Both the position numbers and the translations under genes were made by a program. Below, piece by piece: positions 1 through 64,000 of a DNA stretch of 64,000 nt. The notes under the pieces were generated by a model. The model searched no databases. It worked only from the letters and a program-made list of their open reading frames with translations, and was not told where the DNA came from. Position 1 is the stretch's first letter. Each line of letters starts with the position of its first letter. Origin of the DNA: Pyrinomonadaceae bacterium (GTDB taxonomy: Bacteria > Acidobacteriota > Blastocatellia > Pyrinomonadales > Pyrinomonadaceae); contig JAIBCB010000002.1 of the NCBI GenBank assembly GCA_019694355.1, positions 682,001 through 746,000 of the forward strand. Direction: 5' to 3'.

Positions 1-33
1 ACCGGCGAGGCCGCGTAACAGCATCATTTAGAA

Positions 34-540
34 ATGAATAAGAAACAGAGAATTTCACCCGCAGGCTTGCTCCTCAAAGACCAGCTCATCTCGATCAATC
101 GTGTAACGAAGGTCGTAAAGGGCGGTAAGAATCTTTCGTTCGCGGCGTTGGTCGTGATCGGCGACGAGGCCGGCCATGTCGGTTTTGGTACCGGCAAAGC
201 AAAGGAAGTGCCGAATGCGATCAAGAAGGCTGTTGAGGCTGCAAAGAACAACCTGATCCGCGTGCCGCTCATCGACGGAACACTGCCGCACGAACTGATC
301 GGCGAATACGGCGCAGGCCGCGTGCTGATGAAGCCGGCCGCTGAAGGTACCGGCGTTATTGCCGGCGGTGCGGTGCGTGCCGTTATGCAGTCGCTCGGCG
401 TCCACAATGTGCGAACGAAGATCTTGGGGTCCAATAACGCGCACAATGTCATTCGGGCGACCTTCGATGGCCTGCTAAGGATGAAGGATCCGATGGAAGT
501 TGCACGGCTTCGCGGCAAGCAGGTCGAAGAACTTGCCTAA
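34..540 (+). CDS. rpsE: 30S ribosomal protein S5
   Basis: S5 is a small-subunit protein that sits near the decoding centre and affects translational accuracy. The 168-residue product carries the S5 N-terminal RNA-binding domain, with the family motif [11 protein letters not shown] at about residues 21-31, followed by [22 protein letters not shown]-type residues and the C-terminal fold with [13 protein letters not shown]. Length matches the family. It is the first complete gene of the window and opens the spc-operon tail; the gene before it, expected to be rplR, is cut off. About 100 bases separate it from rpmD. Confidence 0.98.
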
Positions 541-642
541 GCGATAAGCAAAGCAAGCGGTTTACGAGTTTTAGCAAGCGGATCACCGAAAAGGAGCGAG
601 CCTTTATCGCATTTGAACGATCCGCAAACCAGAAATTGAGAG

Positions 643-849
643 ATGGCAAAGAAAGCAGAAAATCCGACGGCTGGAAGCATCAAGATCCAGTACTACCGAA
701 GCATGATCGGCTATGCAAAGAAGCAGAAGGAGATCGTAAAGAGCCTCGGTATCACGAAGCTGAATCAAACGGTAACGCGGCCCGATTCACCGGCAACGCG
801 TGGAATCGTTGCAAAGGTACCGCATTTGCTGCGGATCGTGGAGCGTTAA
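643..849 (+). CDS. rpmD: 50S ribosomal protein L30
   Basis: L30 is a small large-subunit protein. The 68-residue product has an N-terminal extension of about 10 residues, then the L30 core with the central SLGITKLNQTV stretch and the C-terminal TRGIVAKVPHLLRIVE segment typical of the family. It lies between rpsE and rplO, its canonical place in the spc operon. Its stop codon overlaps the first unit of a 7-bp tandem repeat that fills the spacer to rplO. Confidence 0.96.
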   Translation: MAKKAENPTAGSIKIQYYRSMIGYAKKQKEIVKSLGITKLNQTVTRPDSPATRGIVAKVPHLLRIVER

Positions 850-935
850 TAGTAAATGGTGAATGGTGAATGGTAAATCGTTAGGCGTGGATGCGATTCA
901 CGATTAACGATTCACAATTAACGATTGACGATCAA
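848..935 (+). repeat. Opposed degenerate heptamer tandem repeats, rpmD-rplO spacer
   Basis: Two runs of contiguous 7-bp units fill the spacer. Positions 848-882 hold five units related to AATGGTG. Positions 894-935 hold six units related to CGATTAA. The second run is partly reverse-complementary to the first, so the spacer can fold back on itself. The unit length is strictly 7 although individual bases drift. The layout resembles the short tandemly repeated repetitive (STRR) heptamers known from cyanobacterial spacers. Confidence 0.75.
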
Positions 936-945
936 CGAGGGAAAT

Positions 946-1398
946 ATGGCTTTATCACTAAATAATTTACATCCGGCTCCCGGTTCGACGCACAAGAAAA
1001 AGCGCGTTGGCCGCGGTCCCGGTTCGGGCCTCGGAAAGACGTCCGGCCGCGGGAACAAGGGCCAGAAGTCGCGTTCGGGTTATGCGAGCCGTCCGGGTTT
1101 TGAAGGCGGACAGATGCCTTTGCAGCGTCGTCTTCCGAAGCGTGGCTTCACGAATATATTTAAGAAGCAATGGCTCGAGATCAGCCTTGCGAAGATCGAG
1201 GACAACTTCCAGGCGGGCGAAGAGGTCACGCCGGAGATCCTGCACGATCGCGGCCTGATCAAGAAGGCCAAGCACGATCTCGTCATTCTTGGGAACGGCG
1301 ATTTTACGAAAGCCTTGAAGATCTCTGCCCATCGCTTTACAAAGACAGCGAAGGAAAAGATCGAAAAGGCCGGTGGTACGGCGACGCAGATCGGGTAA
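946..1398 (+). CDS. rplO: 50S ribosomal protein L15
   Basis: L15 binds 23S rRNA late in large-subunit assembly. The 150-residue product begins [14 protein letters not shown] and has the very basic glycine-rich N-terminal tail ([20 protein letters not shown]), the [18 protein letters not shown] signature and a C-terminal beta domain ending in GTATQIG. The ATG at 946 is preferred over an in-frame TTG at 925 because it gives the family N-terminus and follows a GAGGGAA ribosome-binding site. It is followed by secY after 75 bases. Confidence 0.97.
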
Positions 1399-1473
1399 TA
1401 CGTTCTATAGATTTTTTTGAGGGCTCGAAGATCGAAGCTCTTGTTGGTCAGACCTTTTTAAGCCGAGACTTTT

Positions 1474-2892
1474 ATGGAGAAGTTTTTTAACGCGGTCCAA
1501 AATATGTTCCGGATCGCCGAGCTGCGGAAGAGGATCTTCTTTACGCTCGGACTTCTGGCGGTCTATCGCCTTGGTGCTCACATCACAGCACCCGGAATCA
1601 ATAAAGTTCGTCTCGAAGCAGTTTGGGCCGATGTTGCCGGTACGCTGCTTGGGGTATTGGACCTTTTCTCGGGCGGAAACTTCCGCACGATCTCGGTCTT
1701 TGCTCTTGGCGTTACGCCATACATCACTGCGTCGATCATTATGCAGCTGATGCCGGTGCTTTCTCCTGCGGTCAAGAAGATCCAGGAAGAAGGCGAGGTC
1801 GGCCGACAAAAATTGAACCAATGGACGCGCTATGCGACCGTTGGCCTTTGTGCTGTTCAGACCTTCTTTGTCGCGACATGGCTCTCGCGAAACCAGGTCA
1901 TTGCGGACAGTTGGGTTGCGACGGCGATGATCATCGTCACGCTTACGACCGGCTCGATCTTTGTGATGTGGCTCGGTGAACAGATCACGGAACGCGGTGT
2001 CGGCAACGGCATCTCGCTGCTCATCTTTGCCGGTATCGTGATCGGACTGCCTCGCGGATTGTCTCAGGTCTCTGAGCGAGTCAGCAGCGGTGATGCAGCT
2101 TCGACCCTCGGCGTTGTGTTCCTTGTTGTGGTGATGGTCGCTTTGATCGCCGTCATCGTTTACGTGGAATCTGCGCGCAGGAACATCGCGATAAGTTACG
2201 CGAACCGACGCGTCGGCAATCAGACATTTCGAGGGCAGGAAACAAGCCTTCCGCTGAAGATCAATATGGGCGGCGTTATCCCGGTGATCTTCGCATCGTC
2301 GGTGCTCGCTTTGCCGCAGACCGTATTTGCCGCATTTCCGCCGGACCCGAACAACCCGAACGCTCTTTGGACGAAGGTTTACGCGTTCTTTCAGCAGTTT
2401 CACGGCGGCGACCCGTATTACGAACTCGTATTCCTCTCGCTTATCGTTCTGTTCACGTTCTTCTATATCACGATCATCTTCAACACGGATGAGGTCGCTG
2501 ATAACTTGAGGAAGCACGGCGGATTTGTTGCCGGCATTAGGCCGGGAGCTCCGACGGCTGACTATTTGAACGATATTATGACGAAGCTGACGACGGTGGG
2601 TGCGATATATCTTGCACTCGTCGCTTTCATTCCGCAGCTTCTCCTGAGCGGATTCAAGGTTGCACGGCTTCCGTTCTTCGGATCAGGCCTTGATAACTTC
2701 CTGACCTCGACGCCAGGACTTAGCTGGATACCAACGGGTCTTGGCTATCAGTTCTATTTCGGCGGCACTTCACTGCTGATCTTGGTCGGCGTTGCGATGG
2801 ATACCGTCGCACAGATCGAAGCTCAGCTCGTGATGAGGAATTACGAAGGCTTCCTTGGTGCGGGTTCGAGACTCCGCGGCCGCAGAAGCTAG
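1474..2892 (+). CDS. secY: Preprotein translocase subunit SecY
   Basis: SecY is the channel-forming subunit of the inner-membrane Sec translocon, working with SecE/SecG and the SecA motor. The 472-residue product has the expected ten hydrophobic helices. Seen are the N-terminal RIAELRKRIFFTLGLLAVYR stretch, the early loop and plug region (APGIN), the GNGISLLIFAGI motif in the middle, and the cytoplasmic loop with FRGQETSLPLK. It ends MRNYEGFLGAGSRLRGRRS, a typical basic tail. Position between rplO and adk is canonical. Confidence 0.98.
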   Translation: MEKFFNAVQNMFRIAELRKRIFFTLGLLAVYRLGAHITAPGINKVRLEAVWADVAGTLLGVLDLFSGGNFRTISVFALGVTPYITASIIMQLMPVLSPAVKKIQEEGEVGRQKLNQWTRYATVGLCAVQTFFVATWLSRNQVIADSWVATAMIIVTLTTGSIFVMWLGEQITERGVGNGISLLIFAGIVIGLPRGLSQVSERVSSGDAASTLGVVFLVVVMVALIAVIVYVESARRNIAISYANRRVGNQTFRGQETSLPLKINMGGVIPVIFASSVLALPQTVFAAFPPDPNNPNALWTKVYAFFQQFHGGDPYYELVFLSLIVLFTFFYITIIFNTDEVADNLRKHGGFVAGIRPGAPTADYLNDIMTKLTTVGAIYLALVAFIPQLLLSGFKVARLPFFGSGLDNFLTSTPGLSWIPTGLGYQFYFGGTSLLILVGVAMDTVAQIEAQLVMRNYEGFLGAGSRLRGRRS

Positions 2893-2986
2893 GCGTTCTC
2901 TTTTTTGAGCCACAGCGAGTACTAGAACGGCGTGAGAGATGCTCTCATTATGTTCGCTGTGCTCCCTGTGGCAAGTTACTTTTCTG
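2893..2986 (+). repeat. Hairpin spacer between secY and adk
   Basis: The spacer holds a 7-bp inverted repeat (CACAGCG at 2912-2918 with CGCTGTG at about 2955-2961) around an inner GAGAG/CTCTC pair. The right arm, CTGTGCTCCCTGTGG, resembles the CTCTGTGG-type repeats of the island near 51.3 kb. It probably belongs to the same class of spacer repeats. No regulatory role is evident. Confidence 0.4.
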
Positions 2987-3634
2987 ATGGATAAGATAAT
3001 CGTACTGATCGGTGCTCCGGGAGCAGGAAAAGGAACACAAGCTCGGCTGCTGACCGAGCGAAGGGGAATTCTGCAGATCTCGACCGGCGATATGTTCCGT
3101 GCGATGAGGTCCGGGGACACGCCGCTCGCACGCGAGGTTCAGGCCGTGATGGCATCGGGAGCTCTCGTTTCGGACGATCTTACATTCAAGGTGGTTCAGG
3201 AGCGCACGTCGCAGCCTGACGCTGCGGGAACATACATTCTCGACGGATATCCGCGCACCCTGGTTCAGGCCGAACAGCTAGAAGAACTTGCCGAGGATCA
3301 GGAAAAGGAAATTGTTGCCGTCGAGGTCGATGTCCCCAGGGAAGATCTTTTGAAGCGGCTGACAGGGCGAAGAACGTGTCCGGTCTGCGGCGAGATCTAT
3401 AACGTTTATTCCAAGCCGCCAAAGGTTGACGGCCGATGCGACTTTCATCCGGACGCGGAACTCGAACACCGCAAGGACGATCAAGAAGCTACTGTCGCGG
3501 CTCGTCTTGCGACATACGATGAATTGACGGCTCCGCTCCTTGATTACTATCGCAAGACCGACCGCTTGAAAGCCGTTGACGGCACCGGCGATCTCCAGGC
3601 GATATATTCCCGCATCGAGAAGGCGATCAGTTAA
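2987..3634 (+). CDS. adk: Adenylate kinase
   Basis: Adk converts ATP plus AMP to two ADP in the cytosol. The 215-residue product starts MDKIIVLIGAPGAGKGTQ with the P-loop, then STGDMFRAM and DGYPRT of the AMP site, and the LID with RLTGRRTCPVCG. The LID has a zinc-binding layout, C-x2-C-x16-C-x2-H, in which the usual fourth Cys/Asp is a His (CDFH). The ATG at 2987 is chosen over one at 2939 because the extra 16 residues lie outside the family and match the spacer hairpin. It is followed 6 bases later by map. Confidence 0.97.
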   Translation: MDKIIVLIGAPGAGKGTQARLLTERRGILQISTGDMFRAMRSGDTPLAREVQAVMASGALVSDDLTFKVVQERTSQPDAAGTYILDGYPRTLVQAEQLEELAEDQEKEIVAVEVDVPREDLLKRLTGRRTCPVCGEIYNVYSKPPKVDGRCDFHPDAELEHRKDDQEATVAARLATYDELTAPLLDYYRKTDRLKAVDGTGDLQAIYSRIEKAIS

Positions 3635-3640
3635 ACTGCA

Positions 3641-4426
3641 ATGATCTTCGCAAAATCAGCAAAAGACCTCGATAAAATGCGTGCCGTCGGTGAGTTGATC
3701 GCTGAGGTGCGTGAGGCGTTGCGTGCGATGGTCGCGCCGGGAATCTCGACGCTCGAGCTGAACAACGCGGCGGACAAGATGATCAGAGATGCCGGTGCGA
3801 TACCGACCTTCATCGGTTATCACGGTTTTCCGTATGCGATCTGTGCGTCGGTGAATCACGAGATCGTGCACGGATTCTCAAAGCCCGATCCGTTGAAGGA
3901 CGGCGACATCATTTCGCTCGATATGGCGGCAACCTATCAGGGGTTTGTTGGGGATACGGCGACAACGGTACCCGTCGGCACTATCTCCGAAGACCTTGCT
4001 CAACTGATACGAGTGACAGAAGAATGTCTGGCTTATGGTATTGAGGCTTCCTGCGTAAATAACCGTATCGGCGATATTGGTTGGGCGGTTCAGCAGCATG
4101 CTGAGAAATTCGGATACGGCATCGTCCGCGATTATACCGGCCACGGGATCGGCCGGAATATGCACGAAGCTCCGCAGATCCCGAATTACGGGCGTCCGGG
4201 AACAAAGGAAAAGATCCGTGCGGGGTACTGTTTTGCGATCGAACCGATGTTGAACATCGGAACCGCAGACACTCGAACGCTTAGCGACAAGTGGACCGTC
4301 GTAACGGCTGACGGCAAACCCTCGGCTCATGCTGAGCACACGTTGGCGGTAACGCCTGACGGCCCGGAGGTATTGACGCTCACAAAAGAGCAAAAAAGCC
4401 GTCAAAAAGCCGCTTCGGCGACTTGA
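3641..4426 (+). CDS. map: Methionine aminopeptidase, type I
   Basis: Map removes the initiator methionine from nascent proteins. The 261-residue enzyme has the pita-bread fold motifs with five metal ligands: two Asp in SLDMAATYQGFVGDTA, His in TGHGIGRNMHEAP, Glu in AIEPMLNIG and Glu in SAHAEHTLAVT. The early NHEIVHG motif holds the substrate-side His. Length matches bacterial type I enzymes without an N-terminal zinc finger. It is co-transcribed with adk (6-base gap) and precedes infA. Confidence 0.97.
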   Translation: MIFAKSAKDLDKMRAVGELIAEVREALRAMVAPGISTLELNNAADKMIRDAGAIPTFIGYHGFPYAICASVNHEIVHGFSKPDPLKDGDIISLDMAATYQGFVGDTATTVPVGTISEDLAQLIRVTEECLAYGIEASCVNNRIGDIGWAVQQHAEKFGYGIVRDYTGHGIGRNMHEAPQIPNYGRPGTKEKIRAGYCFAIEPMLNIGTADTRTLSDKWTVVTADGKPSAHAEHTLAVTPDGPEVLTLTKEQKSRQKAASAT

Positions 4427-4493
4427 AAAATGGATGGTTGCGAGCTAATATAGGTAGTTTGCCCCGTCTGTAGGGTATTTGCTCTGTGCGACT

Positions 4494-4715
4494 ATGTCGA
4501 AAGAAGAAGCAATAGAGGTCACTGCGACCGTTTTAGAGACTCTGCCGAACGCGATGTTCAAGATCGCCGTGGATGACAATAACCACGAGGTTCTGGCACA
4601 TATCTCGGGTAAAATGCGGAAGAATTTTATTCGCATTCTGCCGGGAGACAAGGTTCTTGTCGAGCTCTCGCCCTATGATCTGAAGCGTGGGCGCATAACC
4701 TATCGATATAAGTAG
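4494..4715 (+). CDS. infA: Translation initiation factor IF-1
   Basis: IF-1 binds the ribosomal A site during initiation. The 73-residue OB-fold protein reads [20 protein letters not shown] and ends in RGRITYRYK. The motifs [21 protein letters not shown] and [16 protein letters not shown] are diagnostic. The ATG at 4494 is chosen over one at 4479, since IF-1 begins MSKE in many bacteria. It precedes rpmJ by 11 bases, the usual neighbour pair. Confidence 0.97.
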
Positions 4716-4726
4716 GTGACGATAAA

Positions 4727-4840
4727 ATGAAAGTAAGGCCGTCAGTAAAAAAGATTTGCGATAAGTGCAAGATAATCCACCGCAAGGGTGTGGTGCGGGT
4801 CATCTGTGACAACCCGAAACACAAACAGCGTCAGGGATAG
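4727..4840 (+). CDS. rpmJ: 50S ribosomal protein L36
   Basis: This 37-residue gene starts [15 protein letters not shown] and ends KHKQRQG. It has the complete L36 zinc ribbon, C-x2-C-x12-C-x4-H (CDKC, then C and H of CDNPKH), so it is the zinc-containing form. It lies 11 bases after infA and 18 bases before rpsM, the canonical position, and is easily missed because of its size. Confidence 0.97.
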
Positions 4841-4858
4841 TATTTATTTGGAGAATTT

Positions 4859-5242
4859 ATGGCTCGCGTAGCAGGTGTTGACCTTCCGCCCAACAAAAGG
4901 GCACAAATTGGACTGACCTACATTTACGGTGTAGGCAAATCACGCGCTTCCTCGATACTTGACGAGGCAGGCATCGGTTACGACGTAAAGATCCGTGACC
5001 TTAGCGAAGACGAACTGAACAAGGTTCGCGGCATCCTCGACGCCCAGGGCGACATCGAGGGCGATCTTCGCAAACGCGTCCAGATGGACATCAAGCGTCT
5101 GATGGATATCGGCTGCTATCGCGGCCTTCGTCATCGCCGCAGTTTGCCGGTCCGAGGCCAGCGTACGAGTACAAATGCACGTACCCGCAAGGGCCCGCGT
5201 AAGGCTGCGGTTGCCAAGAAGAAGGCTCCGGGTAAGAAATAG
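4859..5242 (+). CDS. rpsM: 30S ribosomal protein S13
   Basis: S13 is a head protein of the small subunit that contacts P-site tRNA and the 50S subunit. The 127-residue product starts [14 protein letters not shown] and contains the helix-hairpin-helix segment ([20 protein letters not shown]) and the [19 protein letters not shown] signature, ending in a Lys-rich tail. It follows a GGAGAAT ribosome-binding site and starts the S13-S11-S4-RpoA-L17 group. Confidence 0.98.
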
Positions 5243-5315
5243 TTGAGCTTGAGCGGCGGTTTTTGGCGATCGGTTCGCCGGAAAGTCTGCCGCTCGATTT
5301 TATAGTTAAGAGAAA

Positions 5316-5711
5316 ATGGCAAAAGCACCAGCTAAAAAGACCTTTAAGAAGAAGGAAAAGAAGAATATCCCTGCAGGGATCGTTCATATTTCTGCTTCGT
5401 TCAATAACACCCTCATCTCGATCACGGATACGAACGGGAACCTCATCTCGCAGTGCTCTTCGGGTGCACGCGGTTTTCGCGGTTCGCGAAAAGGTACGCC
5501 GTTCGCCGCTCAGCAGGCTGCGGGCGAATGTGCACGCAAGGCCGCTGAGGCCGGTGTTCGTGAGGTCGAAGTTCGCGTAAGAGGGCTTGGAGGCGGCCGT
5601 GAGTCCGCTATCCGTGCCGTTACGCAGGCGGGAATCCGCGTTACGTCGATCCGCGACACGACGCCGATCCCGCACAATGGATGCCGGCCGCCGAAGCGCC
5701 GTCGCGTCTGA
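5316..5711 (+). CDS. rpsK: 30S ribosomal protein S11
   Basis: S11 forms part of the mRNA exit platform. The 131-residue product has a basic N-terminal extension ([17 protein letters not shown]), then [18 protein letters not shown] and the C-terminal signature [23 protein letters not shown], which is diagnostic. Gene order with rpsM and rpsD is canonical. The 73-base spacer before it has no clear hairpin. Confidence 0.98.
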
Positions 5712-5829
5712 GACACGAGTTTGTTTTATTTTTTTTGATCGAAAGGATGAAGGGCGGTTCGCCGCCTGTAAACTTTTCCGAAACACACGGATCCGGCTTT
5801 AGAAGTGCGAGATCCTCGGAGGCAATTTA

Positions 5830-6462
5830 ATGGCTAGATATAGAGATGCGGTGTGCAGGCTTTGCCGCCGCGAAGGTGCAAAACTTTTCCTTAAGGGCGA
5901 TCGCTGCTTCAAACCTTCCTGTGCGATCGAGAAACGCGGAACAAATCCTCCGGGGCAGCACGGCGGAGCCCGTCGCAAGATGCTTGCGGGCTACGGCGAA
6001 CAGCTCCGTGAGAAGCAGAAAGTCAAGCGTATATATTTCATTCTCGAAAAGCAGTTCCGTACGTATTTTGAGAAGGCACTTCGCCAAAAAGGTGTTACGG
6101 GCGAAAACCTGCTTTTTCTTCTTGAACGTCGTCTCGATAACGTGGTCTATCGCTCAGGCTTTTCGACCTCGCGTCGGCAGGCTCGCCAGCTTGTGAATCA
6201 CGGCCACATCACCGTGAACGGCCGCAAGGTCAACATTCCGTCGTTCCAAGTGAAGGTTGGAGATGAGGTCGTCGTTAAGCCGAAGACACAAAAGAATCCG
6301 CACGTTGATGGTGCGTGGTCAACCGCGGTCGGCCGCGGACGTCCGGCATGGCTTTCGGCCGGCGTACGGGATTTCACGGTCACTGTGGCTGCGAATCCGC
6401 GTCGTGAAGACATCGATCAGAACATCAACGAACAGCTGATCGTCGAACTTTACAGCAAGTAG
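5830..6462 (+). CDS. rpsD: 30S ribosomal protein S4, zinc-binding type
   Basis: S4 is a primary 16S rRNA-binding assembly protein and, in many bacteria, an autoregulator of the alpha operon. The 210-residue product has four N-terminal cysteines (CRLCRR at residues 9-14 and CFKPSC at about 26-31), so it is the zinc-containing form. The S4 RNA-binding domain is visible as [19 protein letters not shown] and [20 protein letters not shown]. It lies between rpsK and rpoA. Confidence 0.98.
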
Positions 6463-6567
6463 TATTTTGACCGGCTTGGCTGAAGTAGCCGACACGCATT
6501 TTTTGGGGTCCGTTCTTACCCTAGCGACTGTCGGGGACAAAGCCAAAGCCTTAATAAAAGAACAACT

Positions 6568-7581
6568 ATGACACAATCAAACTGGACAGAATTTCAAATG
6601 CCGGGTCGTCTGAACGTCGAAACTTCGACGCTTAGCGACCGTTACGGCAAATTCTACGCAGCTCCGTTCGAGAGAGGTTTTGGTACGACGGTCGGCAACT
6701 CGATCCGCCGTGCACTGCTCTCCTCGATCGAAGGTGCCGCGATCACGGCAGTGAAGATCTCGGGCGTTGAGCACGAATTTTCGTCGATCAAAGGCGTTGT
6801 CGAAGATGCGACCGACGTTATCCTAAATCTGAAGCAGGTTCCGTTCAAGCTGCACGGCAGCGGCCCGAAGATGCTGACCATCAGCCGCAAGGGCGCCGGT
6901 GAAGTTACGAGTGCGGACATCGAGGCTGACGGCGACGTGGAAGTGCTTGACACGAACGTTCATATCGCGACGATCAGCACGGGCGGTTCGATCGAGATCG
7001 AAATGCGGCTCAAGCAGGGTCGCGGCTACGTTTCGGCAGAACTGAACAACGACGAGGATCTTTCGGTCGGTTTCATTCCTATCGATTCGGTGCACACGCC
7101 GATCAAGAAGGTCAACTATAACGTGGACAAGACCCGTCAGGGATCGAATACGGAATACGACCGCCTTACGCTTGAGGTCTGGACGGACGGCAGCGTAACG
7201 CCGAACGATTCGATCGGCCTTGCGGCCAAATTGGTCAAAGATCATATGTCGATCTTTATCAATTTTGAGGAAGAAGAAGAGGAATATAAATACGAGGACA
7301 TCGCGCGTCCGCCTCTTATGCGCAACGACCTTCTCGATAAGTCGGTCGATGAACTGGAACTTTCGGTTCGCTCGTACAATTGCCTGAAGAACGCTGACAT
7401 CCGATCGATCCGTGATCTGATCCGACGCAGCGAAAAAGATATGCTTCACACGAAGAACTTCGGCAAGAAATCGCTCACCGAGATCAAGGATATGCTCCAC
7501 GGTATGGGGCTTGATTTTGGAATGGAGTTTGACGAGCAGGGAAATCCGATCCCTGGAACAGGCGGCAGAGACCTAGATTAA
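6568..7581 (+). CDS. rpoA: DNA-directed RNA polymerase subunit alpha
   Basis: RpoA dimerises to nucleate RNA polymerase assembly and contacts UP elements and activators. The 337-residue product has the N-terminal assembly domain ([20 protein letters not shown]), a linker with an unusual acidic run of six Glu at about residues 234-239, and the C-terminal domain with two helix-hairpin-helix motifs ([17 protein letters not shown] and [14 protein letters not shown]). Length is close to the E. coli protein. Its stop is followed directly by a heptamer repeat before rplQ. Confidence 0.98.
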
Positions 7582-7662
7582 GGATAGAGGATAACGGATA
7601 AGGGATAGGGGCGAAAATCGCGACATTCCTTTAGCCTTTATCCTTTCGTCTTTATCCTTTGA
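7582..7662 (+). repeat. Opposed degenerate heptamer tandem repeats, rpoA-rplQ spacer
   Basis: Starting at the base after the rpoA stop, four contiguous units of the GGATAAC type occupy 7582-7609. Five contiguous units of the CCTTTAT type occupy 7628-7662. The purine arm and the pyrimidine arm are largely complementary, so the transcript can form a stem with a loop of about 18 bases, ending five bases before the rplQ start. It has the same architecture as the rpmD-rplO spacer but a different unit sequence. Confidence 0.8.
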
Positions 7663-7666
7663 GAAC

Positions 7667-8167
7667 ATGAGACATCAAAAAGCACATCGTAAACTTGGAC
7701 GCACGACCGAGCATCGTATGTCGATGCTTCGCAATCTTGCGACCTCGCTTATCAACGCTGATAAGGAATACATCGTTACCACCGTTCAGAAGGCAAAAGA
7801 GCTTCGGCCGTTCGTTGAAAAAGTGATCACGCTCGCGCGCCACGCTCAGCATGCCGAAGGCAACGACGCTATTAGAGTCGTCAATCTTCGCCGTCAGGCC
7901 GCCAGATTTTTCCATTCGGGCAACACGACGTTCAAGGTCGAGCAGAGCCGTTTTCGCGGTAAAAAGGGCGAGCCGAAGGAAGCGCCGGTGCGTACTGCGG
8001 GCGTTGCGGCCGTCCAGCGGCTTTTCAATGAGCTCGGTGTGCGCTATAAAGACCGTAACGGCGGTTATACGCGTATCATCAGGCTCGGGCGTCGCCAGGG
8101 CGACAATGCTGAGTTGGCAGTTATCGAGCTTGTGGACAATCCGCGTGAACTCGCCGCAAAAGGCTAG
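7667..8167 (+). CDS. rplQ: 50S ribosomal protein L17
   Basis: L17 lines the exterior of the large subunit near the exit tunnel. The 166-residue product starts MRHQKAHRKLGRTTEHRMSM, the family signature, continues through LATSLINADKEYIVTTVQKAKELRPFVEK, and has YTRIIRLGRRQGDNAELAVIELV near the end. It is longer than the E. coli protein because of a central basic insertion (SRFRGKKGEPKEAPV) and a short tail. It closes the alpha operon and is followed 30 bases later by accB. Confidence 0.97.
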   Translation: MRHQKAHRKLGRTTEHRMSMLRNLATSLINADKEYIVTTVQKAKELRPFVEKVITLARHAQHAEGNDAIRVVNLRRQAARFFHSGNTTFKVEQSRFRGKKGEPKEAPVRTAGVAAVQRLFNELGVRYKDRNGGYTRIIRLGRRQGDNAELAVIELVDNPRELAAKG

Positions 8168-8197
8168 TCATTAATAGCGGAGGTTCACAAACTCAAA

Positions 8198-8740
8198 ATG
8201 AGCGAGACCGGATCGGCAAAAGCGGAAGACGGACAAGTGGGCGAAAAGAAAGATACTGAAAAACGAGCAGCAGACGGCCAGTCTTTTGATATGGACGAAC
8301 TGCAATCGCTCGCGGCTCTTGTGAACGAGCACGGGTTCACGGATTTTGAATTCGAGAACGAAAATATCCGTGTGAAAATGAGCAAGGCGACCGCTGTAGT
8401 TGCGGCTCCGCCGGTGATGGCCGTTCCGCCGGCAGTTCAACCGGCCGCGACCGCTCCTGCCGCTGTGGCGACGCCGGAAGCTCCGGTGGATGAGGACGCC
8501 GGGCTTTTCAAGATCACGTCGCCGATCGTCGGTACATTCTATCGTGCGCCCGGCCCGGACAAGCCGCCATTTGTGAGCGAAGGTTCAAGCGTTTCCGCCG
8601 ACTCGGTCGTCTGCATCGTCGAGGCGATGAAGCTGATGAACGAGATCCAGGCGGAAACGTCGGGTACGATCGTAAAAGTTTATGTCGAGAACGGGCAGCC
8701 CGTCGAATTTGGCCAGCCGCTTTTCGGAGTAAAAAGCTAG
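8198..8740 (+). CDS. accB: Biotin carboxyl carrier protein of acetyl-CoA carboxylase
   Basis: AccB carries biotin between biotin carboxylase and carboxyltransferase in the first step of fatty-acid synthesis. The 180-residue product has an N-terminal dimerisation segment (LQSLAALVNEHGFTDFEFEN), a Pro/Ala-rich flexible linker (about residues 66-95) and a C-terminal biotinyl domain. The biotinylated lysine is K145 in EAMKLMNEI. The thumb segment APGPDKPPFV is present. It lies 91 bases before accC, the usual pair. Confidence 0.97.
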   Translation: MSETGSAKAEDGQVGEKKDTEKRAADGQSFDMDELQSLAALVNEHGFTDFEFENENIRVKMSKATAVVAAPPVMAVPPAVQPAATAPAAVATPEAPVDEDAGLFKITSPIVGTFYRAPGPDKPPFVSEGSSVSADSVVCIVEAMKLMNEIQAETSGTIVKVYVENGQPVEFGQPLFGVKS

Positions 8741-8831
8741 ACCGGTGAAGGTCCAATACTCAAAGTCTAAGATCGAAGTCGAACTATGGCGTTCCGGCTT
8801 TTGAGCTTAGGCTTTTGGTTTTCAATTACAA

Positions 8832-10184
8832 ATGCCTCGTGAAATTCGAAAGATTTTAGTTGCTAACCGCGGTGAGATCGCCTGCAGGATAATCTGGACC
8901 TGCAAAGAGATGGGCATCAAGACCGTTGCGGTGCATTCGGAAGCCGATAGGGAATCGCTCCACGTAAAGTTTGCGGATGAAGCGGTCTGCATCGGCCCGG
9001 CACCTTCTTCACAGAGCTACCTAAATATCCCTTCGATCATCTCGGCCGCGGAGATCACCGACGCCGATGCGATCCATCCGGGATACGGATTCCTTGCCGA
9101 ATCGGCCACTTTCGCAAAGATCTGCGAGGACTGCAATATCAAATTCATCGGCCCGCGTCCGGATGTCATTGCGATGATGGGCGATAAGGTCGAAGCACGG
9201 CGGACGATGACCGCTGCGGGTGTTCCGATCCTGCCGGGCAGCCCCGACCCGATCGAGTCTGCCGAAGAAGCAAAAGCTCTCGCTCTCAACATCGGCTTTC
9301 CTGTGATCATCAAAGCCGCAGCCGGCGGCGGCGGCCGCGGAATGCGTATCGTCAGAAACGCCGACGAACTCGCGTCGAATCTTGAGTTGGCTCAGAGCGA
9401 AGCTCTCGCAGCGTTCAAGAACGGCGCGGTCTACATCGAACGCTATGTTGAGCGTCCGCGTCACATCGAGATACAGGTCCTCGCGGACGAGCACAACAAC
9501 GTCATTCATCTCGGCGAACGCGAATGTACGATCCAGCGGCGTCACCAGAAGCTCCTTGAAGAAGCACCGTCACCGGCGATCTCGCCCGAACTTCGGGCTC
9601 AGATGGGTGCTGTTGCGGTCAAGGCGTGCCAGGAGATCGGTTATTCGAGCGCCGGCACGTTCGAGTTTCTCCTTGATGAGGACGATCAGTTCTACTTTAT
9701 GGAGATGAATACCCGCATCCAGGTAGAACACCCGGTCACCGAGATGGTCACGCTTGCAGATATCGTCCGCAATCAGATCGTGATCGCAACGGGCAAAGAT
9801 GTTGGATACACACAGGACGAAGTGCAGATCAGCGGCCATTCGATCGAATGTCGCATCAATGCTGAGGATCCGGTAAGGTTTACGCCAAGCCCCGGCAAGA
9901 TAACTACATTCAATTTCCCGGGCGGCCCGGGCGTGCGTGTCGATACGGCAGTTTATCCCGGTTACGTCGTTCCGCCGTATTACGATTCGATGATCGCAAA
10001 GCTGATCGTCCATGCCCGCACCCGCGAACTTGCGATCGCACGTATGCAGCGTGCCCTTGAAATGATGGTGATCGAAGGCATAAAAACAACGATCCCGCTC
10101 CATCAACGCATCATGGCCGATGAAAACTTCCGCCGCGGCACTTTCTCAACGAAGTTTATGGAAGAGTTCAAATACGAGGTATAA
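8832..10184 (+). CDS. accC: Biotin carboxylase subunit of acetyl-CoA carboxylase
   Basis: AccC carboxylates biotin on AccB using ATP and bicarbonate. The 450-residue product begins [14 protein letters not shown] and shows the ATP-grasp motifs: [15 protein letters not shown], the glycine-rich [17 protein letters not shown]-like [20 protein letters not shown], and [17 protein letters not shown]. Length matches the single-function bacterial subunit. Subunits AccA and AccD are not in the window. No terminator is evident before the next gene 25 bases downstream. Confidence 0.98.
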
Positions 10185-10209
10185 AATCAGCTTTTTATTG
10201 CTCAATTGA

Positions 10210-10989
10210 GTGCATTCTGCTATTCTATTTTGGCAGTCAAGAGGTCTGACTTTTTTCAGGCCGCGAAAGCTTGGTCTTTCCTTGACTGATTTTTTTGTGC
10301 ATTTACTTTACGCAGACGAATCCGGCACTCCATCTGATGCGGCGCAAACGCACTTCGTGCTAGCCGGATTTTCAGTTTTTGAGAGACAAAGTTATTGGAT
10401 ATCACAGGAGATCGATAAGATCGCCTCGCGTTTCGATCCGGCCGAACCGGGTAAGATTGAACTTCACGGGAATCCTTTAAAAGTTGGCAAAGGGATATTT
10501 CGCCGTTTTCCAAAGCAAGACCGTCTGGCCGCGATTCAAGACGCCCTTATAGTTTTTTCGACATCAAATCCGGGTAACCGAGCTTTCGCTGTCGTCATTC
10601 GAAAGGACGCTGTTTCGCCGGTTGATCCGGTTGAACTTGCCTTTGAACAACTTGCCAGTCGCTTTGACCAATACCTTACAAGGCTCCACAAAGCGAACGA
10701 CACCCAACGGGGCATAATCATCTTTGATAAGTCCACGTACGAAACAACAATTCAAACCCTTGCGACCGATTTTCGGACCGTTGGTCATCGTTGGGGCGTA
10801 CTGCGGAATTTGTCCGAGGTGCCGCTCTTCCTTGACTCCCGGGCATCGAGGATGATCCAACTTGCCGATCTGATCGCATACGCAGTATTTCAGAAATTCG
10901 AGCACGGTGATGACAGCTTTTATTCACTGATCGAACCTAGAATCGATTCTGTCGGCGGGATCATGCATGGCCTTTACGTGCGTGGTTAA
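10210..10989 (+). CDS. DUF3800 domain-containing protein
   Basis: The 259-residue frame has the DUF3800 hallmarks: LLYADESGTPSD near the start, HGNPL in the first third, and the C-terminal LFLDSRASRMIQLADLIAYAVF. DUF3800 proteins have a predicted RNase H-like fold and often occur as accessory or defence-associated genes; their biochemical role is not established. The start is uncertain: GTG at 10210 gives the longest frame, but TTG at 10282 or GTG at 10297 would put DESG close to the N-terminus, as in relatives, and no site has a good ribosome-binding sequence. It is an isolated accessory gene between accC and rpsO. Confidence 0.8.
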   Translation: MHSAILFWQSRGLTFFRPRKLGLSLTDFFVHLLYADESGTPSDAAQTHFVLAGFSVFERQSYWISQEIDKIASRFDPAEPGKIELHGNPLKVGKGIFRRFPKQDRLAAIQDALIVFSTSNPGNRAFAVVIRKDAVSPVDPVELAFEQLASRFDQYLTRLHKANDTQRGIIIFDKSTYETTIQTLATDFRTVGHRWGVLRNLSEVPLFLDSRASRMIQLADLIAYAVFQKFEHGDDSFYSLIEPRIDSVGGIMHGLYVRG

Positions 10990-11014
10990 GGTCTTTTCGA
11001 CGCTGGTAATTTAC

Positions 11015-11060
11015 CCTAGATCGTGCTAAATTTAAACGTTTGAGACCGATCTGGTTTTTT
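11015..11060 (+). terminator. Possible intrinsic terminator after the DUF3800 gene
   Basis: AGATCG (11018-11023) pairs with CGATCT (11047-11052), extended by CC/GG around a bulge, and is followed after GG by six T at 11055-11060. The 23-base loop makes the hairpin weak, so this is tentative. Confidence 0.4.
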
Positions 11061-11091
11061 GAAAGTAAGTAAACACTTAAGGAGTTAAATC

Positions 11092-11140
11092 TTCGCGGTT
11101 ACCGAATATATGTTCGGAGTTACTGCGAACAATAGGAGAG
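11092..11140 (+). promoter_or_regulatory. rpsO leader hairpin with displaced Shine-Dalgarno
   Basis: A strong imperfect hairpin spans 11092-11129: outer arms TTCGCGGTTA and TTACTGCGAA, inner perfect CCGAA/TTCGG with a six-base loop. It is followed by AGGAGAGG at 11134-11141. That Shine-Dalgarno lies about 27 bases before the rpsO ATG, too far for normal use, but a small GCTG/CAGC stem (11141-11156) between them would bring it near the start. S15 represses its own mRNA through leader structure in several bacteria, so autoregulation is a reasonable inference. Confidence 0.5.
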
Positions 11141-11167
11141 GCTGATTTAAGACAGCAATTGACAAGA

Positions 11168-11437
11168 ATGGCAACAGGCACAGAACTAAAACAACAGATA
11201 GTCACCGACTACAAAACGCACGGCACGGACACAGGTTCGTCACAGGTGCAGATCGCATTGCTTACGCAGCGGATCAACGAGCTGACAGAGCATTTCAAGG
11301 TACACAAGAAGGATAATAATTCGCGCAAGGGCTTGCTTAAGCTGGTCTCGCGTCGTAGGAAGCTTCTCGATTATTTGCGTCACCGCAATATCGACGAGTA
11401 TCACACGATCATCAGCAAACTCGGACTTCGTCGCTAA
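11168..11437 (+). CDS. rpsO: 30S ribosomal protein S15
   Basis: S15 binds a three-way junction of 16S rRNA and forms an intersubunit bridge. The 89-residue product matches E. coli S15 in length and has the diagnostic [48 protein letters not shown] and ends ISKLGLRR. The ATG at 11168 is preferred to a TTG at 11159, which would add three residues. The pairing with pnp downstream is the same as in E. coli. Confidence 0.97.
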
Positions 11438-11497
11438 GAGACGACGGCTTCGAGAGGTTTTGTCTTGGCTTCTTCCGCCAAGAATGAAAGAAATTTT

Positions 11498-11573
11498 GGG
11501 ATCCATGCGAAGAGATCGCCATACAGGCCGCTGAACGTGACAGCACAAAAAGCCTGAGGTGTATTCGGATCCC
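11498..11573 (+). ncRNA. Structured three-way-junction RNA element, rpsO-pnp spacer
   Basis: A 76-base element is closed by a perfect 7-bp stem, GGGATCC (11498-11504) with GGATCCC (11567-11573). Inside are a small hairpin GCGA-AGAGA-TCGC (11507-11519) and a longer arm with ATAC/GTAT, AGGC/GCCT and inner CTG/CAG pairs (11521-11564). A separate CTTGGC/GCCAAG hairpin lies upstream at about 11464-11482. I cannot assign it to a known riboswitch class. Position 25 bases before an intrinsic terminator that abuts pnp suggests a pnp leader element. Confidence 0.5.
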
Positions 11574-11597
11574 GCGTCAAAATTAGAGTTTTGTTCT

Positions 11598-11643
11598 AAG
11601 GACGACCAAGAGCTTCACGAAATGCTCTTTGTCGTCCTTTTTT
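11598..11643 (+). terminator. Intrinsic terminator or attenuator immediately before pnp
   Basis: Arms AAGGACGACCAAGAGC (11598-11613) and GCTCTTTGTCGTCCTT (11624-11639) pair over 16 positions with one mismatch around a ten-base loop, and six T follow at 11638-11643. The T run ends nine bases before the pnp ATG. It may end rpsO transcripts, attenuate pnp, or serve as an RNase III-type processing stem as in E. coli rpsO-pnp. Confidence 0.85.
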
Positions 11644-11652
11644 GTAAAGAAA

Positions 11653-13776
11653 ATGGAAAAGAAATATTTGAATGAATCGATCAAGCTCGGAAACAAAGAG
11701 CTGATCGTCGAAACTGGCAAGGTTGCCAAACAGGCCGATGGCTCGGTCGTTATTAGATATGGAGATACGATGCTGCTTGTTGCGGCCGTCTCCGCACGAA
11801 GTGCGAAAGAAGGCTTGGACTTCTTTCCGCTGACCGTTGAATACCGCGAGAATTCGTTCTCGGCAGGCCGTATTCCCGGAAACTATTTCCGACGCGAAGG
11901 CCGTCCGAATGAAAAGGAAGTTTTGACATGCCGATTGATCGATCGCCCTGTACGTCCGCTTTTTGCCGATGGCTATCGGTTCGAAACGCAGATCGTCGCT
12001 TCTGTGATTTCGGCCGACACGGACAATGATCCGGACGTGATCGCGATCACGGGGGCATCTTGTGCCCTTTATCTTTCGGACATTCCGTTCAATACGCCGA
12101 TCGGCGGCGTCCGTATCGGACTTGTTGACGGAAAATACCTCATCAACCCGACTTACGACGAACGTCGCGAATCTCAGCTCAACCTCGTTGTCGCCGGTAC
12201 AGAAGAAGCGATCGTGATGGTCGAATGCGAAGCGGAGGAAGTTGCTGAAAATGTGATGGTCGAGGCCCTGATGCTCGCACATCGTGAGATCAAACGTCTT
12301 TGCCAGTGGCAGAAATCGCTCTTTGCGGCCCTCGATATCAAGAAGCGTGAGTTTACCGCACCTGTGCTTGATGAAACGATCTTGAACGACGTCAAGGCAA
12401 AATTCGCCGATCGCCTGCGTGAAGCTCTCGATACAACGGGCAAGGATAAGCTAACGAGCTACGCTGCTGTTGACGCTCTCAAGAAGGAAGTTGTCGAATC
12501 ATATCCGGAGGACGATCCGGCATCTCGCGCAATGGCCGGCAAGGTTTTCGGCAGCTTGAAAGAGACGATCTTCCGCGAGGATATGCTTGTCAACAAGCGT
12601 CGTCCGGACGGACGCAGATTCTCAGAGATCCGTCCGATCTCGTGCGAGGTCGGCTGGCTGCCGCGTGTTCACGGCTCCGCATTGTTTACCCGAGGCGAAA
12701 CGCAGGCGATGGTCACGACCACTTTGGGCACAAAGATGGACGAGCAGTATATGGACGATCTCGAAACGGGCGAAGTAAAGCGCCGCTTTATGCTGCATTA
12801 CAATTTCCCGCCGTACTCTGTCGGCGAGACCGGTCGCTTCGGTTCGTCTTCACGACGCGAGATCGGACACGGGAACTTGGCACGTCGTGCGATCCAGTCG
12901 GTGCTGCCCGATGAAGCAGATTTTCCGTACACGCTTCGCATCGTGTCCGACATTACCGAGTCGAACGGCTCTTCGTCGATGGCGACCGTTTGCGGCGGCA
13001 TCTTGAGCTTGATGGATGCGGGCGTTCCGATCAAGAAGCCTGTTGCGGGCGTCGCGATGGGCCTTGTGATGGAAGGAAACCGCTACGCGATCCTTTCGGA
13101 TATCGCCGGTGCAGAAGATCATTACGGCGATATGGATTTCAAGGTGACGGGAACCGCTGAAGGCATCACTGCTCTCCAAATGGACATCAAGATCGGCGGC
13201 ATCAACGCCGTCATTCTGCAGGAGGCTCTTGAGCAGGCGAAGAAAGGCCGGCTTCATATCCTCGACATAATGCAGAAGACGATCGAGACCCCGCGTGAGG
13301 ACATCTCGCAATACGCGCCGCGCATCATCACGATCCAGATCAATCCCGAGAAGATCCGCGACGTTATCGGCAAGGGCGGTTCGGTTATCCGAGCTCTTAC
13401 GGAAGAGACCGGTGCGAAGATCGACATCCAGGATGACGGCACCGTTATGATCGCGACCAACGATGGGGCGGCCGCAGATGAGGCGATCGCACGCATCAAG
13501 GCGATCACCGCCGAAGCTGAAATTGGACAGACCTATTTGGGCACGGTTTCGCGTATCGTTGACTTTGGTGCGTTCGTTGAAATTATGCCGGGGCTCGACG
13601 GCCTGCTGCACATTTCGGAGATCTCGGATCGACGCGTCAAAGACGTTCGCGACGAACTGAAGGAAGGCCAGCAGATCCTCGTCAAGTGCATTGGCAAAGA
13701 GGGCAACAAGATCAAGCTTTCACGCAAAGCGATCTTGAACGAAGAAAAAGCGAAATCGCACACAGAAGGCGAATAG
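11653..13776 (+). CDS. pnp: Polyribonucleotide nucleotidyltransferase (PNPase)
   Basis: PNPase degrades RNA 3'-to-5' with phosphate, as a trimer and part of RNA turnover complexes. The 707-residue product has two RNase PH domains (the second with the catalytic region FPPYSVGETGRFGSSSRREIGHG), a KH domain (IRDVIGKGGSVIRALTEETGAKIDI) and an S1 domain (GQTYLGTVSRIVDFGAFVEI). The ATG at 11653 (MEKKYLNESIKLG) is preferred to TTG at 11629, which lies inside the terminator stem. The start is nine bases from a T run, with only GTAAAGAAA as possible ribosome-binding site. Confidence 0.97.
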   Translation: MEKKYLNESIKLGNKELIVETGKVAKQADGSVVIRYGDTMLLVAAVSARSAKEGLDFFPLTVEYRENSFSAGRIPGNYFRREGRPNEKEVLTCRLIDRPVRPLFADGYRFETQIVASVISADTDNDPDVIAITGASCALYLSDIPFNTPIGGVRIGLVDGKYLINPTYDERRESQLNLVVAGTEEAIVMVECEAEEVAENVMVEALMLAHREIKRLCQWQKSLFAALDIKKREFTAPVLDETILNDVKAKFADRLREALDTTGKDKLTSYAAVDALKKEVVESYPEDDPASRAMAGKVFGSLKETIFREDMLVNKRRPDGRRFSEIRPISCEVGWLPRVHGSALFTRGETQAMVTTTLGTKMDEQYMDDLETGEVKRRFMLHYNFPPYSVGETGRFGSSSRREIGHGNLARRAIQSVLPDEADFPYTLRIVSDITESNGSSSMATVCGGILSLMDAGVPIKKPVAGVAMGLVMEGNRYAILSDIAGAEDHYGDMDFKVTGTAEGITALQMDIKIGGINAVILQEALEQAKKGRLHILDIMQKTIETPREDISQYAPRIITIQINPEKIRDVIGKGGSVIRALTEETGAKIDIQDDGTVMIATNDGAAADEAIARIKAITAEAEIGQTYLGTVSRIVDFGAFVEIMPGLDGLLHISEISDRRVKDVRDELKEGQQILVKCIGKEGNKIKLSRKAILNEEKAKSHTEGE

Positions 13777-13807
13777 TCGCCTCCGCTGCCTGATTTAGTT
13801 GGAATAG

Positions 13808-13851
13808 ATCACCGGTTCGTCCTTTAGTTAGGGCAACCGGTGATTTTTTTT
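13808..13851 (+). terminator. Intrinsic terminator of pnp
   Basis: Perfect 10-bp stem ATCACCGGTT (13808-13817) with AACCGGTGAT (13835-13844), 17-base loop, followed by eight T. It lies 32 bases after the pnp stop. Confidence 0.93.
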
Positions 13852-13870
13852 CGGGAATTTTGAAGAATTT

Positions 13871-13932
13871 GTGGAATATTCCGCACATTAGTTGTATTTT
13901 CCACTTGAAATTGGTGAAAATACAGCTATATT
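13871..13932 (+). promoter_or_regulatory. Promoter and dyad operators upstream of PEP-CTERM gene
   Basis: TTGAAA (13905-13910) and TATATT (13927-13932) are separated by 16 bases, a good housekeeping-type promoter. An 8-bp inverted repeat, GTATTTTC (13894-13901) and GAAAATAC (13916-13923), brackets the -35 box. A second palindrome, GGAATATTCC within 13871-13886, lies just upstream. The arrangement suggests regulator binding. The remaining leader to the start at 14095 is about 155 bases and has a CTTGC/GCAAG hairpin near 13970-13985 but nothing I can name. Confidence 0.55.
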
Positions 13933-14094
13933 GGTAAGTAAAGCAGAGTTACGCCTGAGAAAATATGCTTGCATTTGCCCGCAAGTTTGGTGTAAGCTCC
14001 TGATTCTGCTCCAATAATTCGATCACATTTGAGTGCCAAATGACTGTGAAAGCGTATTTTCTTTTGCAGCTGAAATTTTTGTCAGGGTACTTAA

Positions 14095-14742
14095 ATGGAC
14101 AAACTCAACATTAAAACTTTGCTGGCGGCGATCTGCTTGGCATCCCTTTTTGCGGCGGCAACGCGCATTGAAGCCGGTCCGATCAAATTCGACCAGCTCG
14201 TGCAGGTCGTGAACGCGAACCCGACCCGTTCGGCTTCGGGTACGTTTGCACGCCTGCAGGTCGTATCGTCGCTCGACGATCTTTTTGTAAAAGGCGACGG
14301 CGATGACGACGATAAGGACAAGAAGAAAAAAACTCAGGATACTCGCGTCATCACCGAAACGCGTACGGACATCGTTACGGATGAAGACTGTAATTGCGAG
14401 CAGGTGGAAGCAGTCAGGAGCTTCCCGAAATGGGCGCTTTTGGGTCTTGCAGCGATCCCGATCGCGTTCATCCTGATCAAGCATAAGAAGGATACGCCGA
14501 CGCCGACACCAACGTCATCGATCCCTCAAACGCCGACGCCGACGCCGACTGCAACACCAACTGCGACGCCGACGCCGACCGTGACCCCGACACCGCCTAC
14601 GACGCCAACGCCGCCGCAGCCGGTTCCGGAACCGATCACGATCCTGCTCTTCGGAACAGGCCTGGCATCGGTTGGTCTTGCTGCACGCAAGCGCTTCGGC
14701 AAGAAGAGAGGCGATGACGATCCGAAGGATGGCGAGGAATAA
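14095..14742 (+). CDS. PEP-CTERM sorting-domain protein
   Basis: This 215-residue exported protein has a signal peptide (about residues 1-27, LLAAICLASLFAAATRIEAG), a short acidic/basic stretch (GDGDDDDKDKKKK), a central hydrophobic segment (WALLGLAAIPIAFILI) and a Thr-Pro repeat linker (about 139-180). The C-terminus has the PEP-CTERM pattern: VPEPITILLFGTGLASVGLAARKR, that is PEP, a membrane helix and a basic cluster. A further acidic tail (GDDDPKDGEE) follows the basic cluster, which is unusual. PEP-CTERM proteins are processed by exosortase; no exosortase gene is in the window. The globular part is very small, so it may act as a linker or matrix component. Confidence 0.8.
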   Translation: MDKLNIKTLLAAICLASLFAAATRIEAGPIKFDQLVQVVNANPTRSASGTFARLQVVSSLDDLFVKGDGDDDDKDKKKKTQDTRVITETRTDIVTDEDCNCEQVEAVRSFPKWALLGLAAIPIAFILIKHKKDTPTPTPTSSIPQTPTPTPTATPTATPTPTVTPTPPTTPTPPQPVPEPITILLFGTGLASVGLAARKRFGKKRGDDDPKDGEE

Positions 14743-14744
14743 TA

Positions 14745-14815
14745 TTACGGTTCGTAAACCATTCGCCGATGGAGAAGGCTCGCGTAGAAACGCGAGATAG
14801 GCGAAACCTTTAGGG
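14745..14815 (+). promoter_or_regulatory. Structured 5' leader of the PEGA-like gene
   Basis: The 81-base spacer contains GGTT-CGTA-AACC, an outer stem TTCGCC/GGCGAA and an inner perfect stem TCGCGT-AGAA-ACGCGA, separated by asymmetric purine-rich internal loops (GATGGAGAAGGC on one side, GATA on the other). AGGGG of the ribosome-binding site follows directly. The fold suggests a cis-acting RNA. It lacks the conserved sequence of the c-di-GMP-I, glycine, TPP or SAM classes, so I leave it unassigned. Confidence 0.45.
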
Positions 14816-14823
14816 GAAAAAGA

Positions 14824-15786
14824 ATGGGTACTAAAAGAAATACATATTTGTTCGTTATCGGGCTGATGCTGACGCTTGGGCTAACAAGCGTATTTGCGAA
14901 TGACAACGACAAGGTCCGACGCAAACGCCTCAAGACCGAAGGTATCCTGAGCATCAAGAGCTCACCGGCCGCTTATCCTGTCCGCATCGATGGGCAGGAA
15001 GTTGGAATGACGGGCGTTACCGAGGGAAGGGAATACTATCTCTCGCCGGGCGTTCACAAGGTCGAGGTCATCGGTGCTGACGGCAACGTCGCTTGGACGG
15101 ATGAAGTTACGATCCGCAAAGGAATGCGGAACTGCATCTGCGTCAAGGCCGTTGAAACGACTACGACCAAGGCCTGTCCGTATCGATTCCACCTCGAAGG
15201 GCCGGCGCGCGTTACCGAGGGCGATCTTGTAACATTCACGGCCGTGCCGGATGTTCAGTCGCCGATCCCGCTCAAGTTCGCGTGGCGTGTGGACAACGGC
15301 ACGCTCACGGGCGGCCAGGGTACGCCGACGATCACAGTCGATTCCAAGGGAATGGGCAATGGCGTGATCAACGCCGAACTCGATGTCAACGACGATGTGT
15401 ATGACGGCCGCTGCCGTCAGACGATCTCGGTGCCGACCGATGTTGAAGCGTTGCCGCCGGATGTCCCGACACCGAAGGCATTCACCTGCGACGAGTTCAT
15501 TTCCAAGTCCGCTGACGACGACAAGGCACGTTTTGACAACTGCGTTATCCAGGTTCAGAACACGCCGGATGCGAAGCTCTACGTCGTCATCTATCCGGGA
15601 ACGGACAAGGCCAGCAGGACACGAAATACGTATGAACGGCTCTCGAAGCGTGCACTGGATTATATGGTGCGAACGCGCGGATTGGATCCGACAAGAGTTC
15701 AGTTCATAAAGGGAAGTTCCCGAGAACGGACGACCTATAAGATGTGGGTCGTGCCGCCGGGTGCACAGTTGCCGCCGATCGATTAG
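14824..15786 (+). CDS. Exported protein with PEGA-like and Ig-like regions
   Basis: The 320-residue protein has a signal peptide (about residues 1-25, ending SVFAN). A PEGA-like beta domain follows (about 38-95: ILSIKSSPAAYPVRIDGQEVG ... LSPGVHKVEV), then an Ig/PKD-like stretch (about 120-205) with ARVTEGDLVTFTAV and the bounding cysteines of CPYRF and GRCRQ. The C-terminal part (about 225-310), with AKLYVVIYPGTD, TYERLSKRALDYMV and RGLDPTRVQFIKG, resembles OmpA-like modules in rhythm but is not clearly one. AGGGG 9 bases upstream supports the start. It probably sits at the cell surface or periplasm with the PEP-CTERM neighbour. Function unknown. Confidence 0.7.
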   Translation: MGTKRNTYLFVIGLMLTLGLTSVFANDNDKVRRKRLKTEGILSIKSSPAAYPVRIDGQEVGMTGVTEGREYYLSPGVHKVEVIGADGNVAWTDEVTIRKGMRNCICVKAVETTTTKACPYRFHLEGPARVTEGDLVTFTAVPDVQSPIPLKFAWRVDNGTLTGGQGTPTITVDSKGMGNGVINAELDVNDDVYDGRCRQTISVPTDVEALPPDVPTPKAFTCDEFISKSADDDKARFDNCVIQVQNTPDAKLYVVIYPGTDKASRTRNTYERLSKRALDYMVRTRGLDPTRVQFIKGSSRERTTYKMWVVPPGAQLPPID

Positions 15787-15817
15787 GAGATTCTTCTCTC
15801 AACCGAAAGTCAGCTTT

Positions 15818-15854
15818 GCGGGTTCGTCTGGGAACAGGCGGCCCGCCTTTTTTT
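15818..15854 (+). terminator. Intrinsic terminator after the PEGA-like gene
   Basis: GCGGG (15818-15822) pairs with CCCGC (15842-15846), with a compact internal AGGCGG/CCGCCT alternative, followed by seven T at 15848-15854. It lies 32 bases after the stop codon. Confidence 0.65.
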
Positions 15855-15943
15855 CTTCCGGCGAAATGAATAAGAGCTGACTTCTTGCTAAAATCTTCGT
15901 TTCTCGGTCGTTTTTACGCTCGGCCCGGAACAGATCGGAAATT

Positions 15944-17329
15944 ATGTCAGCACCAAATATCGAAACGATCGTCTCACTCTCTAAACGACGCGGTTTTGTG
16001 TATCCGGCGTCGGATATTTACGGCGGATTAGGAAGCTCGTGGGATTACGGCCCGCTTGGGGTCGAGCTTGCGAACAATATCAAGAAGAGCTGGTGGAACT
16101 GGTCAGTTTACGAGCGTGATGACATCGAGGGCTTGGACTCGTCCATCATCCTCAATCGCAACGTCTGGAAATATTCCGGCCACGAAACGACGTTCTCGGA
16201 TCCGCTTGTCGATTGCCGCGACTGTAAGGCACGCCTTCGGCAGGACAAGCTCGATCAGGACGCGAGCGGCAAGTTCATTTGCTCGAACTGCGGCTCGACG
16301 AACCTAACAGAACCGCGTCCGTTCAACCTTATGTTTCGAACGACGATCGGTGCCGTTTCGGCTGATGACGATCCGTCCGCGCTTGCTTATCTTCGTCCGG
16401 AAACGGCTCAGGGAATTTTCATCAACTTCAAGAACGTGCTCGATACATCGCGGCGAAAGCTGCCTTTCGGTATCGCCCAGATAGGCAAGGCGTTCAGGAA
16501 TGAGGTCACGCCGGGAAACTTCATTTTCCGTACGCGTGAATTCGAGCAGATGGAGATCGAGTATTTCGTGCGGCCGGAAGAGGTACAGCAGCTGCATCAG
16601 GAATGGCTTGATGCGTATGTCGCCTGGATCAAAGCACTTGGTATCTCCGAAGAGAATCTAAAACTTTACGAACAATCGGCTCAAGAGCTTGCACATTATT
16701 CCGAGCGTACGGTTGATATCTTGTATCGATATTTTCCCGAACGGAGCGACGAGGAAAAGCAATGGGACGAGCTTATGGGCATTGCAAACCGTACGGATTA
16801 TGACCTGCGTGTGCACTCAAAGAAACCCGAGGACGCGGAAGGCAAACGCATCAATCCGGATTCGACCGAAGACCTCTCGTATTTTGATCCGCAGACGAAC
16901 GAGCGTTTTTATCCTTACATCATCGAACCTTCGATCGGCGTCAATCGGACGCTGCTCGCGATAATGATGGATGCTTATTCGGAGAGAACGACCGATAAGG
17001 GCGAGACCCGCGTCATTCTAAAACTCACGCCGGAAATGGCTCCAATAAAGGCTGCGGTCCTGCCGCTTGCAAAGAACAAGCCCGAGATCGTCGAGATGGC
17101 AAAGCGGGTCAAGAAAGACCTGCAGCCTTCGATGCGTGCGGTCTATGACGATACCGGCGGTATCGGCAAGCTCTACGCGAGGCAGGATGAGATCGGAACG
17201 CCGTTCTGCGTAACCGTTGACCACGAATCGCTCGAAGATAACGCCGTAACCGTCCGTCACCGCGACACCTGGGAACAGGAACGCGTCAGTACCGATCAGT
17301 TGAGGACTTATCTGACCGACCGCTTATAA
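15944..17329 (+). CDS. glyS: Glycyl-tRNA synthetase, single-chain alpha2 type
   Basis: GlyRS charges tRNA-Gly. The 461-residue product is the class II single-chain (eukaryote/Gram-positive-like) enzyme rather than the alpha/beta GlyQ-GlyS form. Seen are GFVYPASDIYGGLGSSWDYGPLG at the start, the LNRNVWKYSGH motif, a zinc-ribbon insertion (CRDC ... CSNCGS), YLRPETAQGIF of motif 2, FRTREFEQMEIEYF, and IEPSIGVNRTLLAIM of motif 3, followed by the anticodon-binding domain. It faces an FMN reductase convergently with a 23-base gap. Confidence 0.96.
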   Translation: MSAPNIETIVSLSKRRGFVYPASDIYGGLGSSWDYGPLGVELANNIKKSWWNWSVYERDDIEGLDSSIILNRNVWKYSGHETTFSDPLVDCRDCKARLRQDKLDQDASGKFICSNCGSTNLTEPRPFNLMFRTTIGAVSADDDPSALAYLRPETAQGIFINFKNVLDTSRRKLPFGIAQIGKAFRNEVTPGNFIFRTREFEQMEIEYFVRPEEVQQLHQEWLDAYVAWIKALGISEENLKLYEQSAQELAHYSERTVDILYRYFPERSDEEKQWDELMGIANRTDYDLRVHSKKPEDAEGKRINPDSTEDLSYFDPQTNERFYPYIIEPSIGVNRTLLAIMMDAYSERTTDKGETRVILKLTPEMAPIKAAVLPLAKNKPEIVEMAKRVKKDLQPSMRAVYDDTGGIGKLYARQDEIGTPFCVTVDHESLEDNAVTVRHRDTWEQERVSTDQLRTYLTDRL

Positions 17330-17352
17330 GACCTGCGGTCAGCCGTCGAACG

Positions 17353-17916
17353 TCATTGGCGCATTGGCTTTAAGGCTTCGGCCCACCGTAAGAGCTCATC
17401 GAGCAGCGTTTTGGCCGAAGAATCGATCGATTTGTTAGAAGAGAACTCGCCCGAGTTCTCTTCAATATTGCTGTTTACGAAAGGCACCGCGACGCCTTCG
17501 GGAAGCGGCATCATTTTGAGCGTTGTAACCTGCAGCCGAGCGGCCTGCGCACCGCGAAGTCCCGCCGAGAGCCCGCCATAGCTGACAAAGCCGCATGGCT
17601 TATAGTTCCATTCGTTATAAACAAAATCCAGAGCGTTGACCAGGGCCGGAGTCGGACTGTAGTTGTATTCAGGTGCAACGAAGACGAACGCATCGGCCGC
17701 GGCAACACTCGCACTCCAACGCTTCGTGTGTTCGTGTTCGTATTGCACCATCCGCGGATGGATCGGCTCATCATACACGGGCAATTTGAAGTCCGCGAGA
17801 TCCACCAACTCGACATCGAACCCGCCATGTTCGACCGCAAATGCATAGAACCAACGCGCAACCGAAGGCCCGACGCGTCCCGGGCGTGTGCTGCAAATAA
17901 TTACATTCAGTTTCAT
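17353..17916 (-). CDS. NADPH-dependent FMN reductase family protein
   Basis: This 187-residue flavodoxin-like protein carries the phosphate-binding loop CSTRPGRVGPSVARW (residues 8-22), the PEYNYSP motif (about 101-107) and FVSYGGLSAGLRGAQAARL of the NAD(P)H-dependent FMN/quinone reductase family (SsuE/chromate reductase-like). It probably transfers electrons from NAD(P)H to FMN or quinones in the cytosol. It lies 44 bases after the catalase gene on the same strand, suggesting a shared oxidative-stress transcript. The exact substrate cannot be told from sequence. Confidence 0.88.
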   Translation of the reverse strand: MKLNVIICSTRPGRVGPSVARWFYAFAVEHGGFDVELVDLADFKLPVYDEPIHPRMVQYEHEHTKRWSASVAAADAFVFVAPEYNYSPTPALVNALDFVYNEWNYKPCGFVSYGGLSAGLRGAQAARLQVTTLKMMPLPEGVAVPFVNSNIEENSGEFSSNKSIDSSAKTLLDELLRWAEALKPMRQ

Positions 17917-17960
17917 TTTGTATTCCTAATCTTGTCAGACGAAAGCCCTCGCTTTTTTCC

Positions 17961-19418
17961 TTAACCGGCGATCTCGTTCACCGATATCCCAAGGATCTTA
18001 GCGATCCCTTCGCCATATGCCGGATCTGCTTTGTAGCAGTTCCGAAGGTGTCGGACTTGTACTTCTTTCGTAACGCCGCCAATATTTGCGGCAGTGTTCG
18101 CAAAAAGAATGTTTTGTTGCTCCGAAGACATCAATCTAAAAAGAGCTCCCGGCTGCGAGTAGTAATCGTCATCTTCGCGGTGATTCCAATGATCGGCCGC
18201 ACCTTCGATCGAAAGCGGCGGCTCGCGGAAATCCGGCTGTTCCACCCACTCATTTAGGCTGTTCGGTTCGTATCCCTTTGTTCCGCCAAAGTTGCCGTCA
18301 ACGCGCATCTGCCCGTCGCGATGATAATGGTGGGCCGGGCATCGCGGGGCATTCACGGGGATCTGATAATGATTTACACCTAACCGATATCGCTGAGCGT
18401 CGCCATAAGAGAAAAGCCTTGCTTGAAGCATCTTGTCCGGCGAGAATCCAATACCGGGAACGATACTCGCAGGATTGAAAGCGGATTGTTCGACCTCCGC
18501 AAAGAAGTTTTCAGGATTGCGGTTCAGTTCCATTACGCCAACCTCAATCAGCGGATAATCCCCGTGCGGCCAAACCTTTGTAAGATCGAACGGATTGTAT
18601 GGAACCTGTGAAGCCTCCTTCTCCGGCATCATCTGAACCATGAGTGTCCATTTCGGAAAGTCCGCGTTCTCGATCGCGTCGTAAAGGTCCTTCTGATGGC
18701 TTTCGCGGTCCTTGCCGATAATAGTTTCTGCTTCCTGATCGCTTAGGTTCTTGATGCCTTGCTGGCATCTGAAATGGAATTTTACCCAATGGCGCTCGTT
18801 GTTCGAGTTAATAAGGCTGAAAGTGTGCGACCCGAACCCGTGCATCGTGCGATAGCTTGCCGGGATGCCGCGTTCGGACATTACGATCGTGACCTGGTGA
18901 AGGGCTTCGGGCAGCGAACTCCAAAAATCCCAATTGTTTTGCGCCGACCGCATGTTAGTGCGAGGGTCGCGCTTTACCGCGTGATTGAGATCAGGAAACT
19001 TAAGCGGATCGCGCAAAAAGAAGACGGGAGTGTTGTTTCCGACCAAATCCCAGTTGCCTTCTTCGGTGTAGAACTTAAGAGCAAAGCCGCGAATATCCCG
19101 CTCGGCATCGGCCGCTCCGCGTTCGCCTGCTACTGTGGTAAAGCGTGCGAACATATCGGTCTTTTTACCGATCTCGCTAAAGATCTTTGCGCGAGTGTAT
19201 TTCGTGATATCGCCTGTAACTGTGAAGGTGCCATAGGCTCCGCTCCCTTTCGCGTGCATACGGCGTTCAGGGATCACCTCTCGATCGAAGTGTGCAAGCT
19301 TCTCAAGAAACCAGACATCCTGCATCAGCATCGGGCCGCGAGGCCCCGCGGTCACTACATTCTGGTTATCAACTACAGGGCAGCCAAAGGCAGTCGTGAG
19401 TTTCGACTTGTCGGACAT
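17961..19418 (-). CDS. katA: Catalase (monofunctional haem catalase)
   Basis: Catalase dismutates hydrogen peroxide. The 485-residue product fits the small-subunit group. The distal His is H55 in [14 protein letters not shown], the distal Asn lies in [14 protein letters not shown], and the proximal haem Tyr is in [14 protein letters not shown]. The ATG at 19418 ([12 protein letters not shown]) has GGGGAGG 8 bases upstream and is preferred over a start 19 codons earlier. The gene lies between an APC permease upstream and an FMN reductase downstream, all on the minus strand. Confidence 0.97.
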
Positions 19419-19520
19419 GATCAATTTTCCTCCCCTATAATCCTGACGATACGCGCCCCTATGAGCGCGTGTCAATCGAGAGGGATCGGAGTCAACGATC
19501 GGTCATTCACGATGCGAGAA

Positions 19521-21452
19521 TTAGCCGCCGACGTGGACGCTTGGGCGGAGTTCGGGATCGGGTTCGGCTTGACGCAGGATCTCGCGTGTCACCGGTGCGG
19601 TGTCGCCCTCGCCGAAGAGAATATAGCGAATGAGATATTGGATCGGGTTTCCTTCGCTCCACCCGAAGTAAACGTGCGGAATCTTGCCCGTTCGGTCACG
19701 CAGATTCAAAAGCAATGCGGCGATCGCATTCGGCACTGCAGGAGCGTGCGTACGCAAGATCCTGTAACCTGCGATATCGACACCGGTGATGTGGAGTTCG
19801 CCCGTAAATTCAGACGCGTCTCCGATCTCGATCTCATAGAAAAGTATCTGATCGCCTGCCGGAATGTGGTTGTCGGTACGCTTTTCGTGCTCCTTGAAGC
19901 GGTATTCGACAACGTCGCCATCTTCGCGTCGATTTGTGACGATGCGGATCTCTTCATCCGCCAGATCTTCAATGAACGACAGCGCCGTGTGGTCAAATTC
20001 GATCTTCTCGATACGTATCTCTGTCGTTCGCAAAGCACGCGACACGAATGAGGCGGCAACGATCGCAAGGATGAACAATATCGAGATCTTGAGGCCATCC
20101 GGGCGCTCGATCATATTTGTGATCGTAGTGTAGGTAAAGATGATGGCGATGATCAGAAAAAGCCATTTTACGCCCTGTTTCCTGACCCAGGCGGAGATGG
20201 TCACGGCAACTGCGGCAGATGTGATCAGCACCAAAAGGCCGGTCGCATAAGCTCCGCCCTGAGCCTCGACGTCCGCCTCAAAAATATAAGTGATCGCAAA
20301 GCAGATGAGGGTGATTATTATCACGAGCGGCCGCATCGCACGTGCCCAATTCGGCGCCATTCCGTAACGCGGCAGATAACGCGGCACGATCGCCAGCAAA
20401 CCCGCCAACGCCGATCCGCCTGCGAACCACAAGATGAATATCGTCGAAAGGTCGTATGCCGTGCCGAAGCCGTCGCCAAGATACTTATGTGCAATGAAGG
20501 CCAATGCACGGCCTTGAGCCTTACCGTCCGGCCCGAACTCGGCGGCCGGGATCAGGATCGTCGTAATGAGACTGCTGCACATCAAGAAGAAACTCATTAT
20601 CAACGCGGCGGTCAACAGGAGTTTCCGCGTTTTTTCGATCCGCCGCGGAGTGTTGATGTGCGGCATTACCGCGACCGCTGTCTCAAAACCGGAGAGGCCG
20701 AGTGCGAGTTTCGGGAACACGATGAGCGACATTCCGATAACGAGGAAAATACTCCGTGCGTCTCCGGTGTCGGGATAATGAAATACTGCGGTCTTCCACG
20801 CCAAAATGAGATCCGGATGCCCGAAGACCTCGACCAACCCTATCACAACAACTACAAGGTTGAGCAAAAGGTAGGTGGCAACCAGAACCACGGCAACACC
20901 GATCGCTTCCTTGAACCCTTTTAGAAACAGCAGGCCGAGCACCGTGATGAGAGCTGTCGTAATGATGATCGGGTGGTCAAAACCTCCCGTATAATGCTCA
21001 AAGATCGGGTTATGGATAATGTGCGTCGCTGCGTCGGCGGAAGAAAGAGTGATCGTGATGATGAAATCCGTCGCAGCGAATCCGAGCAAGGCAAGCACGA
21101 AGAGTTTGCTCTTCCAACGTGAGAGCAATGCTTCGAGCATCGCTATCGAACCTTCACCATGCGGGCTTTCGGCCGCTACGCGGCGATAGATCGGAAATGC
21201 GCCGAGCAGCGTCAAGATTATGAGGAATAACGTTGCGATCGGAGACAGGAAGCCGGCCGCGACAAAGGCGATGCTGGGCTGATATCCCAGAGTGGAGAAG
21301 TAATCCAGGCCGGTAAGGCACATCACTTTCCACCAAGGGTGAGTGTCTTCTTCGTGTCCGCCTTCGGCTTCACCGGAGCCGCTGCTTCGCGGGGCTCCCT
21401 GCATTAGCCACTCTTTAAAGCTGAATTTTCCCGGCTTTGGTTCTGTTGGCAT
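19521..21452 (-). CDS. APC-superfamily permease with cytosolic C-terminal domain
   Basis: The 643-residue protein has a polar N-terminus, about twelve hydrophobic helices (roughly residues 40-470) and a soluble C-terminal domain (about 475-640). The first helix region [23 protein letters not shown] and the internal [23 protein letters not shown] match the amino acid-polyamine-organocation fold. Substrate is unknown; amino acids or potassium (KimA has a comparable layout) are possible. It is transcribed away from cca and its mRNA has a folded leader of about 100 bases. Confidence 0.8.
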
Positions 21453-21550
21453 AGAAACGGCGTCCTAAACGCCATAAGGCACAGATCCAAGCCAGCGAAC
21501 GGCGGATACGTGCCTTGCCGCCTTTCCCAAATTGCGGGGAAAGACCACTC
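21453..21550 (-). promoter_or_regulatory. Structured 5' leader of the APC permease gene
   Basis: On the minus strand the leader contains, in order: CTTTCCC/GGGAAAG around an eight-base loop; a long nested hairpin with AAGGCAC/GTGCCTT, ATCC/GGAT and GCC/GGC pairs; and GGCGT-TTAGG-ACGCC directly before the ATG, whose loop holds the only Shine-Dalgarno-like bases (AGGA). An alternative GGCGG/CCGCC pairing conflicts with the long hairpin. This looks like a switchable leader. I could not match it to the ydaO (c-di-AMP), guanidine or other known classes. Confidence 0.55.
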
Positions 21551-21555
21551 AAGAT

Positions 21556-21584
21556 AGTGTATTTACTTTAATTGGATTCGTAAA
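21556..21584 (-). promoter_or_regulatory. Promoter of the APC permease gene
   Basis: On the minus strand, TTTACG (21584-21579) and TACACT (21561-21556) are 17 bases apart. Transcription would start near 21549, exactly where the folded leader begins. Confidence 0.55.
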
Positions 21585-21645
21585 GCGCCCGAAGGCGGCG
21601 ATGCCGTATCGCCAAAGGTTGTAGTGTAGTAATTTATTTACAGAG

Positions 21646-23058
21646 ATGTTGACGCCAAAGATAGTCGAACTTGCGGAGAGGATGCGCGATGCGGGCGGCC
21701 AAGCGATGCTTGTCGGTGGATGCGTGCGCGACGAATTGATGGGGATCCAGGCGAAGGACTGGGATCTTGAGGTTTACGGCGTTCAGCCTGATGAACTGAG
21801 GGCGATCCTCGAAGATGCCTCCGACGAGATGCCATTGAACGTTGTCGGTGCGGCGTTCTCCGTTTACAAGATCGGGCATCACATCGATGTTTCGATCCCG
21901 CGGCGTGAAAGGAAGGCGGGACGCGGACATCGGGGTTTCGTGATAGAAGGCGATCCTGATATGTCCTACAAAGAAGCCTGTTCGCGTAGGGATTTTACCG
22001 TGAACGCGATCCTAAAAGATCCGCTAACAGGCGAGATCGTAGATTCGTTCAACGGACAGGCCGACATCGAAGCCAAGATGCTGCGGCATGTCTCAGATGA
22101 GACGTTCGGCGAAGATTCGCTGCGTGTCCTGCGGGCGGCGCAATTCGCGGCAAGGCTGAAATTCGACATCGACCCGAAGACGGTCGAGCTATGCAAGGAG
22201 ATCGACCTTTCTGACCTGCCAAAGGAAAGGATCTGGGGCGAGCTTGAGAAAATTTTGCTCCTTGCGGAAGAGCCTTCGACGGGCCTTAAATGGCTTTATG
22301 AGTTCGGAGCGACCGCTAAAGTGCTTCCCGAGCTCGAGACGCTTGTTGGGGTGCCGCAAGAGCCGGGATGGCATCCTGAGGGCGACGTCGATGTTCATAC
22401 GATGATGGTCGCGGACGAAGCCAGAAAGTTGATCGACGAGCTGCCCTACGAGAAGAAAGTGACGGTAATGCTGGCCGCGTTGGCCCACGATCTTGGCAAG
22501 CCGCCAACAACAAAGTTCTTTGACGGCCGTTGGCGTTCGCACTCGCACGACGAGGCCGGCGTTGAACCGACGATCTCATTTCTCGACCGCCTCGGCATTT
22601 ATACGATCAACGGTTTTGACGTTCGGGAACAGGTGATCCAGCTTGTGCGCTACCACCTGAAGCCTGGCGAATTTTACAAGGCGAACTCAAAACAGCCGAT
22701 CGGCGACGGAGCATTTAGACGCCTTGCAAGAAAGGTCGAGCCCGACCTGCTTTATCGCGTTGCCAAGGCCGACTCGCTCGGGCGTTATCCGGACGGAGAT
22801 CGCACGAAAATGATCTTTGGTTCGGAGGCTCAGGAATGGTTCATCGAGCGCGTGCGGGATTTGAATATTGAGCAAAAGCCGCCGGAGCCGATACTTCTCG
22901 GTCGCCATCTGATCGGGCTCGGCCTGGAACCTTCGCGACAGTTCAAGACGATCCTTGATGCGGTTTATGAAATGCAGCTGGATGGAAAGGTCTGCGACCT
23001 TGATGAAGCGGTCGCCGAGGCGAGGGAGATTCTTATTGGCAATGCTCGAAAGGTGTGA
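21646..23058 (+). CDS. cca: CCA tRNA nucleotidyltransferase with HD domain
   Basis: This enzyme adds or repairs the 3' CCA of tRNAs; poly(A) polymerase is the alternative within the family. The 470-residue product has the nucleotidyltransferase signature (MLVGGCVRDELMG, then the carboxylates of DWDLEVYG), the RRDFTVNAIL motif and the R-rich LRVLRAAQFAARL. A C-terminal HD phosphohydrolase domain is present (HTMMVADEA, AALAHDLGKP). The architecture matches HD-containing CCA-adding enzymes. It is divergent from the APC permease, with 193 bases between them. Confidence 0.9.
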   Translation: MLTPKIVELAERMRDAGGQAMLVGGCVRDELMGIQAKDWDLEVYGVQPDELRAILEDASDEMPLNVVGAAFSVYKIGHHIDVSIPRRERKAGRGHRGFVIEGDPDMSYKEACSRRDFTVNAILKDPLTGEIVDSFNGQADIEAKMLRHVSDETFGEDSLRVLRAAQFAARLKFDIDPKTVELCKEIDLSDLPKERIWGELEKILLLAEEPSTGLKWLYEFGATAKVLPELETLVGVPQEPGWHPEGDVDVHTMMVADEARKLIDELPYEKKVTVMLAALAHDLGKPPTTKFFDGRWRSHSHDEAGVEPTISFLDRLGIYTINGFDVREQVIQLVRYHLKPGEFYKANSKQPIGDGAFRRLARKVEPDLLYRVAKADSLGRYPDGDRTKMIFGSEAQEWFIERVRDLNIEQKPPEPILLGRHLIGLGLEPSRQFKTILDAVYEMQLDGKVCDLDEAVAEAREILIGNARKV

Positions 23059-23068
23059 GGTTTTGACG

Positions 23069-23635
23069 ATGGGAAGAATGAAATCGATATGGTTTTGTCT
23101 TGGATTGACCTGGTGTTTGCTGCTTGCAAACGTCGTAGTTGCCAATGGCCAGCAAACGGCTGGTAAGTCTAAGTCGTTGGTGCTTGAGGTCACAAGGAAT
23201 GGGCACGGGAATATTTTCCCTTTGCGGACACAGTTATATTTCCGACTTTATGGCAGCGGACGGATAGAATATGAAACACCCTCGCCATTCGACCCGGAAG
23301 CAAGTAAGCCAAACTGGGACTTTATTTTAAAGACTTGCTACCTGAGTAAAGAAAAGGCAGAAGAGTTACTTGAACTGGCACGGAAGATCGATGTAGGAAA
23401 TCTGAATTCCTTTTACCCGCCCGTTGGGGAAGCGCTCGATGCCTGGATGGTAACGACAGTTCGATTTACCACCTCAAAAGGCCCGAAAGAGATCACACTG
23501 CACAATATTCGCCTTAACAATAAGAAGACCGAGGAAGCTTATCCTCCTTATCTACTCAAGCTTCTCAGACTTATAGAAGAGTTAAGGCCAAGAACGGACG
23601 AAGAGAGGATCTATAAATGGGACACGTTGTATTGA
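23069..23635 (+). CDS. Exported protein of unknown function
   Basis: The 188-residue product begins MGRMKSIWFCLGL and has a signal peptide of about 29 residues ending VVVANGQQ. The mature part includes YFRLYGSGRIEYETPSPF and LEVTRNGHGNIFP, and is rich in charged helices (KEKAEELLELARKI). No family was recognised. It follows cca by 10 bases with AGGTGTGAGG as ribosome-binding site, so it is probably co-transcribed. An in-frame start further upstream (22955) lies inside cca and lacks the signal peptide position, so it was rejected. Confidence 0.65.
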   Translation: MGRMKSIWFCLGLTWCLLLANVVVANGQQTAGKSKSLVLEVTRNGHGNIFPLRTQLYFRLYGSGRIEYETPSPFDPEASKPNWDFILKTCYLSKEKAEELLELARKIDVGNLNSFYPPVGEALDAWMVTTVRFTTSKGPKEITLHNIRLNNKKTEEAYPPYLLKLLRLIEELRPRTDEERIYKWDTLY

Positions 23636-23664
23636 AGTACTGCACATTTTCCTACGAGAAATGC

Positions 23665-23707
23665 TTGCAATATTCTGATACGCGATGTATCGTCTTTGTA
23701 GATACAT
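23665..23707 (+). promoter_or_regulatory. mazEF promoter with repeated operator half-sites
   Basis: TTGCAA (23665-23670) and TATCGT (23688-23693) are 17 bases apart. Three GATAC/GTATC half-sites overlap this region: GATAC at 23677, GTATC ending 23691 and GATACAT at 23701-23707, giving ATGTATC/GATACAT as a 7-bp dyad. MazE-family antitoxins bind such palindromes to repress their own operon, so this is the likely operator. Confidence 0.6.
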
Positions 23708-23721
23708 TGGGGGTGTGAAGT

Positions 23722-23961
23722 ATGAAGGTTCAGATACAAAAATGGGGCAACAGTTTGGCACTTCGGATTCCGAAATCTTTTGCGATCGAATCGAACATCG
23801 CCCAAGGCTCGACGGTCGAAGTTTCGATCGAGAAGGGCAAGATCGTGGTCTTTCCGGTTGAACCGAAATTGACCCTCGACGATCTGCTCGCCAAGATCAC
23901 GCCGGAAACCTTGCACGGTGAGATCGATATGGGCCCGAGTGTGGGCAAGGAGATCTGGTAA
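23722..23961 (+). CDS. mazE: MazE-type antitoxin (AbrB fold)
   Basis: The 79-residue product has the swapped-hairpin AbrB/MazE DNA-binding N-terminus (MKVQIQKWGNSLALRIPKSF) and a short acidic C-terminus (TPETLHGEIDMGPSVGKEIW) of the type that covers the MazF active site. It is expected to neutralise MazF and to repress the operon. Its stop TAA is followed directly by the mazF ATG. Confidence 0.92.
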   Translation: MKVQIQKWGNSLALRIPKSFAIESNIAQGSTVEVSIEKGKIVVFPVEPKLTLDDLLAKITPETLHGEIDMGPSVGKEIW

Positions 23962-24291
23962 ATGGCATATGTGCCGGATCGCGGCGATGTTGTGTGGTTG
24001 AGTTTTGATCCCCAGGCGGGACATGAGCAAGCGGGTCGCCGACCGGCTCTTGTCCTATCCCCAATGGCCTACAACGATAAGACGGGACTATGTTTAGTTT
24101 GTCCGATCACGAGTAGGATCAAAGGCTATCCGTTCGAGATCTCGATACCGAAGAATGCGAAGGTGACGGGAGTTGTGCTGGCGGACCAAGTGAAAAGTTT
24201 AGATTGGCAAGTTCGCAAGGCTGAACTCATCGAGCGATCTAGAGAAAGTGTGGTAGAAGAGACTCTCGAAAAGGTAAGAATCCTTTTGTAG
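23962..24291 (+). CDS. mazF: MazF-family endoribonuclease toxin
   Basis: MazF/PemK toxins cleave mRNA at short motifs. The 109-residue product shows PDRGDVVWLSFDPQAGHEQAGRRPALVLSP, with the catalytic-site Arg of the GRRPALV motif, CPITSRIKGYPFEI (active-site Thr/Ser strand) and VLADQVKSLDW, all typical. Length is normal and the frame intact. It is translationally coupled to mazE. Confidence 0.93.
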   Translation: MAYVPDRGDVVWLSFDPQAGHEQAGRRPALVLSPMAYNDKTGLCLVCPITSRIKGYPFEISIPKNAKVTGVVLADQVKSLDWQVRKAELIERSRESVVEETLEKVRILL

Positions 24292-24328
24292 GGTAGCCGG
24301 GAATGGGTTCTCGAAAGAGTGTTCGGCG

Positions 24329-25768
24329 TTAAAATTCGGTGTCGCTCGTTGCGCGTTCACGGCGTGCGACGCCAGAAGCGTACGCAGCATCTTCGACACG
24401 GGCCGCAACCGCCTCACCGACGCGTCGATCAAAGACCGACGGAATGATGTAGTCCGGATGAAGCTCTTCGGGAGCGATAATATCCGCGATCGCGTTCGCT
24501 GCCGCGAGTTTCATAGCTTCGTTGATCCGCGATGCACGGCAATTCAACGCACCTCGGAAAATTCCGGGGAAGCAGAGGACGTTGTTGATCTGATTCGGAT
24601 AGTCAGAACGGCCCGTCGCCATCACGGCGGCATGGCCGACGGCGTCTTCGGGCATGATCTCCGGGACCGGATTCGCCATTGCGAAGATGATCGGGTCCTT
24701 GGCCATATTTTTGAGGTCGTTCGTATCAATTACGCCCGGAGCGGATAGCCCAAAGAAGACATCTGCTCCTTTGATAACGTCGTGGATCGTACCTTCCTCG
24801 CGATCCGTGTTGGTGTTATTTGCATACCATTCCTTTACCCAATTCATATTCTCGGTGCGGCCTTTGAATATCGCACCGGTTTGATCACAGCCAACAATAT
24901 TCTTTACACCTGCGGCCATCACGATCTTTGAACAGGCAACGCCCGCCGCACCAACGCCATTGACAACGACCTTTACGTCCTCGATCTTTTTCCCGACTAT
25001 CTTGAGGGCATTTAGGAGTGCGGCAAGAACGACAACGGCCGTTCCGTGCTGATCATCGTGAAATACGGGAATATCGAGTTCTTCTTTTAGGCGATCTTCT
25101 ATCTCGAAGCAACGCGGCGCGGAAATGTCTTCGAGGTTGATGCCGCCGAAGGGAACCGCGATACGTTTTATCGTCTCGATGATCTCATACGGATCTTTGG
25201 TGTTAAGGCAGATGGGGAAAGCATCCACGCCGCCGAACTCCTTAAAGAGTTGGCACTTGCCTTCCATCACAGGCATTGCGGCCGCCGGCCCGATATCTCC
25301 AAGCCCAAGCACGGCAGTTCCGTCAGAGATCACCGCGACGGTATTCTTCTTGATCGTAAGATTGAACGCTTTTTCCGGGTCTTTGTGGATAGCCTCACAA
25401 ATTCTTGCAACACCCGGCGTGTATGCCATAGAAAGATCTGAGCGTGTTTTCAGCGGCATTTTCGACGCGATCTCGATCTTGCCGCCCAAATGCATCAGAA
25501 ACGTGCGGTCGGAGACGTTTACGACCTCGACGCCGTCAATGTGATCGAGCGAATTGATTATCTCTTCGTCATGCGTCTCGCTCGCGGCGTTAACGGTAAT
25601 ATCGCGTACCAAAAAGTCCTTGCCGACGCTAACGATATCGATGCCCTCGATATCGCCGCCCGCCTTGCCGATCGCAGTAGTGATCTCGCCGAGTTTTCCC
25701 GGAAGATTGTGTATTCGAACTCGAAGTGTGAGGCTGTAGCTTGCGTTGGGTGTTTGTGTATTGCTCAT
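24329..25768 (-). CDS. Malic enzyme with N-terminal ACT domain
   Basis: Malic enzyme decarboxylates malate to pyruvate with NAD(P). The 479-residue product has an ACT-type regulatory domain (residues about 10-85: LRVRIHNLPGKLGEITTAIGKAGGDI) joined to a compact bacterial malic enzyme. Catalytic motifs include SMAYTPGVARICEAI, SDGTAVLGLGDIGP, GGINLEDISAPRCFEIE, DDQHGTAVVVLAALLNALK and the Rossmann loop VVNGVGAAGVACSKI. The ATG at 25768 (MSNTQTPN) is preferred over an upstream start that would add 79 unrelated residues. Cofactor choice cannot be read reliably. Confidence 0.92.
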   Translation of the reverse strand: MSNTQTPNASYSLTLRVRIHNLPGKLGEITTAIGKAGGDIEGIDIVSVGKDFLVRDITVNAASETHDEEIINSLDHIDGVEVVNVSDRTFLMHLGGKIEIASKMPLKTRSDLSMAYTPGVARICEAIHKDPEKAFNLTIKKNTVAVISDGTAVLGLGDIGPAAAMPVMEGKCQLFKEFGGVDAFPICLNTKDPYEIIETIKRIAVPFGGINLEDISAPRCFEIEDRLKEELDIPVFHDDQHGTAVVVLAALLNALKIVGKKIEDVKVVVNGVGAAGVACSKIVMAAGVKNIVGCDQTGAIFKGRTENMNWVKEWYANNTNTDREEGTIHDVIKGADVFFGLSAPGVIDTNDLKNMAKDPIIFAMANPVPEIMPEDAVGHAAVMATGRSDYPNQINNVLCFPGIFRGALNCRASRINEAMKLAAANAIADIIAPEELHPDYIIPSVFDRRVGEAVAARVEDAAYASGVARRERATSDTEF

Positions 25769-25930
25769 TCCTTTGAAACTGACGCCCACAACGAAAAGGG
25801 CGTCCCTGCCGTATAAACGATAAACAAAAATTATGACGAAAAAGAAAGGGTGAAGCAAACGGTGCTCAACTTCTGCATCGACAGGAACCGCGTACAAGAT
25901 CGCCAAAACATCCGCCGATATTGCTCGTTT

Positions 25931-25939
25931 TGGTATAAT
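25931..25939 (+). promoter_or_regulatory. Extended -10 promoter of hflX
   Basis: TGGTATAAT is a perfect extended -10 element, which can work without a good -35 box; none is seen. Transcription would start near 25946, just before an AGGAG at 25948-25952. Confidence 0.6.
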
Positions 25940-26009
25940 AAAACGCGAGGAGACGAGTTTACTTATCAGTAAGGTCAGCGGCTTTACACGAGGCCTAAAA
26001 CACAATCAG

Positions 26010-27695
26010 TTGGTGCGTATCGAACGCCTTGGCACTCGACGCGTGCCTGCGTCGGATATCGTCTCGCCTGAGCTTGCAAGGCAAATGTCCGAACTCTCGC
26101 ATGAGACGGGCCGACAGATCGGCGTTCTTCTGAACCGCAAGGGCCAGGTCGAATACGTGATGGTCGGCAACGCAAAACAGATCGAGATGCCTGATTTTGG
26201 CCGCTCTCGCGTGTCGAAGGAGCGTTTTCGCGGCCTTCGCTGCGTCCATACACATCTGCAGGGCGAGAAACTCACGCAGGACGACCTCACAGACCTTGCT
26301 CTGCTGCGTCTCGACTTGATGAGTATTGTCCAAGTCGAGACAAAGACGGGATTGCCGGGAATGGTCTATTCAGCGCACCTTGTGCCGATGTCGGCAAAAG
26401 AGGTTGATGAAAATGTTGACGATACCGCGTCCGAGCCGTATCAATTCCTCGAACCGAACATCCCGAGCCAGCTCGACACAGATTTTCTTCAGCTAATAAC
26501 ATCACTCGAGGCCGAAATGGCACGCGTCTCGGAAAGTGCCCGCATCCGTTCGACCGGCCGTGAGCGTGCGATCCTTGTCGGCGTGACGACGGGCGATATC
26601 GACGAAGAACGCGAGTCGATGACCGAGCTCGAAGAACTGACCGTCTCGGCGGATGTGACGGTCGTCGATTCATTCATACAACGGCGTCCGCAGATCGACC
26701 CCCGTACGGTTCTCGGACGCGGAAAATTGGATGATCTTTTGGTGCGTTCGATGCGGTTGGGTGCGGATCTCTTGATCTTCGACACGGAGCTTTCACCGGC
26801 GCAGGTGCGTTCATTGAGCGATGCGACCGAACTCAAGGTCATCGATCGCCCGCAGCTGATCCTCGATATTTTTGCGCAGCGTGCGCAAAGCCGCGAGGGC
26901 AAACTTCAGGTCGAATTGGCACAACTTAAATATCTGCTGCCTCGGCTTGTGATCGGGCAAAATTCAGCCTTTTCGCGGCTTGCCGGCGGTATTGGCGGAC
27001 GCGGGCCGGGTGAAACGAAGCTTGAGACCGATCGTCGCCGCGTTCGTGACCGAATCGCACAGCTTGAACGTCAAGTTGATGCTCTCGGCCGTCAGCGGCA
27101 GGAAAGACGGAAGAATCGTCTGCAAAAACATCTGCCGATAATTTCGCTTGTCGGCTATACGAACGCCGGTAAGAGCACCCTGCTGAACGCACTTACGCAA
27201 AGCGAGGTCTTTGCGCAGAAGAAGATGTTTGCGACGCTCGACCCGACGTCGCGGCGTTTGCGTCTCCCGTATGAACAGGAGGTCATAATCAACGATACGG
27301 TCGGTTTTATACGCGACCTGCCCGATGCTCTTGTCTCCGCGTTTCGTGCGACGCTGGAAGAGATATCGGACAGCAGCCTCCTGGTGCACGTCGTCGATGC
27401 ATCGAATCCGCGCGTCCTTCAGCAGATCGCCTCGGTGAATCACATCCTTGAGGAGTTGGAGTTGAACAAGATCCCGCAGATAATTGCCTTCAACAAGGCC
27501 GATCTGCTTGGCGAGGGAGAGATCACGGTACTTCAGCGAGAGATCAACTCGGATAGCGACTCCGTTGCAGTATCTGCGACCGAAAAGGCGACCTTGAGGC
27601 CGTTGACCGAATTGATCGGCCGTCGGATCGGCCATATGTTGACCGACGTGGTCATGCCGCCGGCAACGGGTATCTATGCGGAGGTAAATGGCTAA
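26010..27695 (+). CDS. hflX: GTPase HflX
   Basis: HflX is a ribosome-associated GTPase that splits stalled or hibernating ribosomes. The 561-residue frame has the N-terminal nucleotide-binding HflX domain (GRGKLDDLL at about 236, IFDTELSPAQVRSL), the glycine-rich linker GGIGGRGPGETKLETDRR, the G1 loop GYTNAGKSTL, G3 DTVGFIRDLP and G4 NKAD. TTG at 26010 is the first conventional start, but the frame stays open upstream and encodes KVSGFTRGLKHNQ, which fits the family N-terminus; the true start may lie near 25959-25965. It overlaps the next gene by 8 bases. Confidence 0.93.
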   Translation: MVRIERLGTRRVPASDIVSPELARQMSELSHETGRQIGVLLNRKGQVEYVMVGNAKQIEMPDFGRSRVSKERFRGLRCVHTHLQGEKLTQDDLTDLALLRLDLMSIVQVETKTGLPGMVYSAHLVPMSAKEVDENVDDTASEPYQFLEPNIPSQLDTDFLQLITSLEAEMARVSESARIRSTGRERAILVGVTTGDIDEERESMTELEELTVSADVTVVDSFIQRRPQIDPRTVLGRGKLDDLLVRSMRLGADLLIFDTELSPAQVRSLSDATELKVIDRPQLILDIFAQRAQSREGKLQVELAQLKYLLPRLVIGQNSAFSRLAGGIGGRGPGETKLETDRRRVRDRIAQLERQVDALGRQRQERRKNRLQKHLPIISLVGYTNAGKSTLLNALTQSEVFAQKKMFATLDPTSRRLRLPYEQEVIINDTVGFIRDLPDALVSAFRATLEEISDSSLLVHVVDASNPRVLQQIASVNHILEELELNKIPQIIAFNKADLLGEGEITVLQREINSDSDSVAVSATEKATLRPLTELIGRRIGHMLTDVVMPPATGIYAEVNG

Positions 27696-30129
27696 ACGCA
27701 TCAAAGATCTAAAGTCGCCGACGACGGCATTTCGAGATCGTATGAAAGCGATCTTCGTAAAGCCGTTCGCGTCGCTCTCGGATCGACAGCGTTTTTGGCT
27801 CGGGTTTGCGGCCTTCTGTATTGTCACTGCGTTGCTTATCCAAAACCCGTTCTGGCGTCGGGCGGGCGACAAACTTTATAACGTCGGCGATATTGCACGC
27901 GAGACGATCATTTCGCCGGCCGACATTACGGTCACCGATCAGGCCGAGACCGGACGCTTGCGCGAAGAGGCACGGTCAAAGGTCAATCCGATCTTTAGGT
28001 ACGAGTCGGGCAAATCCGAAGAAGCCCTTCAAAGTTTTATCTCCGCTTGGGAACATATGCAGCGGCGTTCGAATGCCGCCTCAAATTCGAATCGCCAACC
28101 GGACGCGAACACTCGTGCGGACGATCATTGGACGAACGGTGAGATCGGAAAAGTTTTGAGCTCGCGGCCCTTTAGCCGTAATGAGGTCGATGCCGTTCAG
28201 ACCGCCTTGCGCGATGCCGCCGAAGGCTATATTTACGACGATTCCGAGAGGCAATATTTTCAAACGCAGGTCTTTGTTTTTGATCGTTCGAAGCCGACGC
28301 AGCGTTCGACCGTTTCGATGCCCGAAAGCAACTGGACGGCTCTCTCGGCCGCGAGGAATAAGCTCCGGACACGCATTGACGCCATCCGCAGTCTTTCAAA
28401 AAAAGAGGCAGATGCATTCTACGCCGCGACCGAGATCCTGGTAACGCCCAGCGTTCAATACGACAGCGTTGCAACCGAGACGGCACGGAATACGGCCGCA
28501 TCCGACATCGAGCCGATCACGATCGTATTGAAACGCGGCGAGAATATCATTGACGAAGGACATTTGATAACGCCCGCGGTGATGTCGAAGATCGAGGCGA
28601 TCGGAGCGTACACGGCCTCGACGCGGCAGGTAAATCGCTTCATTGGCGTTCTGCTGCTCGTCACGGGCCTTTTCTGGGCGGCTTGGAAATTCGTACAGAA
28701 TCGCGGGACGTTGCCGCGTCTTTCGCTTACGGCTCGTCGCACGTTCTTCCTGCTCGGATTTGTCGTCATCTGTCAGACGCTCATCTCCTCGGTTCTTTTT
28801 CGTCTCGCGGATTTTACTGCGCTTCAAAACGTAAAGGCCCCGATGAACGATGCGACGTTGTGGGCATTCGCAATTCCGTTCGCTGCGGCAAGCCTTTTGA
28901 TGACGCTTCTTGCGGACAGGCCAACGGCGCTGTTCGTCGGCCTCTTGAACTCGCTTTTCGCAGGGCTGATGGCGCCGAGGCCGCTCGAATTTGTTTTCTA
29001 TTCGGCGATCGCTTCGGCCGTGGCGGTTTACGGTATCGGACGTTATCGCAACCGCCAGACCGTGACGATCGCAGGCTGTCTTGTCGGAGCGGTTTCGGCC
29101 ATCGTTGCTCTTGCGGTGCTCGCCTATTCGCAGCAGCCGATAATTCTTAACACCGTCCTGCTTGCGATCGCATGCGGGCTTGCGGGCGGTATTTTGACGG
29201 CAGCGGTGACAAGCGTCCTTCTTCCGGTGTGCGAGTCTATTTTCGGCATTCTGACGGATGTTAAGCTTCTCGAATTATCGAACGCCGACCTTCCTGTGCT
29301 CGGCCAGCTTGCACTGCGTGCGCCGGGGACGAATCAGCATTCGCACGCTGTCGGCCAGCTTGCAGAAGAAGCTTGCCGCGTCGTAGGTGCGAACGGCCTG
29401 CTTGCCCGTATCGGAGCTCTTTACCACGACATCGGAAAGACGGCAGCTCCCGAACATTTCGTCGAGAATCAGCTGTCGAAGAATCCGCACGACAAACTAA
29501 AACCCGCTCAGAGTGCGAAGATAATAATCAGCCACGTTACCTACGGAGCAAAGCTCGGCCGCGAGGTCGGGCTGCCCGCGCGTATCGTCGATTTCATACC
29601 GCAGCATCACGGCACGCGGACGCTGCATTATTTCCTCAAAAAAGCACAAGCGGAAGCTCATCCCGACGAGGTCATTTCTGAGAATGAGTTTCGCTATCCG
29701 GGGCCGAAACCGCAGTTCAAGGAAGCGGCGATAATGATGATCGCGGATTCGTGCGAAGCCGGTGCAAGGTCGCTTGCCGAACCAACGCCCGACAATATTC
29801 GATTTATCGTTACAAAGATCATCGACGCGATCATTCAGGACGACCAGCTCGATGAATGCGACCTCACCTTGCGCGAACTGACGCAGATACGCGAATCGAT
29901 GATCAAATCGCTCGTCGCGATCTATCATTCGCGAGTCGATTATCCCGGCTACGTGCCGCCGCCATCCGGACAATTTCGTCTTGTCGATACGCACATCGAC
30001 AGCGAAGAACGCGGCCTGAAATTCAAGAACCCGGCCGACATTCCCGTCTCGCCCGGCGGCGAGATCGAAGATGAGGCCATCGACCGCTCGCATCCGCCGA
30101 AAGGTTCCGACGTGAAGGCTGCGGGCTAG
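27688..30129 (+). CDS. 7TM-HD family c-di-AMP phosphodiesterase, PgpH-like
   Basis: The 813-residue protein has an N-terminal membrane anchor (about 35-52), an extracytoplasmic 7TMR-HDED region (about 60-310), seven membrane helices (about 315-530) and a cytosolic HD domain. Metal-binding and substrate motifs are visible: NQHSHAVGQLAEEA, RIGALYHDIGK, ISHVTYGAKLGREVGLP and FIPQHHGT. PgpH homologues hydrolyse cyclic di-AMP. The start overlaps the end of hflX and has GGAGG five bases upstream, so the two are translationally coupled. The last four bases overlap the convergent HIT gene. Confidence 0.88.
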   Translation: MAKRIKDLKSPTTAFRDRMKAIFVKPFASLSDRQRFWLGFAAFCIVTALLIQNPFWRRAGDKLYNVGDIARETIISPADITVTDQAETGRLREEARSKVNPIFRYESGKSEEALQSFISAWEHMQRRSNAASNSNRQPDANTRADDHWTNGEIGKVLSSRPFSRNEVDAVQTALRDAAEGYIYDDSERQYFQTQVFVFDRSKPTQRSTVSMPESNWTALSAARNKLRTRIDAIRSLSKKEADAFYAATEILVTPSVQYDSVATETARNTAASDIEPITIVLKRGENIIDEGHLITPAVMSKIEAIGAYTASTRQVNRFIGVLLLVTGLFWAAWKFVQNRGTLPRLSLTARRTFFLLGFVVICQTLISSVLFRLADFTALQNVKAPMNDATLWAFAIPFAAASLLMTLLADRPTALFVGLLNSLFAGLMAPRPLEFVFYSAIASAVAVYGIGRYRNRQTVTIAGCLVGAVSAIVALAVLAYSQQPIILNTVLLAIACGLAGGILTAAVTSVLLPVCESIFGILTDVKLLELSNADLPVLGQLALRAPGTNQHSHAVGQLAEEACRVVGANGLLARIGALYHDIGKTAAPEHFVENQLSKNPHDKLKPAQSAKIIISHVTYGAKLGREVGLPARIVDFIPQHHGTRTLHYFLKKAQAEAHPDEVISENEFRYPGPKPQFKEAAIMMIADSCEAGARSLAEPTPDNIRFIVTKIIDAIIQDDQLDECDLTLRELTQIRESMIKSLVAIYHSRVDYPGYVPPPSGQFRLVDTHIDSEERGLKFKNPADIPVSPGGEIEDEAIDRSHPPKGSDVKAAG

Positions 30130-30611
30130 AATTTATCCTTTAATTTTGCGTAGGTGTCGGTCAGGGATTCGGGAAGGGTCCGGGTTTCGCCGATGCTGGT
30201 CATAAAGTTCGCGTCACCGACCCAACGCGGCAGGACGTGCATATGGTAGTGATCCGCGACACCGGCGCCTGCAGCACGCCCGATATTCATTCCGGTATTT
30301 ATCCCTTCGGGAGAATAGACGGTTTCGAGAGCTTGGTGGGCGGTCTTGACGAGGTCCATCATCTCGTCCGTCGAGTCCTTCCCGGCACTCGTTAGGTTCG
30401 ACAGATGTTCGAATGGGACGATCAGGATATGTCCGGCGGCGTATGGGAAGATGTTGAGGACGACAAAATTGAACTCGGCACGTTTGAGGATGAACTTTTC
30501 CTCATCAGATGCCGAGCTTGCAAGGATCGAGCAGAAGACGCACTCGCTGTTCGGTTCAGCGCAGTTCTCTTTTATGTATTTATATCGCCAGGGACTCCAA
30601 AGGACATCCAT
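30126..30611 (-). CDS. HIT-family hydrolase or AP4A phosphorylase-like protein
   Basis: The 161-residue protein has a Cys pair (CVFC, residues 25-28), the NIFPYAAGHILIVPFEHL segment and the histidine triad HYHMHVLPRW at about 121-130. The N-terminal LWSPWRYKYI is typical of the AP4A phosphorylase-like HIT branch. It probably hydrolyses or phosphorolyses dinucleoside polyphosphates. Its ATG shares one base with the stop of the IHF-beta-like gene, so the pair is co-translated. Confidence 0.9.
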   Translation of the reverse strand: MDVLWSPWRYKYIKENCAEPNSECVFCSILASSASDEEKFILKRAEFNFVVLNIFPYAAGHILIVPFEHLSNLTSAGKDSTDEMMDLVKTAHQALETVYSPEGINTGMNIGRAAGAGVADHYHMHVLPRWVGDANFMTSIGETRTLPESLTDTYAKLKDKF

Positions 30612-30895
30612 TAAGCCTCTTCAAGATTGATAAGTTCTTTAAGTTCTTTGCCGGGTTTGAAGTAAGCAACGCGCTTTGCGGGAATCTCGACGGTCGCACC
30701 GGTCTTCGGGTTGCGGCCCTGCCGAGAATTACGTTCCCTCACACGAAAGCTGCCAAAGCCGCGCAGTTCTATTTTCTCACCGCGATTCAAGCTTGCCGTA
30801 ATGCTGTCGAAAATGATCTCGACAAGCTGCTCGGCGTCCTTTTTGGTCATTTCGGCTTCAACAGCAACTCGTTCTACAAGGTCCGCTTTGGTCAT
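30611..30895 (-). CDS. ihfB: IHF-beta-like HU-family DNA-binding protein
   Basis: The 94-residue nucleoid protein starts MTKADLVERVAVEAEMTK and has the HU/IHF core: KIELRGFGSFRVRERN, the flexible arm with RQGRNPKTGATVEIPAK, and the closing FKPGKELKELIN. Residue choice and position directly after rpsA, as in E. coli rpsA-ihfB, favour the IHF-beta side of the family, but an HU role cannot be excluded. It bends DNA and acts in the nucleoid. Confidence 0.85.
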   Translation of the reverse strand: MTKADLVERVAVEAEMTKKDAEQLVEIIFDSITASLNRGEKIELRGFGSFRVRERNSRQGRNPKTGATVEIPAKRVAYFKPGKELKELINLEEA

Positions 30896-30942
30896 CTGTT
30901 TAGTTGTGTGGTCAAACGGGCGGAAAAGCTCCGCCCGGTCAA

Positions 30943-33006
30943 TTACGCGCTTTGTGATTCAGACTCTGAACTTTCAGCAGAAGGTTCAGGCTGATCACCG
31001 GCAGATTCAGGAGCTTCAGCTACCGCTTCTTCGCTAGGTGCAGCAGTTTCCGCTTCAACAGTATCGGATGAGGTTTCCGAGACCGCGGGAGCAGTCTCTT
31101 CAGGTGCTTCGGCGGCAGCTTCGGGTGTTTCTTCCTTTGCTGCGGCCTCGGCCTTTGCCTTCTTTTCTTTTTTCGGCTTTGCTTCAGCGGCCGGAGCTTC
31201 TTCAGTCTTGGTGCCAAAGCTGATGTTCGCAAGTTCGGCAAGGCTGGCCATACCGCCTTTTGCTTCGCTCGAGTAGCTGCGGGTATCGACGACAGGTTCG
31301 TCATCCTTACCAACGGCACGGGCCGAAAGCCCGATCTTCTGCTCCGCGGCGTCGATGCGAAGGATCTTGAAGTCCATATCTTCGCCGAGCTTTGCGACGG
31401 ATTCAGGGCTCTCGACACGTTCATCCGAGAGTTCTGAAATGTGGCAGAGGCCTTCGAGGCCTTCACCAAGCTCGACGAATACGCCGAAATTCGTGAAGCG
31501 CGACACCTTGCCGCGAACGACCTGGCCCGGACGATGCGAAGAAACGAAGGTTTCCCACGCGCTCGGTGTAAGGTCTTTCATCGAAAGCGACAGACGCTGG
31601 TTGCGTTTGTCGATGTTGGTGACGATCGCTTCGACTTCCTGATCTTTCTTCAGGACGTCTTTCGGGTGTTTGATCTTCTTTGCCCAAGTGATGTCGGAGA
31701 CGTGAACAAGGCCGTCGATGCCTTCTTCAAGCTCGACGAACGCACCGAAATCCGTGATGTTGCGAATACGGCCCGTGATGCGCGTGCCGACAGGGTAGCG
31801 AAGATCGACGAAATCCCAAGGGTTGTCCTGGAATTGCTTCATTCCAAGGCTGATGCGCTTTTCTTCGGTATCGACGCCAAGGACCTGGACATCGACCTCA
31901 TCGCCCTTGTTGAACATTCGCTTGGGCGATTGTGCACGACGCGACCAGGAGATCTCGGATACGTGGACGAGGCCTTCGACCCCGGATTCGAGTTCGACAA
32001 AAACACCGTAATCCGTAACCGACGAGACCTTGCCCTTGATCTTGGCACCGACGGGATAAACCTCGATAACAGTTGACCACGGATCGGGCTGGAGCTGTTT
32101 GTAGCCAAGCGAGATCTTGTCCTTTTCACGGTCGAGCTTCAGTATCTTGACCTGGACCTGGTCGCCCGTCTTGAACATTTCGCTCGGGTGATGCAGGCGT
32201 CCCCACGACATATCCGTTACGTGGAGAAGGCCGTCAATACCGCCGATGTCAACGAATGCACCGTATTCGGTGAGGTTCTTGATCGTACCGTCAACAATAT
32301 ATCCAACGTCGATGTGCGAGAGCGTCTCGGCTTTCTGGGCATTGACGACCTCGTCCGTCATCACCTTTCGCGAAAGGACGACGTTGTTGCGGCGGCGGCT
32401 GAACTTTATGATCTTTGCTTCGATCGGGTTGTTCAGATAGCTGTCGAGGCTGTAGATTGGGCGAGAATCGACCTGCGAGCCGGGAAGGAATGCTTCCACG
32501 CCGTCAAGATCGACCCTGAGGCCGCCCTTTGTCTTTGCGACGACGTTGCCGGTAACCGGTGTGCCGTCAAGAAATGCCTTTTCGAGAGCATCCCAGGATC
32601 GTCGGGAAAGAGCGTCATTCCGCGAAAGCACCGGCGGGCCATCGCCGCTATGCATCGCTTTCAGCACGACCTGGACCTCATCGCCTTCATTTACCGAAAG
32701 CGTGCCGTCTTCGGCGGTGAATTCTTCCGCGGGCACAATGCCTTCCGACTTGTAGCCGAAATCGACCAAAACGCCGCGATCGGAAACTCCGACGACCTTT
32801 CCGTCAACCAATTGGCCGACGTGGAAGGTCGCTTGTTCCTGCTCGAATTGCTCGAGTATCGCGCCGAAATCAACATCGCCCGAATGGGTCTCTTCGGCCG
32901 GTGCCGGCGTTGCCTGTGCCGTTGGTTGCTCTGCTGCTGGTTGTTCCTGAGCCGAAGATGCTGCAGCCGCCGTTTCTTCGGTTTCCTGTGTTGCCTCGTT
33001 AGTCAT
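30943..33006 (-). CDS. rpsA: 30S ribosomal protein S1
   Basis: S1 brings structured mRNAs to the ribosome. The 687-residue product has six S1 repeats (about residues 60-560), each with the G-x-V-x-D-x-G-x-F/V-V-D/E pattern, such as GTIKNLTEYGAFVDIGGIDG and GRIRNITDFGAFVELEEGID. An N-terminal Ala/Glu/Gln-rich tail of about 45 residues and a C-terminal low-complexity tail of about 85 residues rich in Ala, Glu and Lys flank the repeats; both are longer than in E. coli S1. It is followed by ihfB and preceded by a long folded leader. Confidence 0.95.
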   Translation of the reverse strand: MTNEATQETEETAAAASSAQEQPAAEQPTAQATPAPAEETHSGDVDFGAILEQFEQEQATFHVGQLVDGKVVGVSDRGVLVDFGYKSEGIVPAEEFTAEDGTLSVNEGDEVQVVLKAMHSGDGPPVLSRNDALSRRSWDALEKAFLDGTPVTGNVVAKTKGGLRVDLDGVEAFLPGSQVDSRPIYSLDSYLNNPIEAKIIKFSRRRNNVVLSRKVMTDEVVNAQKAETLSHIDVGYIVDGTIKNLTEYGAFVDIGGIDGLLHVTDMSWGRLHHPSEMFKTGDQVQVKILKLDREKDKISLGYKQLQPDPWSTVIEVYPVGAKIKGKVSSVTDYGVFVELESGVEGLVHVSEISWSRRAQSPKRMFNKGDEVDVQVLGVDTEEKRISLGMKQFQDNPWDFVDLRYPVGTRITGRIRNITDFGAFVELEEGIDGLVHVSDITWAKKIKHPKDVLKKDQEVEAIVTNIDKRNQRLSLSMKDLTPSAWETFVSSHRPGQVVRGKVSRFTNFGVFVELGEGLEGLCHISELSDERVESPESVAKLGEDMDFKILRIDAAEQKIGLSARAVGKDDEPVVDTRSYSSEAKGGMASLAELANISFGTKTEEAPAAEAKPKKEKKAKAEAAAKEETPEAAAEAPEETAPAVSETSSDTVEAETAAPSEEAVAEAPESAGDQPEPSAESSESESQSA

Positions 33007-33132
33007 TTACGGGTAATTTACTTCCTCTAGTTAGATGCGCTTTCGGCGCGGTGCCGAATGCGATTTTTTTTGCCTTGCCTCATTCCTGGCGGCCAAAATG
33101 CCCTGTCAGAACTGCAATATAGCGAAATACAC

Positions 33133-33192
33133 CATTCCCTTTTGGCTTATCAAAAGTTGGGCGGGAATGTGGATCGCCAAACCTTGCGATCC
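33133..33192 (-). promoter_or_regulatory. Folded leader of rpsA with two perfect hairpins
   Basis: The leader holds CATTCCC/GGGAATG (33133-33139 with 33163-33169), with an inner CTTTTG/CAAAAG pair, and right next to it GGATCGC/GCGATCC (33171-33177 with 33186-33192). The leader between the promoter and the ATG is about 245 bases. Leader-mediated autoregulation of rpsA is known in enterobacteria, so a comparable role is plausible. The remaining leader shows no small gene. Confidence 0.5.
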
Positions 33193-33260
33193 TACCCTGC
33201 TCAAAAAAGAAAAAGCCTTTAGATTACAGTGCCTTTCCGCTCAAGCTTTGGCAAAACTCA

Positions 33261-33290
33261 AAAATACACCGATTTTTCGCCGTTTGTCAA
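33261..33290 (-). promoter_or_regulatory. Promoter of rpsA
   Basis: On the minus strand, TTGACA (33290-33285) and TATTTT (33266-33261) are 18 bases apart. The -35 box is perfect. Confidence 0.65.
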
Positions 33291-33355
33291 GGCTTTGCGG
33301 TCCGAAAAGCGTTGAAAAACCAATGTTTTAGCGAAAATCGAGGCTTGGACTCGGG

Positions 33356-34510
33356 TCAGTTGCGGACGATGAGGTCGCCGACCGTCCCGACACCGCTCGA
33401 CCGCTCCATTTCTTCCTTCGCAATGGTCGAGGTGTTGTGAATACCGGCAAGCCGCAGGCGGAATTCGTCCGGATTCGTCGATCCGCGTAAGGCCTCGTCG
33501 AGCGAAATGAGTCCGGATTGATATAGGTAGAAGAGTGATTGGTCGAAGGTCTGCATCCCGTATTGCGAAGTGCCGGCAGCGATCGCATCGCGGATCGATG
33601 AAGTTTTGTCCTCGTGGAGGATGTAATCGCGGATCAGCGGCGTTGCGACGAGGATCTCGACGGCCGGAATACGGCTGTTGCCCTTTGCGGACCGCATCAA
33701 ACGCTGCGAAACGACCGCCTTTAGCAGGCCGCCGAGCTGGATCCGTATGGATTTCTGCTGATACGGCGGAAATGCTGAAATGATTCGGGTTAGCGTTTCG
33801 GCGGCATCCAAGGTGTGGAGCGTGGAAAGCACCAAATGGCCCGTCTCCGCGGCAACAAGGGCCGTCTCGATCGTCTCAAGGTCGCGCATTTCGCCGACGA
33901 GTATCACATCCGGGTCTTGTCGAAGGCTGCCGCGAAGGGCTTCGGCGAAATTACGCGTATCGACATCGACCTCACGCTGCGTGATGAATGATTCTTTGTC
34001 CTTGTGCAGGAATTCGATCGGGTCCTCGATCGTTACGATGTGACAGTTTCGGGTCTGGTTTATGTGATCGACGATCGCGGCCAGAGTCGTGGATTTGCCC
34101 GATCCGGTCGTGCCGGTGATCAGGACGAGGCCGCGTTTTTCGTCGGCAATATTGTTCAGGATCGGCGGCATTCCGAGTTCAGCAAAACCGCGTATCGTAT
34201 CCGAGATGACGCGGGCGACGATGCCGATCGAGTTTCGCTGCTGGAAGATGTTTACGCGAAAACGCCCGAGTCCGTTGACGCCGTAGCCGATATCGACCTC
34301 CAGGGAGTCCTTGAAATGCTGCTTTTGGCGGTTCGACATCATCGAGAATGCCATCTCGAGCGTCTCGTCCTGCGACAGTTTCGGCACGCCGCCAAGCGGC
34401 TTGAGTTCGCCTGTTACGCGAACAACAGGGAACGAGCCGGCCCGCAAATGCAGGTCGGATGCGCCAAAACTCATCGCCATTCGCAGGAGATCGTCAATTC
34501 GGGTCGGCAT
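33356..34510 (-). CDS. pilT: Type IV pilus retraction ATPase PilT
   Basis: PilT is the hexameric cytoplasmic ATPase that retracts type IV pili for twitching motility. The 384-residue product has the N-terminal PAS-like domain (MAMSFGASDLHLRAGSFPVVRVTGE), Walker A GTTGSGKST (133-141), the Asp box ATIEDPIEF-like IVTIEDPIEFLH, Walker B DPDVILVGEMRD, and the His box STLHTLDAAETLTR. Length matches PilT rather than PilB. No other pilus gene lies in the window. Confidence 0.95.
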   Translation of the reverse strand: MPTRIDDLLRMAMSFGASDLHLRAGSFPVVRVTGELKPLGGVPKLSQDETLEMAFSMMSNRQKQHFKDSLEVDIGYGVNGLGRFRVNIFQQRNSIGIVARVISDTIRGFAELGMPPILNNIADEKRGLVLITGTTGSGKSTTLAAIVDHINQTRNCHIVTIEDPIEFLHKDKESFITQREVDVDTRNFAEALRGSLRQDPDVILVGEMRDLETIETALVAAETGHLVLSTLHTLDAAETLTRIISAFPPYQQKSIRIQLGGLLKAVVSQRLMRSAKGNSRIPAVEILVATPLIRDYILHEDKTSSIRDAIAAGTSQYGMQTFDQSLFYLYQSGLISLDEALRGSTNPDEFRLRLAGIHNTSTIAKEEMERSSGVGTVGDLIVRN

Positions 34511-34616
34511 AAGTAACTATAAAGACAAGGGAATAACGAACCGGAAGAGCTGTTACGGCTCTTTGGGAAGCCTGAGTACAAAGCCGGAAACCTTGTCGGA
34601 TCAGGATACTCTTATG

Positions 34617-34646
34617 ATTTTAGTTTGAATGCGGAGCTCACGTCAA
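34617..34646 (-). promoter_or_regulatory. Promoter of pilT
   Basis: On the minus strand, TTGACG (34646-34641) and TAAAAT (34622-34617) are 18 bases apart. The leader to the ATG is about 100 bases and carries an AAGAGC/GCTCTT hairpin near 34537-34555. Confidence 0.55.
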
Positions 34647-34719
34647 TAAAATTCTAAGGCCGGCGTTCCGTGCCCTGTGATTCGACAAGCAAACGCTGAA
34701 CGCTTAAAATCAGGCTTTC

Positions 34720-35751
34720 ATGGGCAAGGCAGGAACAATACTTTCGATCAAACCGCCGTTTGCGATCCCCGGTGCCGAGATCATCATCGAATGTGAAGGA
34801 TTTGAGCTTGATCTGGCCGCTGAATGCGGCCTGTTTGCGAACAACCTTCAATGCCGTACGGTCGCCGCATCGCACGAGCGCGTGATCGCGCGTCTTCCTG
34901 AAGAGATCGCAGGCGGGACAGTTCAATTGACGCTCCGTAGCGGTGGCGAGATCAGCGCACCAAAGCCGATAGTTGTCGGAAAGATGTTGGCCGACGATAT
35001 GCACATGGTCGCGAACCCTGCGGTCGATCCGTCCGACGATTCGATCATCCTGACGCGCTCCGGTTCGCGCGGACAGCAGCTTCCCGTAACACTTTATCGG
35101 CTCGAAGCAGATGGCTATTTGGATGAGTTCCCGGAGCCGATCCTGAACCCGACAAGCGTTGCATTCGGCAGGGACGGAGAATTGTTCGTAACGAATCGCG
35201 CACAGGGCGAGGTCTATTCCGTCGATCGAAGCGGCTCGACGGCGATCTTTGCTTCCGGGCTCGGCATCGCGTCCGGTCTCGCGTTCGATAAGACAGGCGT
35301 GATGTTCGTCGGTGATCGCACAGGAACGATCTTTCGAGTGCACGATTTCGCGGATGTTGAGACATTCGCCGTCGTCGAACCATCGGTTGCGGCCCACCAT
35401 CTCGCCTTCTCGCCGAGCGGGGACCTTTACCTGACCGCCCCGGGTTTTGCCAGCAAGGATGGCATTTATCTGATCACGCCTGACGGCAGTGTTACGACCT
35501 TCCATCGCGGGTTGGGGCGTCCTCAGGGAATGGCATTCGACATTTCAGGCGACCTTTATGTCGCGGCGTGCCTTCTTGGACGGCACGGCGTTGTAAAGAT
35601 CAAGGCCGACGGATCGTCTGCCGAACATCTCGTGTCGGGCGACAATATCGTCGGCCTGTGTTTTACCCGAAAAGGTGAAATGATCGTCGCGACCAGCGAT
35701 ATCATCTACTCGATCCCTTGCGGGATCTACGGGTCGATCCTTTCACAGTGA
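34720..35751 (+). CDS. IPT/TIG and SMP-30/NHL-type beta-propeller protein
   Basis: The 343-residue product has an IPT/TIG-like domain at the N-terminus (IKPPFAIPGAEIIIECEGF, about residues 10-85) followed by a beta propeller with repeats such as NPTSVAFGRDGELFVTNRAQGEVY, IASGLAFDKTGVMFVGDR, HHLAFSPSGDLYLTAP and RPQGMAFDISGDLYVAA. The repeats resemble SMP-30/gluconolactonase and NHL propellers. No signal peptide is visible, so it is probably cytosolic. Substrate unknown. It ends one base before the convergent DUF2911 gene. Confidence 0.75.
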   Translation: MGKAGTILSIKPPFAIPGAEIIIECEGFELDLAAECGLFANNLQCRTVAASHERVIARLPEEIAGGTVQLTLRSGGEISAPKPIVVGKMLADDMHMVANPAVDPSDDSIILTRSGSRGQQLPVTLYRLEADGYLDEFPEPILNPTSVAFGRDGELFVTNRAQGEVYSVDRSGSTAIFASGLGIASGLAFDKTGVMFVGDRTGTIFRVHDFADVETFAVVEPSVAAHHLAFSPSGDLYLTAPGFASKDGIYLITPDGSVTTFHRGLGRPQGMAFDISGDLYVAACLLGRHGVVKIKADGSSAEHLVSGDNIVGLCFTRKGEMIVATSDIIYSIPCGIYGSILSQ

Positions 35752-35752
35752 G

Positions 35753-36709
35753 CTAGCTGCTCAGTTTCCATTTTGCGATCTGCTTTTCAAGGCCAGAGGT
35801 GTCTTCACCCGCGGCCTTTCCAACAACGACACCGCGTTCGGCTGCCTTCACCGCATCGGCTTTTCGTCCAAGATTCATCAGGATCGTGGCCTGCTGGGAA
35901 AGATCCTTCATCGTTTCTTTCTGAGCGACCTTTGCTTCCGAACGCTTGAGGGCCATCTCGAACCAAACATTGGCTTCGGAATTTCTCTTGTTCGCCTTTG
36001 CGTAGTTGCCTGCGGCAAGCGGAGCACCCGGATCGTTCGCATCGGCCTCGGCAACGAACTCACGCAGGTGGCCGATCGTCGCCCCGACAACATCCTTTAC
36101 TTTGACCGTAAACGGCACGCGAACTTTGTCCCAAGCGAGCACGATAGTGGCGGAATCATCCGTTACATTGTCGATCGAATAGGTGAGCAGTTCGGAATGA
36201 GCCGAGGATGCTTCCGGCTTTGCCATTACGCGGAGCGCATCTTTTGCGGCATCGTAACTAAAGCTGCCCCATTGGCCGGCATCTTTATTGAAGATGATCG
36301 TCCATTCGCCGTTCGTTGGGATCATATGCAGGCTGTATTTGCCAGCGGGAAGCGGTTTGCCGTTGACGAGAAGATCGTCGGTCGTCGAGAAGACCGTCGC
36401 TTCATTCGCACCGGCACGCCAGACGTGGCCGTACGGCACAAGCGGTTCGCCTTCTTTGTGCTGCATCGAATTATCGAGCGTTGCCTCGCCTTTTGCACGA
36501 GCCGCCATTTCCGAAGGTGCGGTCGCAAAGATCGTGCGGCCTTTCACCAGCGGACGACTGTAGAGGATCGAGACCTGCGTCGAACCGATGGTTTGCACGA
36601 CCTCTGCCTTTTGACTTGCACGCGGCGTTGGCGGACGATTCTGTGCGGTTGCTCCCGCCGCCGCAAAGCACACTATTATTGCGAATAAAAGAAAACACTT
36701 TGACCTCAT
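35753..36709 (-). CDS. DUF2911 domain-containing exported protein
   Basis: The 318-residue protein has a signal peptide (about 1-22, ending ATAQ) and a DUF2911 domain (about 30-185) with ILYSRPLVKGRTIFA, LVPYGHVWRAGANEAT, LPAGKYSLHMIP and EWTIIFNKD. The C-terminal third is helical and TPR-like (KRNSEANVWFEMALKRSEAK ... ILMNLGRKADAVKAAE). The domain occurs widely in Acidobacteriota and Bacteroidota; its function is unknown. The start has GGGAGA nine bases upstream. A terminator separates it from fusA2. Confidence 0.88.
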   Translation of the reverse strand: MRSKCFLLFAIIVCFAAAGATAQNRPPTPRASQKAEVVQTIGSTQVSILYSRPLVKGRTIFATAPSEMAARAKGEATLDNSMQHKEGEPLVPYGHVWRAGANEATVFSTTDDLLVNGKPLPAGKYSLHMIPTNGEWTIIFNKDAGQWGSFSYDAAKDALRVMAKPEASSAHSELLTYSIDNVTDDSATIVLAWDKVRVPFTVKVKDVVGATIGHLREFVAEADANDPGAPLAAGNYAKANKRNSEANVWFEMALKRSEAKVAQKETMKDLSQQATILMNLGRKADAVKAAERGVVVGKAAGEDTSGLEKQIAKWKLSS

Positions 36710-36786
36710 AAAACATTCTCCCGTTGAAATTTCGTTGGACGTTAAAAACTATATCATTAGTTTGTGGTTTGCGGACGCTAATACTG

Positions 36787-36825
36787 AAAAAGGCCTCGAA
36801 CTGATAATGCTTGTTCCGAAGCCTT
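36787..36825 (-). terminator. Intrinsic terminator after the EF-G paralogue
   Basis: On the minus strand, AAGGCTTCGGAAC pairs with GTTCGAGGCCTT with one mismatch and one bulge around an 11-base loop, and a run of five T follows. It lies 25 bases after the stop. Confidence 0.7.
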
Positions 36826-36850
36826 GGTTGTTTAGCGATCGCGAAAGCGC

Positions 36851-38956
36851 CTATTCGTCGTCATCGTGTGCTCGGACACGGCCTTCGGCGACGGCCTCGT
36901 CTATCACCTTTTGAGCCAGGTTATGCGGCAGCGGATCATAATGCGAGAACTGCATATGATATGACCCGCGGGCCTGCGTTACGGAATTCAGCTTCGATTG
37001 ATAATCGAGCATTTCGCTCAGCGGCACTTTTGCCTTGATGACCTGCTGTTTGCCGCGCATATCCATACCGCCGACGCGTCCTCGACGCGAATTAAGGTCG
37101 CCCATAATATCGCCCGAAACTTCCTGCGGCGTAAAGACCTCGACGTCCATTATCGGTTCGAGAAGCGTCGGTTTTGCACGCTCCATCGCTGCACGGAACG
37201 CTTTGCGGCCTGCGGCCTTAAAGGAATGTTCGTCGGAATCGACCGTGTGATAACTGCCGTCGATGAGCGTTACTTTGAAATCGACAAGCGGATAACCCGC
37301 GACGGCACCGCCGGCCGCGGCTTCGAGAATGCCTTTCTCGATCGCGGGGCGGAAGTTCTGCGGCACGGCACCGCCAAAGATCTTATCGACCCATTCAAAG
37401 CCTCCGCCGCGTTCGAGCGGCTCGAAGATGACCTTGCAATCGCCGAACTGGCCGCGGCCGCCGGATTGTTTCTTGTGCCGTCCCTGAACCTCGCAGCTTT
37501 GGGTGATCGTTTCCTTGTACGGAACCTTCGGCGGGTGGAGAGTTACCTCGACGTGAAATCGCTTGTTCAGTTTATCGACGACCGTCTCGATGTGAAGTTG
37601 ACCGGAACCGGAAAGGATAAATTCTTTCGTCTGCGGATCACGCTCGAAAGTAAGGCTCGGGTCTTCTTCAAGAACTTTGTGCAGGGCGACGGAGATCTTC
37701 TCTTCGTCGGCACGCGATTTCGGTTCGATGGCGAACGCGATCGCAGCCTCAGGATATTCGACCTTCGGATAAACGATCGGCTTCGCCTTGTCGCTCAAAG
37801 TGTCGCCGGTCTGTGTGTCTTTCAGTTTTACGACTGCGATAATGTCGCCGGTCTGTGCGGAATCGACCTTCTCGAGCGTCTTGCCCGCGATAAGGTGCAG
37901 GGCGCCGAGACGTTCAGCAGAATCACGCGAAGTATTCTGCACCGTCGCATCAGAGGCGACCTTGCCGCTCACGATCTTCATCACGTTGATGCGTCCCGCG
38001 AACGGATCCGCGATCGTGCGAAAGACGTAGGCTGAGAATGGTTCGTCATTGCTGTATTTTCGAGTGATACGATCACCGGAAAGGTCGGCGTTCGCAAAGC
38101 CGTATTCAGCTTCGTGAGTAGCGGGATTCGGAGCGAACTCGACAAGATGGTCGAGCAAAAGCTGCAGCCCGACGAGCGTCGAGGACGAAACGGCGTAAAC
38201 CGGACAAAGTTTGCTGCTCGCGATCGCTTTTGCAAGGTTCGGATAAATATCTTCTTCCGGCAGCGTGCCTTCGGCAAAGTATTTCTCCATCAAAGCATCG
38301 TCTGATTCGGCGACGATCTCGATCAGACGCTCGCGCGTCCGTTCGAAAACATCGCGCCCGTCTTCCGGAATCGGAATCTCTTTTGCCTTGCCGTGTTCGT
38401 CGAATGAATATGCCTTCTGATGGACGACATCAACGACGCCCTTAAAATCGCCTTCTTTCCCGATCGGCAGCGAGAACGGCACGATCGACCGTGCAAAGCT
38501 CGACGTCGCGGTCTCAAGAGCGTGGCCAAAATCGGCGTGTTCCTTATCGATCTTATTGATGACCATAAAACGCGGCAAGAGAAACTCGTTCGCATACTGC
38601 CACGTTTTTTCCGTCTGGACCTCGATGCCGTGAACTGCATCGACCACGACGAGTGCGCAATCCGCAACTCGTAATGCCGGACGCGCATGCGAAACGAATG
38701 CGGCGTATCCCGGCGTATCGATCAAATTTATCTTTGTGTCTTTGTATTCGAGGTGGGCAAAATTATTGTTTAATGAGACCTTCCGCTCGATCGAATCTTC
38801 ATCGTAATCGGTCATCGTTGACCCTTCGTCAACCTTTCCCCAGCGGGGTGTTGCTCCGGCAACATACAGCAGCGACGAGACAAGCTGGGTTTTACCTGCG
38901 TCGCCGTGACCAATGACAGCCAGATTTCTGATGTTCTCAGTATTGAATGCTTTCAT
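36851..38956 (-). CDS. Elongation factor G-like GTPase (EF-G paralogue)
   Basis: The 701-residue protein has all five EF-G domains. G1 is GHGDAGKT (16-23), G4 is NKID (135-138), and domains IV and V are seen as SGGRGQFGDCKVIFEP, GGAVAGYPLVDFKVTLIDGSYHTVDSDEHSFK and the C-terminal RGRVGGMDMRGKQQVIKAKVPLSEML. G3 reads DTPGYAAF: the catalytic His of canonical EF-G (DTPGH) is Tyr85. This pattern occurs in the FusA2-like branch of EF-G paralogues, so it is unlikely to be the main translocase. Its exact role, possibly stress or ribosome recycling, is unknown. Confidence 0.85.
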   Translation of the reverse strand: MKAFNTENIRNLAVIGHGDAGKTQLVSSLLYVAGATPRWGKVDEGSTMTDYDEDSIERKVSLNNNFAHLEYKDTKINLIDTPGYAAFVSHARPALRVADCALVVVDAVHGIEVQTEKTWQYANEFLLPRFMVINKIDKEHADFGHALETATSSFARSIVPFSLPIGKEGDFKGVVDVVHQKAYSFDEHGKAKEIPIPEDGRDVFERTRERLIEIVAESDDALMEKYFAEGTLPEEDIYPNLAKAIASSKLCPVYAVSSSTLVGLQLLLDHLVEFAPNPATHEAEYGFANADLSGDRITRKYSNDEPFSAYVFRTIADPFAGRINVMKIVSGKVASDATVQNTSRDSAERLGALHLIAGKTLEKVDSAQTGDIIAVVKLKDTQTGDTLSDKAKPIVYPKVEYPEAAIAFAIEPKSRADEEKISVALHKVLEEDPSLTFERDPQTKEFILSGSGQLHIETVVDKLNKRFHVEVTLHPPKVPYKETITQSCEVQGRHKKQSGGRGQFGDCKVIFEPLERGGGFEWVDKIFGGAVPQNFRPAIEKGILEAAAGGAVAGYPLVDFKVTLIDGSYHTVDSDEHSFKAAGRKAFRAAMERAKPTLLEPIMDVEVFTPQEVSGDIMGDLNSRRGRVGGMDMRGKQQVIKAKVPLSEMLDYQSKLNSVTQARGSYHMQFSHYDPLPHNLAQKVIDEAVAEGRVRAHDDDE

Positions 38957-39196
38957 TTCGGCAGAATCTCCTTATTGTGGATTTTGGGGTATGCAAAGAC
39001 GGGCAAACGACATCGCAAGGGAACTCCAAAGGCGGGTTGAATTCCTTGCAATGAGCGGCATAATTCAGCGGTTCGCTCCGATCATTTGTATAACTCCAAA
39101 TTTAGCTCAATAACGACGCAACGGCAAGGCAAACCTTGACCGACGGGGTATAATGTCCATATTGTCGTTCGTTTCGAACCGCAGGAGAGTATCGCG

Positions 39197-42100
39197 ATGT
39201 TAAAAGTCCCCCATACATTCGTTTTTTCCCTGATCTTAATGTGCGCAAGCGTCGCAGCGGCTCAAACCAGCGTCGATCCGACGTTCAGTGCTGTACCGTC
39301 GCGGCCATTTTCGGCGACGGGCACGGTGCCGGATCAAGAACAGGCTATACAGGCCGATGGAAAGGTCCTTATCTGGGGCGGAGCACTCGCCGTGGACGGC
39401 GTAGCAGTTGGGAAGCTCGCTAGATTGAACACCGACGGTTCGCGGGACGCTGCCTTTGCCTATTGCCAATGCGGCATCGATGTTCTCCGGAATGCTGCTC
39501 CTTTGGCGGATGGGAAGATCTTGGCTGCGGGCATATCCAATCGTCAGGCAAAGGTGATCCGCTTAAACAGTGACGGCAGTATCGACCCGACCTTCGTTTT
39601 TCAAGGGGTGACGGCCGCCCCATATTCCTTTTCGTCGGCTACCGTCGTCGCAGTTCGGGACGACGGGAAGTTTTATGTCAAGTACAACTGGGCCTTTATG
39701 AGCTTCGGCGGCGAAACTCTTTACCGCTTCAATGCGGACGGGTCACTAGATTCAAGCTTTACGAGCGTTGAGGTGGGCGATTGGCGAGTTCTGACCGCGA
39801 TAGAGCTTTTGCCAAATGGTGATTTCTTCCTTGCATTCGGGTGGGTGGTATCCATAGGCTCTTTTTCTTCTGTTAGCAAATACACTTCATCCGGAGCGCT
39901 GGATTCCACCTGGGCACCTCCGGCCTTTCCGAACGGTTCACCTCCCCAAGTTTCGGTTGCCGGCCTTTCGGCCGCCGCTGACGGCAGCTTGCTCATTGCC
40001 GGTTGGTTCAGCTCCGTCAACGGTGCGCCAAAGAGCAACCTTGTTCGTCTGCTACCCGCGGGCAACGTGGACCTTAATTTTACGGCCGCAAATTCTTTTC
40101 GAGGATCGGGAGTAAAGCTCCTTCCTAACGGCAAGATCCTTTTTTCGATCTCCAGTGGAATTGGCAATGGATATAGGTTGATAAGACTAAATTCGGACGG
40201 CAGCCTCGATAGCACATATACGATGGATGCGGCGATCGAGCAGATCGCAAACTCCTGGTCGTTGGATGCGTCCGAACGCACGGTGTTCAACGCTGGCGAT
40301 AAATATGTGCGCTTGCTGTCGAATGGATCTCTGGATACGACGTTCTCAACCAACGTCAATATCTTTGGTCGCGTCAACGCGATGGTGCGTCAAGCAGATG
40401 GCAAGGTCGTCGTAACAGGTGAATTTTCAAGATTCAACGGTGCAGCGTCGCCGAACATCGTCCGAGTGAATGACAACGGGACGCTTGATCCAACCTTCGA
40501 TGCCGGGACAGGCTTTGATCAATCGCCGAAAAAACTCATTCTTCAACCCGACGGCAAGGTGATCGCGATCGGGACGTTCACACATTTCAACGGGAACGCA
40601 GTTCCCACGATCATTCGGCTGCTTGCCAACGGAAGTCTCGACAGCAGCTTCAATGTTGTCTTGGACCCGGGAGGAGATGTTCAAACTGCGGAGCTGTTGA
40701 GCGACGGACGCATTTATATCGGCGGAGACTTTCTGACGGTGAGCGGAACGTCGCGGCCGGGAGCTGCGAGGATCAACGCTGACGGAAGCTTGGATGCGAC
40801 ATTCAATGGGTTGATCGGCGGCTCGCCAACGATCACAGCTCTGGCTGTCCAACCCGACGGAAAACTCTTGATCGGCGGTAATTTTTCAGGTATCGGCGGA
40901 TTCAATCGATCGCATTTTGCGCGCGTGGATTCGACCGGTGCTCTCGACCAATCCTTCAATCCGGCAAACACGTCGGCCGATAATATCTATCTCGCATCGA
41001 ATTCAATTTACACGAGTGTAGGTGCAAGTCTCTTCCGCCGCGACCTGAATGGAAACGTGGATCCGACCTTTGTCGCCCCGATCTTCGAATACGAAAACGA
41101 TTCGAATGGTGCTCGGATCTATTCGGTGGTTCCACAGGGAGATGGCTCTGTCATTGTCGGCGGAAAATTTGACTCTGCTAACGACCAACCGCGTTTCAAT
41201 CTCGTCCGGCTTGCTCCGGACGGTAAAGTGGACAGGTTGTTTTTGCCCGCAGGTGTGGATGCTGTGGTGCGTACGATCCTTCCAAGCCCGTCGGACAAGG
41301 TCCTTGTCGGCGGTGAGTTTACACAGATCGGCAGCATTTCAAAAGCCGGGGTCGCAAGACTCAATGTAGTTTCATACAGGAAGGTGACACCGATTGATTT
41401 CGACGGTGACGGTCGCTCTGATTTCGTTGTTTACCGACCGTCTTCGAGTCTCTGGTACCAGCTTTCCAGCAATACGTATAATTTTGAGCTGACCTCGTTC
41501 GGTATTCCCGGCGATGTTCCGCTACCGAGCGACTACGACGGCGACGGAAGGACAGATGTATCGATCTTCCGCCCATCGACAGCAGACTGGTGGTATCGAT
41601 CCAGCAGCGATGGAATAGACCGCGCCGTTCATATCGGTGCTCCGACCGACCATTTCGTTCCTTCGGACTTTGACGGCGATGGCAAGACGGACTTCGTTAC
41701 ATACACGCCTTCGAACTCGGTGTGGCGCCGATATGGTTCGATCAGCGGAAGTCAGCCGGTCGTGGTGTTCGGAATTGCCGGTGATATTCCGCTTGTCGGT
41801 GATTTCGATGGTGACGGGAAGGGCGATCTCGCGATCTTCAGGCCTTCGTCCGGTGATTGGTGGTATGCGGCAAGCGGTTCGGGCGGAGCCCAGCGAGCGA
41901 CGCACTTTGGCGCGAACGGCGATATTCCTGTGCCGGCAGATTACGACGGCGACGGCAAGACTGATATGGCCGTTTTCAGGCCATCGACGGGAGTTTGGTA
42001 CATACTTAATTCGAGCAATTATTCGGCATTGATCGTGCCGTTCGGACTTGGCACAGATAAAATGGTCCCGGCGGATTACGACGGCGACGGAAAGGCGGAC

Positions 42101-42277
42101 ATCGCCGTCTTCCGGCCGTCCACCGGCATCTGGTATATTCTGCGGTCGTCATCGGGCTTCCTCGGCCTTCAATGGGGAATTGCGACGGACGTTCCCGCGG
42201 CAAACTCGTTCATCGTTCAAGGGACAACATTGCGTCCTGCGACATCAAAGGCTGATCTAAAAAGATCGATCCACTGA
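39197..42277 (+). CDS. Exported delta-60 and FG-GAP repeat protein
   Basis: The 1026-residue protein has a signal peptide (about 1-22, ending VAAAQ). About residues 25-720 hold many delta-60 repeats marked by R-L/F-N-x-DGSLD-x-TF, alternating with PDGKVLIGG-type strands, predicting a beta-propeller array. About residues 728-1000 hold six FG-GAP/VCBS-like repeats with calcium-binding DxDGDGxxD motifs. It probably acts at the cell surface in adhesion. AGGAGAG eight bases upstream supports the start; a TATAAT at 39149-39154 may be its -10 box. The last residues show no sorting motif. Confidence 0.8.
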   Translation: MLKVPHTFVFSLILMCASVAAAQTSVDPTFSAVPSRPFSATGTVPDQEQAIQADGKVLIWGGALAVDGVAVGKLARLNTDGSRDAAFAYCQCGIDVLRNAAPLADGKILAAGISNRQAKVIRLNSDGSIDPTFVFQGVTAAPYSFSSATVVAVRDDGKFYVKYNWAFMSFGGETLYRFNADGSLDSSFTSVEVGDWRVLTAIELLPNGDFFLAFGWVVSIGSFSSVSKYTSSGALDSTWAPPAFPNGSPPQVSVAGLSAAADGSLLIAGWFSSVNGAPKSNLVRLLPAGNVDLNFTAANSFRGSGVKLLPNGKILFSISSGIGNGYRLIRLNSDGSLDSTYTMDAAIEQIANSWSLDASERTVFNAGDKYVRLLSNGSLDTTFSTNVNIFGRVNAMVRQADGKVVVTGEFSRFNGAASPNIVRVNDNGTLDPTFDAGTGFDQSPKKLILQPDGKVIAIGTFTHFNGNAVPTIIRLLANGSLDSSFNVVLDPGGDVQTAELLSDGRIYIGGDFLTVSGTSRPGAARINADGSLDATFNGLIGGSPTITALAVQPDGKLLIGGNFSGIGGFNRSHFARVDSTGALDQSFNPANTSADNIYLASNSIYTSVGASLFRRDLNGNVDPTFVAPIFEYENDSNGARIYSVVPQGDGSVIVGGKFDSANDQPRFNLVRLAPDGKVDRLFLPAGVDAVVRTILPSPSDKVLVGGEFTQIGSISKAGVARLNVVSYRKVTPIDFDGDGRSDFVVYRPSSSLWYQLSSNTYNFELTSFGIPGDVPLPSDYDGDGRTDVSIFRPSTADWWYRSSSDGIDRAVHIGAPTDHFVPSDFDGDGKTDFVTYTPSNSVWRRYGSISGSQPVVVFGIAGDIPLVGDFDGDGKGDLAIFRPSSGDWWYAASGSGGAQRATHFGANGDIPVPADYDGDGKTDMAVFRPSTGVWYILNSSNYSALIVPFGLGTDKMVPADYDGDGKADIAVFRPSTGIWYILRSSSGFLGLQWGIATDVPAANSFIVQGTTLRPATSKADLKRSIH

Positions 42278-42397
42278 CCTTTACGCAGAATCGGTTGACG
42301 GTTGAGCTATACTGATAGCTTGAGCGCTTTTTGGGCAAATTTTGCCTGAAACAAGCGTCTAATCCACGGAACTCTCTCCCCGGGAGACTGCCGACCT

Positions 42398-44239
42398 ATG
42401 CAAACTGGACGAAAAAACAAGCTTTTCCACTCGATCTTTACAGCCTTTTGCGCAGCGTCGCTGCTTCTTTGCACGCTTTTGCCCGCGAATGGCCAAGACC
42501 TTGTGCCGGTGAGCAACATTACCGGCGGATCGAGCGTTTTCGTTTTTCGAAAGGCATCCGCGCCCAGGCGTTTTACAAGCAGCGTAAAGACCTCGCGTAG
42601 TCGCGAACAGCGCGTTGCGTCCGCAAAGAGGGTCCGCAAGCAGTACGAAAAACAGTCTGCCGAGGTCGCGGTCAAAGAACGTACGGCGGCGGTCGCGCCG
42701 GACAAGGCACAGGCTTCGATCCGAACAATGAAACGCCAGGAGGCGTCAAAGGTCATGGCCGGTTCGGGCGAGTATTATCTGCAGCAGAATGACCTCGACA
42801 ATGCGGTCGATAGTTTTCGTGAGGCCGTTACGCTCGATGCCGCCAACACAAAGGCAAAGCTCGGCCTAAGCGACGCCTTGGCGAGAAAAGGGAATTCGCT
42901 GATCGACGGCGACAAAGCCCCGCTTGCAAAGAGCTATTTTCTTGAGGCGATCAAATACGATTCAAAGAATGCGGCGGCATACTTTGGCCTTGGCGAACTT
43001 TTTGCCGACAGTAACGACAACGCACAGGCTCTCGCAAACTACGAAAAGGCCCTTGCCGCCGATCCTTCTTTGACCGAGATCTATCAGCCTTTGGGCATTC
43101 TTTACTATCAGCAAGGCGAGATCGCAAAAGCTGACAAGCTGCTCGAAAAGGCGCTCGCTCTTGACCCGAACAGCGCAGAAACCCAAGTCTTTGTCGCCTC
43201 GATCCGACTCTCGCAAAATCGTAATCAAGAGGCTCTTGATGCAGCGAAAAAGGCATTGAGCGTCGATCCGAATTCTGCCGAAGCGGCCAACATTGCGGGC
43301 GATGCGCTCGTACGCCTCGACCGCGTAAAAGAAGCGATCCCATTCTACGAAAAGGCGACGACTCTCAAGCAAAATTATTTTGAAGCGCTCCTCTCGCTCG
43401 GCGCCGCGTATCTCGAAACCGGCGACTATCCGAACGCCGTCAAGGCCTACTCCGGAGCATTTCGTGCGAAGAACACGAGTGCGGAAGCGGCCGAGGGCCT
43501 TGCGGACGCGTATCGTTTGTCGGGTGATTTCAACTCTGCGGCCGGTGCCTACAGAAACGCGGCGACATTTATGGATCGCGACGCGACGTATTCGAACGCT
43601 CAGAAGGCCGATACTCAGAGCAAACTCGCATTTGTGATCGGCCAACAGTGTACGATCAACATTCGCCAGGCAAAACGCTGCGAATGGCCGTCGGCGATCG
43701 ATGCGATGGAGAAGGCCGTCAAACTCGGCAACGGAAACTCGATCGATTATGCGAACCTCGGCTGGGCGTATTACAACGCCGCCCAGATCGATACCGCGGA
43801 TAAGAATGCTGCGGGAGCCAAGGAGAAGACCGAACTCGCACGCACGAACCTTGAGAAGGCTCTCGCGATGAACCCGACCTTTGCCGCCGGCCCGATGCTT
43901 AACCTCGGAATGGTCCGCACGGACCTCGGCGATTATGCTGGTGCGGCCGACGTCCTCTCAAAGGTCGTTAAAGAGAAGCCCGAATGGGCGTTCGCCTGGA
44001 ACGAGCTTGGGCTTGCGAACTACAAGCTGAACAAAAAGGCCGACGCGGTCGCGAATTATAAACGTGCGACGGACGAAGATCCGAATCTCGCCGCAGCGTG
44101 GTTCAACTACGGCCGTACGTCGATCGAGCTTGGCAATATGGGCGATGCGAAAAAGGCGTACAAGAAACTCGTGAGCCTCAAGGCGATAAACTTTGCGAAC
44201 TTCCTTGAGCTGATGAGTAAAGGAGCGGTCAAGAAATAG
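42398..44239 (+). CDS. Exported TPR protein, paralogue 1
   Basis: The 613-residue protein has a signal peptide (about 1-33, ending LLPANGQ), a conserved short motif just after it (GSSVFVFRKAS), a basic coiled segment (about 60-110) and at least ten tetratricopeptide repeats to the end, for example ASKVMAGSGEYYLQQNDLDNA and ALANYEKALAADPSLTEIY. TPR arrays mediate protein contacts, here in the periplasm. It ends two bases before murB, and a paralogue with the same layout follows murB, so a link to envelope assembly is inferred. Confidence 0.75.
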   Translation: MQTGRKNKLFHSIFTAFCAASLLLCTLLPANGQDLVPVSNITGGSSVFVFRKASAPRRFTSSVKTSRSREQRVASAKRVRKQYEKQSAEVAVKERTAAVAPDKAQASIRTMKRQEASKVMAGSGEYYLQQNDLDNAVDSFREAVTLDAANTKAKLGLSDALARKGNSLIDGDKAPLAKSYFLEAIKYDSKNAAAYFGLGELFADSNDNAQALANYEKALAADPSLTEIYQPLGILYYQQGEIAKADKLLEKALALDPNSAETQVFVASIRLSQNRNQEALDAAKKALSVDPNSAEAANIAGDALVRLDRVKEAIPFYEKATTLKQNYFEALLSLGAAYLETGDYPNAVKAYSGAFRAKNTSAEAAEGLADAYRLSGDFNSAAGAYRNAATFMDRDATYSNAQKADTQSKLAFVIGQQCTINIRQAKRCEWPSAIDAMEKAVKLGNGNSIDYANLGWAYYNAAQIDTADKNAAGAKEKTELARTNLEKALAMNPTFAAGPMLNLGMVRTDLGDYAGAADVLSKVVKEKPEWAFAWNELGLANYKLNKKADAVANYKRATDEDPNLAAAWFNYGRTSIELGNMGDAKKAYKKLVSLKAINFANFLELMSKGAVKK

Positions 44240-44241
44240 TT

Positions 44242-45279
44242 TTGCCCGACTTGATCTTTGAAGAGAATGTGCCGCTAGCGCCGCTGACCACTTTGAAGGT
44301 CGGCGGCCCGGCGCGATATTTCGCCCGACCGGAAAGCGTTGATGAGCTAAAGGCCGTCTTCGAGCGAGCGTATAGAGAAGAACTGCCTGTCTTCGTGCTT
44401 GGCGGCGGCAGCAACGTGGTCATCTCGGATGCCGGTTTTGACGGCGTTGTTATTCAGCCGAACATTATAGGTGTCGCTGTCGATCCTGCATCCAATGCGG
44501 TGAACGTTACCGCCGGAGCGGGAGAAAATTGGGATCGGCTTGTCGAACTTTGCGTTGAGAAGAAGCTCGCGGGAGTCGAGGCTCTCAGCGGCATTCCGGG
44601 ACGTGTTGGCGGAACGCCGATCCAGAACGTCGGGGCTTACGGCCAGGAAGTGTCGGAGACGATCATTGCGGTCAACTGTTTTGATCGCGAAACGAATTCG
44701 GTCGTTCGCCTTTCCAACGCGGACTGCGGGTTCAAATACCGGGAAAGCATTTTTAATACGACCCATCGCGATCGTTACGTTGTTCTCGAGGTGACCTTCA
44801 GCCTTGAACTCGATGGCCGCCCAAAGATCGCGTATCGCGACCTTATAGAGAGATTCGAGGGCCGCGAACCAAGCCTTGCACAAGCGCGGCGGGCGGTCCT
44901 TGAAATTCGACGTTCGAAGTCGATGGTGATAGACGAGGATGATCCGAATTCGCGTAGTGCGGGTTCATTCTTCAAGAATCCGATCGTCGAACGCTCCGTC
45001 TATGACGCGATCGCGACGAGGTTTGACAAGGTTCCGATGTTTCCTGCCGGCGAAAACTGCGTTAAGATACCTGCGGCGTGGCTTATTGAGAGTGCCGGCT
45101 TTCAAAAGGGAACGAGAATGGGCCGAGCCGGTATTTCCTCGCGACATCCGCTTGCCATTATCAACGCCGATGGAGCTTCTGCGGCCGAGATCATCGCCTT
45201 GAAGACCTCGATCCAGGAGGCCGTAAAAGAAAAGTTTTTGATCGATCTCTCACCAGAGCCCGTTTTCGTGGGCTTCTAA
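44242..45279 (+). CDS. murB: UDP-N-acetylenolpyruvoylglucosamine reductase
   Basis: MurB reduces UDP-GlcNAc-enolpyruvate to UDP-MurNAc in peptidoglycan synthesis, with FAD and NADPH. The 345-residue product has the FAD-binding motifs VLGGGSNVVISD (53-64) and LSGIPGRVGGTPIQNVGAYGQEV, the catalytic serine loop SRSAGSFFKNP and the C-terminal AAWLIESAGF and LAIINADGASA. It starts with TTG two bases after the preceding stop; another TTG three codons later is possible. Upstream AAAGGAG lies about 18 bases away, so translation may be coupled to the TPR gene. Confidence 0.95.
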   Translation: MPDLIFEENVPLAPLTTLKVGGPARYFARPESVDELKAVFERAYREELPVFVLGGGSNVVISDAGFDGVVIQPNIIGVAVDPASNAVNVTAGAGENWDRLVELCVEKKLAGVEALSGIPGRVGGTPIQNVGAYGQEVSETIIAVNCFDRETNSVVRLSNADCGFKYRESIFNTTHRDRYVVLEVTFSLELDGRPKIAYRDLIERFEGREPSLAQARRAVLEIRRSKSMVIDEDDPNSRSAGSFFKNPIVERSVYDAIATRFDKVPMFPAGENCVKIPAAWLIESAGFQKGTRMGRAGISSRHPLAIINADGASAAEIIALKTSIQEAVKEKFLIDLSPEPVFVGF

Positions 45280-45298
45280 CAAAATTCAGGTGCTTCGT

Positions 45299-47146
45299 AT
45301 GACGAAATTCAACCCCGAGATACTCAAGATCGCATCTACCTCTCTCGTTATAGTTTCAATGCTCTTTGTCGCGATACCTGCTTCGCGGCCCGCGGCCGCG
45401 CAGGATCTCGTTGCGACGGACAGCATTGCAAGCGGTTCGAGCGCGTTCGTCTTTCGCGAATCGAGCAAGAAGCCGCAGGCATTCCTTGCCGGCGGCGGTA
45501 ATGCTTTTGTTCGTGAAGGTGCGGGCGGTGTCCGTGCAAATCGACGCACCAACACGCAGATCGTGTCCGCGGCGAAGAAACGCCGTCTCGCTGCCGCTGC
45601 CGCAAGAAAGCGTGCAATGGCCGCTGCCCGTACAAAGAAGCTCAAACTTTCGAATGATCTTGCAAAAGCGGGCGAGAACGATCTCGATGCTGGACGTGTC
45701 GATGATGCGATCAAGAATTTCCGTGCATCTTTGAGTGAAAATCCGCGAAACACGCGTGCATCCGAAGGCCTGAGCGAAGCCCTGACGGATCAAGGGACGA
45801 CCATTGCAGGTGACAAAAATAGCTCAGCGGCAATTCCGGCGCTCGAGGAAGCCGTCAAGCTCGACAAGACGAATGCCGAGGCGTTCGCAAAACTCGGTGC
45901 CGTTTACGCAGCAAATGGAGACTTTGCTTCTGCAATAACGAACTATTCGCAAGCGATCACGCTCGACAAAGATCTCGTCGCGCTCAACGCTCCTCTCGGC
46001 ATCGCTTATCTCGAAACAGGCGATGTTGGAAAGGCAGATGCGGCACTGACGCTCGCAACTCGCGGCGCGGTCGAAACTGTTGATTCGAAGATGCTCGAAG
46101 GACGAATTCGCCTAAAACAGAACCGCAATAACGAAGCTCTTGCGGCTTTCGACAAAGCACTGCAGCTCGATCCGCAGAATGCATCTGCGGCGTACTACCG
46201 CGGCCAGGCATATTCGCGTATGGATGAGCCCGCGAAGATGATCGATTCGTATAAACAGGCTCTTAACCTCGAACCAAACTATTCACCCGCGGCCTTTGAT
46301 ATGGGCGTTGCGTATTACAACGCCGGCGACTACAAGAATGCGGCCGCATCCTATGAGATCGTGGTGAGCGAAGATCCGACGAATGCGCAGGCTCACGCGA
46401 ACCTTGCGAGTTGCTACCGCCAACTTGGCCGTTACGAGGAAGCGAACGCTCAGTATAAGCTGGCCTCGGAGAAGATCAAGACCGACGAACTCTACAGCGA
46501 GTGGGGCTATTGTCTTGGCAAGGTCAACGACTGGAACAACGCGTCGGCAAGACTCTTGACCGCCCGCGACCTGAATCCCGCCGCGGTCAACGATTCGAAT
46601 ATCGCCTGGGCATACTACAACCAGGCCGTCGAACAGCAAAAGACCTCGCCGTCCGCCGCGAAGGCAAATCTCGAATTGAGCCGCTCATTTGCCTCAAAAG
46701 CGGTCCAACAGGACCCGAAACTCGATGCCGCTTATCTGAATCTCGGCTCGACCGAGAACAGGCTCGGAAATTACCCGGCGGCGGTCGCGGCCTTGAAGAG
46801 TGCTTTGAACCTTCGCAGCGATTGGGTCATCGCGATGAACCAGCTTGGCGTCGGCTATCGCGGAATGAACAACCTGGCCGACGCGATCTCGATGTTCAAG
46901 CGTGCGACCGACCTTGACGGCAACTATACTCTTGGCCTCTTCAACCTCGGTGCGGCCTACAATGCGAGCGGCGATAAAAAGAACGCTCGCCGAATTCAGG
47001 ATCGTCTCGGCAAGCTCGATGCCGCTCTTGCAAATACGCTTGGCGATGTCTTTAAGGGCAAAATATCCGTCGATGGCCTGACCCGCGGCCTTACCAACGA
47101 GATACCAAAGGTGCCTCATATTCCGAGAGTAAAGCTTCCATTTTAG
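45299..47146 (+). CDS. Exported TPR protein, paralogue 2
   Basis: The 615-residue protein mirrors the gene before murB: signal peptide (about 1-35, ending RPAAAQ), the motif GSSAFVFRESS at the mature N-terminus, a basic Ala/Arg/Lys-rich coil (AAKKRRLAAAAARKRAMAA), then ten or more TPR units such as DAIKNFRASLSENPRNTRASE and YNAGDYKNAAASYEIVVSEDP. The ATG at 45299 is preferred over GTG at 45290. A strong terminator follows 18 bases after the stop, so TPR1-murB-TPR2 is probably one operon. Confidence 0.75.
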   Translation: MTKFNPEILKIASTSLVIVSMLFVAIPASRPAAAQDLVATDSIASGSSAFVFRESSKKPQAFLAGGGNAFVREGAGGVRANRRTNTQIVSAAKKRRLAAAAARKRAMAAARTKKLKLSNDLAKAGENDLDAGRVDDAIKNFRASLSENPRNTRASEGLSEALTDQGTTIAGDKNSSAAIPALEEAVKLDKTNAEAFAKLGAVYAANGDFASAITNYSQAITLDKDLVALNAPLGIAYLETGDVGKADAALTLATRGAVETVDSKMLEGRIRLKQNRNNEALAAFDKALQLDPQNASAAYYRGQAYSRMDEPAKMIDSYKQALNLEPNYSPAAFDMGVAYYNAGDYKNAAASYEIVVSEDPTNAQAHANLASCYRQLGRYEEANAQYKLASEKIKTDELYSEWGYCLGKVNDWNNASARLLTARDLNPAAVNDSNIAWAYYNQAVEQQKTSPSAAKANLELSRSFASKAVQQDPKLDAAYLNLGSTENRLGNYPAAVAALKSALNLRSDWVIAMNQLGVGYRGMNNLADAISMFKRATDLDGNYTLGLFNLGAAYNASGDKKNARRIQDRLGKLDAALANTLGDVFKGKISVDGLTRGLTNEIPKVPHIPRVKLPF

Positions 47147-47164
47147 GGATGCGAGAAAAGAGGC

Positions 47165-47195
47165 GAGGCGGTTCGAAAAGAGCCGCCTCTTTTTT
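47165..47195 (+). terminator. Intrinsic terminator after TPR paralogue 2
   Basis: GAGGCGG (47165-47171) pairs perfectly with CCGCCTC (47183-47189), followed by six T. It closes the TPR-murB-TPR operon. Confidence 0.9.
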
Positions 47196-47196
47196 A

Positions 47197-47202
47197 TATA
47201 AT
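47197..47202 (+). promoter_or_regulatory. Candidate -10 box of carB
   Basis: A perfect TATAAT lies 14 bases before the carB ATG, right after the terminator T run. A start from it would leave a leader of only about eight bases. No good -35 box is visible 17 bases upstream, inside the terminator hairpin. Confidence 0.35.
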
Positions 47203-47216
47203 CGTAAATTTACAAA

Positions 47217-50444
<3,228 letters not shown>

Positions 50445-50496
50445 CGGGCCCTTTTGTGCATCCATTGAGGCAATTCAAAAGGAGGTCATCCCAACG

Positions 50497-51180
50497 ATGT
50501 CCATTTCGCGCGCTCTATTCTCGGGCAGCTTGATGCTGCTCTTTGCCCTCACGCTCTTTGCTCAGAACAAGCCTAATTTTACGCGTCTTGACGGCAAGTC
50601 GGATGAATCTGCGTACCGGCAGATGGTCGAAAAGATCAAGGCGGGCGACGACACAGTTGATTTCGTCAAGTTCCGTGCCGCCTACCTCGAATGGTCGCTC
50701 GACGAATGCAATGTCTTGGAATCGCCGGATAGGGATGCATTCGTAGCCGCGTATGAAGCGAAAGATTACGCAAAGGCTCTCGCAAAAGTCGATAGCGTAT
50801 TGGATTACGAATACGCAAACTACAACCTGCATCGTGCCATTGCAGCTGCATATACGAACGTCGGAAATGCTGAAAAGGCCGCTTTCCACACAAAGATCGC
50901 TGATAAGCTGATCGACGGACTAATGGCCTCGGGTGATGGAAGATCGGCGAAGACCGCCTATCGCGTGCACTCGATCCGCGAGGAATATCTTGTGATGCGA
51001 AAACTCGGCTACGCTGTCTCTGGCCAGGCTCTCAGTATGGACAAAGAATACGGCGTGTTCGATATCCTGACCGGGAAAGACTCGAGCGGGAAGACCGGCT
51101 CTTTCTATTTCAACATCACGGACGTTTGGGTCGGCAGCAACTCCTCAAAACCCTGCGCCGCGAAGAAGGCCACAAAATAA
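50497..51180 (+). CDS. Exported protein resembling DUF4919
   Basis: The 227-residue protein has a signal peptide (about 1-22, LFSGSLMLLFALTLFAQN) and a single domain with DFVKFRAAYLEWS, YEAKDYAKALAKVDSVLDYEYANYNLHRAIAAAY and the C-terminal GVFDILTGKDSSGKTGSFYFNITDVW. These features resemble DUF4919 proteins; function unknown. The ATG at 50497 is supported by an exceptionally long Shine-Dalgarno (AAAAGGAGGTCATCC from 50476), matching the 16S 3' end in all but one position, and by the signal peptide. The last residues (CAAKKATK) are basic. Confidence 0.65.
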   Translation: MSISRALFSGSLMLLFALTLFAQNKPNFTRLDGKSDESAYRQMVEKIKAGDDTVDFVKFRAAYLEWSLDECNVLESPDRDAFVAAYEAKDYAKALAKVDSVLDYEYANYNLHRAIAAAYTNVGNAEKAAFHTKIADKLIDGLMASGDGRSAKTAYRVHSIREEYLVMRKLGYAVSGQALSMDKEYGVFDILTGKDSSGKTGSFYFNITDVWVGSNSSKPCAAKKATK

Positions 51181-51484
51181 GACATAGGCCGGGGAGACAA
51201 GATGAGCCGGAAACCGAGCCGTATGCAAGGGCACTCGGTTTTGCCAACGTATCGACACACTCCATTAACTCGTGTGCGCTCCCAACAGATCGAATCTCTG
51301 CGATAGCCCGATTCGCGGCTCTGTGGCTCTGTGGGCGATAAAGAGAACGTCCCCGCAAAGACGCAAAACAGGACAAGGGAAGCAACTCCTGCAAAGACGC
51401 AAAGCAGGAGAAAATAAGAAGGTTCGCCTTTGCGTCTCCGCGACTCTGCGGCTCTGCGGGAGTCAATTAAATTGTCGGTATTTA

Positions 51485-51540
51485 GTTCTCGGTTCTCGGA
51501 TCCGAAATCTCAAATCTCAAATTTCAAATTTAAGATCTCA
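51485..51540 (+). repeat. Heptamer tandem array of eight units
   Basis: Eight contiguous 7-bp units: two GTTCTCG, one GATCCGA, two AATCTCA, then AATTTCA, AATTTAA and GATCTCA. Register is kept exactly although the unit sequence changes. Confidence 0.8.
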
Positions 51541-51789
51541 TTTCTTCGTTCAAGAACCCGGTCGCTATCGCTCCCGGTTCTGACAGGACTGGCCGGCCGC
51601 TATCGCTCCCGGTTCCGACGTTTGTGCAGATCGTGCAAATTGTGCACTTTGATACGTTTTGTGCGGAATGTGTCGATTTGTGCGGTTTGATACATTCCGT
51701 GCGGTTTGTGCTTCAAACGGGCGTGTCGGTTCGCTATGCTTACAACACGGTCGAGACGGCTGTGGTCTTTGACAATGGTGGTCGTTGTT

Positions 51790-51884
51790 GATGGTGAATG
51801 GTGAGAGGCCTTTGCGTTTACGATCTTGTTGGCAACGCAAAACCCGCAAAGGAAGACTTCTGACTTTTCACTTATCACCTATTT
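51790..51884 (+). repeat. Opposed heptamer arms
   Basis: GATGGTG and AATGGTG at 51790-51803 face CTTTTCA, CTTATCA and CCTATTT at 51864-51884. The arms are partly reverse-complementary, as in the rpmD-rplO spacer, whose first arm also uses the AATGGTG unit. Confidence 0.55.
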
Positions 51885-51967
51885 CGGAACCGTTGGAGGC
51901 CAGAGGCGCTTGCCGCATTGCAGTGCGGTCGGGCTCGCCCGACCGACCCTCGCCTAAGGAAGATATC

Positions 51968-51990
51968 GGAGCGTGCGAAGCACGCGACAA
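51968..51990 (+). repeat. REP-like hairpin repeat, copy 1
   Basis: A 23-base element containing GCGTGC-GAA-GCACGC. A copy differing at one base lies at 52106-52128. Nearby at 51926-51946 are CGCATTGCAGTGCG and GTCGGGCTCGCCCGAC hairpins. Confidence 0.7.
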
Positions 51991-52012
51991 GAAGTCGGCG
52001 GCAATGTCTTAG

Positions 52013-52082
52013 TCCCCGTAGGGGGACGCATGAATGTAGCCCATGGTAAGGCTGCTGAATTACCACGAGCCTTAGCTCGTGG
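52013..52082 (+). repeat. Paired perfect hairpins
   Basis: TCCCC-GTA-GGGGA (52013-52025) and CCACGAGC-CTTA-GCTCGTGG (52063-52082) are separated by 37 bases. The pattern is that of REP/BIME-type elements mobilised by REP-associated tyrosine transposases, but no such gene is in the window. Confidence 0.6.
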
Positions 52083-52105
52083 TTAGCGTTCCTCAATATT
52101 TTGCT

Positions 52106-52156
52106 GGAGCGTGCGGAGCACGCGACAAAGGCCGTTGTCGGCGGCAAGCCGCCTCC
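52106..52156 (+). repeat. REP-like hairpin repeats, composite copy
   Basis: The second copy of the GCGTGC/GCACGC element (52106-52128) is followed by TGTCGGCGGCAAGCCGCC and TCC (52136-52156), which contains the perfect GGCGG-CAAG-CCGCC-type hairpin. An identical 21-base copy of the latter lies at 52385-52405. Confidence 0.7.
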
Positions 52157-52291
52157 AGAAAATTCGGGACGCTCATCGGTCGGGCACGGTTGCGTGTTTT
52201 GCAACACGTGGGGATCTCTGACCCACGAACCCCGACCGCACTGCGAGAGGGCAAGCCCAGAAGAATGTGGTCTGATTTTTTTTGTGAAATT

Positions 52292-52371
52292 CTGGGACAG
52301 ATCGCGTAAGTGACTGATAACACGTCACTTATTTGTCCCAAGGGCTGTCCCAGAGGTGTGTTGGCTGGGAC
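52292..52371 (+). repeat. Nested inverted repeats
   Basis: TGGGACA (52292-52298) pairs with TGTCCCA (52333-52339) around a perfect inner TAAGTGAC/GTCACTTA stem (52306-52313 with 52323-52330). A second dyad, TGTCCCAG/CTGGGACA, follows at 52345-52371. The repeated TGGGACA core suggests one mobile or protein-binding element. Confidence 0.65.
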
Positions 52372-52384
52372 AAAAGACGGCCAT

Positions 52385-52448
52385 TGTCGGCGGCAAGCCG
52401 CCTCCGAGGTTGGTTTTGGGGCACGGTTCCACGGCATAAATGCCGTGG
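52385..52448 (+). repeat. REP-like hairpin repeats, second composite copy
   Basis: A 21-base copy of the TGTCGGCGG element (52385-52405) is followed by the perfect palindrome CCACGGCAT-AA-ATGCCGTGG (52429-52448). Confidence 0.7.
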
Positions 52449-52549
52449 CAATTCGGTGGGAATCTGCGTTGAGTGTTACGCCCTCTCTGACGTGCGAGCT
52501 TCTGTAACCGAAAAACAACAGACAATTGGCGGACAAGAGGATCAATTAC

Positions 52550-52584
52550 AGCTGTCAGCTATGAGCTATCAGCTATCAGCGAAT
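52550..52584 (+). repeat. Heptamer tandem array of five units
   Basis: Five contiguous units related to CAGCTAT, in exact 7-bp register. Confidence 0.8.
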
Positions 52585-52687
52585 ACGACGTTTGAAAACC
52601 TAACGGTTGCCGGCTTCTGCAATGCTGACCGCCCGCTACCGCAGGTGGTACTGACAGGACTGCCCGCCGGCAGACGCAGGCGGTTCT

Positions 52688-52729
52688 GACTTCTGCTCAC
52701 TGCCGACGGCTCACTGACCACTGCCTGCT
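52688..52729 (+). repeat. Heptamer tandem array of six units
   Basis: Six contiguous units related to GCTCACT, ending two bases before the stop codon of the homocysteine methyltransferase gene on the other strand. Confidence 0.7.
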
Positions 52730-52731
52730 GG

Positions 52732-54591
52732 CTAGCTTTCTTCGAGGGCTTCGAAGACCTGGAGGGCGTATTTCACGTTGCCGAACGGGGCAGAGACCTG
52801 AACGCCTTGGATCGCGTCGCGGACCTCTAGCAGCGATTCGCGGGCGATCACGATGCCTTCCTCGCGAGCGTGTTCCTTGCTCTTGTCGGAGGCGATGCGC
52901 ATCCGTTCGAGGATCTCTTGCGTTACGTTCACGCCGGGAACTTCGTTGTGCATAAACTCGGCGTTGCGGTACGAGATGAGCGGCCAGATGCCCGCAACGA
53001 TCGGAATGCGAACGTGTGAGATGCGGTCGAGGAAATGCCGGAGCTGTTCGGTGTCAAAGACGGGCTGTGTTATGGCGTATTCGGCACCGGCTTCGACCTT
53101 CCACTCGAAACGGCGGATCTCTTCGTCGAGATTAACGGCACCGGGATTTACGCCGACACCGATCGAGAATTCCGTCGGGCGGCCGATCGGATTATTGCCG
53201 AGATCGAGGCCGTGATTGAGCTTGTTGGCCATGTTCGTCAAGCCGATCGAGTCGATGTCAAAGACGGCGGTCGCATCCGGATACGGTCCCATTTTCGGCG
53301 GGTCGCCGGTGATGAGCAGCAAGTTGTGCAGCCCCAAGGCGGCGGCCCCGAGAAGGTCGGACATCATTCCGAGCAGGTTTCGATCACGGCAGCAGTAATG
53401 GAGGACGGGCTCGATGCCGACCTTTTCCTGCACGAGCACGGCGGTCGCAAGGGCCGACATACGCGTCTGCGCTCGAGGGCCGTCAGGGATGTTCACGCCG
53501 TCAACTCCTTCCTCGTGGAGGAGCCGGATCGATTCGAGGGTCTTTTCCGCATCACAGCCTTTTGGCGGCAGAACTTCGACCGATGTCACGAATTCACCGT
53601 TGGCGATCTTTCGCGACCAGCGGCTGCGGTCTTCTCTTCGCACCACGTGAATGTCGGGCGGTTTAATGTCGGAGACGGAGACGATCTGACGGCGTGCTTC
53701 GCTGATGGCCTGACGCGGGCTGATCGAGCGGACGGCGTCGGCGATAAGCTTGATATGCGTTGGCGTGGTCCCGCAGCAGCCGCCGATGAATCTTGCGCCG
53801 GCCGAGACGAAACGCTTTGCGAAGGTCGCCATATATTCCGGCGAGCCCATATAGAACTGTCGGCCTTGCACGTCACGCGGCAGCCCTGCGTTCGGCTGAG
53901 CCGAAAGATCTTTTTCGGTCACGGCACGCATCTTTTCGAGAGCGTTCAAGAGGTGATTCGGCCCCATTCCGCAATTCAGCCCGACGATGTCGGCACCGAG
54001 TTCGTCGAGGCGTTTGGCGATGGTTTCCGGCGTGGTTCCGAACGCGGTTTTGCCATCCATCTGTATCGTCATCTGGGCGACGATCGGCAGGTCGCTTACT
54101 TCGCGGACGGCCTTGATCGCCTGCTCGATGATCTCCAGCTCGGAGAAAGTTTCGAGCACGAAGAGATCGACGCCGCCTTCGAGCAACGCATTGACCTGTT
54201 CGAGATAGAAGCCTTTTGCTTCGTCAAAAGAGGTCGGGCCGAAAGGTTCGATGCGAAGCCCGAGCGGGCCGATCGCTCCGGCAACGAACGCTTTTTCGCC
54301 TGCGGCCTGGCGAGCGATGCGTGCGGCCGCCACGTTGATCTCGTGAAGCTTTGATTCGAGCCCGTAAGGCTGGAGTTTTGGACGCGTCGCACCGAACGTG
54401 TTCGTCTCGATAATGTCGGCACCGGCGGCAACGTATTCGTCATGCACCTCGCGGACAAGATCGGGCTGCGTAAGATTAAGCTCGTCGTAGCTGCGATTGA
54501 TGTAAATGCCTTTGTCGTACAGGCGAGTGCCTACGGCGCCGTCAAAGACGTAAACACCTTCGCCACCGACGAGGTCGCGAAACTTTTTCAT
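52732..54591 (-). CDS. Homocysteine S-methyltransferase / methylenetetrahydrofolate reductase fusion
   Basis: The 619-residue protein joins two one-carbon enzymes. Residues about 1-300 form a homocysteine-binding barrel (YVFDGAVGTRLYDKG, ADIIETNTFGATRP) with the zinc cysteines in GLNCGMGP and GGCCGTTP. Residues about 325-619 form the MTHFR barrel (VTSVEVLPPKGCDAEKT, LHYCCRDRN, LLITGDPPKMGPY, ITQPVFDTEQL). It is laid out like YitJ of Bacillus. It should make methyl donors and methionine. A SAM-II riboswitch with terminator in the leader indicates repression by SAM. Confidence 0.93.
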   Translation of the reverse strand: MKKFRDLVGGEGVYVFDGAVGTRLYDKGIYINRSYDELNLTQPDLVREVHDEYVAAGADIIETNTFGATRPKLQPYGLESKLHEINVAAARIARQAAGEKAFVAGAIGPLGLRIEPFGPTSFDEAKGFYLEQVNALLEGGVDLFVLETFSELEIIEQAIKAVREVSDLPIVAQMTIQMDGKTAFGTTPETIAKRLDELGADIVGLNCGMGPNHLLNALEKMRAVTEKDLSAQPNAGLPRDVQGRQFYMGSPEYMATFAKRFVSAGARFIGGCCGTTPTHIKLIADAVRSISPRQAISEARRQIVSVSDIKPPDIHVVRREDRSRWSRKIANGEFVTSVEVLPPKGCDAEKTLESIRLLHEEGVDGVNIPDGPRAQTRMSALATAVLVQEKVGIEPVLHYCCRDRNLLGMMSDLLGAAALGLHNLLLITGDPPKMGPYPDATAVFDIDSIGLTNMANKLNHGLDLGNNPIGRPTEFSIGVGVNPGAVNLDEEIRRFEWKVEAGAEYAITQPVFDTEQLRHFLDRISHVRIPIVAGIWPLISYRNAEFMHNEVPGVNVTQEILERMRIASDKSKEHAREEGIVIARESLLEVRDAIQGVQVSAPFGNVKYALQVFEALEES

Positions 54592-54600
54592 AGAAACCCT

Positions 54601-54632
54601 AAAAAGGCCTCGCCAATCCAGCGAAGCCCTTT
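54601..54632 (-). terminator. Intrinsic terminator in the methyltransferase leader
   Basis: On the minus strand, AAAGGGCTTCGC (54632-54621) pairs with GCGAGGCCTTT (54613-54603) around a seven-base loop, ending in five T only nine bases before the ATG. Position after a SAM-II aptamer makes it the probable expression platform. Confidence 0.75.
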
Positions 54633-54650
54633 CAAAAATTGAATGTGCGT

Positions 54651-54706
54651 CAGCTGTTTAGCGGTTTATTTAACGTGGTCGCAAGTCGCAATAACTCACC
54701 ACGAAG
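54651..54706 (-). promoter_or_regulatory. SAM-II riboswitch aptamer
   Basis: On the minus strand the leader reads CGTGGTGAGTT, then CTTGCGACCACGTTAAA and ACCGCTAAAC. This matches the SAM-II consensus: P1 CGTGG/CCACG (54703-54699 with 54678-54674), the TGATTT-like L1, the CTTGC loop of the pseudoknot, the GTTAAA segment and the 3' CGCTAAA strand. SAM-II binds S-adenosylmethionine and controls methionine genes in Alphaproteobacteria and others. Here it precedes a methionine-cycle enzyme, which supports the call. Confidence 0.88.
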
Positions 54707-54715
54707 TATATATCG

Positions 54716-54744
54716 ATATTGTGCCTTTCAACGCGTGGTGTCAA
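54716..54744 (-). promoter_or_regulatory. Promoter of the riboswitch-controlled gene
   Basis: On the minus strand, TTGACA (54744-54739) is followed 17-18 bases later by the AT-rich CAATATC. Transcription would begin just at the aptamer. It lies between the mutM stop and the aptamer. Confidence 0.5.
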
Positions 54745-54757
54745 GGAGTTACGGGGC

Positions 54758-55585
54758 TTATCGGCGTTGACAGGTGCTGCAGAAGTATGTCGAGCGGCCG
54801 CCGTGCGTAATGCGTTTGACGGCGTTCGAGCAGACTTCGCATAGTTCGCCTTCGCGGTCGTAAACTTGCCAGCGGCCGTTCTCAGGAGCGTAGTTGCCGT
54901 TGATGTTACGTGGGTCGAGCTTGCCTTTTTTCGACATCTTTAGAGCTTGCTCAAGCGTGAATTTGATCGCCGCAAAGAGCCGTTCGGCACGCGGCCGCGA
55001 AATGCGATTCGCTCTTACGGATGGATGGATGCCGGCAAGGAACAGCGTTTCGGCGGCGTAGATATTTCCGAGGCCCGTCACCTTTGTTTGGTCGATGAGA
55101 AATTCTTTCAGCGTTCGGCGTGAGAGCTTGAGCGATGAAAAAAGCTGATCGACGTTAAATTCGGGCGAGAACGGTTCGGGAGCGAGTTTTGCGATCTCCG
55201 GTGAACTCGCAAGTTTGTTGGTCTCGACGATCTTCATCAGTCCGAAGTGCCGCTGATCGTCGAAAACAACCCGCTGTCCGTCGGCTAGGTAGAAAATGGC
55301 GTGAGCGAATTTTGGGTCTTCGTCCTCAGCATCGAGAAGCATAAAACGCCCGCTCATCCGCAGATGCACGAGCAGAGTCAAGCCGCCCGCAAACTCGATG
55401 AGAACGTGCTTGCCGCGTCGGCCAACTCCGCAGATCTTTTGCTTGTTGAGTTTTCGAGTAAAGGCCGAAGGCGTTGTCGATGGAGCAAGTTTTGCTCGAA
55501 GGAGGACAGCTTTCTCGACCATTCTGCCCTTTAAAAGGCCGTTCAATTGACGTGCGACAAGATCGATCTCGGGAAGTTCAGGCAT
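54758..55585 (-). CDS. mutM: Formamidopyrimidine-DNA glycosylase
   Basis: Fpg/MutM excises 8-oxoguanine and nicks the abasic site. The 275-residue enzyme has the obligatory PELPE N-terminus (catalytic Pro2 and Glu3), the LRMSGRFML and DDQRHFGLMKI segments, the H2TH region with DQTKVTGLGNIYAAETLFLAGIHP, and a C-terminal zinc finger with C-x2-C ... C-x2-C (CEVC, CSTC). Length is normal. It starts 6 bases after the nucleotidyltransferase stop on the same strand. Confidence 0.96.
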   Translation of the reverse strand: MPELPEIDLVARQLNGLLKGRMVEKAVLLRAKLAPSTTPSAFTRKLNKQKICGVGRRGKHVLIEFAGGLTLLVHLRMSGRFMLLDAEDEDPKFAHAIFYLADGQRVVFDDQRHFGLMKIVETNKLASSPEIAKLAPEPFSPEFNVDQLFSSLKLSRRTLKEFLIDQTKVTGLGNIYAAETLFLAGIHPSVRANRISRPRAERLFAAIKFTLEQALKMSKKGKLDPRNINGNYAPENGRWQVYDREGELCEVCSNAVKRITHGGRSTYFCSTCQRR

Positions 55586-55591
55586 TTGACG

Positions 55592-56632
55592 TTAGACGCG
55601 TGTGTAGTCCGTGAGCTGCGTCTTGTCGCCAAGGATCGCGCCGTTGCTGACGATCGCCTTGCGGCCGATATGGCAGCTTTTGCCGACAACGGAATCGCGA
55701 ACCACGGCACCGGCAGCGATGCGTGTATGCGGCCAGATCACGGAGTTTTCGATGATAGCCTTTTCCTCGACAAGTACGCCTCGGCCAAGGACCGAACAGC
55801 GGATCTCCGCACCCGGCTTTATATTACAATCCGGAGCAAGCCGCGAAACGCTGTCAACCACCGCTGCGGTCGCGATATCCGAACCGGTGTTTTCCGCAAG
55901 GTCGAAACCGCGTATCTTGCCCGTCAGCAGATCGAGATTTGCGGTCAGATACGTCGCCGGCGTGCCGATGTCGCTCCAATATGTGTTGTCGATCACGTGG
56001 CCGAAAAAGGGCATTCCGCGTTCGATGATCTCCGGCATTATTTGAGTTTCGAACGAGCGGTTCTCGCCTTTTGGTGCGAGCGAGAGGACTTCGGGTTCGA
56101 GGATATAGATGCCTGCGTTTATCGTGTTCACGCCCAGGGCCGCAGCCTCTTCGGGCTTCGGCTTTTCGAGGAAGCGTGTAATGGCGCCGTCAGACGTGGT
56201 CTCAACAAGGCCGTAACGCGATGTGTCTTCGACGCGTGTAAGGGTCAAGGTTGCGGTCGCGTTCCGCGCTCGGTGCGTTTCGATGACCGCGCCGAGGTCA
56301 ATGTCGGTCAGAACGTCGCCGTTGACGACAACGGTCGTCGTATCGCAGCCGTCGGCCGCAAAGCGATATGCGCCGCCGGTTCCGAGAGGCGATTCTTCCG
56401 TGATATAGCTTACGCGAACGCCAAGGCCGCTTCCGTCACCCCAAAAATGCTCGATCTTGTCCGGCTGATAGCTGAGCGAGATCGCGATGTCCGTTACGCC
56501 GGCGCGCCGCAATACCTCGATCTGGTATTCGAGGAACGGGCGATTGACGACCGGCACGATCGGCTTCGGTGTGTAGATGGTGAGCGGCCGAAGCCGCGTA
56601 CCTTTTCCGCCTGCTAGAATGACTGCCTTCAT
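55592..56632 (-). CDS. NDP-sugar nucleotidyltransferase
   Basis: The 346-residue protein starts MKAVILAGGKGTRLRPLT, the nucleotide-binding signature, with KPIVPVVNRPFLEYQI, VVVNGDVLTDID (metal-binding Asp) and FLEKPKPEE. The last third (about 245-340) is a left-handed beta-helix with hexapeptide repeats (VVDSVSRLAPDCNIKPGAEIRCSVLGRGV). It resembles mannose-1-phosphate guanylyltransferases and related NDP-sugar synthases; the sugar is not certain. The ATG at 56632 is preferred over one 16 codons upstream. It is in operon with mutM. Confidence 0.88.
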   Translation of the reverse strand: MKAVILAGGKGTRLRPLTIYTPKPIVPVVNRPFLEYQIEVLRRAGVTDIAISLSYQPDKIEHFWGDGSGLGVRVSYITEESPLGTGGAYRFAADGCDTTTVVVNGDVLTDIDLGAVIETHRARNATATLTLTRVEDTSRYGLVETTSDGAITRFLEKPKPEEAAALGVNTINAGIYILEPEVLSLAPKGENRSFETQIMPEIIERGMPFFGHVIDNTYWSDIGTPATYLTANLDLLTGKIRGFDLAENTGSDIATAAVVDSVSRLAPDCNIKPGAEIRCSVLGRGVLVEEKAIIENSVIWPHTRIAAGAVVRDSVVGKSCHIGRKAIVSNGAILGDKTQLTDYTRV

Positions 56633-56691
56633 AGAGGATTCTGACGTGTTTAGAGTAAGAGAAAGACCAATATAAATCAAAATCGTTCAAT

Positions 56692-56756
56692 TTGACCGAT
56701 GTTTCGTTCAACACTGTATAAAATGTTTGACGTTTATTGTCGCAGTCTGCTAATCT
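56692..56756 (+). promoter_or_regulatory. Tandem promoters upstream of the TPR gene
   Basis: TTGACC (56692-56697) with TGTATA (56715-56720), spacing 17, and TTGACG (56727-56732) with TAATCT (56751-56756), spacing 18. Both point to the TPR gene at 56858. The spacer otherwise holds nothing recognisable. Confidence 0.5.
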
Positions 56757-56857
56757 ACTCAGCACGGGTCAATCGCTTTCTTGACCTTCGTGTCCATCCA
56801 ATTCGCAAATTATTACTAGGCGTTAGATCGGCCTTTCCGGTGGGATTTCAGTAAAAG

Positions 56858-58858
56858 ATGAGTTTCGACAAGACAAAGGCGATGCGAAATGCTGAAAAGC
56901 ATGTCGCACAAGGGAAGATTCGACTCGCAATTAACGAGTATCAGGCCGTTGTTGCCCACGATCCGCGGGATATCACGACGCTGAATATGCTCGGCGACCT
57001 TCACGCAAAGACCTCAGATCGTCGGCAGGCGGTCGAATGTTATATGAAGGTCGCGGAACATTATGCGACGCAGGGATTTGCTCAGAAAGCGATCGCGATC
57101 TACAACAAGGTCGCGCGTCTCCAGCCGGATTCGATCGAAGTTTCGAACAAGCTCGCGGAACTCTACAAGTTAAAGGGTTCGCTGAGCGAGGCACGTTCGC
57201 ATTACGAAACTCTTGCCCGGCACTATGAATCGACTGGCAGTCGGATCGAGGCTCTTGCAATGTGGAAGCAGATCGCATTGCTCGACCCGAATAATACGGA
57301 AGTTTGCATCAGCCTTGCAGAATCCTACCTGAAGGAAGGGCAGACCGAAGACGCCGCCGAGGCCTTTGCAGAAGCAGGCGGAAGATTCGATCGCCACGGC
57401 GCTCACGAAGAAGCGGTCAAGGCGTACCTTCGCAGCCTTGAGATCCAACCGGACGCGCTTCGCACCCTGGACGGACTGATCCGATCGTATTCGGCGCTTG
57501 GCAAGGTTTCGAAGGCCGTCGAGTTCCTTGAAGGCATCCTGCAAAAGGAACCTTACAACCGCGACATCCTTTATCTGCTGATCGACTGCCACATCGATTC
57601 TCAGAATACGCAAGGCGCCGAGCGTGCCGTGCTTCAGTTGGTCGAGATCGAACCCGCGAATTATCCGAAGCTGCTTGATCTGATCGGACTTTATCTTAAA
57701 GCGAACGATCTTGATTCGGCGGCGAGGATCCTTTCGATGTCGTCCGAATATCTGCTTGCGGGCGGACAGGCGGAAGATTGCAGCCGATGGATCTCGGCGA
57801 TCCTCGACCGCGATGCTTCGCATGTTCCGGCTTTGCGGCTGTTGGTTCGGTATTGTTCGTGGATCAAGGACGAAGAGGCATTCCGCATCGCTCTCGAACG
57901 CCTTGCGGTCTCGGCTCGTGCAAAGAATGAGGTTGACGACGAAAGATTTGCCTTGTCGCAGCTTGTGGTCGTTCGTCCGTTCGAGACGCAGTTCAGCGAC
58001 CGGCTTGCGGAACTGAAAGCTCTCCATGGTTTTGACGGCGGCGACGTCGATGCGGAACTTCTACGGGCCGGTTTTGATCAGCCTGAGACGCAGCCTGTCG
58101 TGGCGGTCGTAGAGCAAGAGGTTTCGCCGGTCATCGTCGAGCCTCAGGCGGAAGCAGTTCCATTACCGATGCCGGCCGAGCCCGAGCCTGTACCTGTGCA
58201 GATGGTCTCGGAAGTGCCTGCCGCGACGGAAGTCGATGAGATGAAGTTCGCCAAAGATCTTGAGAGCATCAGCTTCTACATCGACAACGAATATCACGAA
58301 CTTGCTACAAAGGCGATCGAGGAGATCGAGACGGAATTTGGCCGCCGGCCCGAGATCGAGGAAGTCAAGAAAAAGGTCGCAGCGCTGCGGAATAAGGCTG
58401 CTTCGAACCACAGCCTTACGGTCGAAGATATGCGTAGCGAGTTCGGCCTTGTGGACGAACTTCCTTCGGATGAAGATTACGACACGAAATATCACACCGC
58501 GATCGCCTATAAAGAAATGGGCTTGACCGAAGACGCGATACGTATCTTCCAGGAAGCGATCGCGCTCGTTTCGCCGCTTGACGGCACTCGCCGATTCTTC
58601 CACTGTGCGAATCTTTTGGGACATTGCTTTATGACGACGGGGCACGCGAGCATGGCCGTTACCTGGTTCACACGGGCTCTCGAAACGCCGAACCTTGATG
58701 ATTCGGAGCGTCACGGCCTTTGGTACGAGCTCGCGATGGCATACGACGCGGCCGGCAATCCGGTCGATGCGCACCGCTTTTACGAGCAGGTCTATACCGA
58801 GAATGTCGATTTTCGCGATGTGGCCAGCCGGGTGCGGAGCGAGATGGCCGTGCATTAG
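56858..58858 (+). CDS. Cytosolic TPR protein
   Basis: The 666-residue protein has no signal peptide. TPR-like helices run from about residue 5 to 370 (MRNAEKHVAQGKIRLAINEYQ, ALRTLDGLIRSYSALGKVSKAVEFLEGIL). A Pro/Val/Glu-rich linker follows at about 405-455, and a second helical TPR region closes the protein (YHTAIAYKEMGLTEDAIRIFQEA, HGLWYELAMAYDAAGNPVDAHRFYEQVY). It is a scaffold-type protein. Function unknown; proteins of this build are common in Acidobacteriota and Deltaproteobacteria. Confidence 0.7.
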   Translation: MSFDKTKAMRNAEKHVAQGKIRLAINEYQAVVAHDPRDITTLNMLGDLHAKTSDRRQAVECYMKVAEHYATQGFAQKAIAIYNKVARLQPDSIEVSNKLAELYKLKGSLSEARSHYETLARHYESTGSRIEALAMWKQIALLDPNNTEVCISLAESYLKEGQTEDAAEAFAEAGGRFDRHGAHEEAVKAYLRSLEIQPDALRTLDGLIRSYSALGKVSKAVEFLEGILQKEPYNRDILYLLIDCHIDSQNTQGAERAVLQLVEIEPANYPKLLDLIGLYLKANDLDSAARILSMSSEYLLAGGQAEDCSRWISAILDRDASHVPALRLLVRYCSWIKDEEAFRIALERLAVSARAKNEVDDERFALSQLVVVRPFETQFSDRLAELKALHGFDGGDVDAELLRAGFDQPETQPVVAVVEQEVSPVIVEPQAEAVPLPMPAEPEPVPVQMVSEVPAATEVDEMKFAKDLESISFYIDNEYHELATKAIEEIETEFGRRPEIEEVKKKVAALRNKAASNHSLTVEDMRSEFGLVDELPSDEDYDTKYHTAIAYKEMGLTEDAIRIFQEAIALVSPLDGTRRFFHCANLLGHCFMTTGHASMAVTWFTRALETPNLDDSERHGLWYELAMAYDAAGNPVDAHRFYEQVYTENVDFRDVASRVRSEMAVH

Positions 58859-58898
58859 AGATAGTTTTCGAAAGAGTGTTTAGCTATAATTTGACGGT

Positions 58899-59195
58899 AT
58901 GGTGGAACGCCTTACCGTCATTTTCTTTATCATTCTCTGCCTGCTGCTTGGGATGTATCTGATCCTGTCGCCTTGGGACGCGTTGTTTGGCCCGTGGGCG
59001 GACAATTATCTGCTCGCGTATGTTGCCGATAGGTCCGGCCTGCCGGTGATCCAACGCGCGATTGCTTCCACCTGGTTTCGCGGAGCCGTGACGGGATTGG
59101 GCGTGCTGAACATCATCGTTGCTGTGTGGGAAATGTTCAGTTTTAATAAGACCGTCGCGATGCTCAACAAGCTCAATCCGACCGATCCGAAATGA
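58899..59195 (+). CDS. Small membrane protein in thiE-thiD operon
   Basis: The 98-residue product has two hydrophobic helices (about 6-25, TVIFFIILCLLLGMYLIL, and 62-82, FRGAVTGLGVLNIIVAVWEMF) joined by a polar loop with PWDALFGPWADNY. The family is not recognised. It ends in an ATGA-type overlap of four bases with thiE, so it is translated with the thiamine genes, but its sequence gives no hint of a thiamine role. Confidence 0.6.
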   Translation: MVERLTVIFFIILCLLLGMYLILSPWDALFGPWADNYLLAYVADRSGLPVIQRAIASTWFRGAVTGLGVLNIIVAVWEMFSFNKTVAMLNKLNPTDPK

Positions 59196-59812
59196 CGATC
59201 GAGCCTCCGATCACCTACCTCATTACAAGCGGCGAACTTACTCAGGAGAATTTCACGTCCCGCTCAGGCGATTTTGTCCGGCATCTCGCCGAAGCCGCAG
59301 AAGACGGCGTGGATATTATTCAGATCCGCGAGAAGGCTCTCTCGGCACGGAATTTGAGCATTCTTTCGAGCCGGCTCGCCGATGAGCTTAAGGGCAGCCG
59401 AACCAAACTTCTTGTGAACGATCGAGCTGACATTGCTGCTGCATCGGGTTGCGACGGCGTGCATCTTACGACGCGTTCGATGAGCGTTGCGGTGGTGCGG
59501 GAGATCGTCGGGGCCGAGGCGATCGTTAGCTGTTCGACGCACACTTTGGCGGAAGTTGAGCAGGCGAGCGATGCGGGAGCGGACATCATTCTTTTCGGGC
59601 CTGTTTTTGCTACGCCCGGAAAAGGTGAGCCTGTCGGCCTCGACGCGCTTGCCGATGCGGTTCATGCGGCCGGAAAGTCACAGTTGATAGCTCTTGGCGG
59701 CATCGACGAGCAGAATTTTATCAAAGCGTTAGATCGCGGGGCGGCCGGCGTTGCGGCCATTCGATCGTTGAATGAGCGAGTCGCTCGCCGCGTAATAATT
59801 GGAGGAAGATGA
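59192..59812 (+). CDS. thiE: Thiamine-phosphate synthase
   Basis: ThiE joins HMP pyrophosphate and thiazole phosphate to give thiamine phosphate. The 206-residue TIM barrel shows DIIQIREKALSARNL, KLLVNDRADIAAASGCDGVHL, FGPVFATPGKGEPVGLD and LIALGGIDEQN with the phosphate-binding loop. The segment after GVHL (TTRSM) departs from the usual GQ-D, so substrate-side details may differ. It overlaps thiD by four bases. Confidence 0.92.
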   Translation: MTIEPPITYLITSGELTQENFTSRSGDFVRHLAEAAEDGVDIIQIREKALSARNLSILSSRLADELKGSRTKLLVNDRADIAAASGCDGVHLTTRSMSVAVVREIVGAEAIVSCSTHTLAEVEQASDAGADIILFGPVFATPGKGEPVGLDALADAVHAAGKSQLIALGGIDEQNFIKALDRGAAGVAAIRSLNERVARRVIIGGR

Positions 59813-60603
59813 ACGAAGATCTGCGTCCTGTTTGCTTGACCATTGCCGGAGTTGACCCTTCGGGCGGTGCCGGTGTTTTGACCGACATCAAGACCTTTGC
59901 GAGGTACGATTGCTTCGGTACAGGAGCGATCACGTCGCTGACATTTCAGAATACGACGGGCGTTTTCGGCTCTGTTTCGCAGTCGGCCGAGACGGTCTAT
60001 CAACAGATAAAGGCAGTGGCCGAAGATATGGAGATCGCCGCCGTTAAGACGGGAATGCTGCCGACGCGTGAGGTGATCGAAGCGGTCGCCGCGAGCATTG
60101 CGGAGTTTGAGCTTCGGAATCTTGTGGTCGATCCCGTCGTGCGTTCAACGTCAGGATTTGACCTTATCGATGACGCGGCTCTTGATGCTCTTGTCGAGAA
60201 ACTGTTTCCGCTGGCGGCCGTCGTAACTCCAAATCTCGCCGAGGCAGAGCGCATCGTCGGAGGCCGGATCGTTTCGATCGACGGCCTTAATTCCGCGGGT
60301 GCGAAGATGCTCGGTCGCGGAGCAAACGCCGTGTTGATAAAGGGCGGGCACTCATTTGAGGATCGGCCGGCGAAGGCTGTGGATCGGCTCTATCGTCGCG
60401 ATGAAACGAAAAAGTTCGAGGCGGAATTTATCGCGGGCGAGCCTGTCCATGGAACGGGCTGTACGCTGTCTTCCGCGATCGCCGCGAACCTCGCACACGG
60501 CAAGCCGCTGTACGATGCGATCGGGGATGCTAAGAGGTTTGTGACCGATTCTATCCGAACGGCAGTAATGGTCGGGCACGGAAATCGGCCCGTCAACATT
60601 TAA
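59809..60603 (+). CDS. thiD: Hydroxymethylpyrimidine/phosphomethylpyrimidine kinase
   Basis: ThiD phosphorylates HMP twice to make the pyrimidine donor for ThiE. The 264-residue ribokinase-fold product has CLTIAGVDPSGGAGVLTDIKTF, TSLTFQNTTGVFGS, VVDPVVRSTSGFDLI and the ATP/anion hole HGTGCTLSSAIAANLAHG with the catalytic Cys-Thr. It is the last gene of the small operon. Its stop codon abuts the stop of the convergent outer-membrane gene with no spacer. Confidence 0.95.
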   Translation: MNEDLRPVCLTIAGVDPSGGAGVLTDIKTFARYDCFGTGAITSLTFQNTTGVFGSVSQSAETVYQQIKAVAEDMEIAAVKTGMLPTREVIEAVAASIAEFELRNLVVDPVVRSTSGFDLIDDAALDALVEKLFPLAAVVTPNLAEAERIVGGRIVSIDGLNSAGAKMLGRGANAVLIKGGHSFEDRPAKAVDRLYRRDETKKFEAEFIAGEPVHGTGCTLSSAIAANLAHGKPLYDAIGDAKRFVTDSIRTAVMVGHGNRPVNI

Positions 60604-61485
60604 TTATTTTGCCGGCGTGAAGATCGACGGGCTTACGTAAGTTACGCCAAAGATAATGCCGGTTCGCGGGCTGTTTCGCGTAATGCCGAATGCCGCAGCC
60701 GTATCGAACCGCAGGTTGGACGCTCGGAATTGAGCTCCGATCCGCACCTGTCCCTGACTTTCGGTTCCGATCGGTGCATTCCGCCGCGTGCTCGATCTGC
60801 CGTTTATCTCGCTCACGATGTTGATGTGGTCGGTAACGCGATAGATCCCCGCAAGGCCGTAGAGGATGACATCATTCTGCGAGAAACGATCGAGCGGTGC
60901 GGACATCAGCCCGATGCCGATGTTGCCCATCAAATTCATTCGCGGCGTGCCGCGAACGACGCTTCCGAACTTTTTCTGCACAATGATCTTGCTGAAGATA
61001 TTGATCTGATTCGTCCCGATACCTTTAGCCTGATCCGTATTCGGCATCTCGAAGCCGAACTTTAGGCCGATCGCCGGAAGATACTGCTTCTCATTTCTGA
61101 GTTTTATTTTTGCGGAGACAAGGATGTCGCCAAAGTCGTGAGTGGAGTTGCCGGTAACGTTCAGCGGGATCGAGGGCGACGTGATCGAATCGATCGAGAC
61201 ATAATCCTGCACGACGCCTTCGAGCTGAAGCTCGACGTTCGGAGCAATGCCCGTCTTTATGCGGATGTTGCCAAGCCGGGTGAGATCGCCTTCCATTCCG
61301 GAGAGGGGAAATCTTGCGTCCTGATAGAAATCGACGCCCGCACTGATCTCAAGGGCACCGGCTGGCGTGATGTCGATGTCATCGGTGAGCAGCGGCCTCT
61401 GCTGCGCCGAGACGCAAAGAGCCGAAGCGAGCAAAAGGATACAAAGGATGACGGGCGTTCTCACGCGAAGTATTTTGACACGCAT
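60604..61485 (-). CDS. Predicted outer-membrane beta-barrel protein
   Basis: The 293-residue protein has a signal peptide (about 1-28, ending LCVSAQQ) and a series of alternating amphipathic strands such as GALEISAGVDFYQD, LGNIRIKTGIAPNVELQLEG, DILVSAKIKLRN, IGLKFGFEMP and RIGAQFRASNLRFDTAAAFG. The strand pattern resembles the MetA-pathway phenol-degradation transporter-like family of barrels, but the match is loose. It starts 21 bases after the purH stop on the same strand. Confidence 0.6.
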   Translation of the reverse strand: MRVKILRVRTPVILCILLLASALCVSAQQRPLLTDDIDITPAGALEISAGVDFYQDARFPLSGMEGDLTRLGNIRIKTGIAPNVELQLEGVVQDYVSIDSITSPSIPLNVTGNSTHDFGDILVSAKIKLRNEKQYLPAIGLKFGFEMPNTDQAKGIGTNQINIFSKIIVQKKFGSVVRGTPRMNLMGNIGIGLMSAPLDRFSQNDVILYGLAGIYRVTDHINIVSEINGRSSTRRNAPIGTESQGQVRIGAQFRASNLRFDTAAAFGITRNSPRTGIIFGVTYVSPSIFTPAK

Positions 61486-61506
61486 CCGCTTAAATTCGCA
61501 ATCGCT

Positions 61507-63066
61507 TTAGTGCCTAAAATGCCTGATGCCGGTGAACACCATCGCGATGCCGTGTTCATCGGCGGCTTCGATGGATTCAGTGTCTTTGACCGAACCCCCG
61601 GGCTGAATGATAGCTGAGACACCAAAGCGTGCGGCCTCATCGACGTTATCGCGGAAAGGAAAGAACGCGTCCGAGGCGACCGCCGAACCTTTGAGTTCGA
61701 GGTCAAAGCGTTCGGCACGCGCCGCAGCGATCCTGACGGAATCTACGCGATTCATCTGGCCGGCTCCAACGCCAAGCGTTTGCACCTCGTTTGCGAAGAC
61801 GATCGCGTTCGATTTCACGTGCTTGCAGACAGACCAGGCGAGCAGAAGCGACCGCATCTCGCTCTCGGTCGGCTTGCGTTTTGTTACCGTCTGCACATCG
61901 CTCTCGGCGATGACGTGAAGATCAGCAGATTGCAGAAGATAGCCGCCCGAGATCTGTCGAACGACGGTCGGTTCGGCCTTACCGCTCGCGACGCGAAGTA
62001 CGCGGAGGTTCTTCTTCGTGCGGAACACCTCGAGAGCATCGGCTTCAAAATCAGGGGCGACGACGACCTCACTGAAGATCTCAATGACGAGTTTGGCAGT
62101 CGCGGCATCGACCGAGCGGTTGAATGCGACGATGCCGCCGAATGCCGAGACCGGATCGGTCAAAAGGGCACGCTTGTATGCTTCGGCAAGTGAAGATCCG
62201 ACGCCGACGCCGGACGGATTCGTGTGTTTTATGATCGCCGCGGCAGGAACGCTAAAGTCTGAAACAAGGCTCCATGCTGCGTCTGTATCGACGTAATTGT
62301 TGTACGACATTTCCTTGCCGTGAAGCTGCTCCGCATTCGCAACGCCGGAACTCGACGCCGTATAGAGTGCGGCTTTCTGATGCGGATTTTCGCCGTAGCG
62401 AAGATCGGCCGCCTTCTTCGCGTTCACGGTCAGCGAAGCCGGGAATGCTTCTGAATCGGCGTCGGGACCGGCCTGCGAAAGATACGCCGTGATCGCGGCG
62501 TCATATTCCGAAGTGCGTTTGTATGCAGCGGCGGCGAGTTTGGCTCGGGTCTCGAGCGAGAGAGAGCCGTCGTTTTCTCGAAGCTCATCTGCGATCTCGC
62601 TGTAAACACTCGCGTCCGTTACGACCGCGACGCTCCGCCAATTTTTCGACGCCGAGCGGATCATCGCCGGGCCGCCGATATCGATGTTTTCCACGGCCTC
62701 TTCAAGCGTTACGTCCGCTTTCGCGATGGTCTTTTCGAAAGGATAGAGATTTACGACGACGAGATCGATCGGTTCGATGTCGTGAGCTTTCATTGCCGCA
62801 ACGTGTTCGTCGTTATCGCGAAGGGCAAGGAACGCACCGTGTATCTTTGGGTGAAGCGTCTTGACGCGGCCGTCCATCATTTCGGGAAAGCCCGTAACCT
62901 CAGAGACGTCCGTCACTTCGAATCCGGCTTCGCGAAGGCTGCGTGCAGTTCCGCCGGTCGAGATCAGCTGCACGCCGAGCTCTGAAAGCACGGCGGCAAA
63001 CTCGCTCAAGCCTGTTTTGTCTGAAACGCTCAGAAGAGCACGTTTTATCTTTATATTGTTGGACAT
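61507..63066 (-). CDS. purH: Bifunctional AICAR formyltransferase/IMP cyclohydrolase
   Basis: PurH carries out the last two steps of IMP synthesis. The 519-residue product has the N-terminal MGS-like IMP cyclohydrolase ([60 protein letters not shown]) and the C-terminal AICAR transformylase with [29 protein letters not shown] and the final [26 protein letters not shown]. Length matches the family. The leader is about 30 bases after a terminator. Confidence 0.97.
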
Positions 63067-63097
63067 TGTCGATCTATTGAAATATAAGAAGGCAAAA

Positions 63098-63131
63098 TAA
63101 AAACAAAAAGAGCGGCTTCACAAGAGCCGCC
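63098..63131 (-). terminator. Intrinsic terminator between the 25-residue ORF and purH
   Basis: On the minus strand, GCGGCT (63130-63125) pairs with AGCCGC (63117-63112) around a seven-base loop, followed by a T-rich run. It lies 32 bases before the purH start, so it either ends the small upstream transcript or attenuates purH. Confidence 0.8.
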
Positions 63132-63222
63132 GGATTCTAGGATCTTTTTCGCGCGCCTGAAAACGTGCGGGATGCGGGCAAATCGCGTCGTAATGGCTGC
63201 TTGCTCTTCGATCTTTCCCCGC

Positions 63223-63300
63223 TTAGAAAAAGAAGCGGCCAATGAACAGAAGGCTCAGCACCAACGCAATTACGTAAATGACGACTTTGATAAGACTCAT
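63223..63300 (-). CDS. Predicted 25-residue single-helix membrane protein
   Basis: The minus-strand frame starts ATG at 63300 and encodes MSLIKVVIYVIALVLSLLFI followed by GRFFF and a stop. It is a single membrane helix with one Lys near the start and one Arg near the end. Its own terminator follows 92 bases downstream. No strong ribosome-binding site is seen, so expression is unproven. It could be a small membrane peptide or a chance frame. Confidence 0.4.
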   Translation of the reverse strand: MSLIKVVIYVIALVLSLLFIGRFFF

Positions 63301-63333
63301 AAAGATAAAATACTCTAATAAAGAGGTTTACCA

Positions 63334-64000
63334 GTGTTCTTCGCCAAGGGAGTACTTATCGAGAAACAATTATCTTATTTGTTCGCTAAGCTCAAGTCAA
63401 TACGAGCGAGCACCGGCACTCGTTTGGTCGCGTTGGCTGCAGTATTGGTTGCCGTCTGCTCGACGTTTTCCTACGGGCAGGCTATCGATGCTGAAATTCG
63501 CGTCGATGCCAAGACCAATTCCGTCGAGGTCGCAGGCAGATTTCTTGACGGCGGCGAAATTCGGAATATCGCGTTCCAGCGTGAATTTGCGGGCGTTTCG
63601 GGGCTAGCTGAACGAATTTCGCAGATGAGGACGCTAGGGGCGAATGGAAAAGAGGTCACCTCAAAAGCCTTCGCCCCAGGTGAATTTGCGGCCGCTGAAA
63701 GCATCGGCGCATTTTCGTACACCATCCGTCTCGATGCGCCCGACAGCACAGGCCAGGCGCACGTCTCATGGCTCAAGAACGGCCGCGGTGTTTTATTTCT
63801 TGGCGACATCTTGCCGCTGGTTCTTGGCAAAGCTTCGACCTCGGCAACTGTGCGGATCATCGATCAAAAAGTGGGCGTTGCCGGCGGGTGTTCTTCTTTG
63901 GCTGAAGGGAAGTATGAGTGTTCGGACCGCGCTTCTGCGGTGTTTGCTCTCTCGCCCGATCTCCGCACGGTGAAGACAGCAGAAACTGAGATCAACCTTC
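63334..64000 (+). CDS. Exported protein, possibly M61-peptidase-like N-terminal part (truncated by window end)
   Basis: The frame begins with GTG at 63334, with AAGAGG eight bases upstream, and runs off the window after 222 residues. A long N-region precedes a signal-type helix (about residues 34-50, LVALAAVLVAVCSTFS), with cleavage near YGQA. The mature part is beta-rich (IDAEIRVDAKTNSVEVAGRF, FSYTIRLDAPDS, HVSWLKNGRGVLFLGDILPL). The last segment resembles the N-terminal domain of M61-type peptidases, but the catalytic region is not in view, so the call is tentative. Confidence 0.5.
   Translation, partial: MFFAKGVLIEKQLSYLFAKLKSIRASTGTRLVALAAVLVAVCSTFSYGQAIDAEIRVDAKTNSVEVAGRFLDGGEIRNIAFQREFAGVSGLAERISQMRTLGANGKEVTSKAFAPGEFAAAESIGAFSYTIRLDAPDSTGQAHVSWLKNGRGVLFLGDILPLVLGKASTSATVRIIDQKVGVAGGCSSLAEGKYECSDRASAVFALSPDLRTVKTAETEINL

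Follow-up and report, generated by a model that had tools for sequence, protein, structure and literature searches.

A SAM-II riboswitch ahead of a methionine-cycle gene in Pyrinomonadaceae and its predicted antiterminator

The locus and its leader

The minus strand of the window (the whole 64-kb stretch of DNA analysed here) carries a gene for a bifunctional homocysteine S-methyltransferase/methylenetetrahydrofolate reductase of the YitJ type, downstream of a mutM/fpg gene that we list for context only (Table 1). An earlier note, made from the letters of this DNA, had already read the target as such a fusion, and the profile matches agree with that reading (NF006396 at 754.8 bits; Pfam PF02574 and PF02219). 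The ATG at 54591 is kept as the start codon among relatives, the nearest named ones being the Pyrinomonadaceae (Acidobacteriota) metagenome-assembled genomes SZAS-14 (98% protein identity) and OLB17 (94%). From the mutM/fpg stop (54758) to this ATG, the intergenic stretch measures 166 nt on the minus strand, and the transcribed leader takes up about 120 nt of it.

Table 1. Genes and leader features discussed in the text.
Feature	Position	Strand	Basis
Bifunctional homocysteine S-methyltransferase/methylenetetrahydrofolate reductase (YitJ type), 619 aa; regulated gene	52732..54591	-	Profile matches
Formamidopyrimidine-DNA glycosylase (mutM/fpg); upstream neighbour	54758..55585	-	
-35 box TTGACA	54739..54744	-	Recurs in relatives' leaders
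-10 box CAATAT, 17-nt spacer	54716..54721	-	Aligned position in relatives; function inferred
SAM-II (SAM_alpha, RF00521) aptamer	54637..54712	-	cmscan 44.0 bits, model 1-79
P1 5′ strand CGUGGU	54703-54698	-	Sequence and RF00521 match
Loop L1 motif GAGUUA (class consensus GAUUUG)	54692..54697	-	RF00521 match
CUUGC element	54685-54681	-	Sequence
P1 3′ strand ACCACG	54679-54674	-	Sequence and RF00521 match
GUUAAA element	54674-54669	-	Sequence
CGCUAAA element	54663-54657	-	Sequence
Pocket/pseudoknot 3′ strand GCUAAACAGC; proposed antiterminator 5′ strand when SAM-free	54653..54662	-	Complementarity, covariation
Intrinsic terminator AAAGGGCUUCGC...GCGAGGCCUUUUU, U run 54605-54601	54601..54632	-	Fold, kept in relatives
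Terminator apex GCUGGAUUGGC, predicted antiterminator 3′ strand	54612..54622	-	Complementarity, folding, covariation

The covariance search that the earlier note had proposed as a check returned RF00521 over the full length of the model, scoring 44.0 bits where the gathering cut-off is 36 (E = 1.3e-6, computed over 64 kb × 4227 families), and this is the sole Rfam match within the window. It is not due to chance. The P1 hairpin and the CUUGC, GUUAAA and GCUAAA elements that define membership of the class are all present, on the minus strand and in the places where they had been recognised by eye (there as CTTGC, GTTAAA and CGCTAAA). The leader is a real SAM-II riboswitch, ordinary for its class. 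The 3′ strand of the aptamer, GCUAAACAGC, includes the GCUAAA that is conserved in the ligand pocket and also supplies one of the two strands of the pseudoknot.

A single base sets loop L1 apart from the class consensus (GAGUU in place of GAUUU). The same motif, GAGUUA, occurs in 104 of 129 leaders and GAUUUA/G in the remainder; it prevails in Pyrinomonadaceae, while other Blastocatellia have GAUUUA and the class at large GAUUUG. The two uridines beside the changed base, which we take to face the sulfonium (2QWY numbering), and the ligand-contacting U of GCUAAA are kept in GAGUUA leaders, and for this reason SAM would still be the expected ligand, with an affinity that may differ. Pairing of L1 with the 3′ strand forms the P2 pseudoknot, of which the first two P2a pairs are present in 128/129 leaders and the third in 69/129; these pairs are too invariant to lend covariation support. 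In Acidobacteriota leaders P2a thus amounts to 2–3 bp, whereas P2 typically has 5 bp in the class (PMC6061858).

Upstream of P1, a promoter is kept. In nearly all yitJ-type leaders of relatives, TTGACA (in the context CTTGACA) lies 41–46 nt before the GTGG of P1, with an exact copy in 57 of the 68 leaders examined after alignment by P1, and the -10 position reads CATTAT, CATCAT or CAATAT. A promoter scan of the window did not report the -35/-10 pair, the box CAATAT falling below threshold; the pair was recognised through comparison of the relatives' leaders. Because this conserved promoter adjoins the aptamer, the latter probably forms the 5′ end of its own transcript. Position 54744 is the start of the -35 box, so the span singled out by the earlier note covers promoter, aptamer and terminator.

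As attenuation would call for, an intrinsic terminator is present between aptamer and start codon. The hairpin with a T run reported nine bases before the start codon is confirmed: it has 12 bp (54632-54603) and comes with UUUUU at 54605-54601, a run that ends nine bases 5′ of the ATG at 54591. Hairpin and UUUUU both belong to the minimum-energy fold. A terminator scan alone was not significant (1 found vs a shuffle mean of 1.1), and our confidence comes from conservation among relatives, since a hairpin with a U run stands at the equivalent place in nearly every relative's leader, with differing stem sequences. The distance from terminator to ATG ranges in relatives from 0 to >100 nt.

SAM-II leaders across Acidobacteriota

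In a draw of 396 Acidobacteriota genomes, 28 of them from the window's own family, SAM-II matches were found in 52 and exceeded the cut-off in 35. Within that family sample SAM-II is present without exception (28 of 28), mostly in two copies. The targets are methionine biosynthesis, methionine-cycle or related genes: the yitJ type in the window and metH, metY, thrC and metK among relatives, where gene names come from reading the translations and from mutual similarity, without a family scan. Other families place SAM-II before threonine synthase, O-acetylhomoserine sulfhydrylase, metH and, in one family, SAM synthetase. No published description of SAM-II in Acidobacteriota was found in the literature searched.

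The window's own genome holds a second copy, which precedes metH (G000:C1:316355-316429, i.e., L002 1501-1575 and L038; 39.2 bits). This copy has its own terminator, whose apex CUUGUUUAAGG is again complementary to the aptamer strand GCUAAACAGC, and metH copies of relatives are likewise preceded by SAM-II. The metH-side riboswitch, the promoter and the antiterminator pairing described below all lie beyond what the earlier note had noticed. SAM-I (RF00162) gave no covariance match in the window or the genome, while control genomes did give matches; a search of the genome for SAH riboswitches also gave no match, with the controls silent as well. Near related genes at 16 loci from other phyla no Rfam matches were found, and neither were plasmid records resembling the leader itself.

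Several arrangements depart from the single aptamer of the window. Tandem SAM-II aptamers stand before threonine synthase in other Blastocatellia (L065 201-413, L070 201-398 and L054 2201-2416), the last with an additional ORF between the tandem and the gene. They resemble the tandem SAM-II riboswitches of which 44 cases are already described (PMC9481103). Between SAM-II and metH, an unrelated small ORF is found in L037, L041, L048, L056, L060, L009, L020 and L079, for example one encoding a 168-aa protein in L037 and L041; SAM-II may also control such an ORF. In a distant Acidobacteriota genome (L012 1501-1576 and 1705-1777, both on the minus strand), a 44.2-bit SAM-II match lies near a tRNA gene. 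A terminator was not found at that site and the downstream ORF resembles no methionine gene among those tested; translational control or an unusual target is possible there.

Predicted base pairing between pocket strand and terminator apex

The pocket strand GCUAAACAGC (54662-54653) and the terminator apex GCUGGAUUGGC (54622-54612) are complementary, with a pairing energy of -12.1 kcal/mol. In the window, GCUAA can pair with UUGGC and CAGC with GCUG, interrupted by a small internal loop in which GA faces A; this antiterminator is weaker than in most relatives. Most relatives show the complementarity too, typically with the apex GCUGUUU(A/G)GC, which spans the loop together with the upper part of both terminator arms. 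Of 131 leaders, 113 have their best pocket-strand pairing with the terminator centred no more than 2 nt from the apex.

The pairing also covaries. At strand position 7, 136 leaders show C:G (111), G:C (10), G:U (4), A:U (3) or U:G (2), and 6 are unpaired. The pairing program selects the best register and so inflates such counts, an effect partly offset by two further tests: a permutation over the 14 distinct strand types, in which 0.025% of re-assignments match the real pairing, and a fixed-register count, in which C-type strands face GUUU and G-type strands face CUUU. The sole C-type leader scored with CUUU (L018) reflects a mis-chosen hairpin, the true one carrying GUUU, and the hairpins of L003 and L032 were set by hand for the covariation and fixed-register counts. 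The G-type strand belongs to threonine synthase leaders in one family and to O-acetylhomoserine sulfhydrylase leaders in two others. The leaders are also related by descent, a further caveat on these counts. Taken across the 136 leaders, the recurrence and covariation of the pairing give good support to the pocket strand GCUAAACAGC as the strand predicted to block the terminator. Five leaders of metH and yitJ-type genes in one other family (L064, L068, L077, L080 and L081) lack the apex pairing: the apices of their terminators have no complementarity to the aptamer strand, and switching there must follow another route.

An aptamer strand able to form an antiterminator that excludes the terminator is, by computation, present in the leader, and nascent-chain folding places it in time. 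With the 3′ end of the transcript at 54611-54607, the antiterminator has a probability of 0.97 and terminator pairs number 0.0; blocking GCUAAACAGC at the same lengths gives 1.2 to 5.9 terminator pairs. Across 128 leaders folded to that length (L018 excluded), the medians are 9.5 antiterminator and 0 terminator pairs, and 3.8 terminator pairs when the strand is blocked. At equilibrium, on the other hand, the terminator is the preferred fold of the full-length leader, whether the strand is free or blocked. The decision must therefore be kinetic, made during transcription, as it is in other attenuating riboswitches.

Proposed switch, alternatives and known relatives

We consider it likely that this SAM-II riboswitch works as a transcriptional OFF switch for the methionine-cycle gene. 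The aptamer match, the terminator, the apex complementarity, the covariation and the folding order are computed results; SAM binding, actual termination and mutual exclusion of the two helices in the cell are inferred. RNA polymerase would start just upstream of P1, to judge from the promoter, and transcribe the aptamer first. With SAM bound, GCUAAACAGC would be held in the pseudoknot, leaving the hairpin 54632-54603 and its U run free to form, and transcription would end before the ATG. At low SAM levels the pseudoknot would have only a weak P2 (2–3 bp) and GCUAAACAGC would pair with the emerging apex (GCUAA with UUGGC, CAGC with GCUG), keeping the terminator arms apart so that the gene is transcribed.

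The aptamer could instead sense SAM while the terminator is constitutive and trims transcription at a fixed rate; SAM would then act elsewhere, for example through mRNA stability or translation, a scheme that has been put forward for S. meliloti metA. The metA leaders of S. meliloti and Rhizobium (L163, L166 and L169) are built like that of the window, SAM-II and then a terminator, and the strong terminator of S. meliloti metA is not predicted to respond to its SAM-II riboswitch (PMC9373788); the preference of full-length folds for the terminator in either state is also consistent with such an arrangement. However, it would leave the complementarity of the apex to the pocket strand, and its covariation, without a reason, and no apex match was found in those three rhizobial metA leaders. 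The S. meliloti metA terminator lacks an antiterminator link to the aptamer (PMC9373788), whereas apex pairing is predicted in the window. We therefore regard a constitutive terminator as unlikely. Even less probable is a degenerate or non-functional relic, an idea hardly worth entertaining: the single-genome score is moderate (44 bits vs 85 in S. meliloti), but the element is kept in every sampled genome of the family together with promoter, terminator and covarying pairing.

The two remaining alternatives are both very unlikely in our judgement. Masking of the ribosome-binding site upon SAM binding is known for the Sargasso metX SAM-II, and a possible weak Shine–Dalgarno sequence, AGGG (54600-54597), directly follows the U run here. 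The aptamer, however, ends about 60 nt from the ATG, its 3′ strand shows no complementarity with the Shine–Dalgarno region, any such site would be covered by the terminator and not by the pseudoknot, and the variable terminator-to-ATG spacing in relatives also speaks against this mode. The apex pairing could also serve for tertiary docking, stabilising the OFF state with SAM bound instead of acting as an antiterminator, and the complementary stretch is indeed centred on the hairpin loop, as in a kissing interaction. Yet its partner GCUAAA forms the SAM pocket, which makes the two uses mutually exclusive, and the full pairing of 9–10 bp requires opening the top 4–5 bp of the terminator on both arms. 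Transcriptional attenuation through the pocket strand accordingly remains our preferred reading, and to that extent the attenuation suggested by the earlier note stands as the likely mode. The part of that suggestion which does not hold is that attenuation departs from a usual SAM-II mode of masking the ribosome-binding site. A terminator does not make this SAM-II unusual: many representatives were stated to carry intrinsic terminators at the discovery of the class (PMC1273637), a 2007 survey also found them to be the rule (PMC2258182), and a later structural paper describes most SAM-II riboswitches as transcriptional, with the translational metX example a rare one (PMC6061858).

The closest known parallels are rhizobial, from a handful of SAM-II leaders on rhizobial replicons, and any contrast with them is provisional. 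S. meliloti metZ (L168), for which SAM-bound termination is predicted (PMC9373788), and Shinella (L164) share with the window the aptamer class, its place at the transcript 5′ end, a downstream terminator, a methionine-cycle target and the OFF logic (PMC9373788, PMC1273637). In Shinella, the terminator 5′ arm has its foot paired to AGGCCGG, the outer strand of P2, at -19.0 kcal/mol; for S. meliloti metZ, a similar foot pairing can be drawn by eye (CCGGUC with GGCCGG), but the program preferred a site in the coding region. These rhizobial leaders would thus use a long P2 3′ strand, whereas Acidobacteriota, with their P2a of 2–3 bp, would direct the pocket strand GCUAAAnAGC to the terminator apex. 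This difference is a variation within a known kind.

The yitJ leader of B. subtilis offers a parallel of another sort: the gene is of the same kind, a homocysteine methyltransferase/MTHFR fusion, and its SAM-I (S-box) leader is a SAM-responsive terminator/antiterminator OFF switch, although the aptamer class is unrelated to SAM-II. The yitJ aptamer is cited in PMC1273637.

It seems probable, with less assurance than for the OFF switch itself, that Blastocatellia, and Pyrinomonadaceae above all, have a lineage-specific platform in which the SAM-pocket strand GCUAAAnAGC serves as antiterminator and invades the terminator apex on both arms, where rhizobia pair the outer P2 strand with the terminator foot. 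If this is true, a single stretch of ten nucleotides must serve either the ligand pocket or the antiterminator, and the two compete for it. In the earlier literature that we surveyed, the switching strand of transcriptional SAM-II riboswitches was only predicted, and for single leaders; what is new here is a concrete candidate antiterminator for SAM-II, backed by covariation. SAM-II, a class named for the alpha-proteobacteria, is extended by these leaders to a well-conserved methionine regulon of an environmental phylum.
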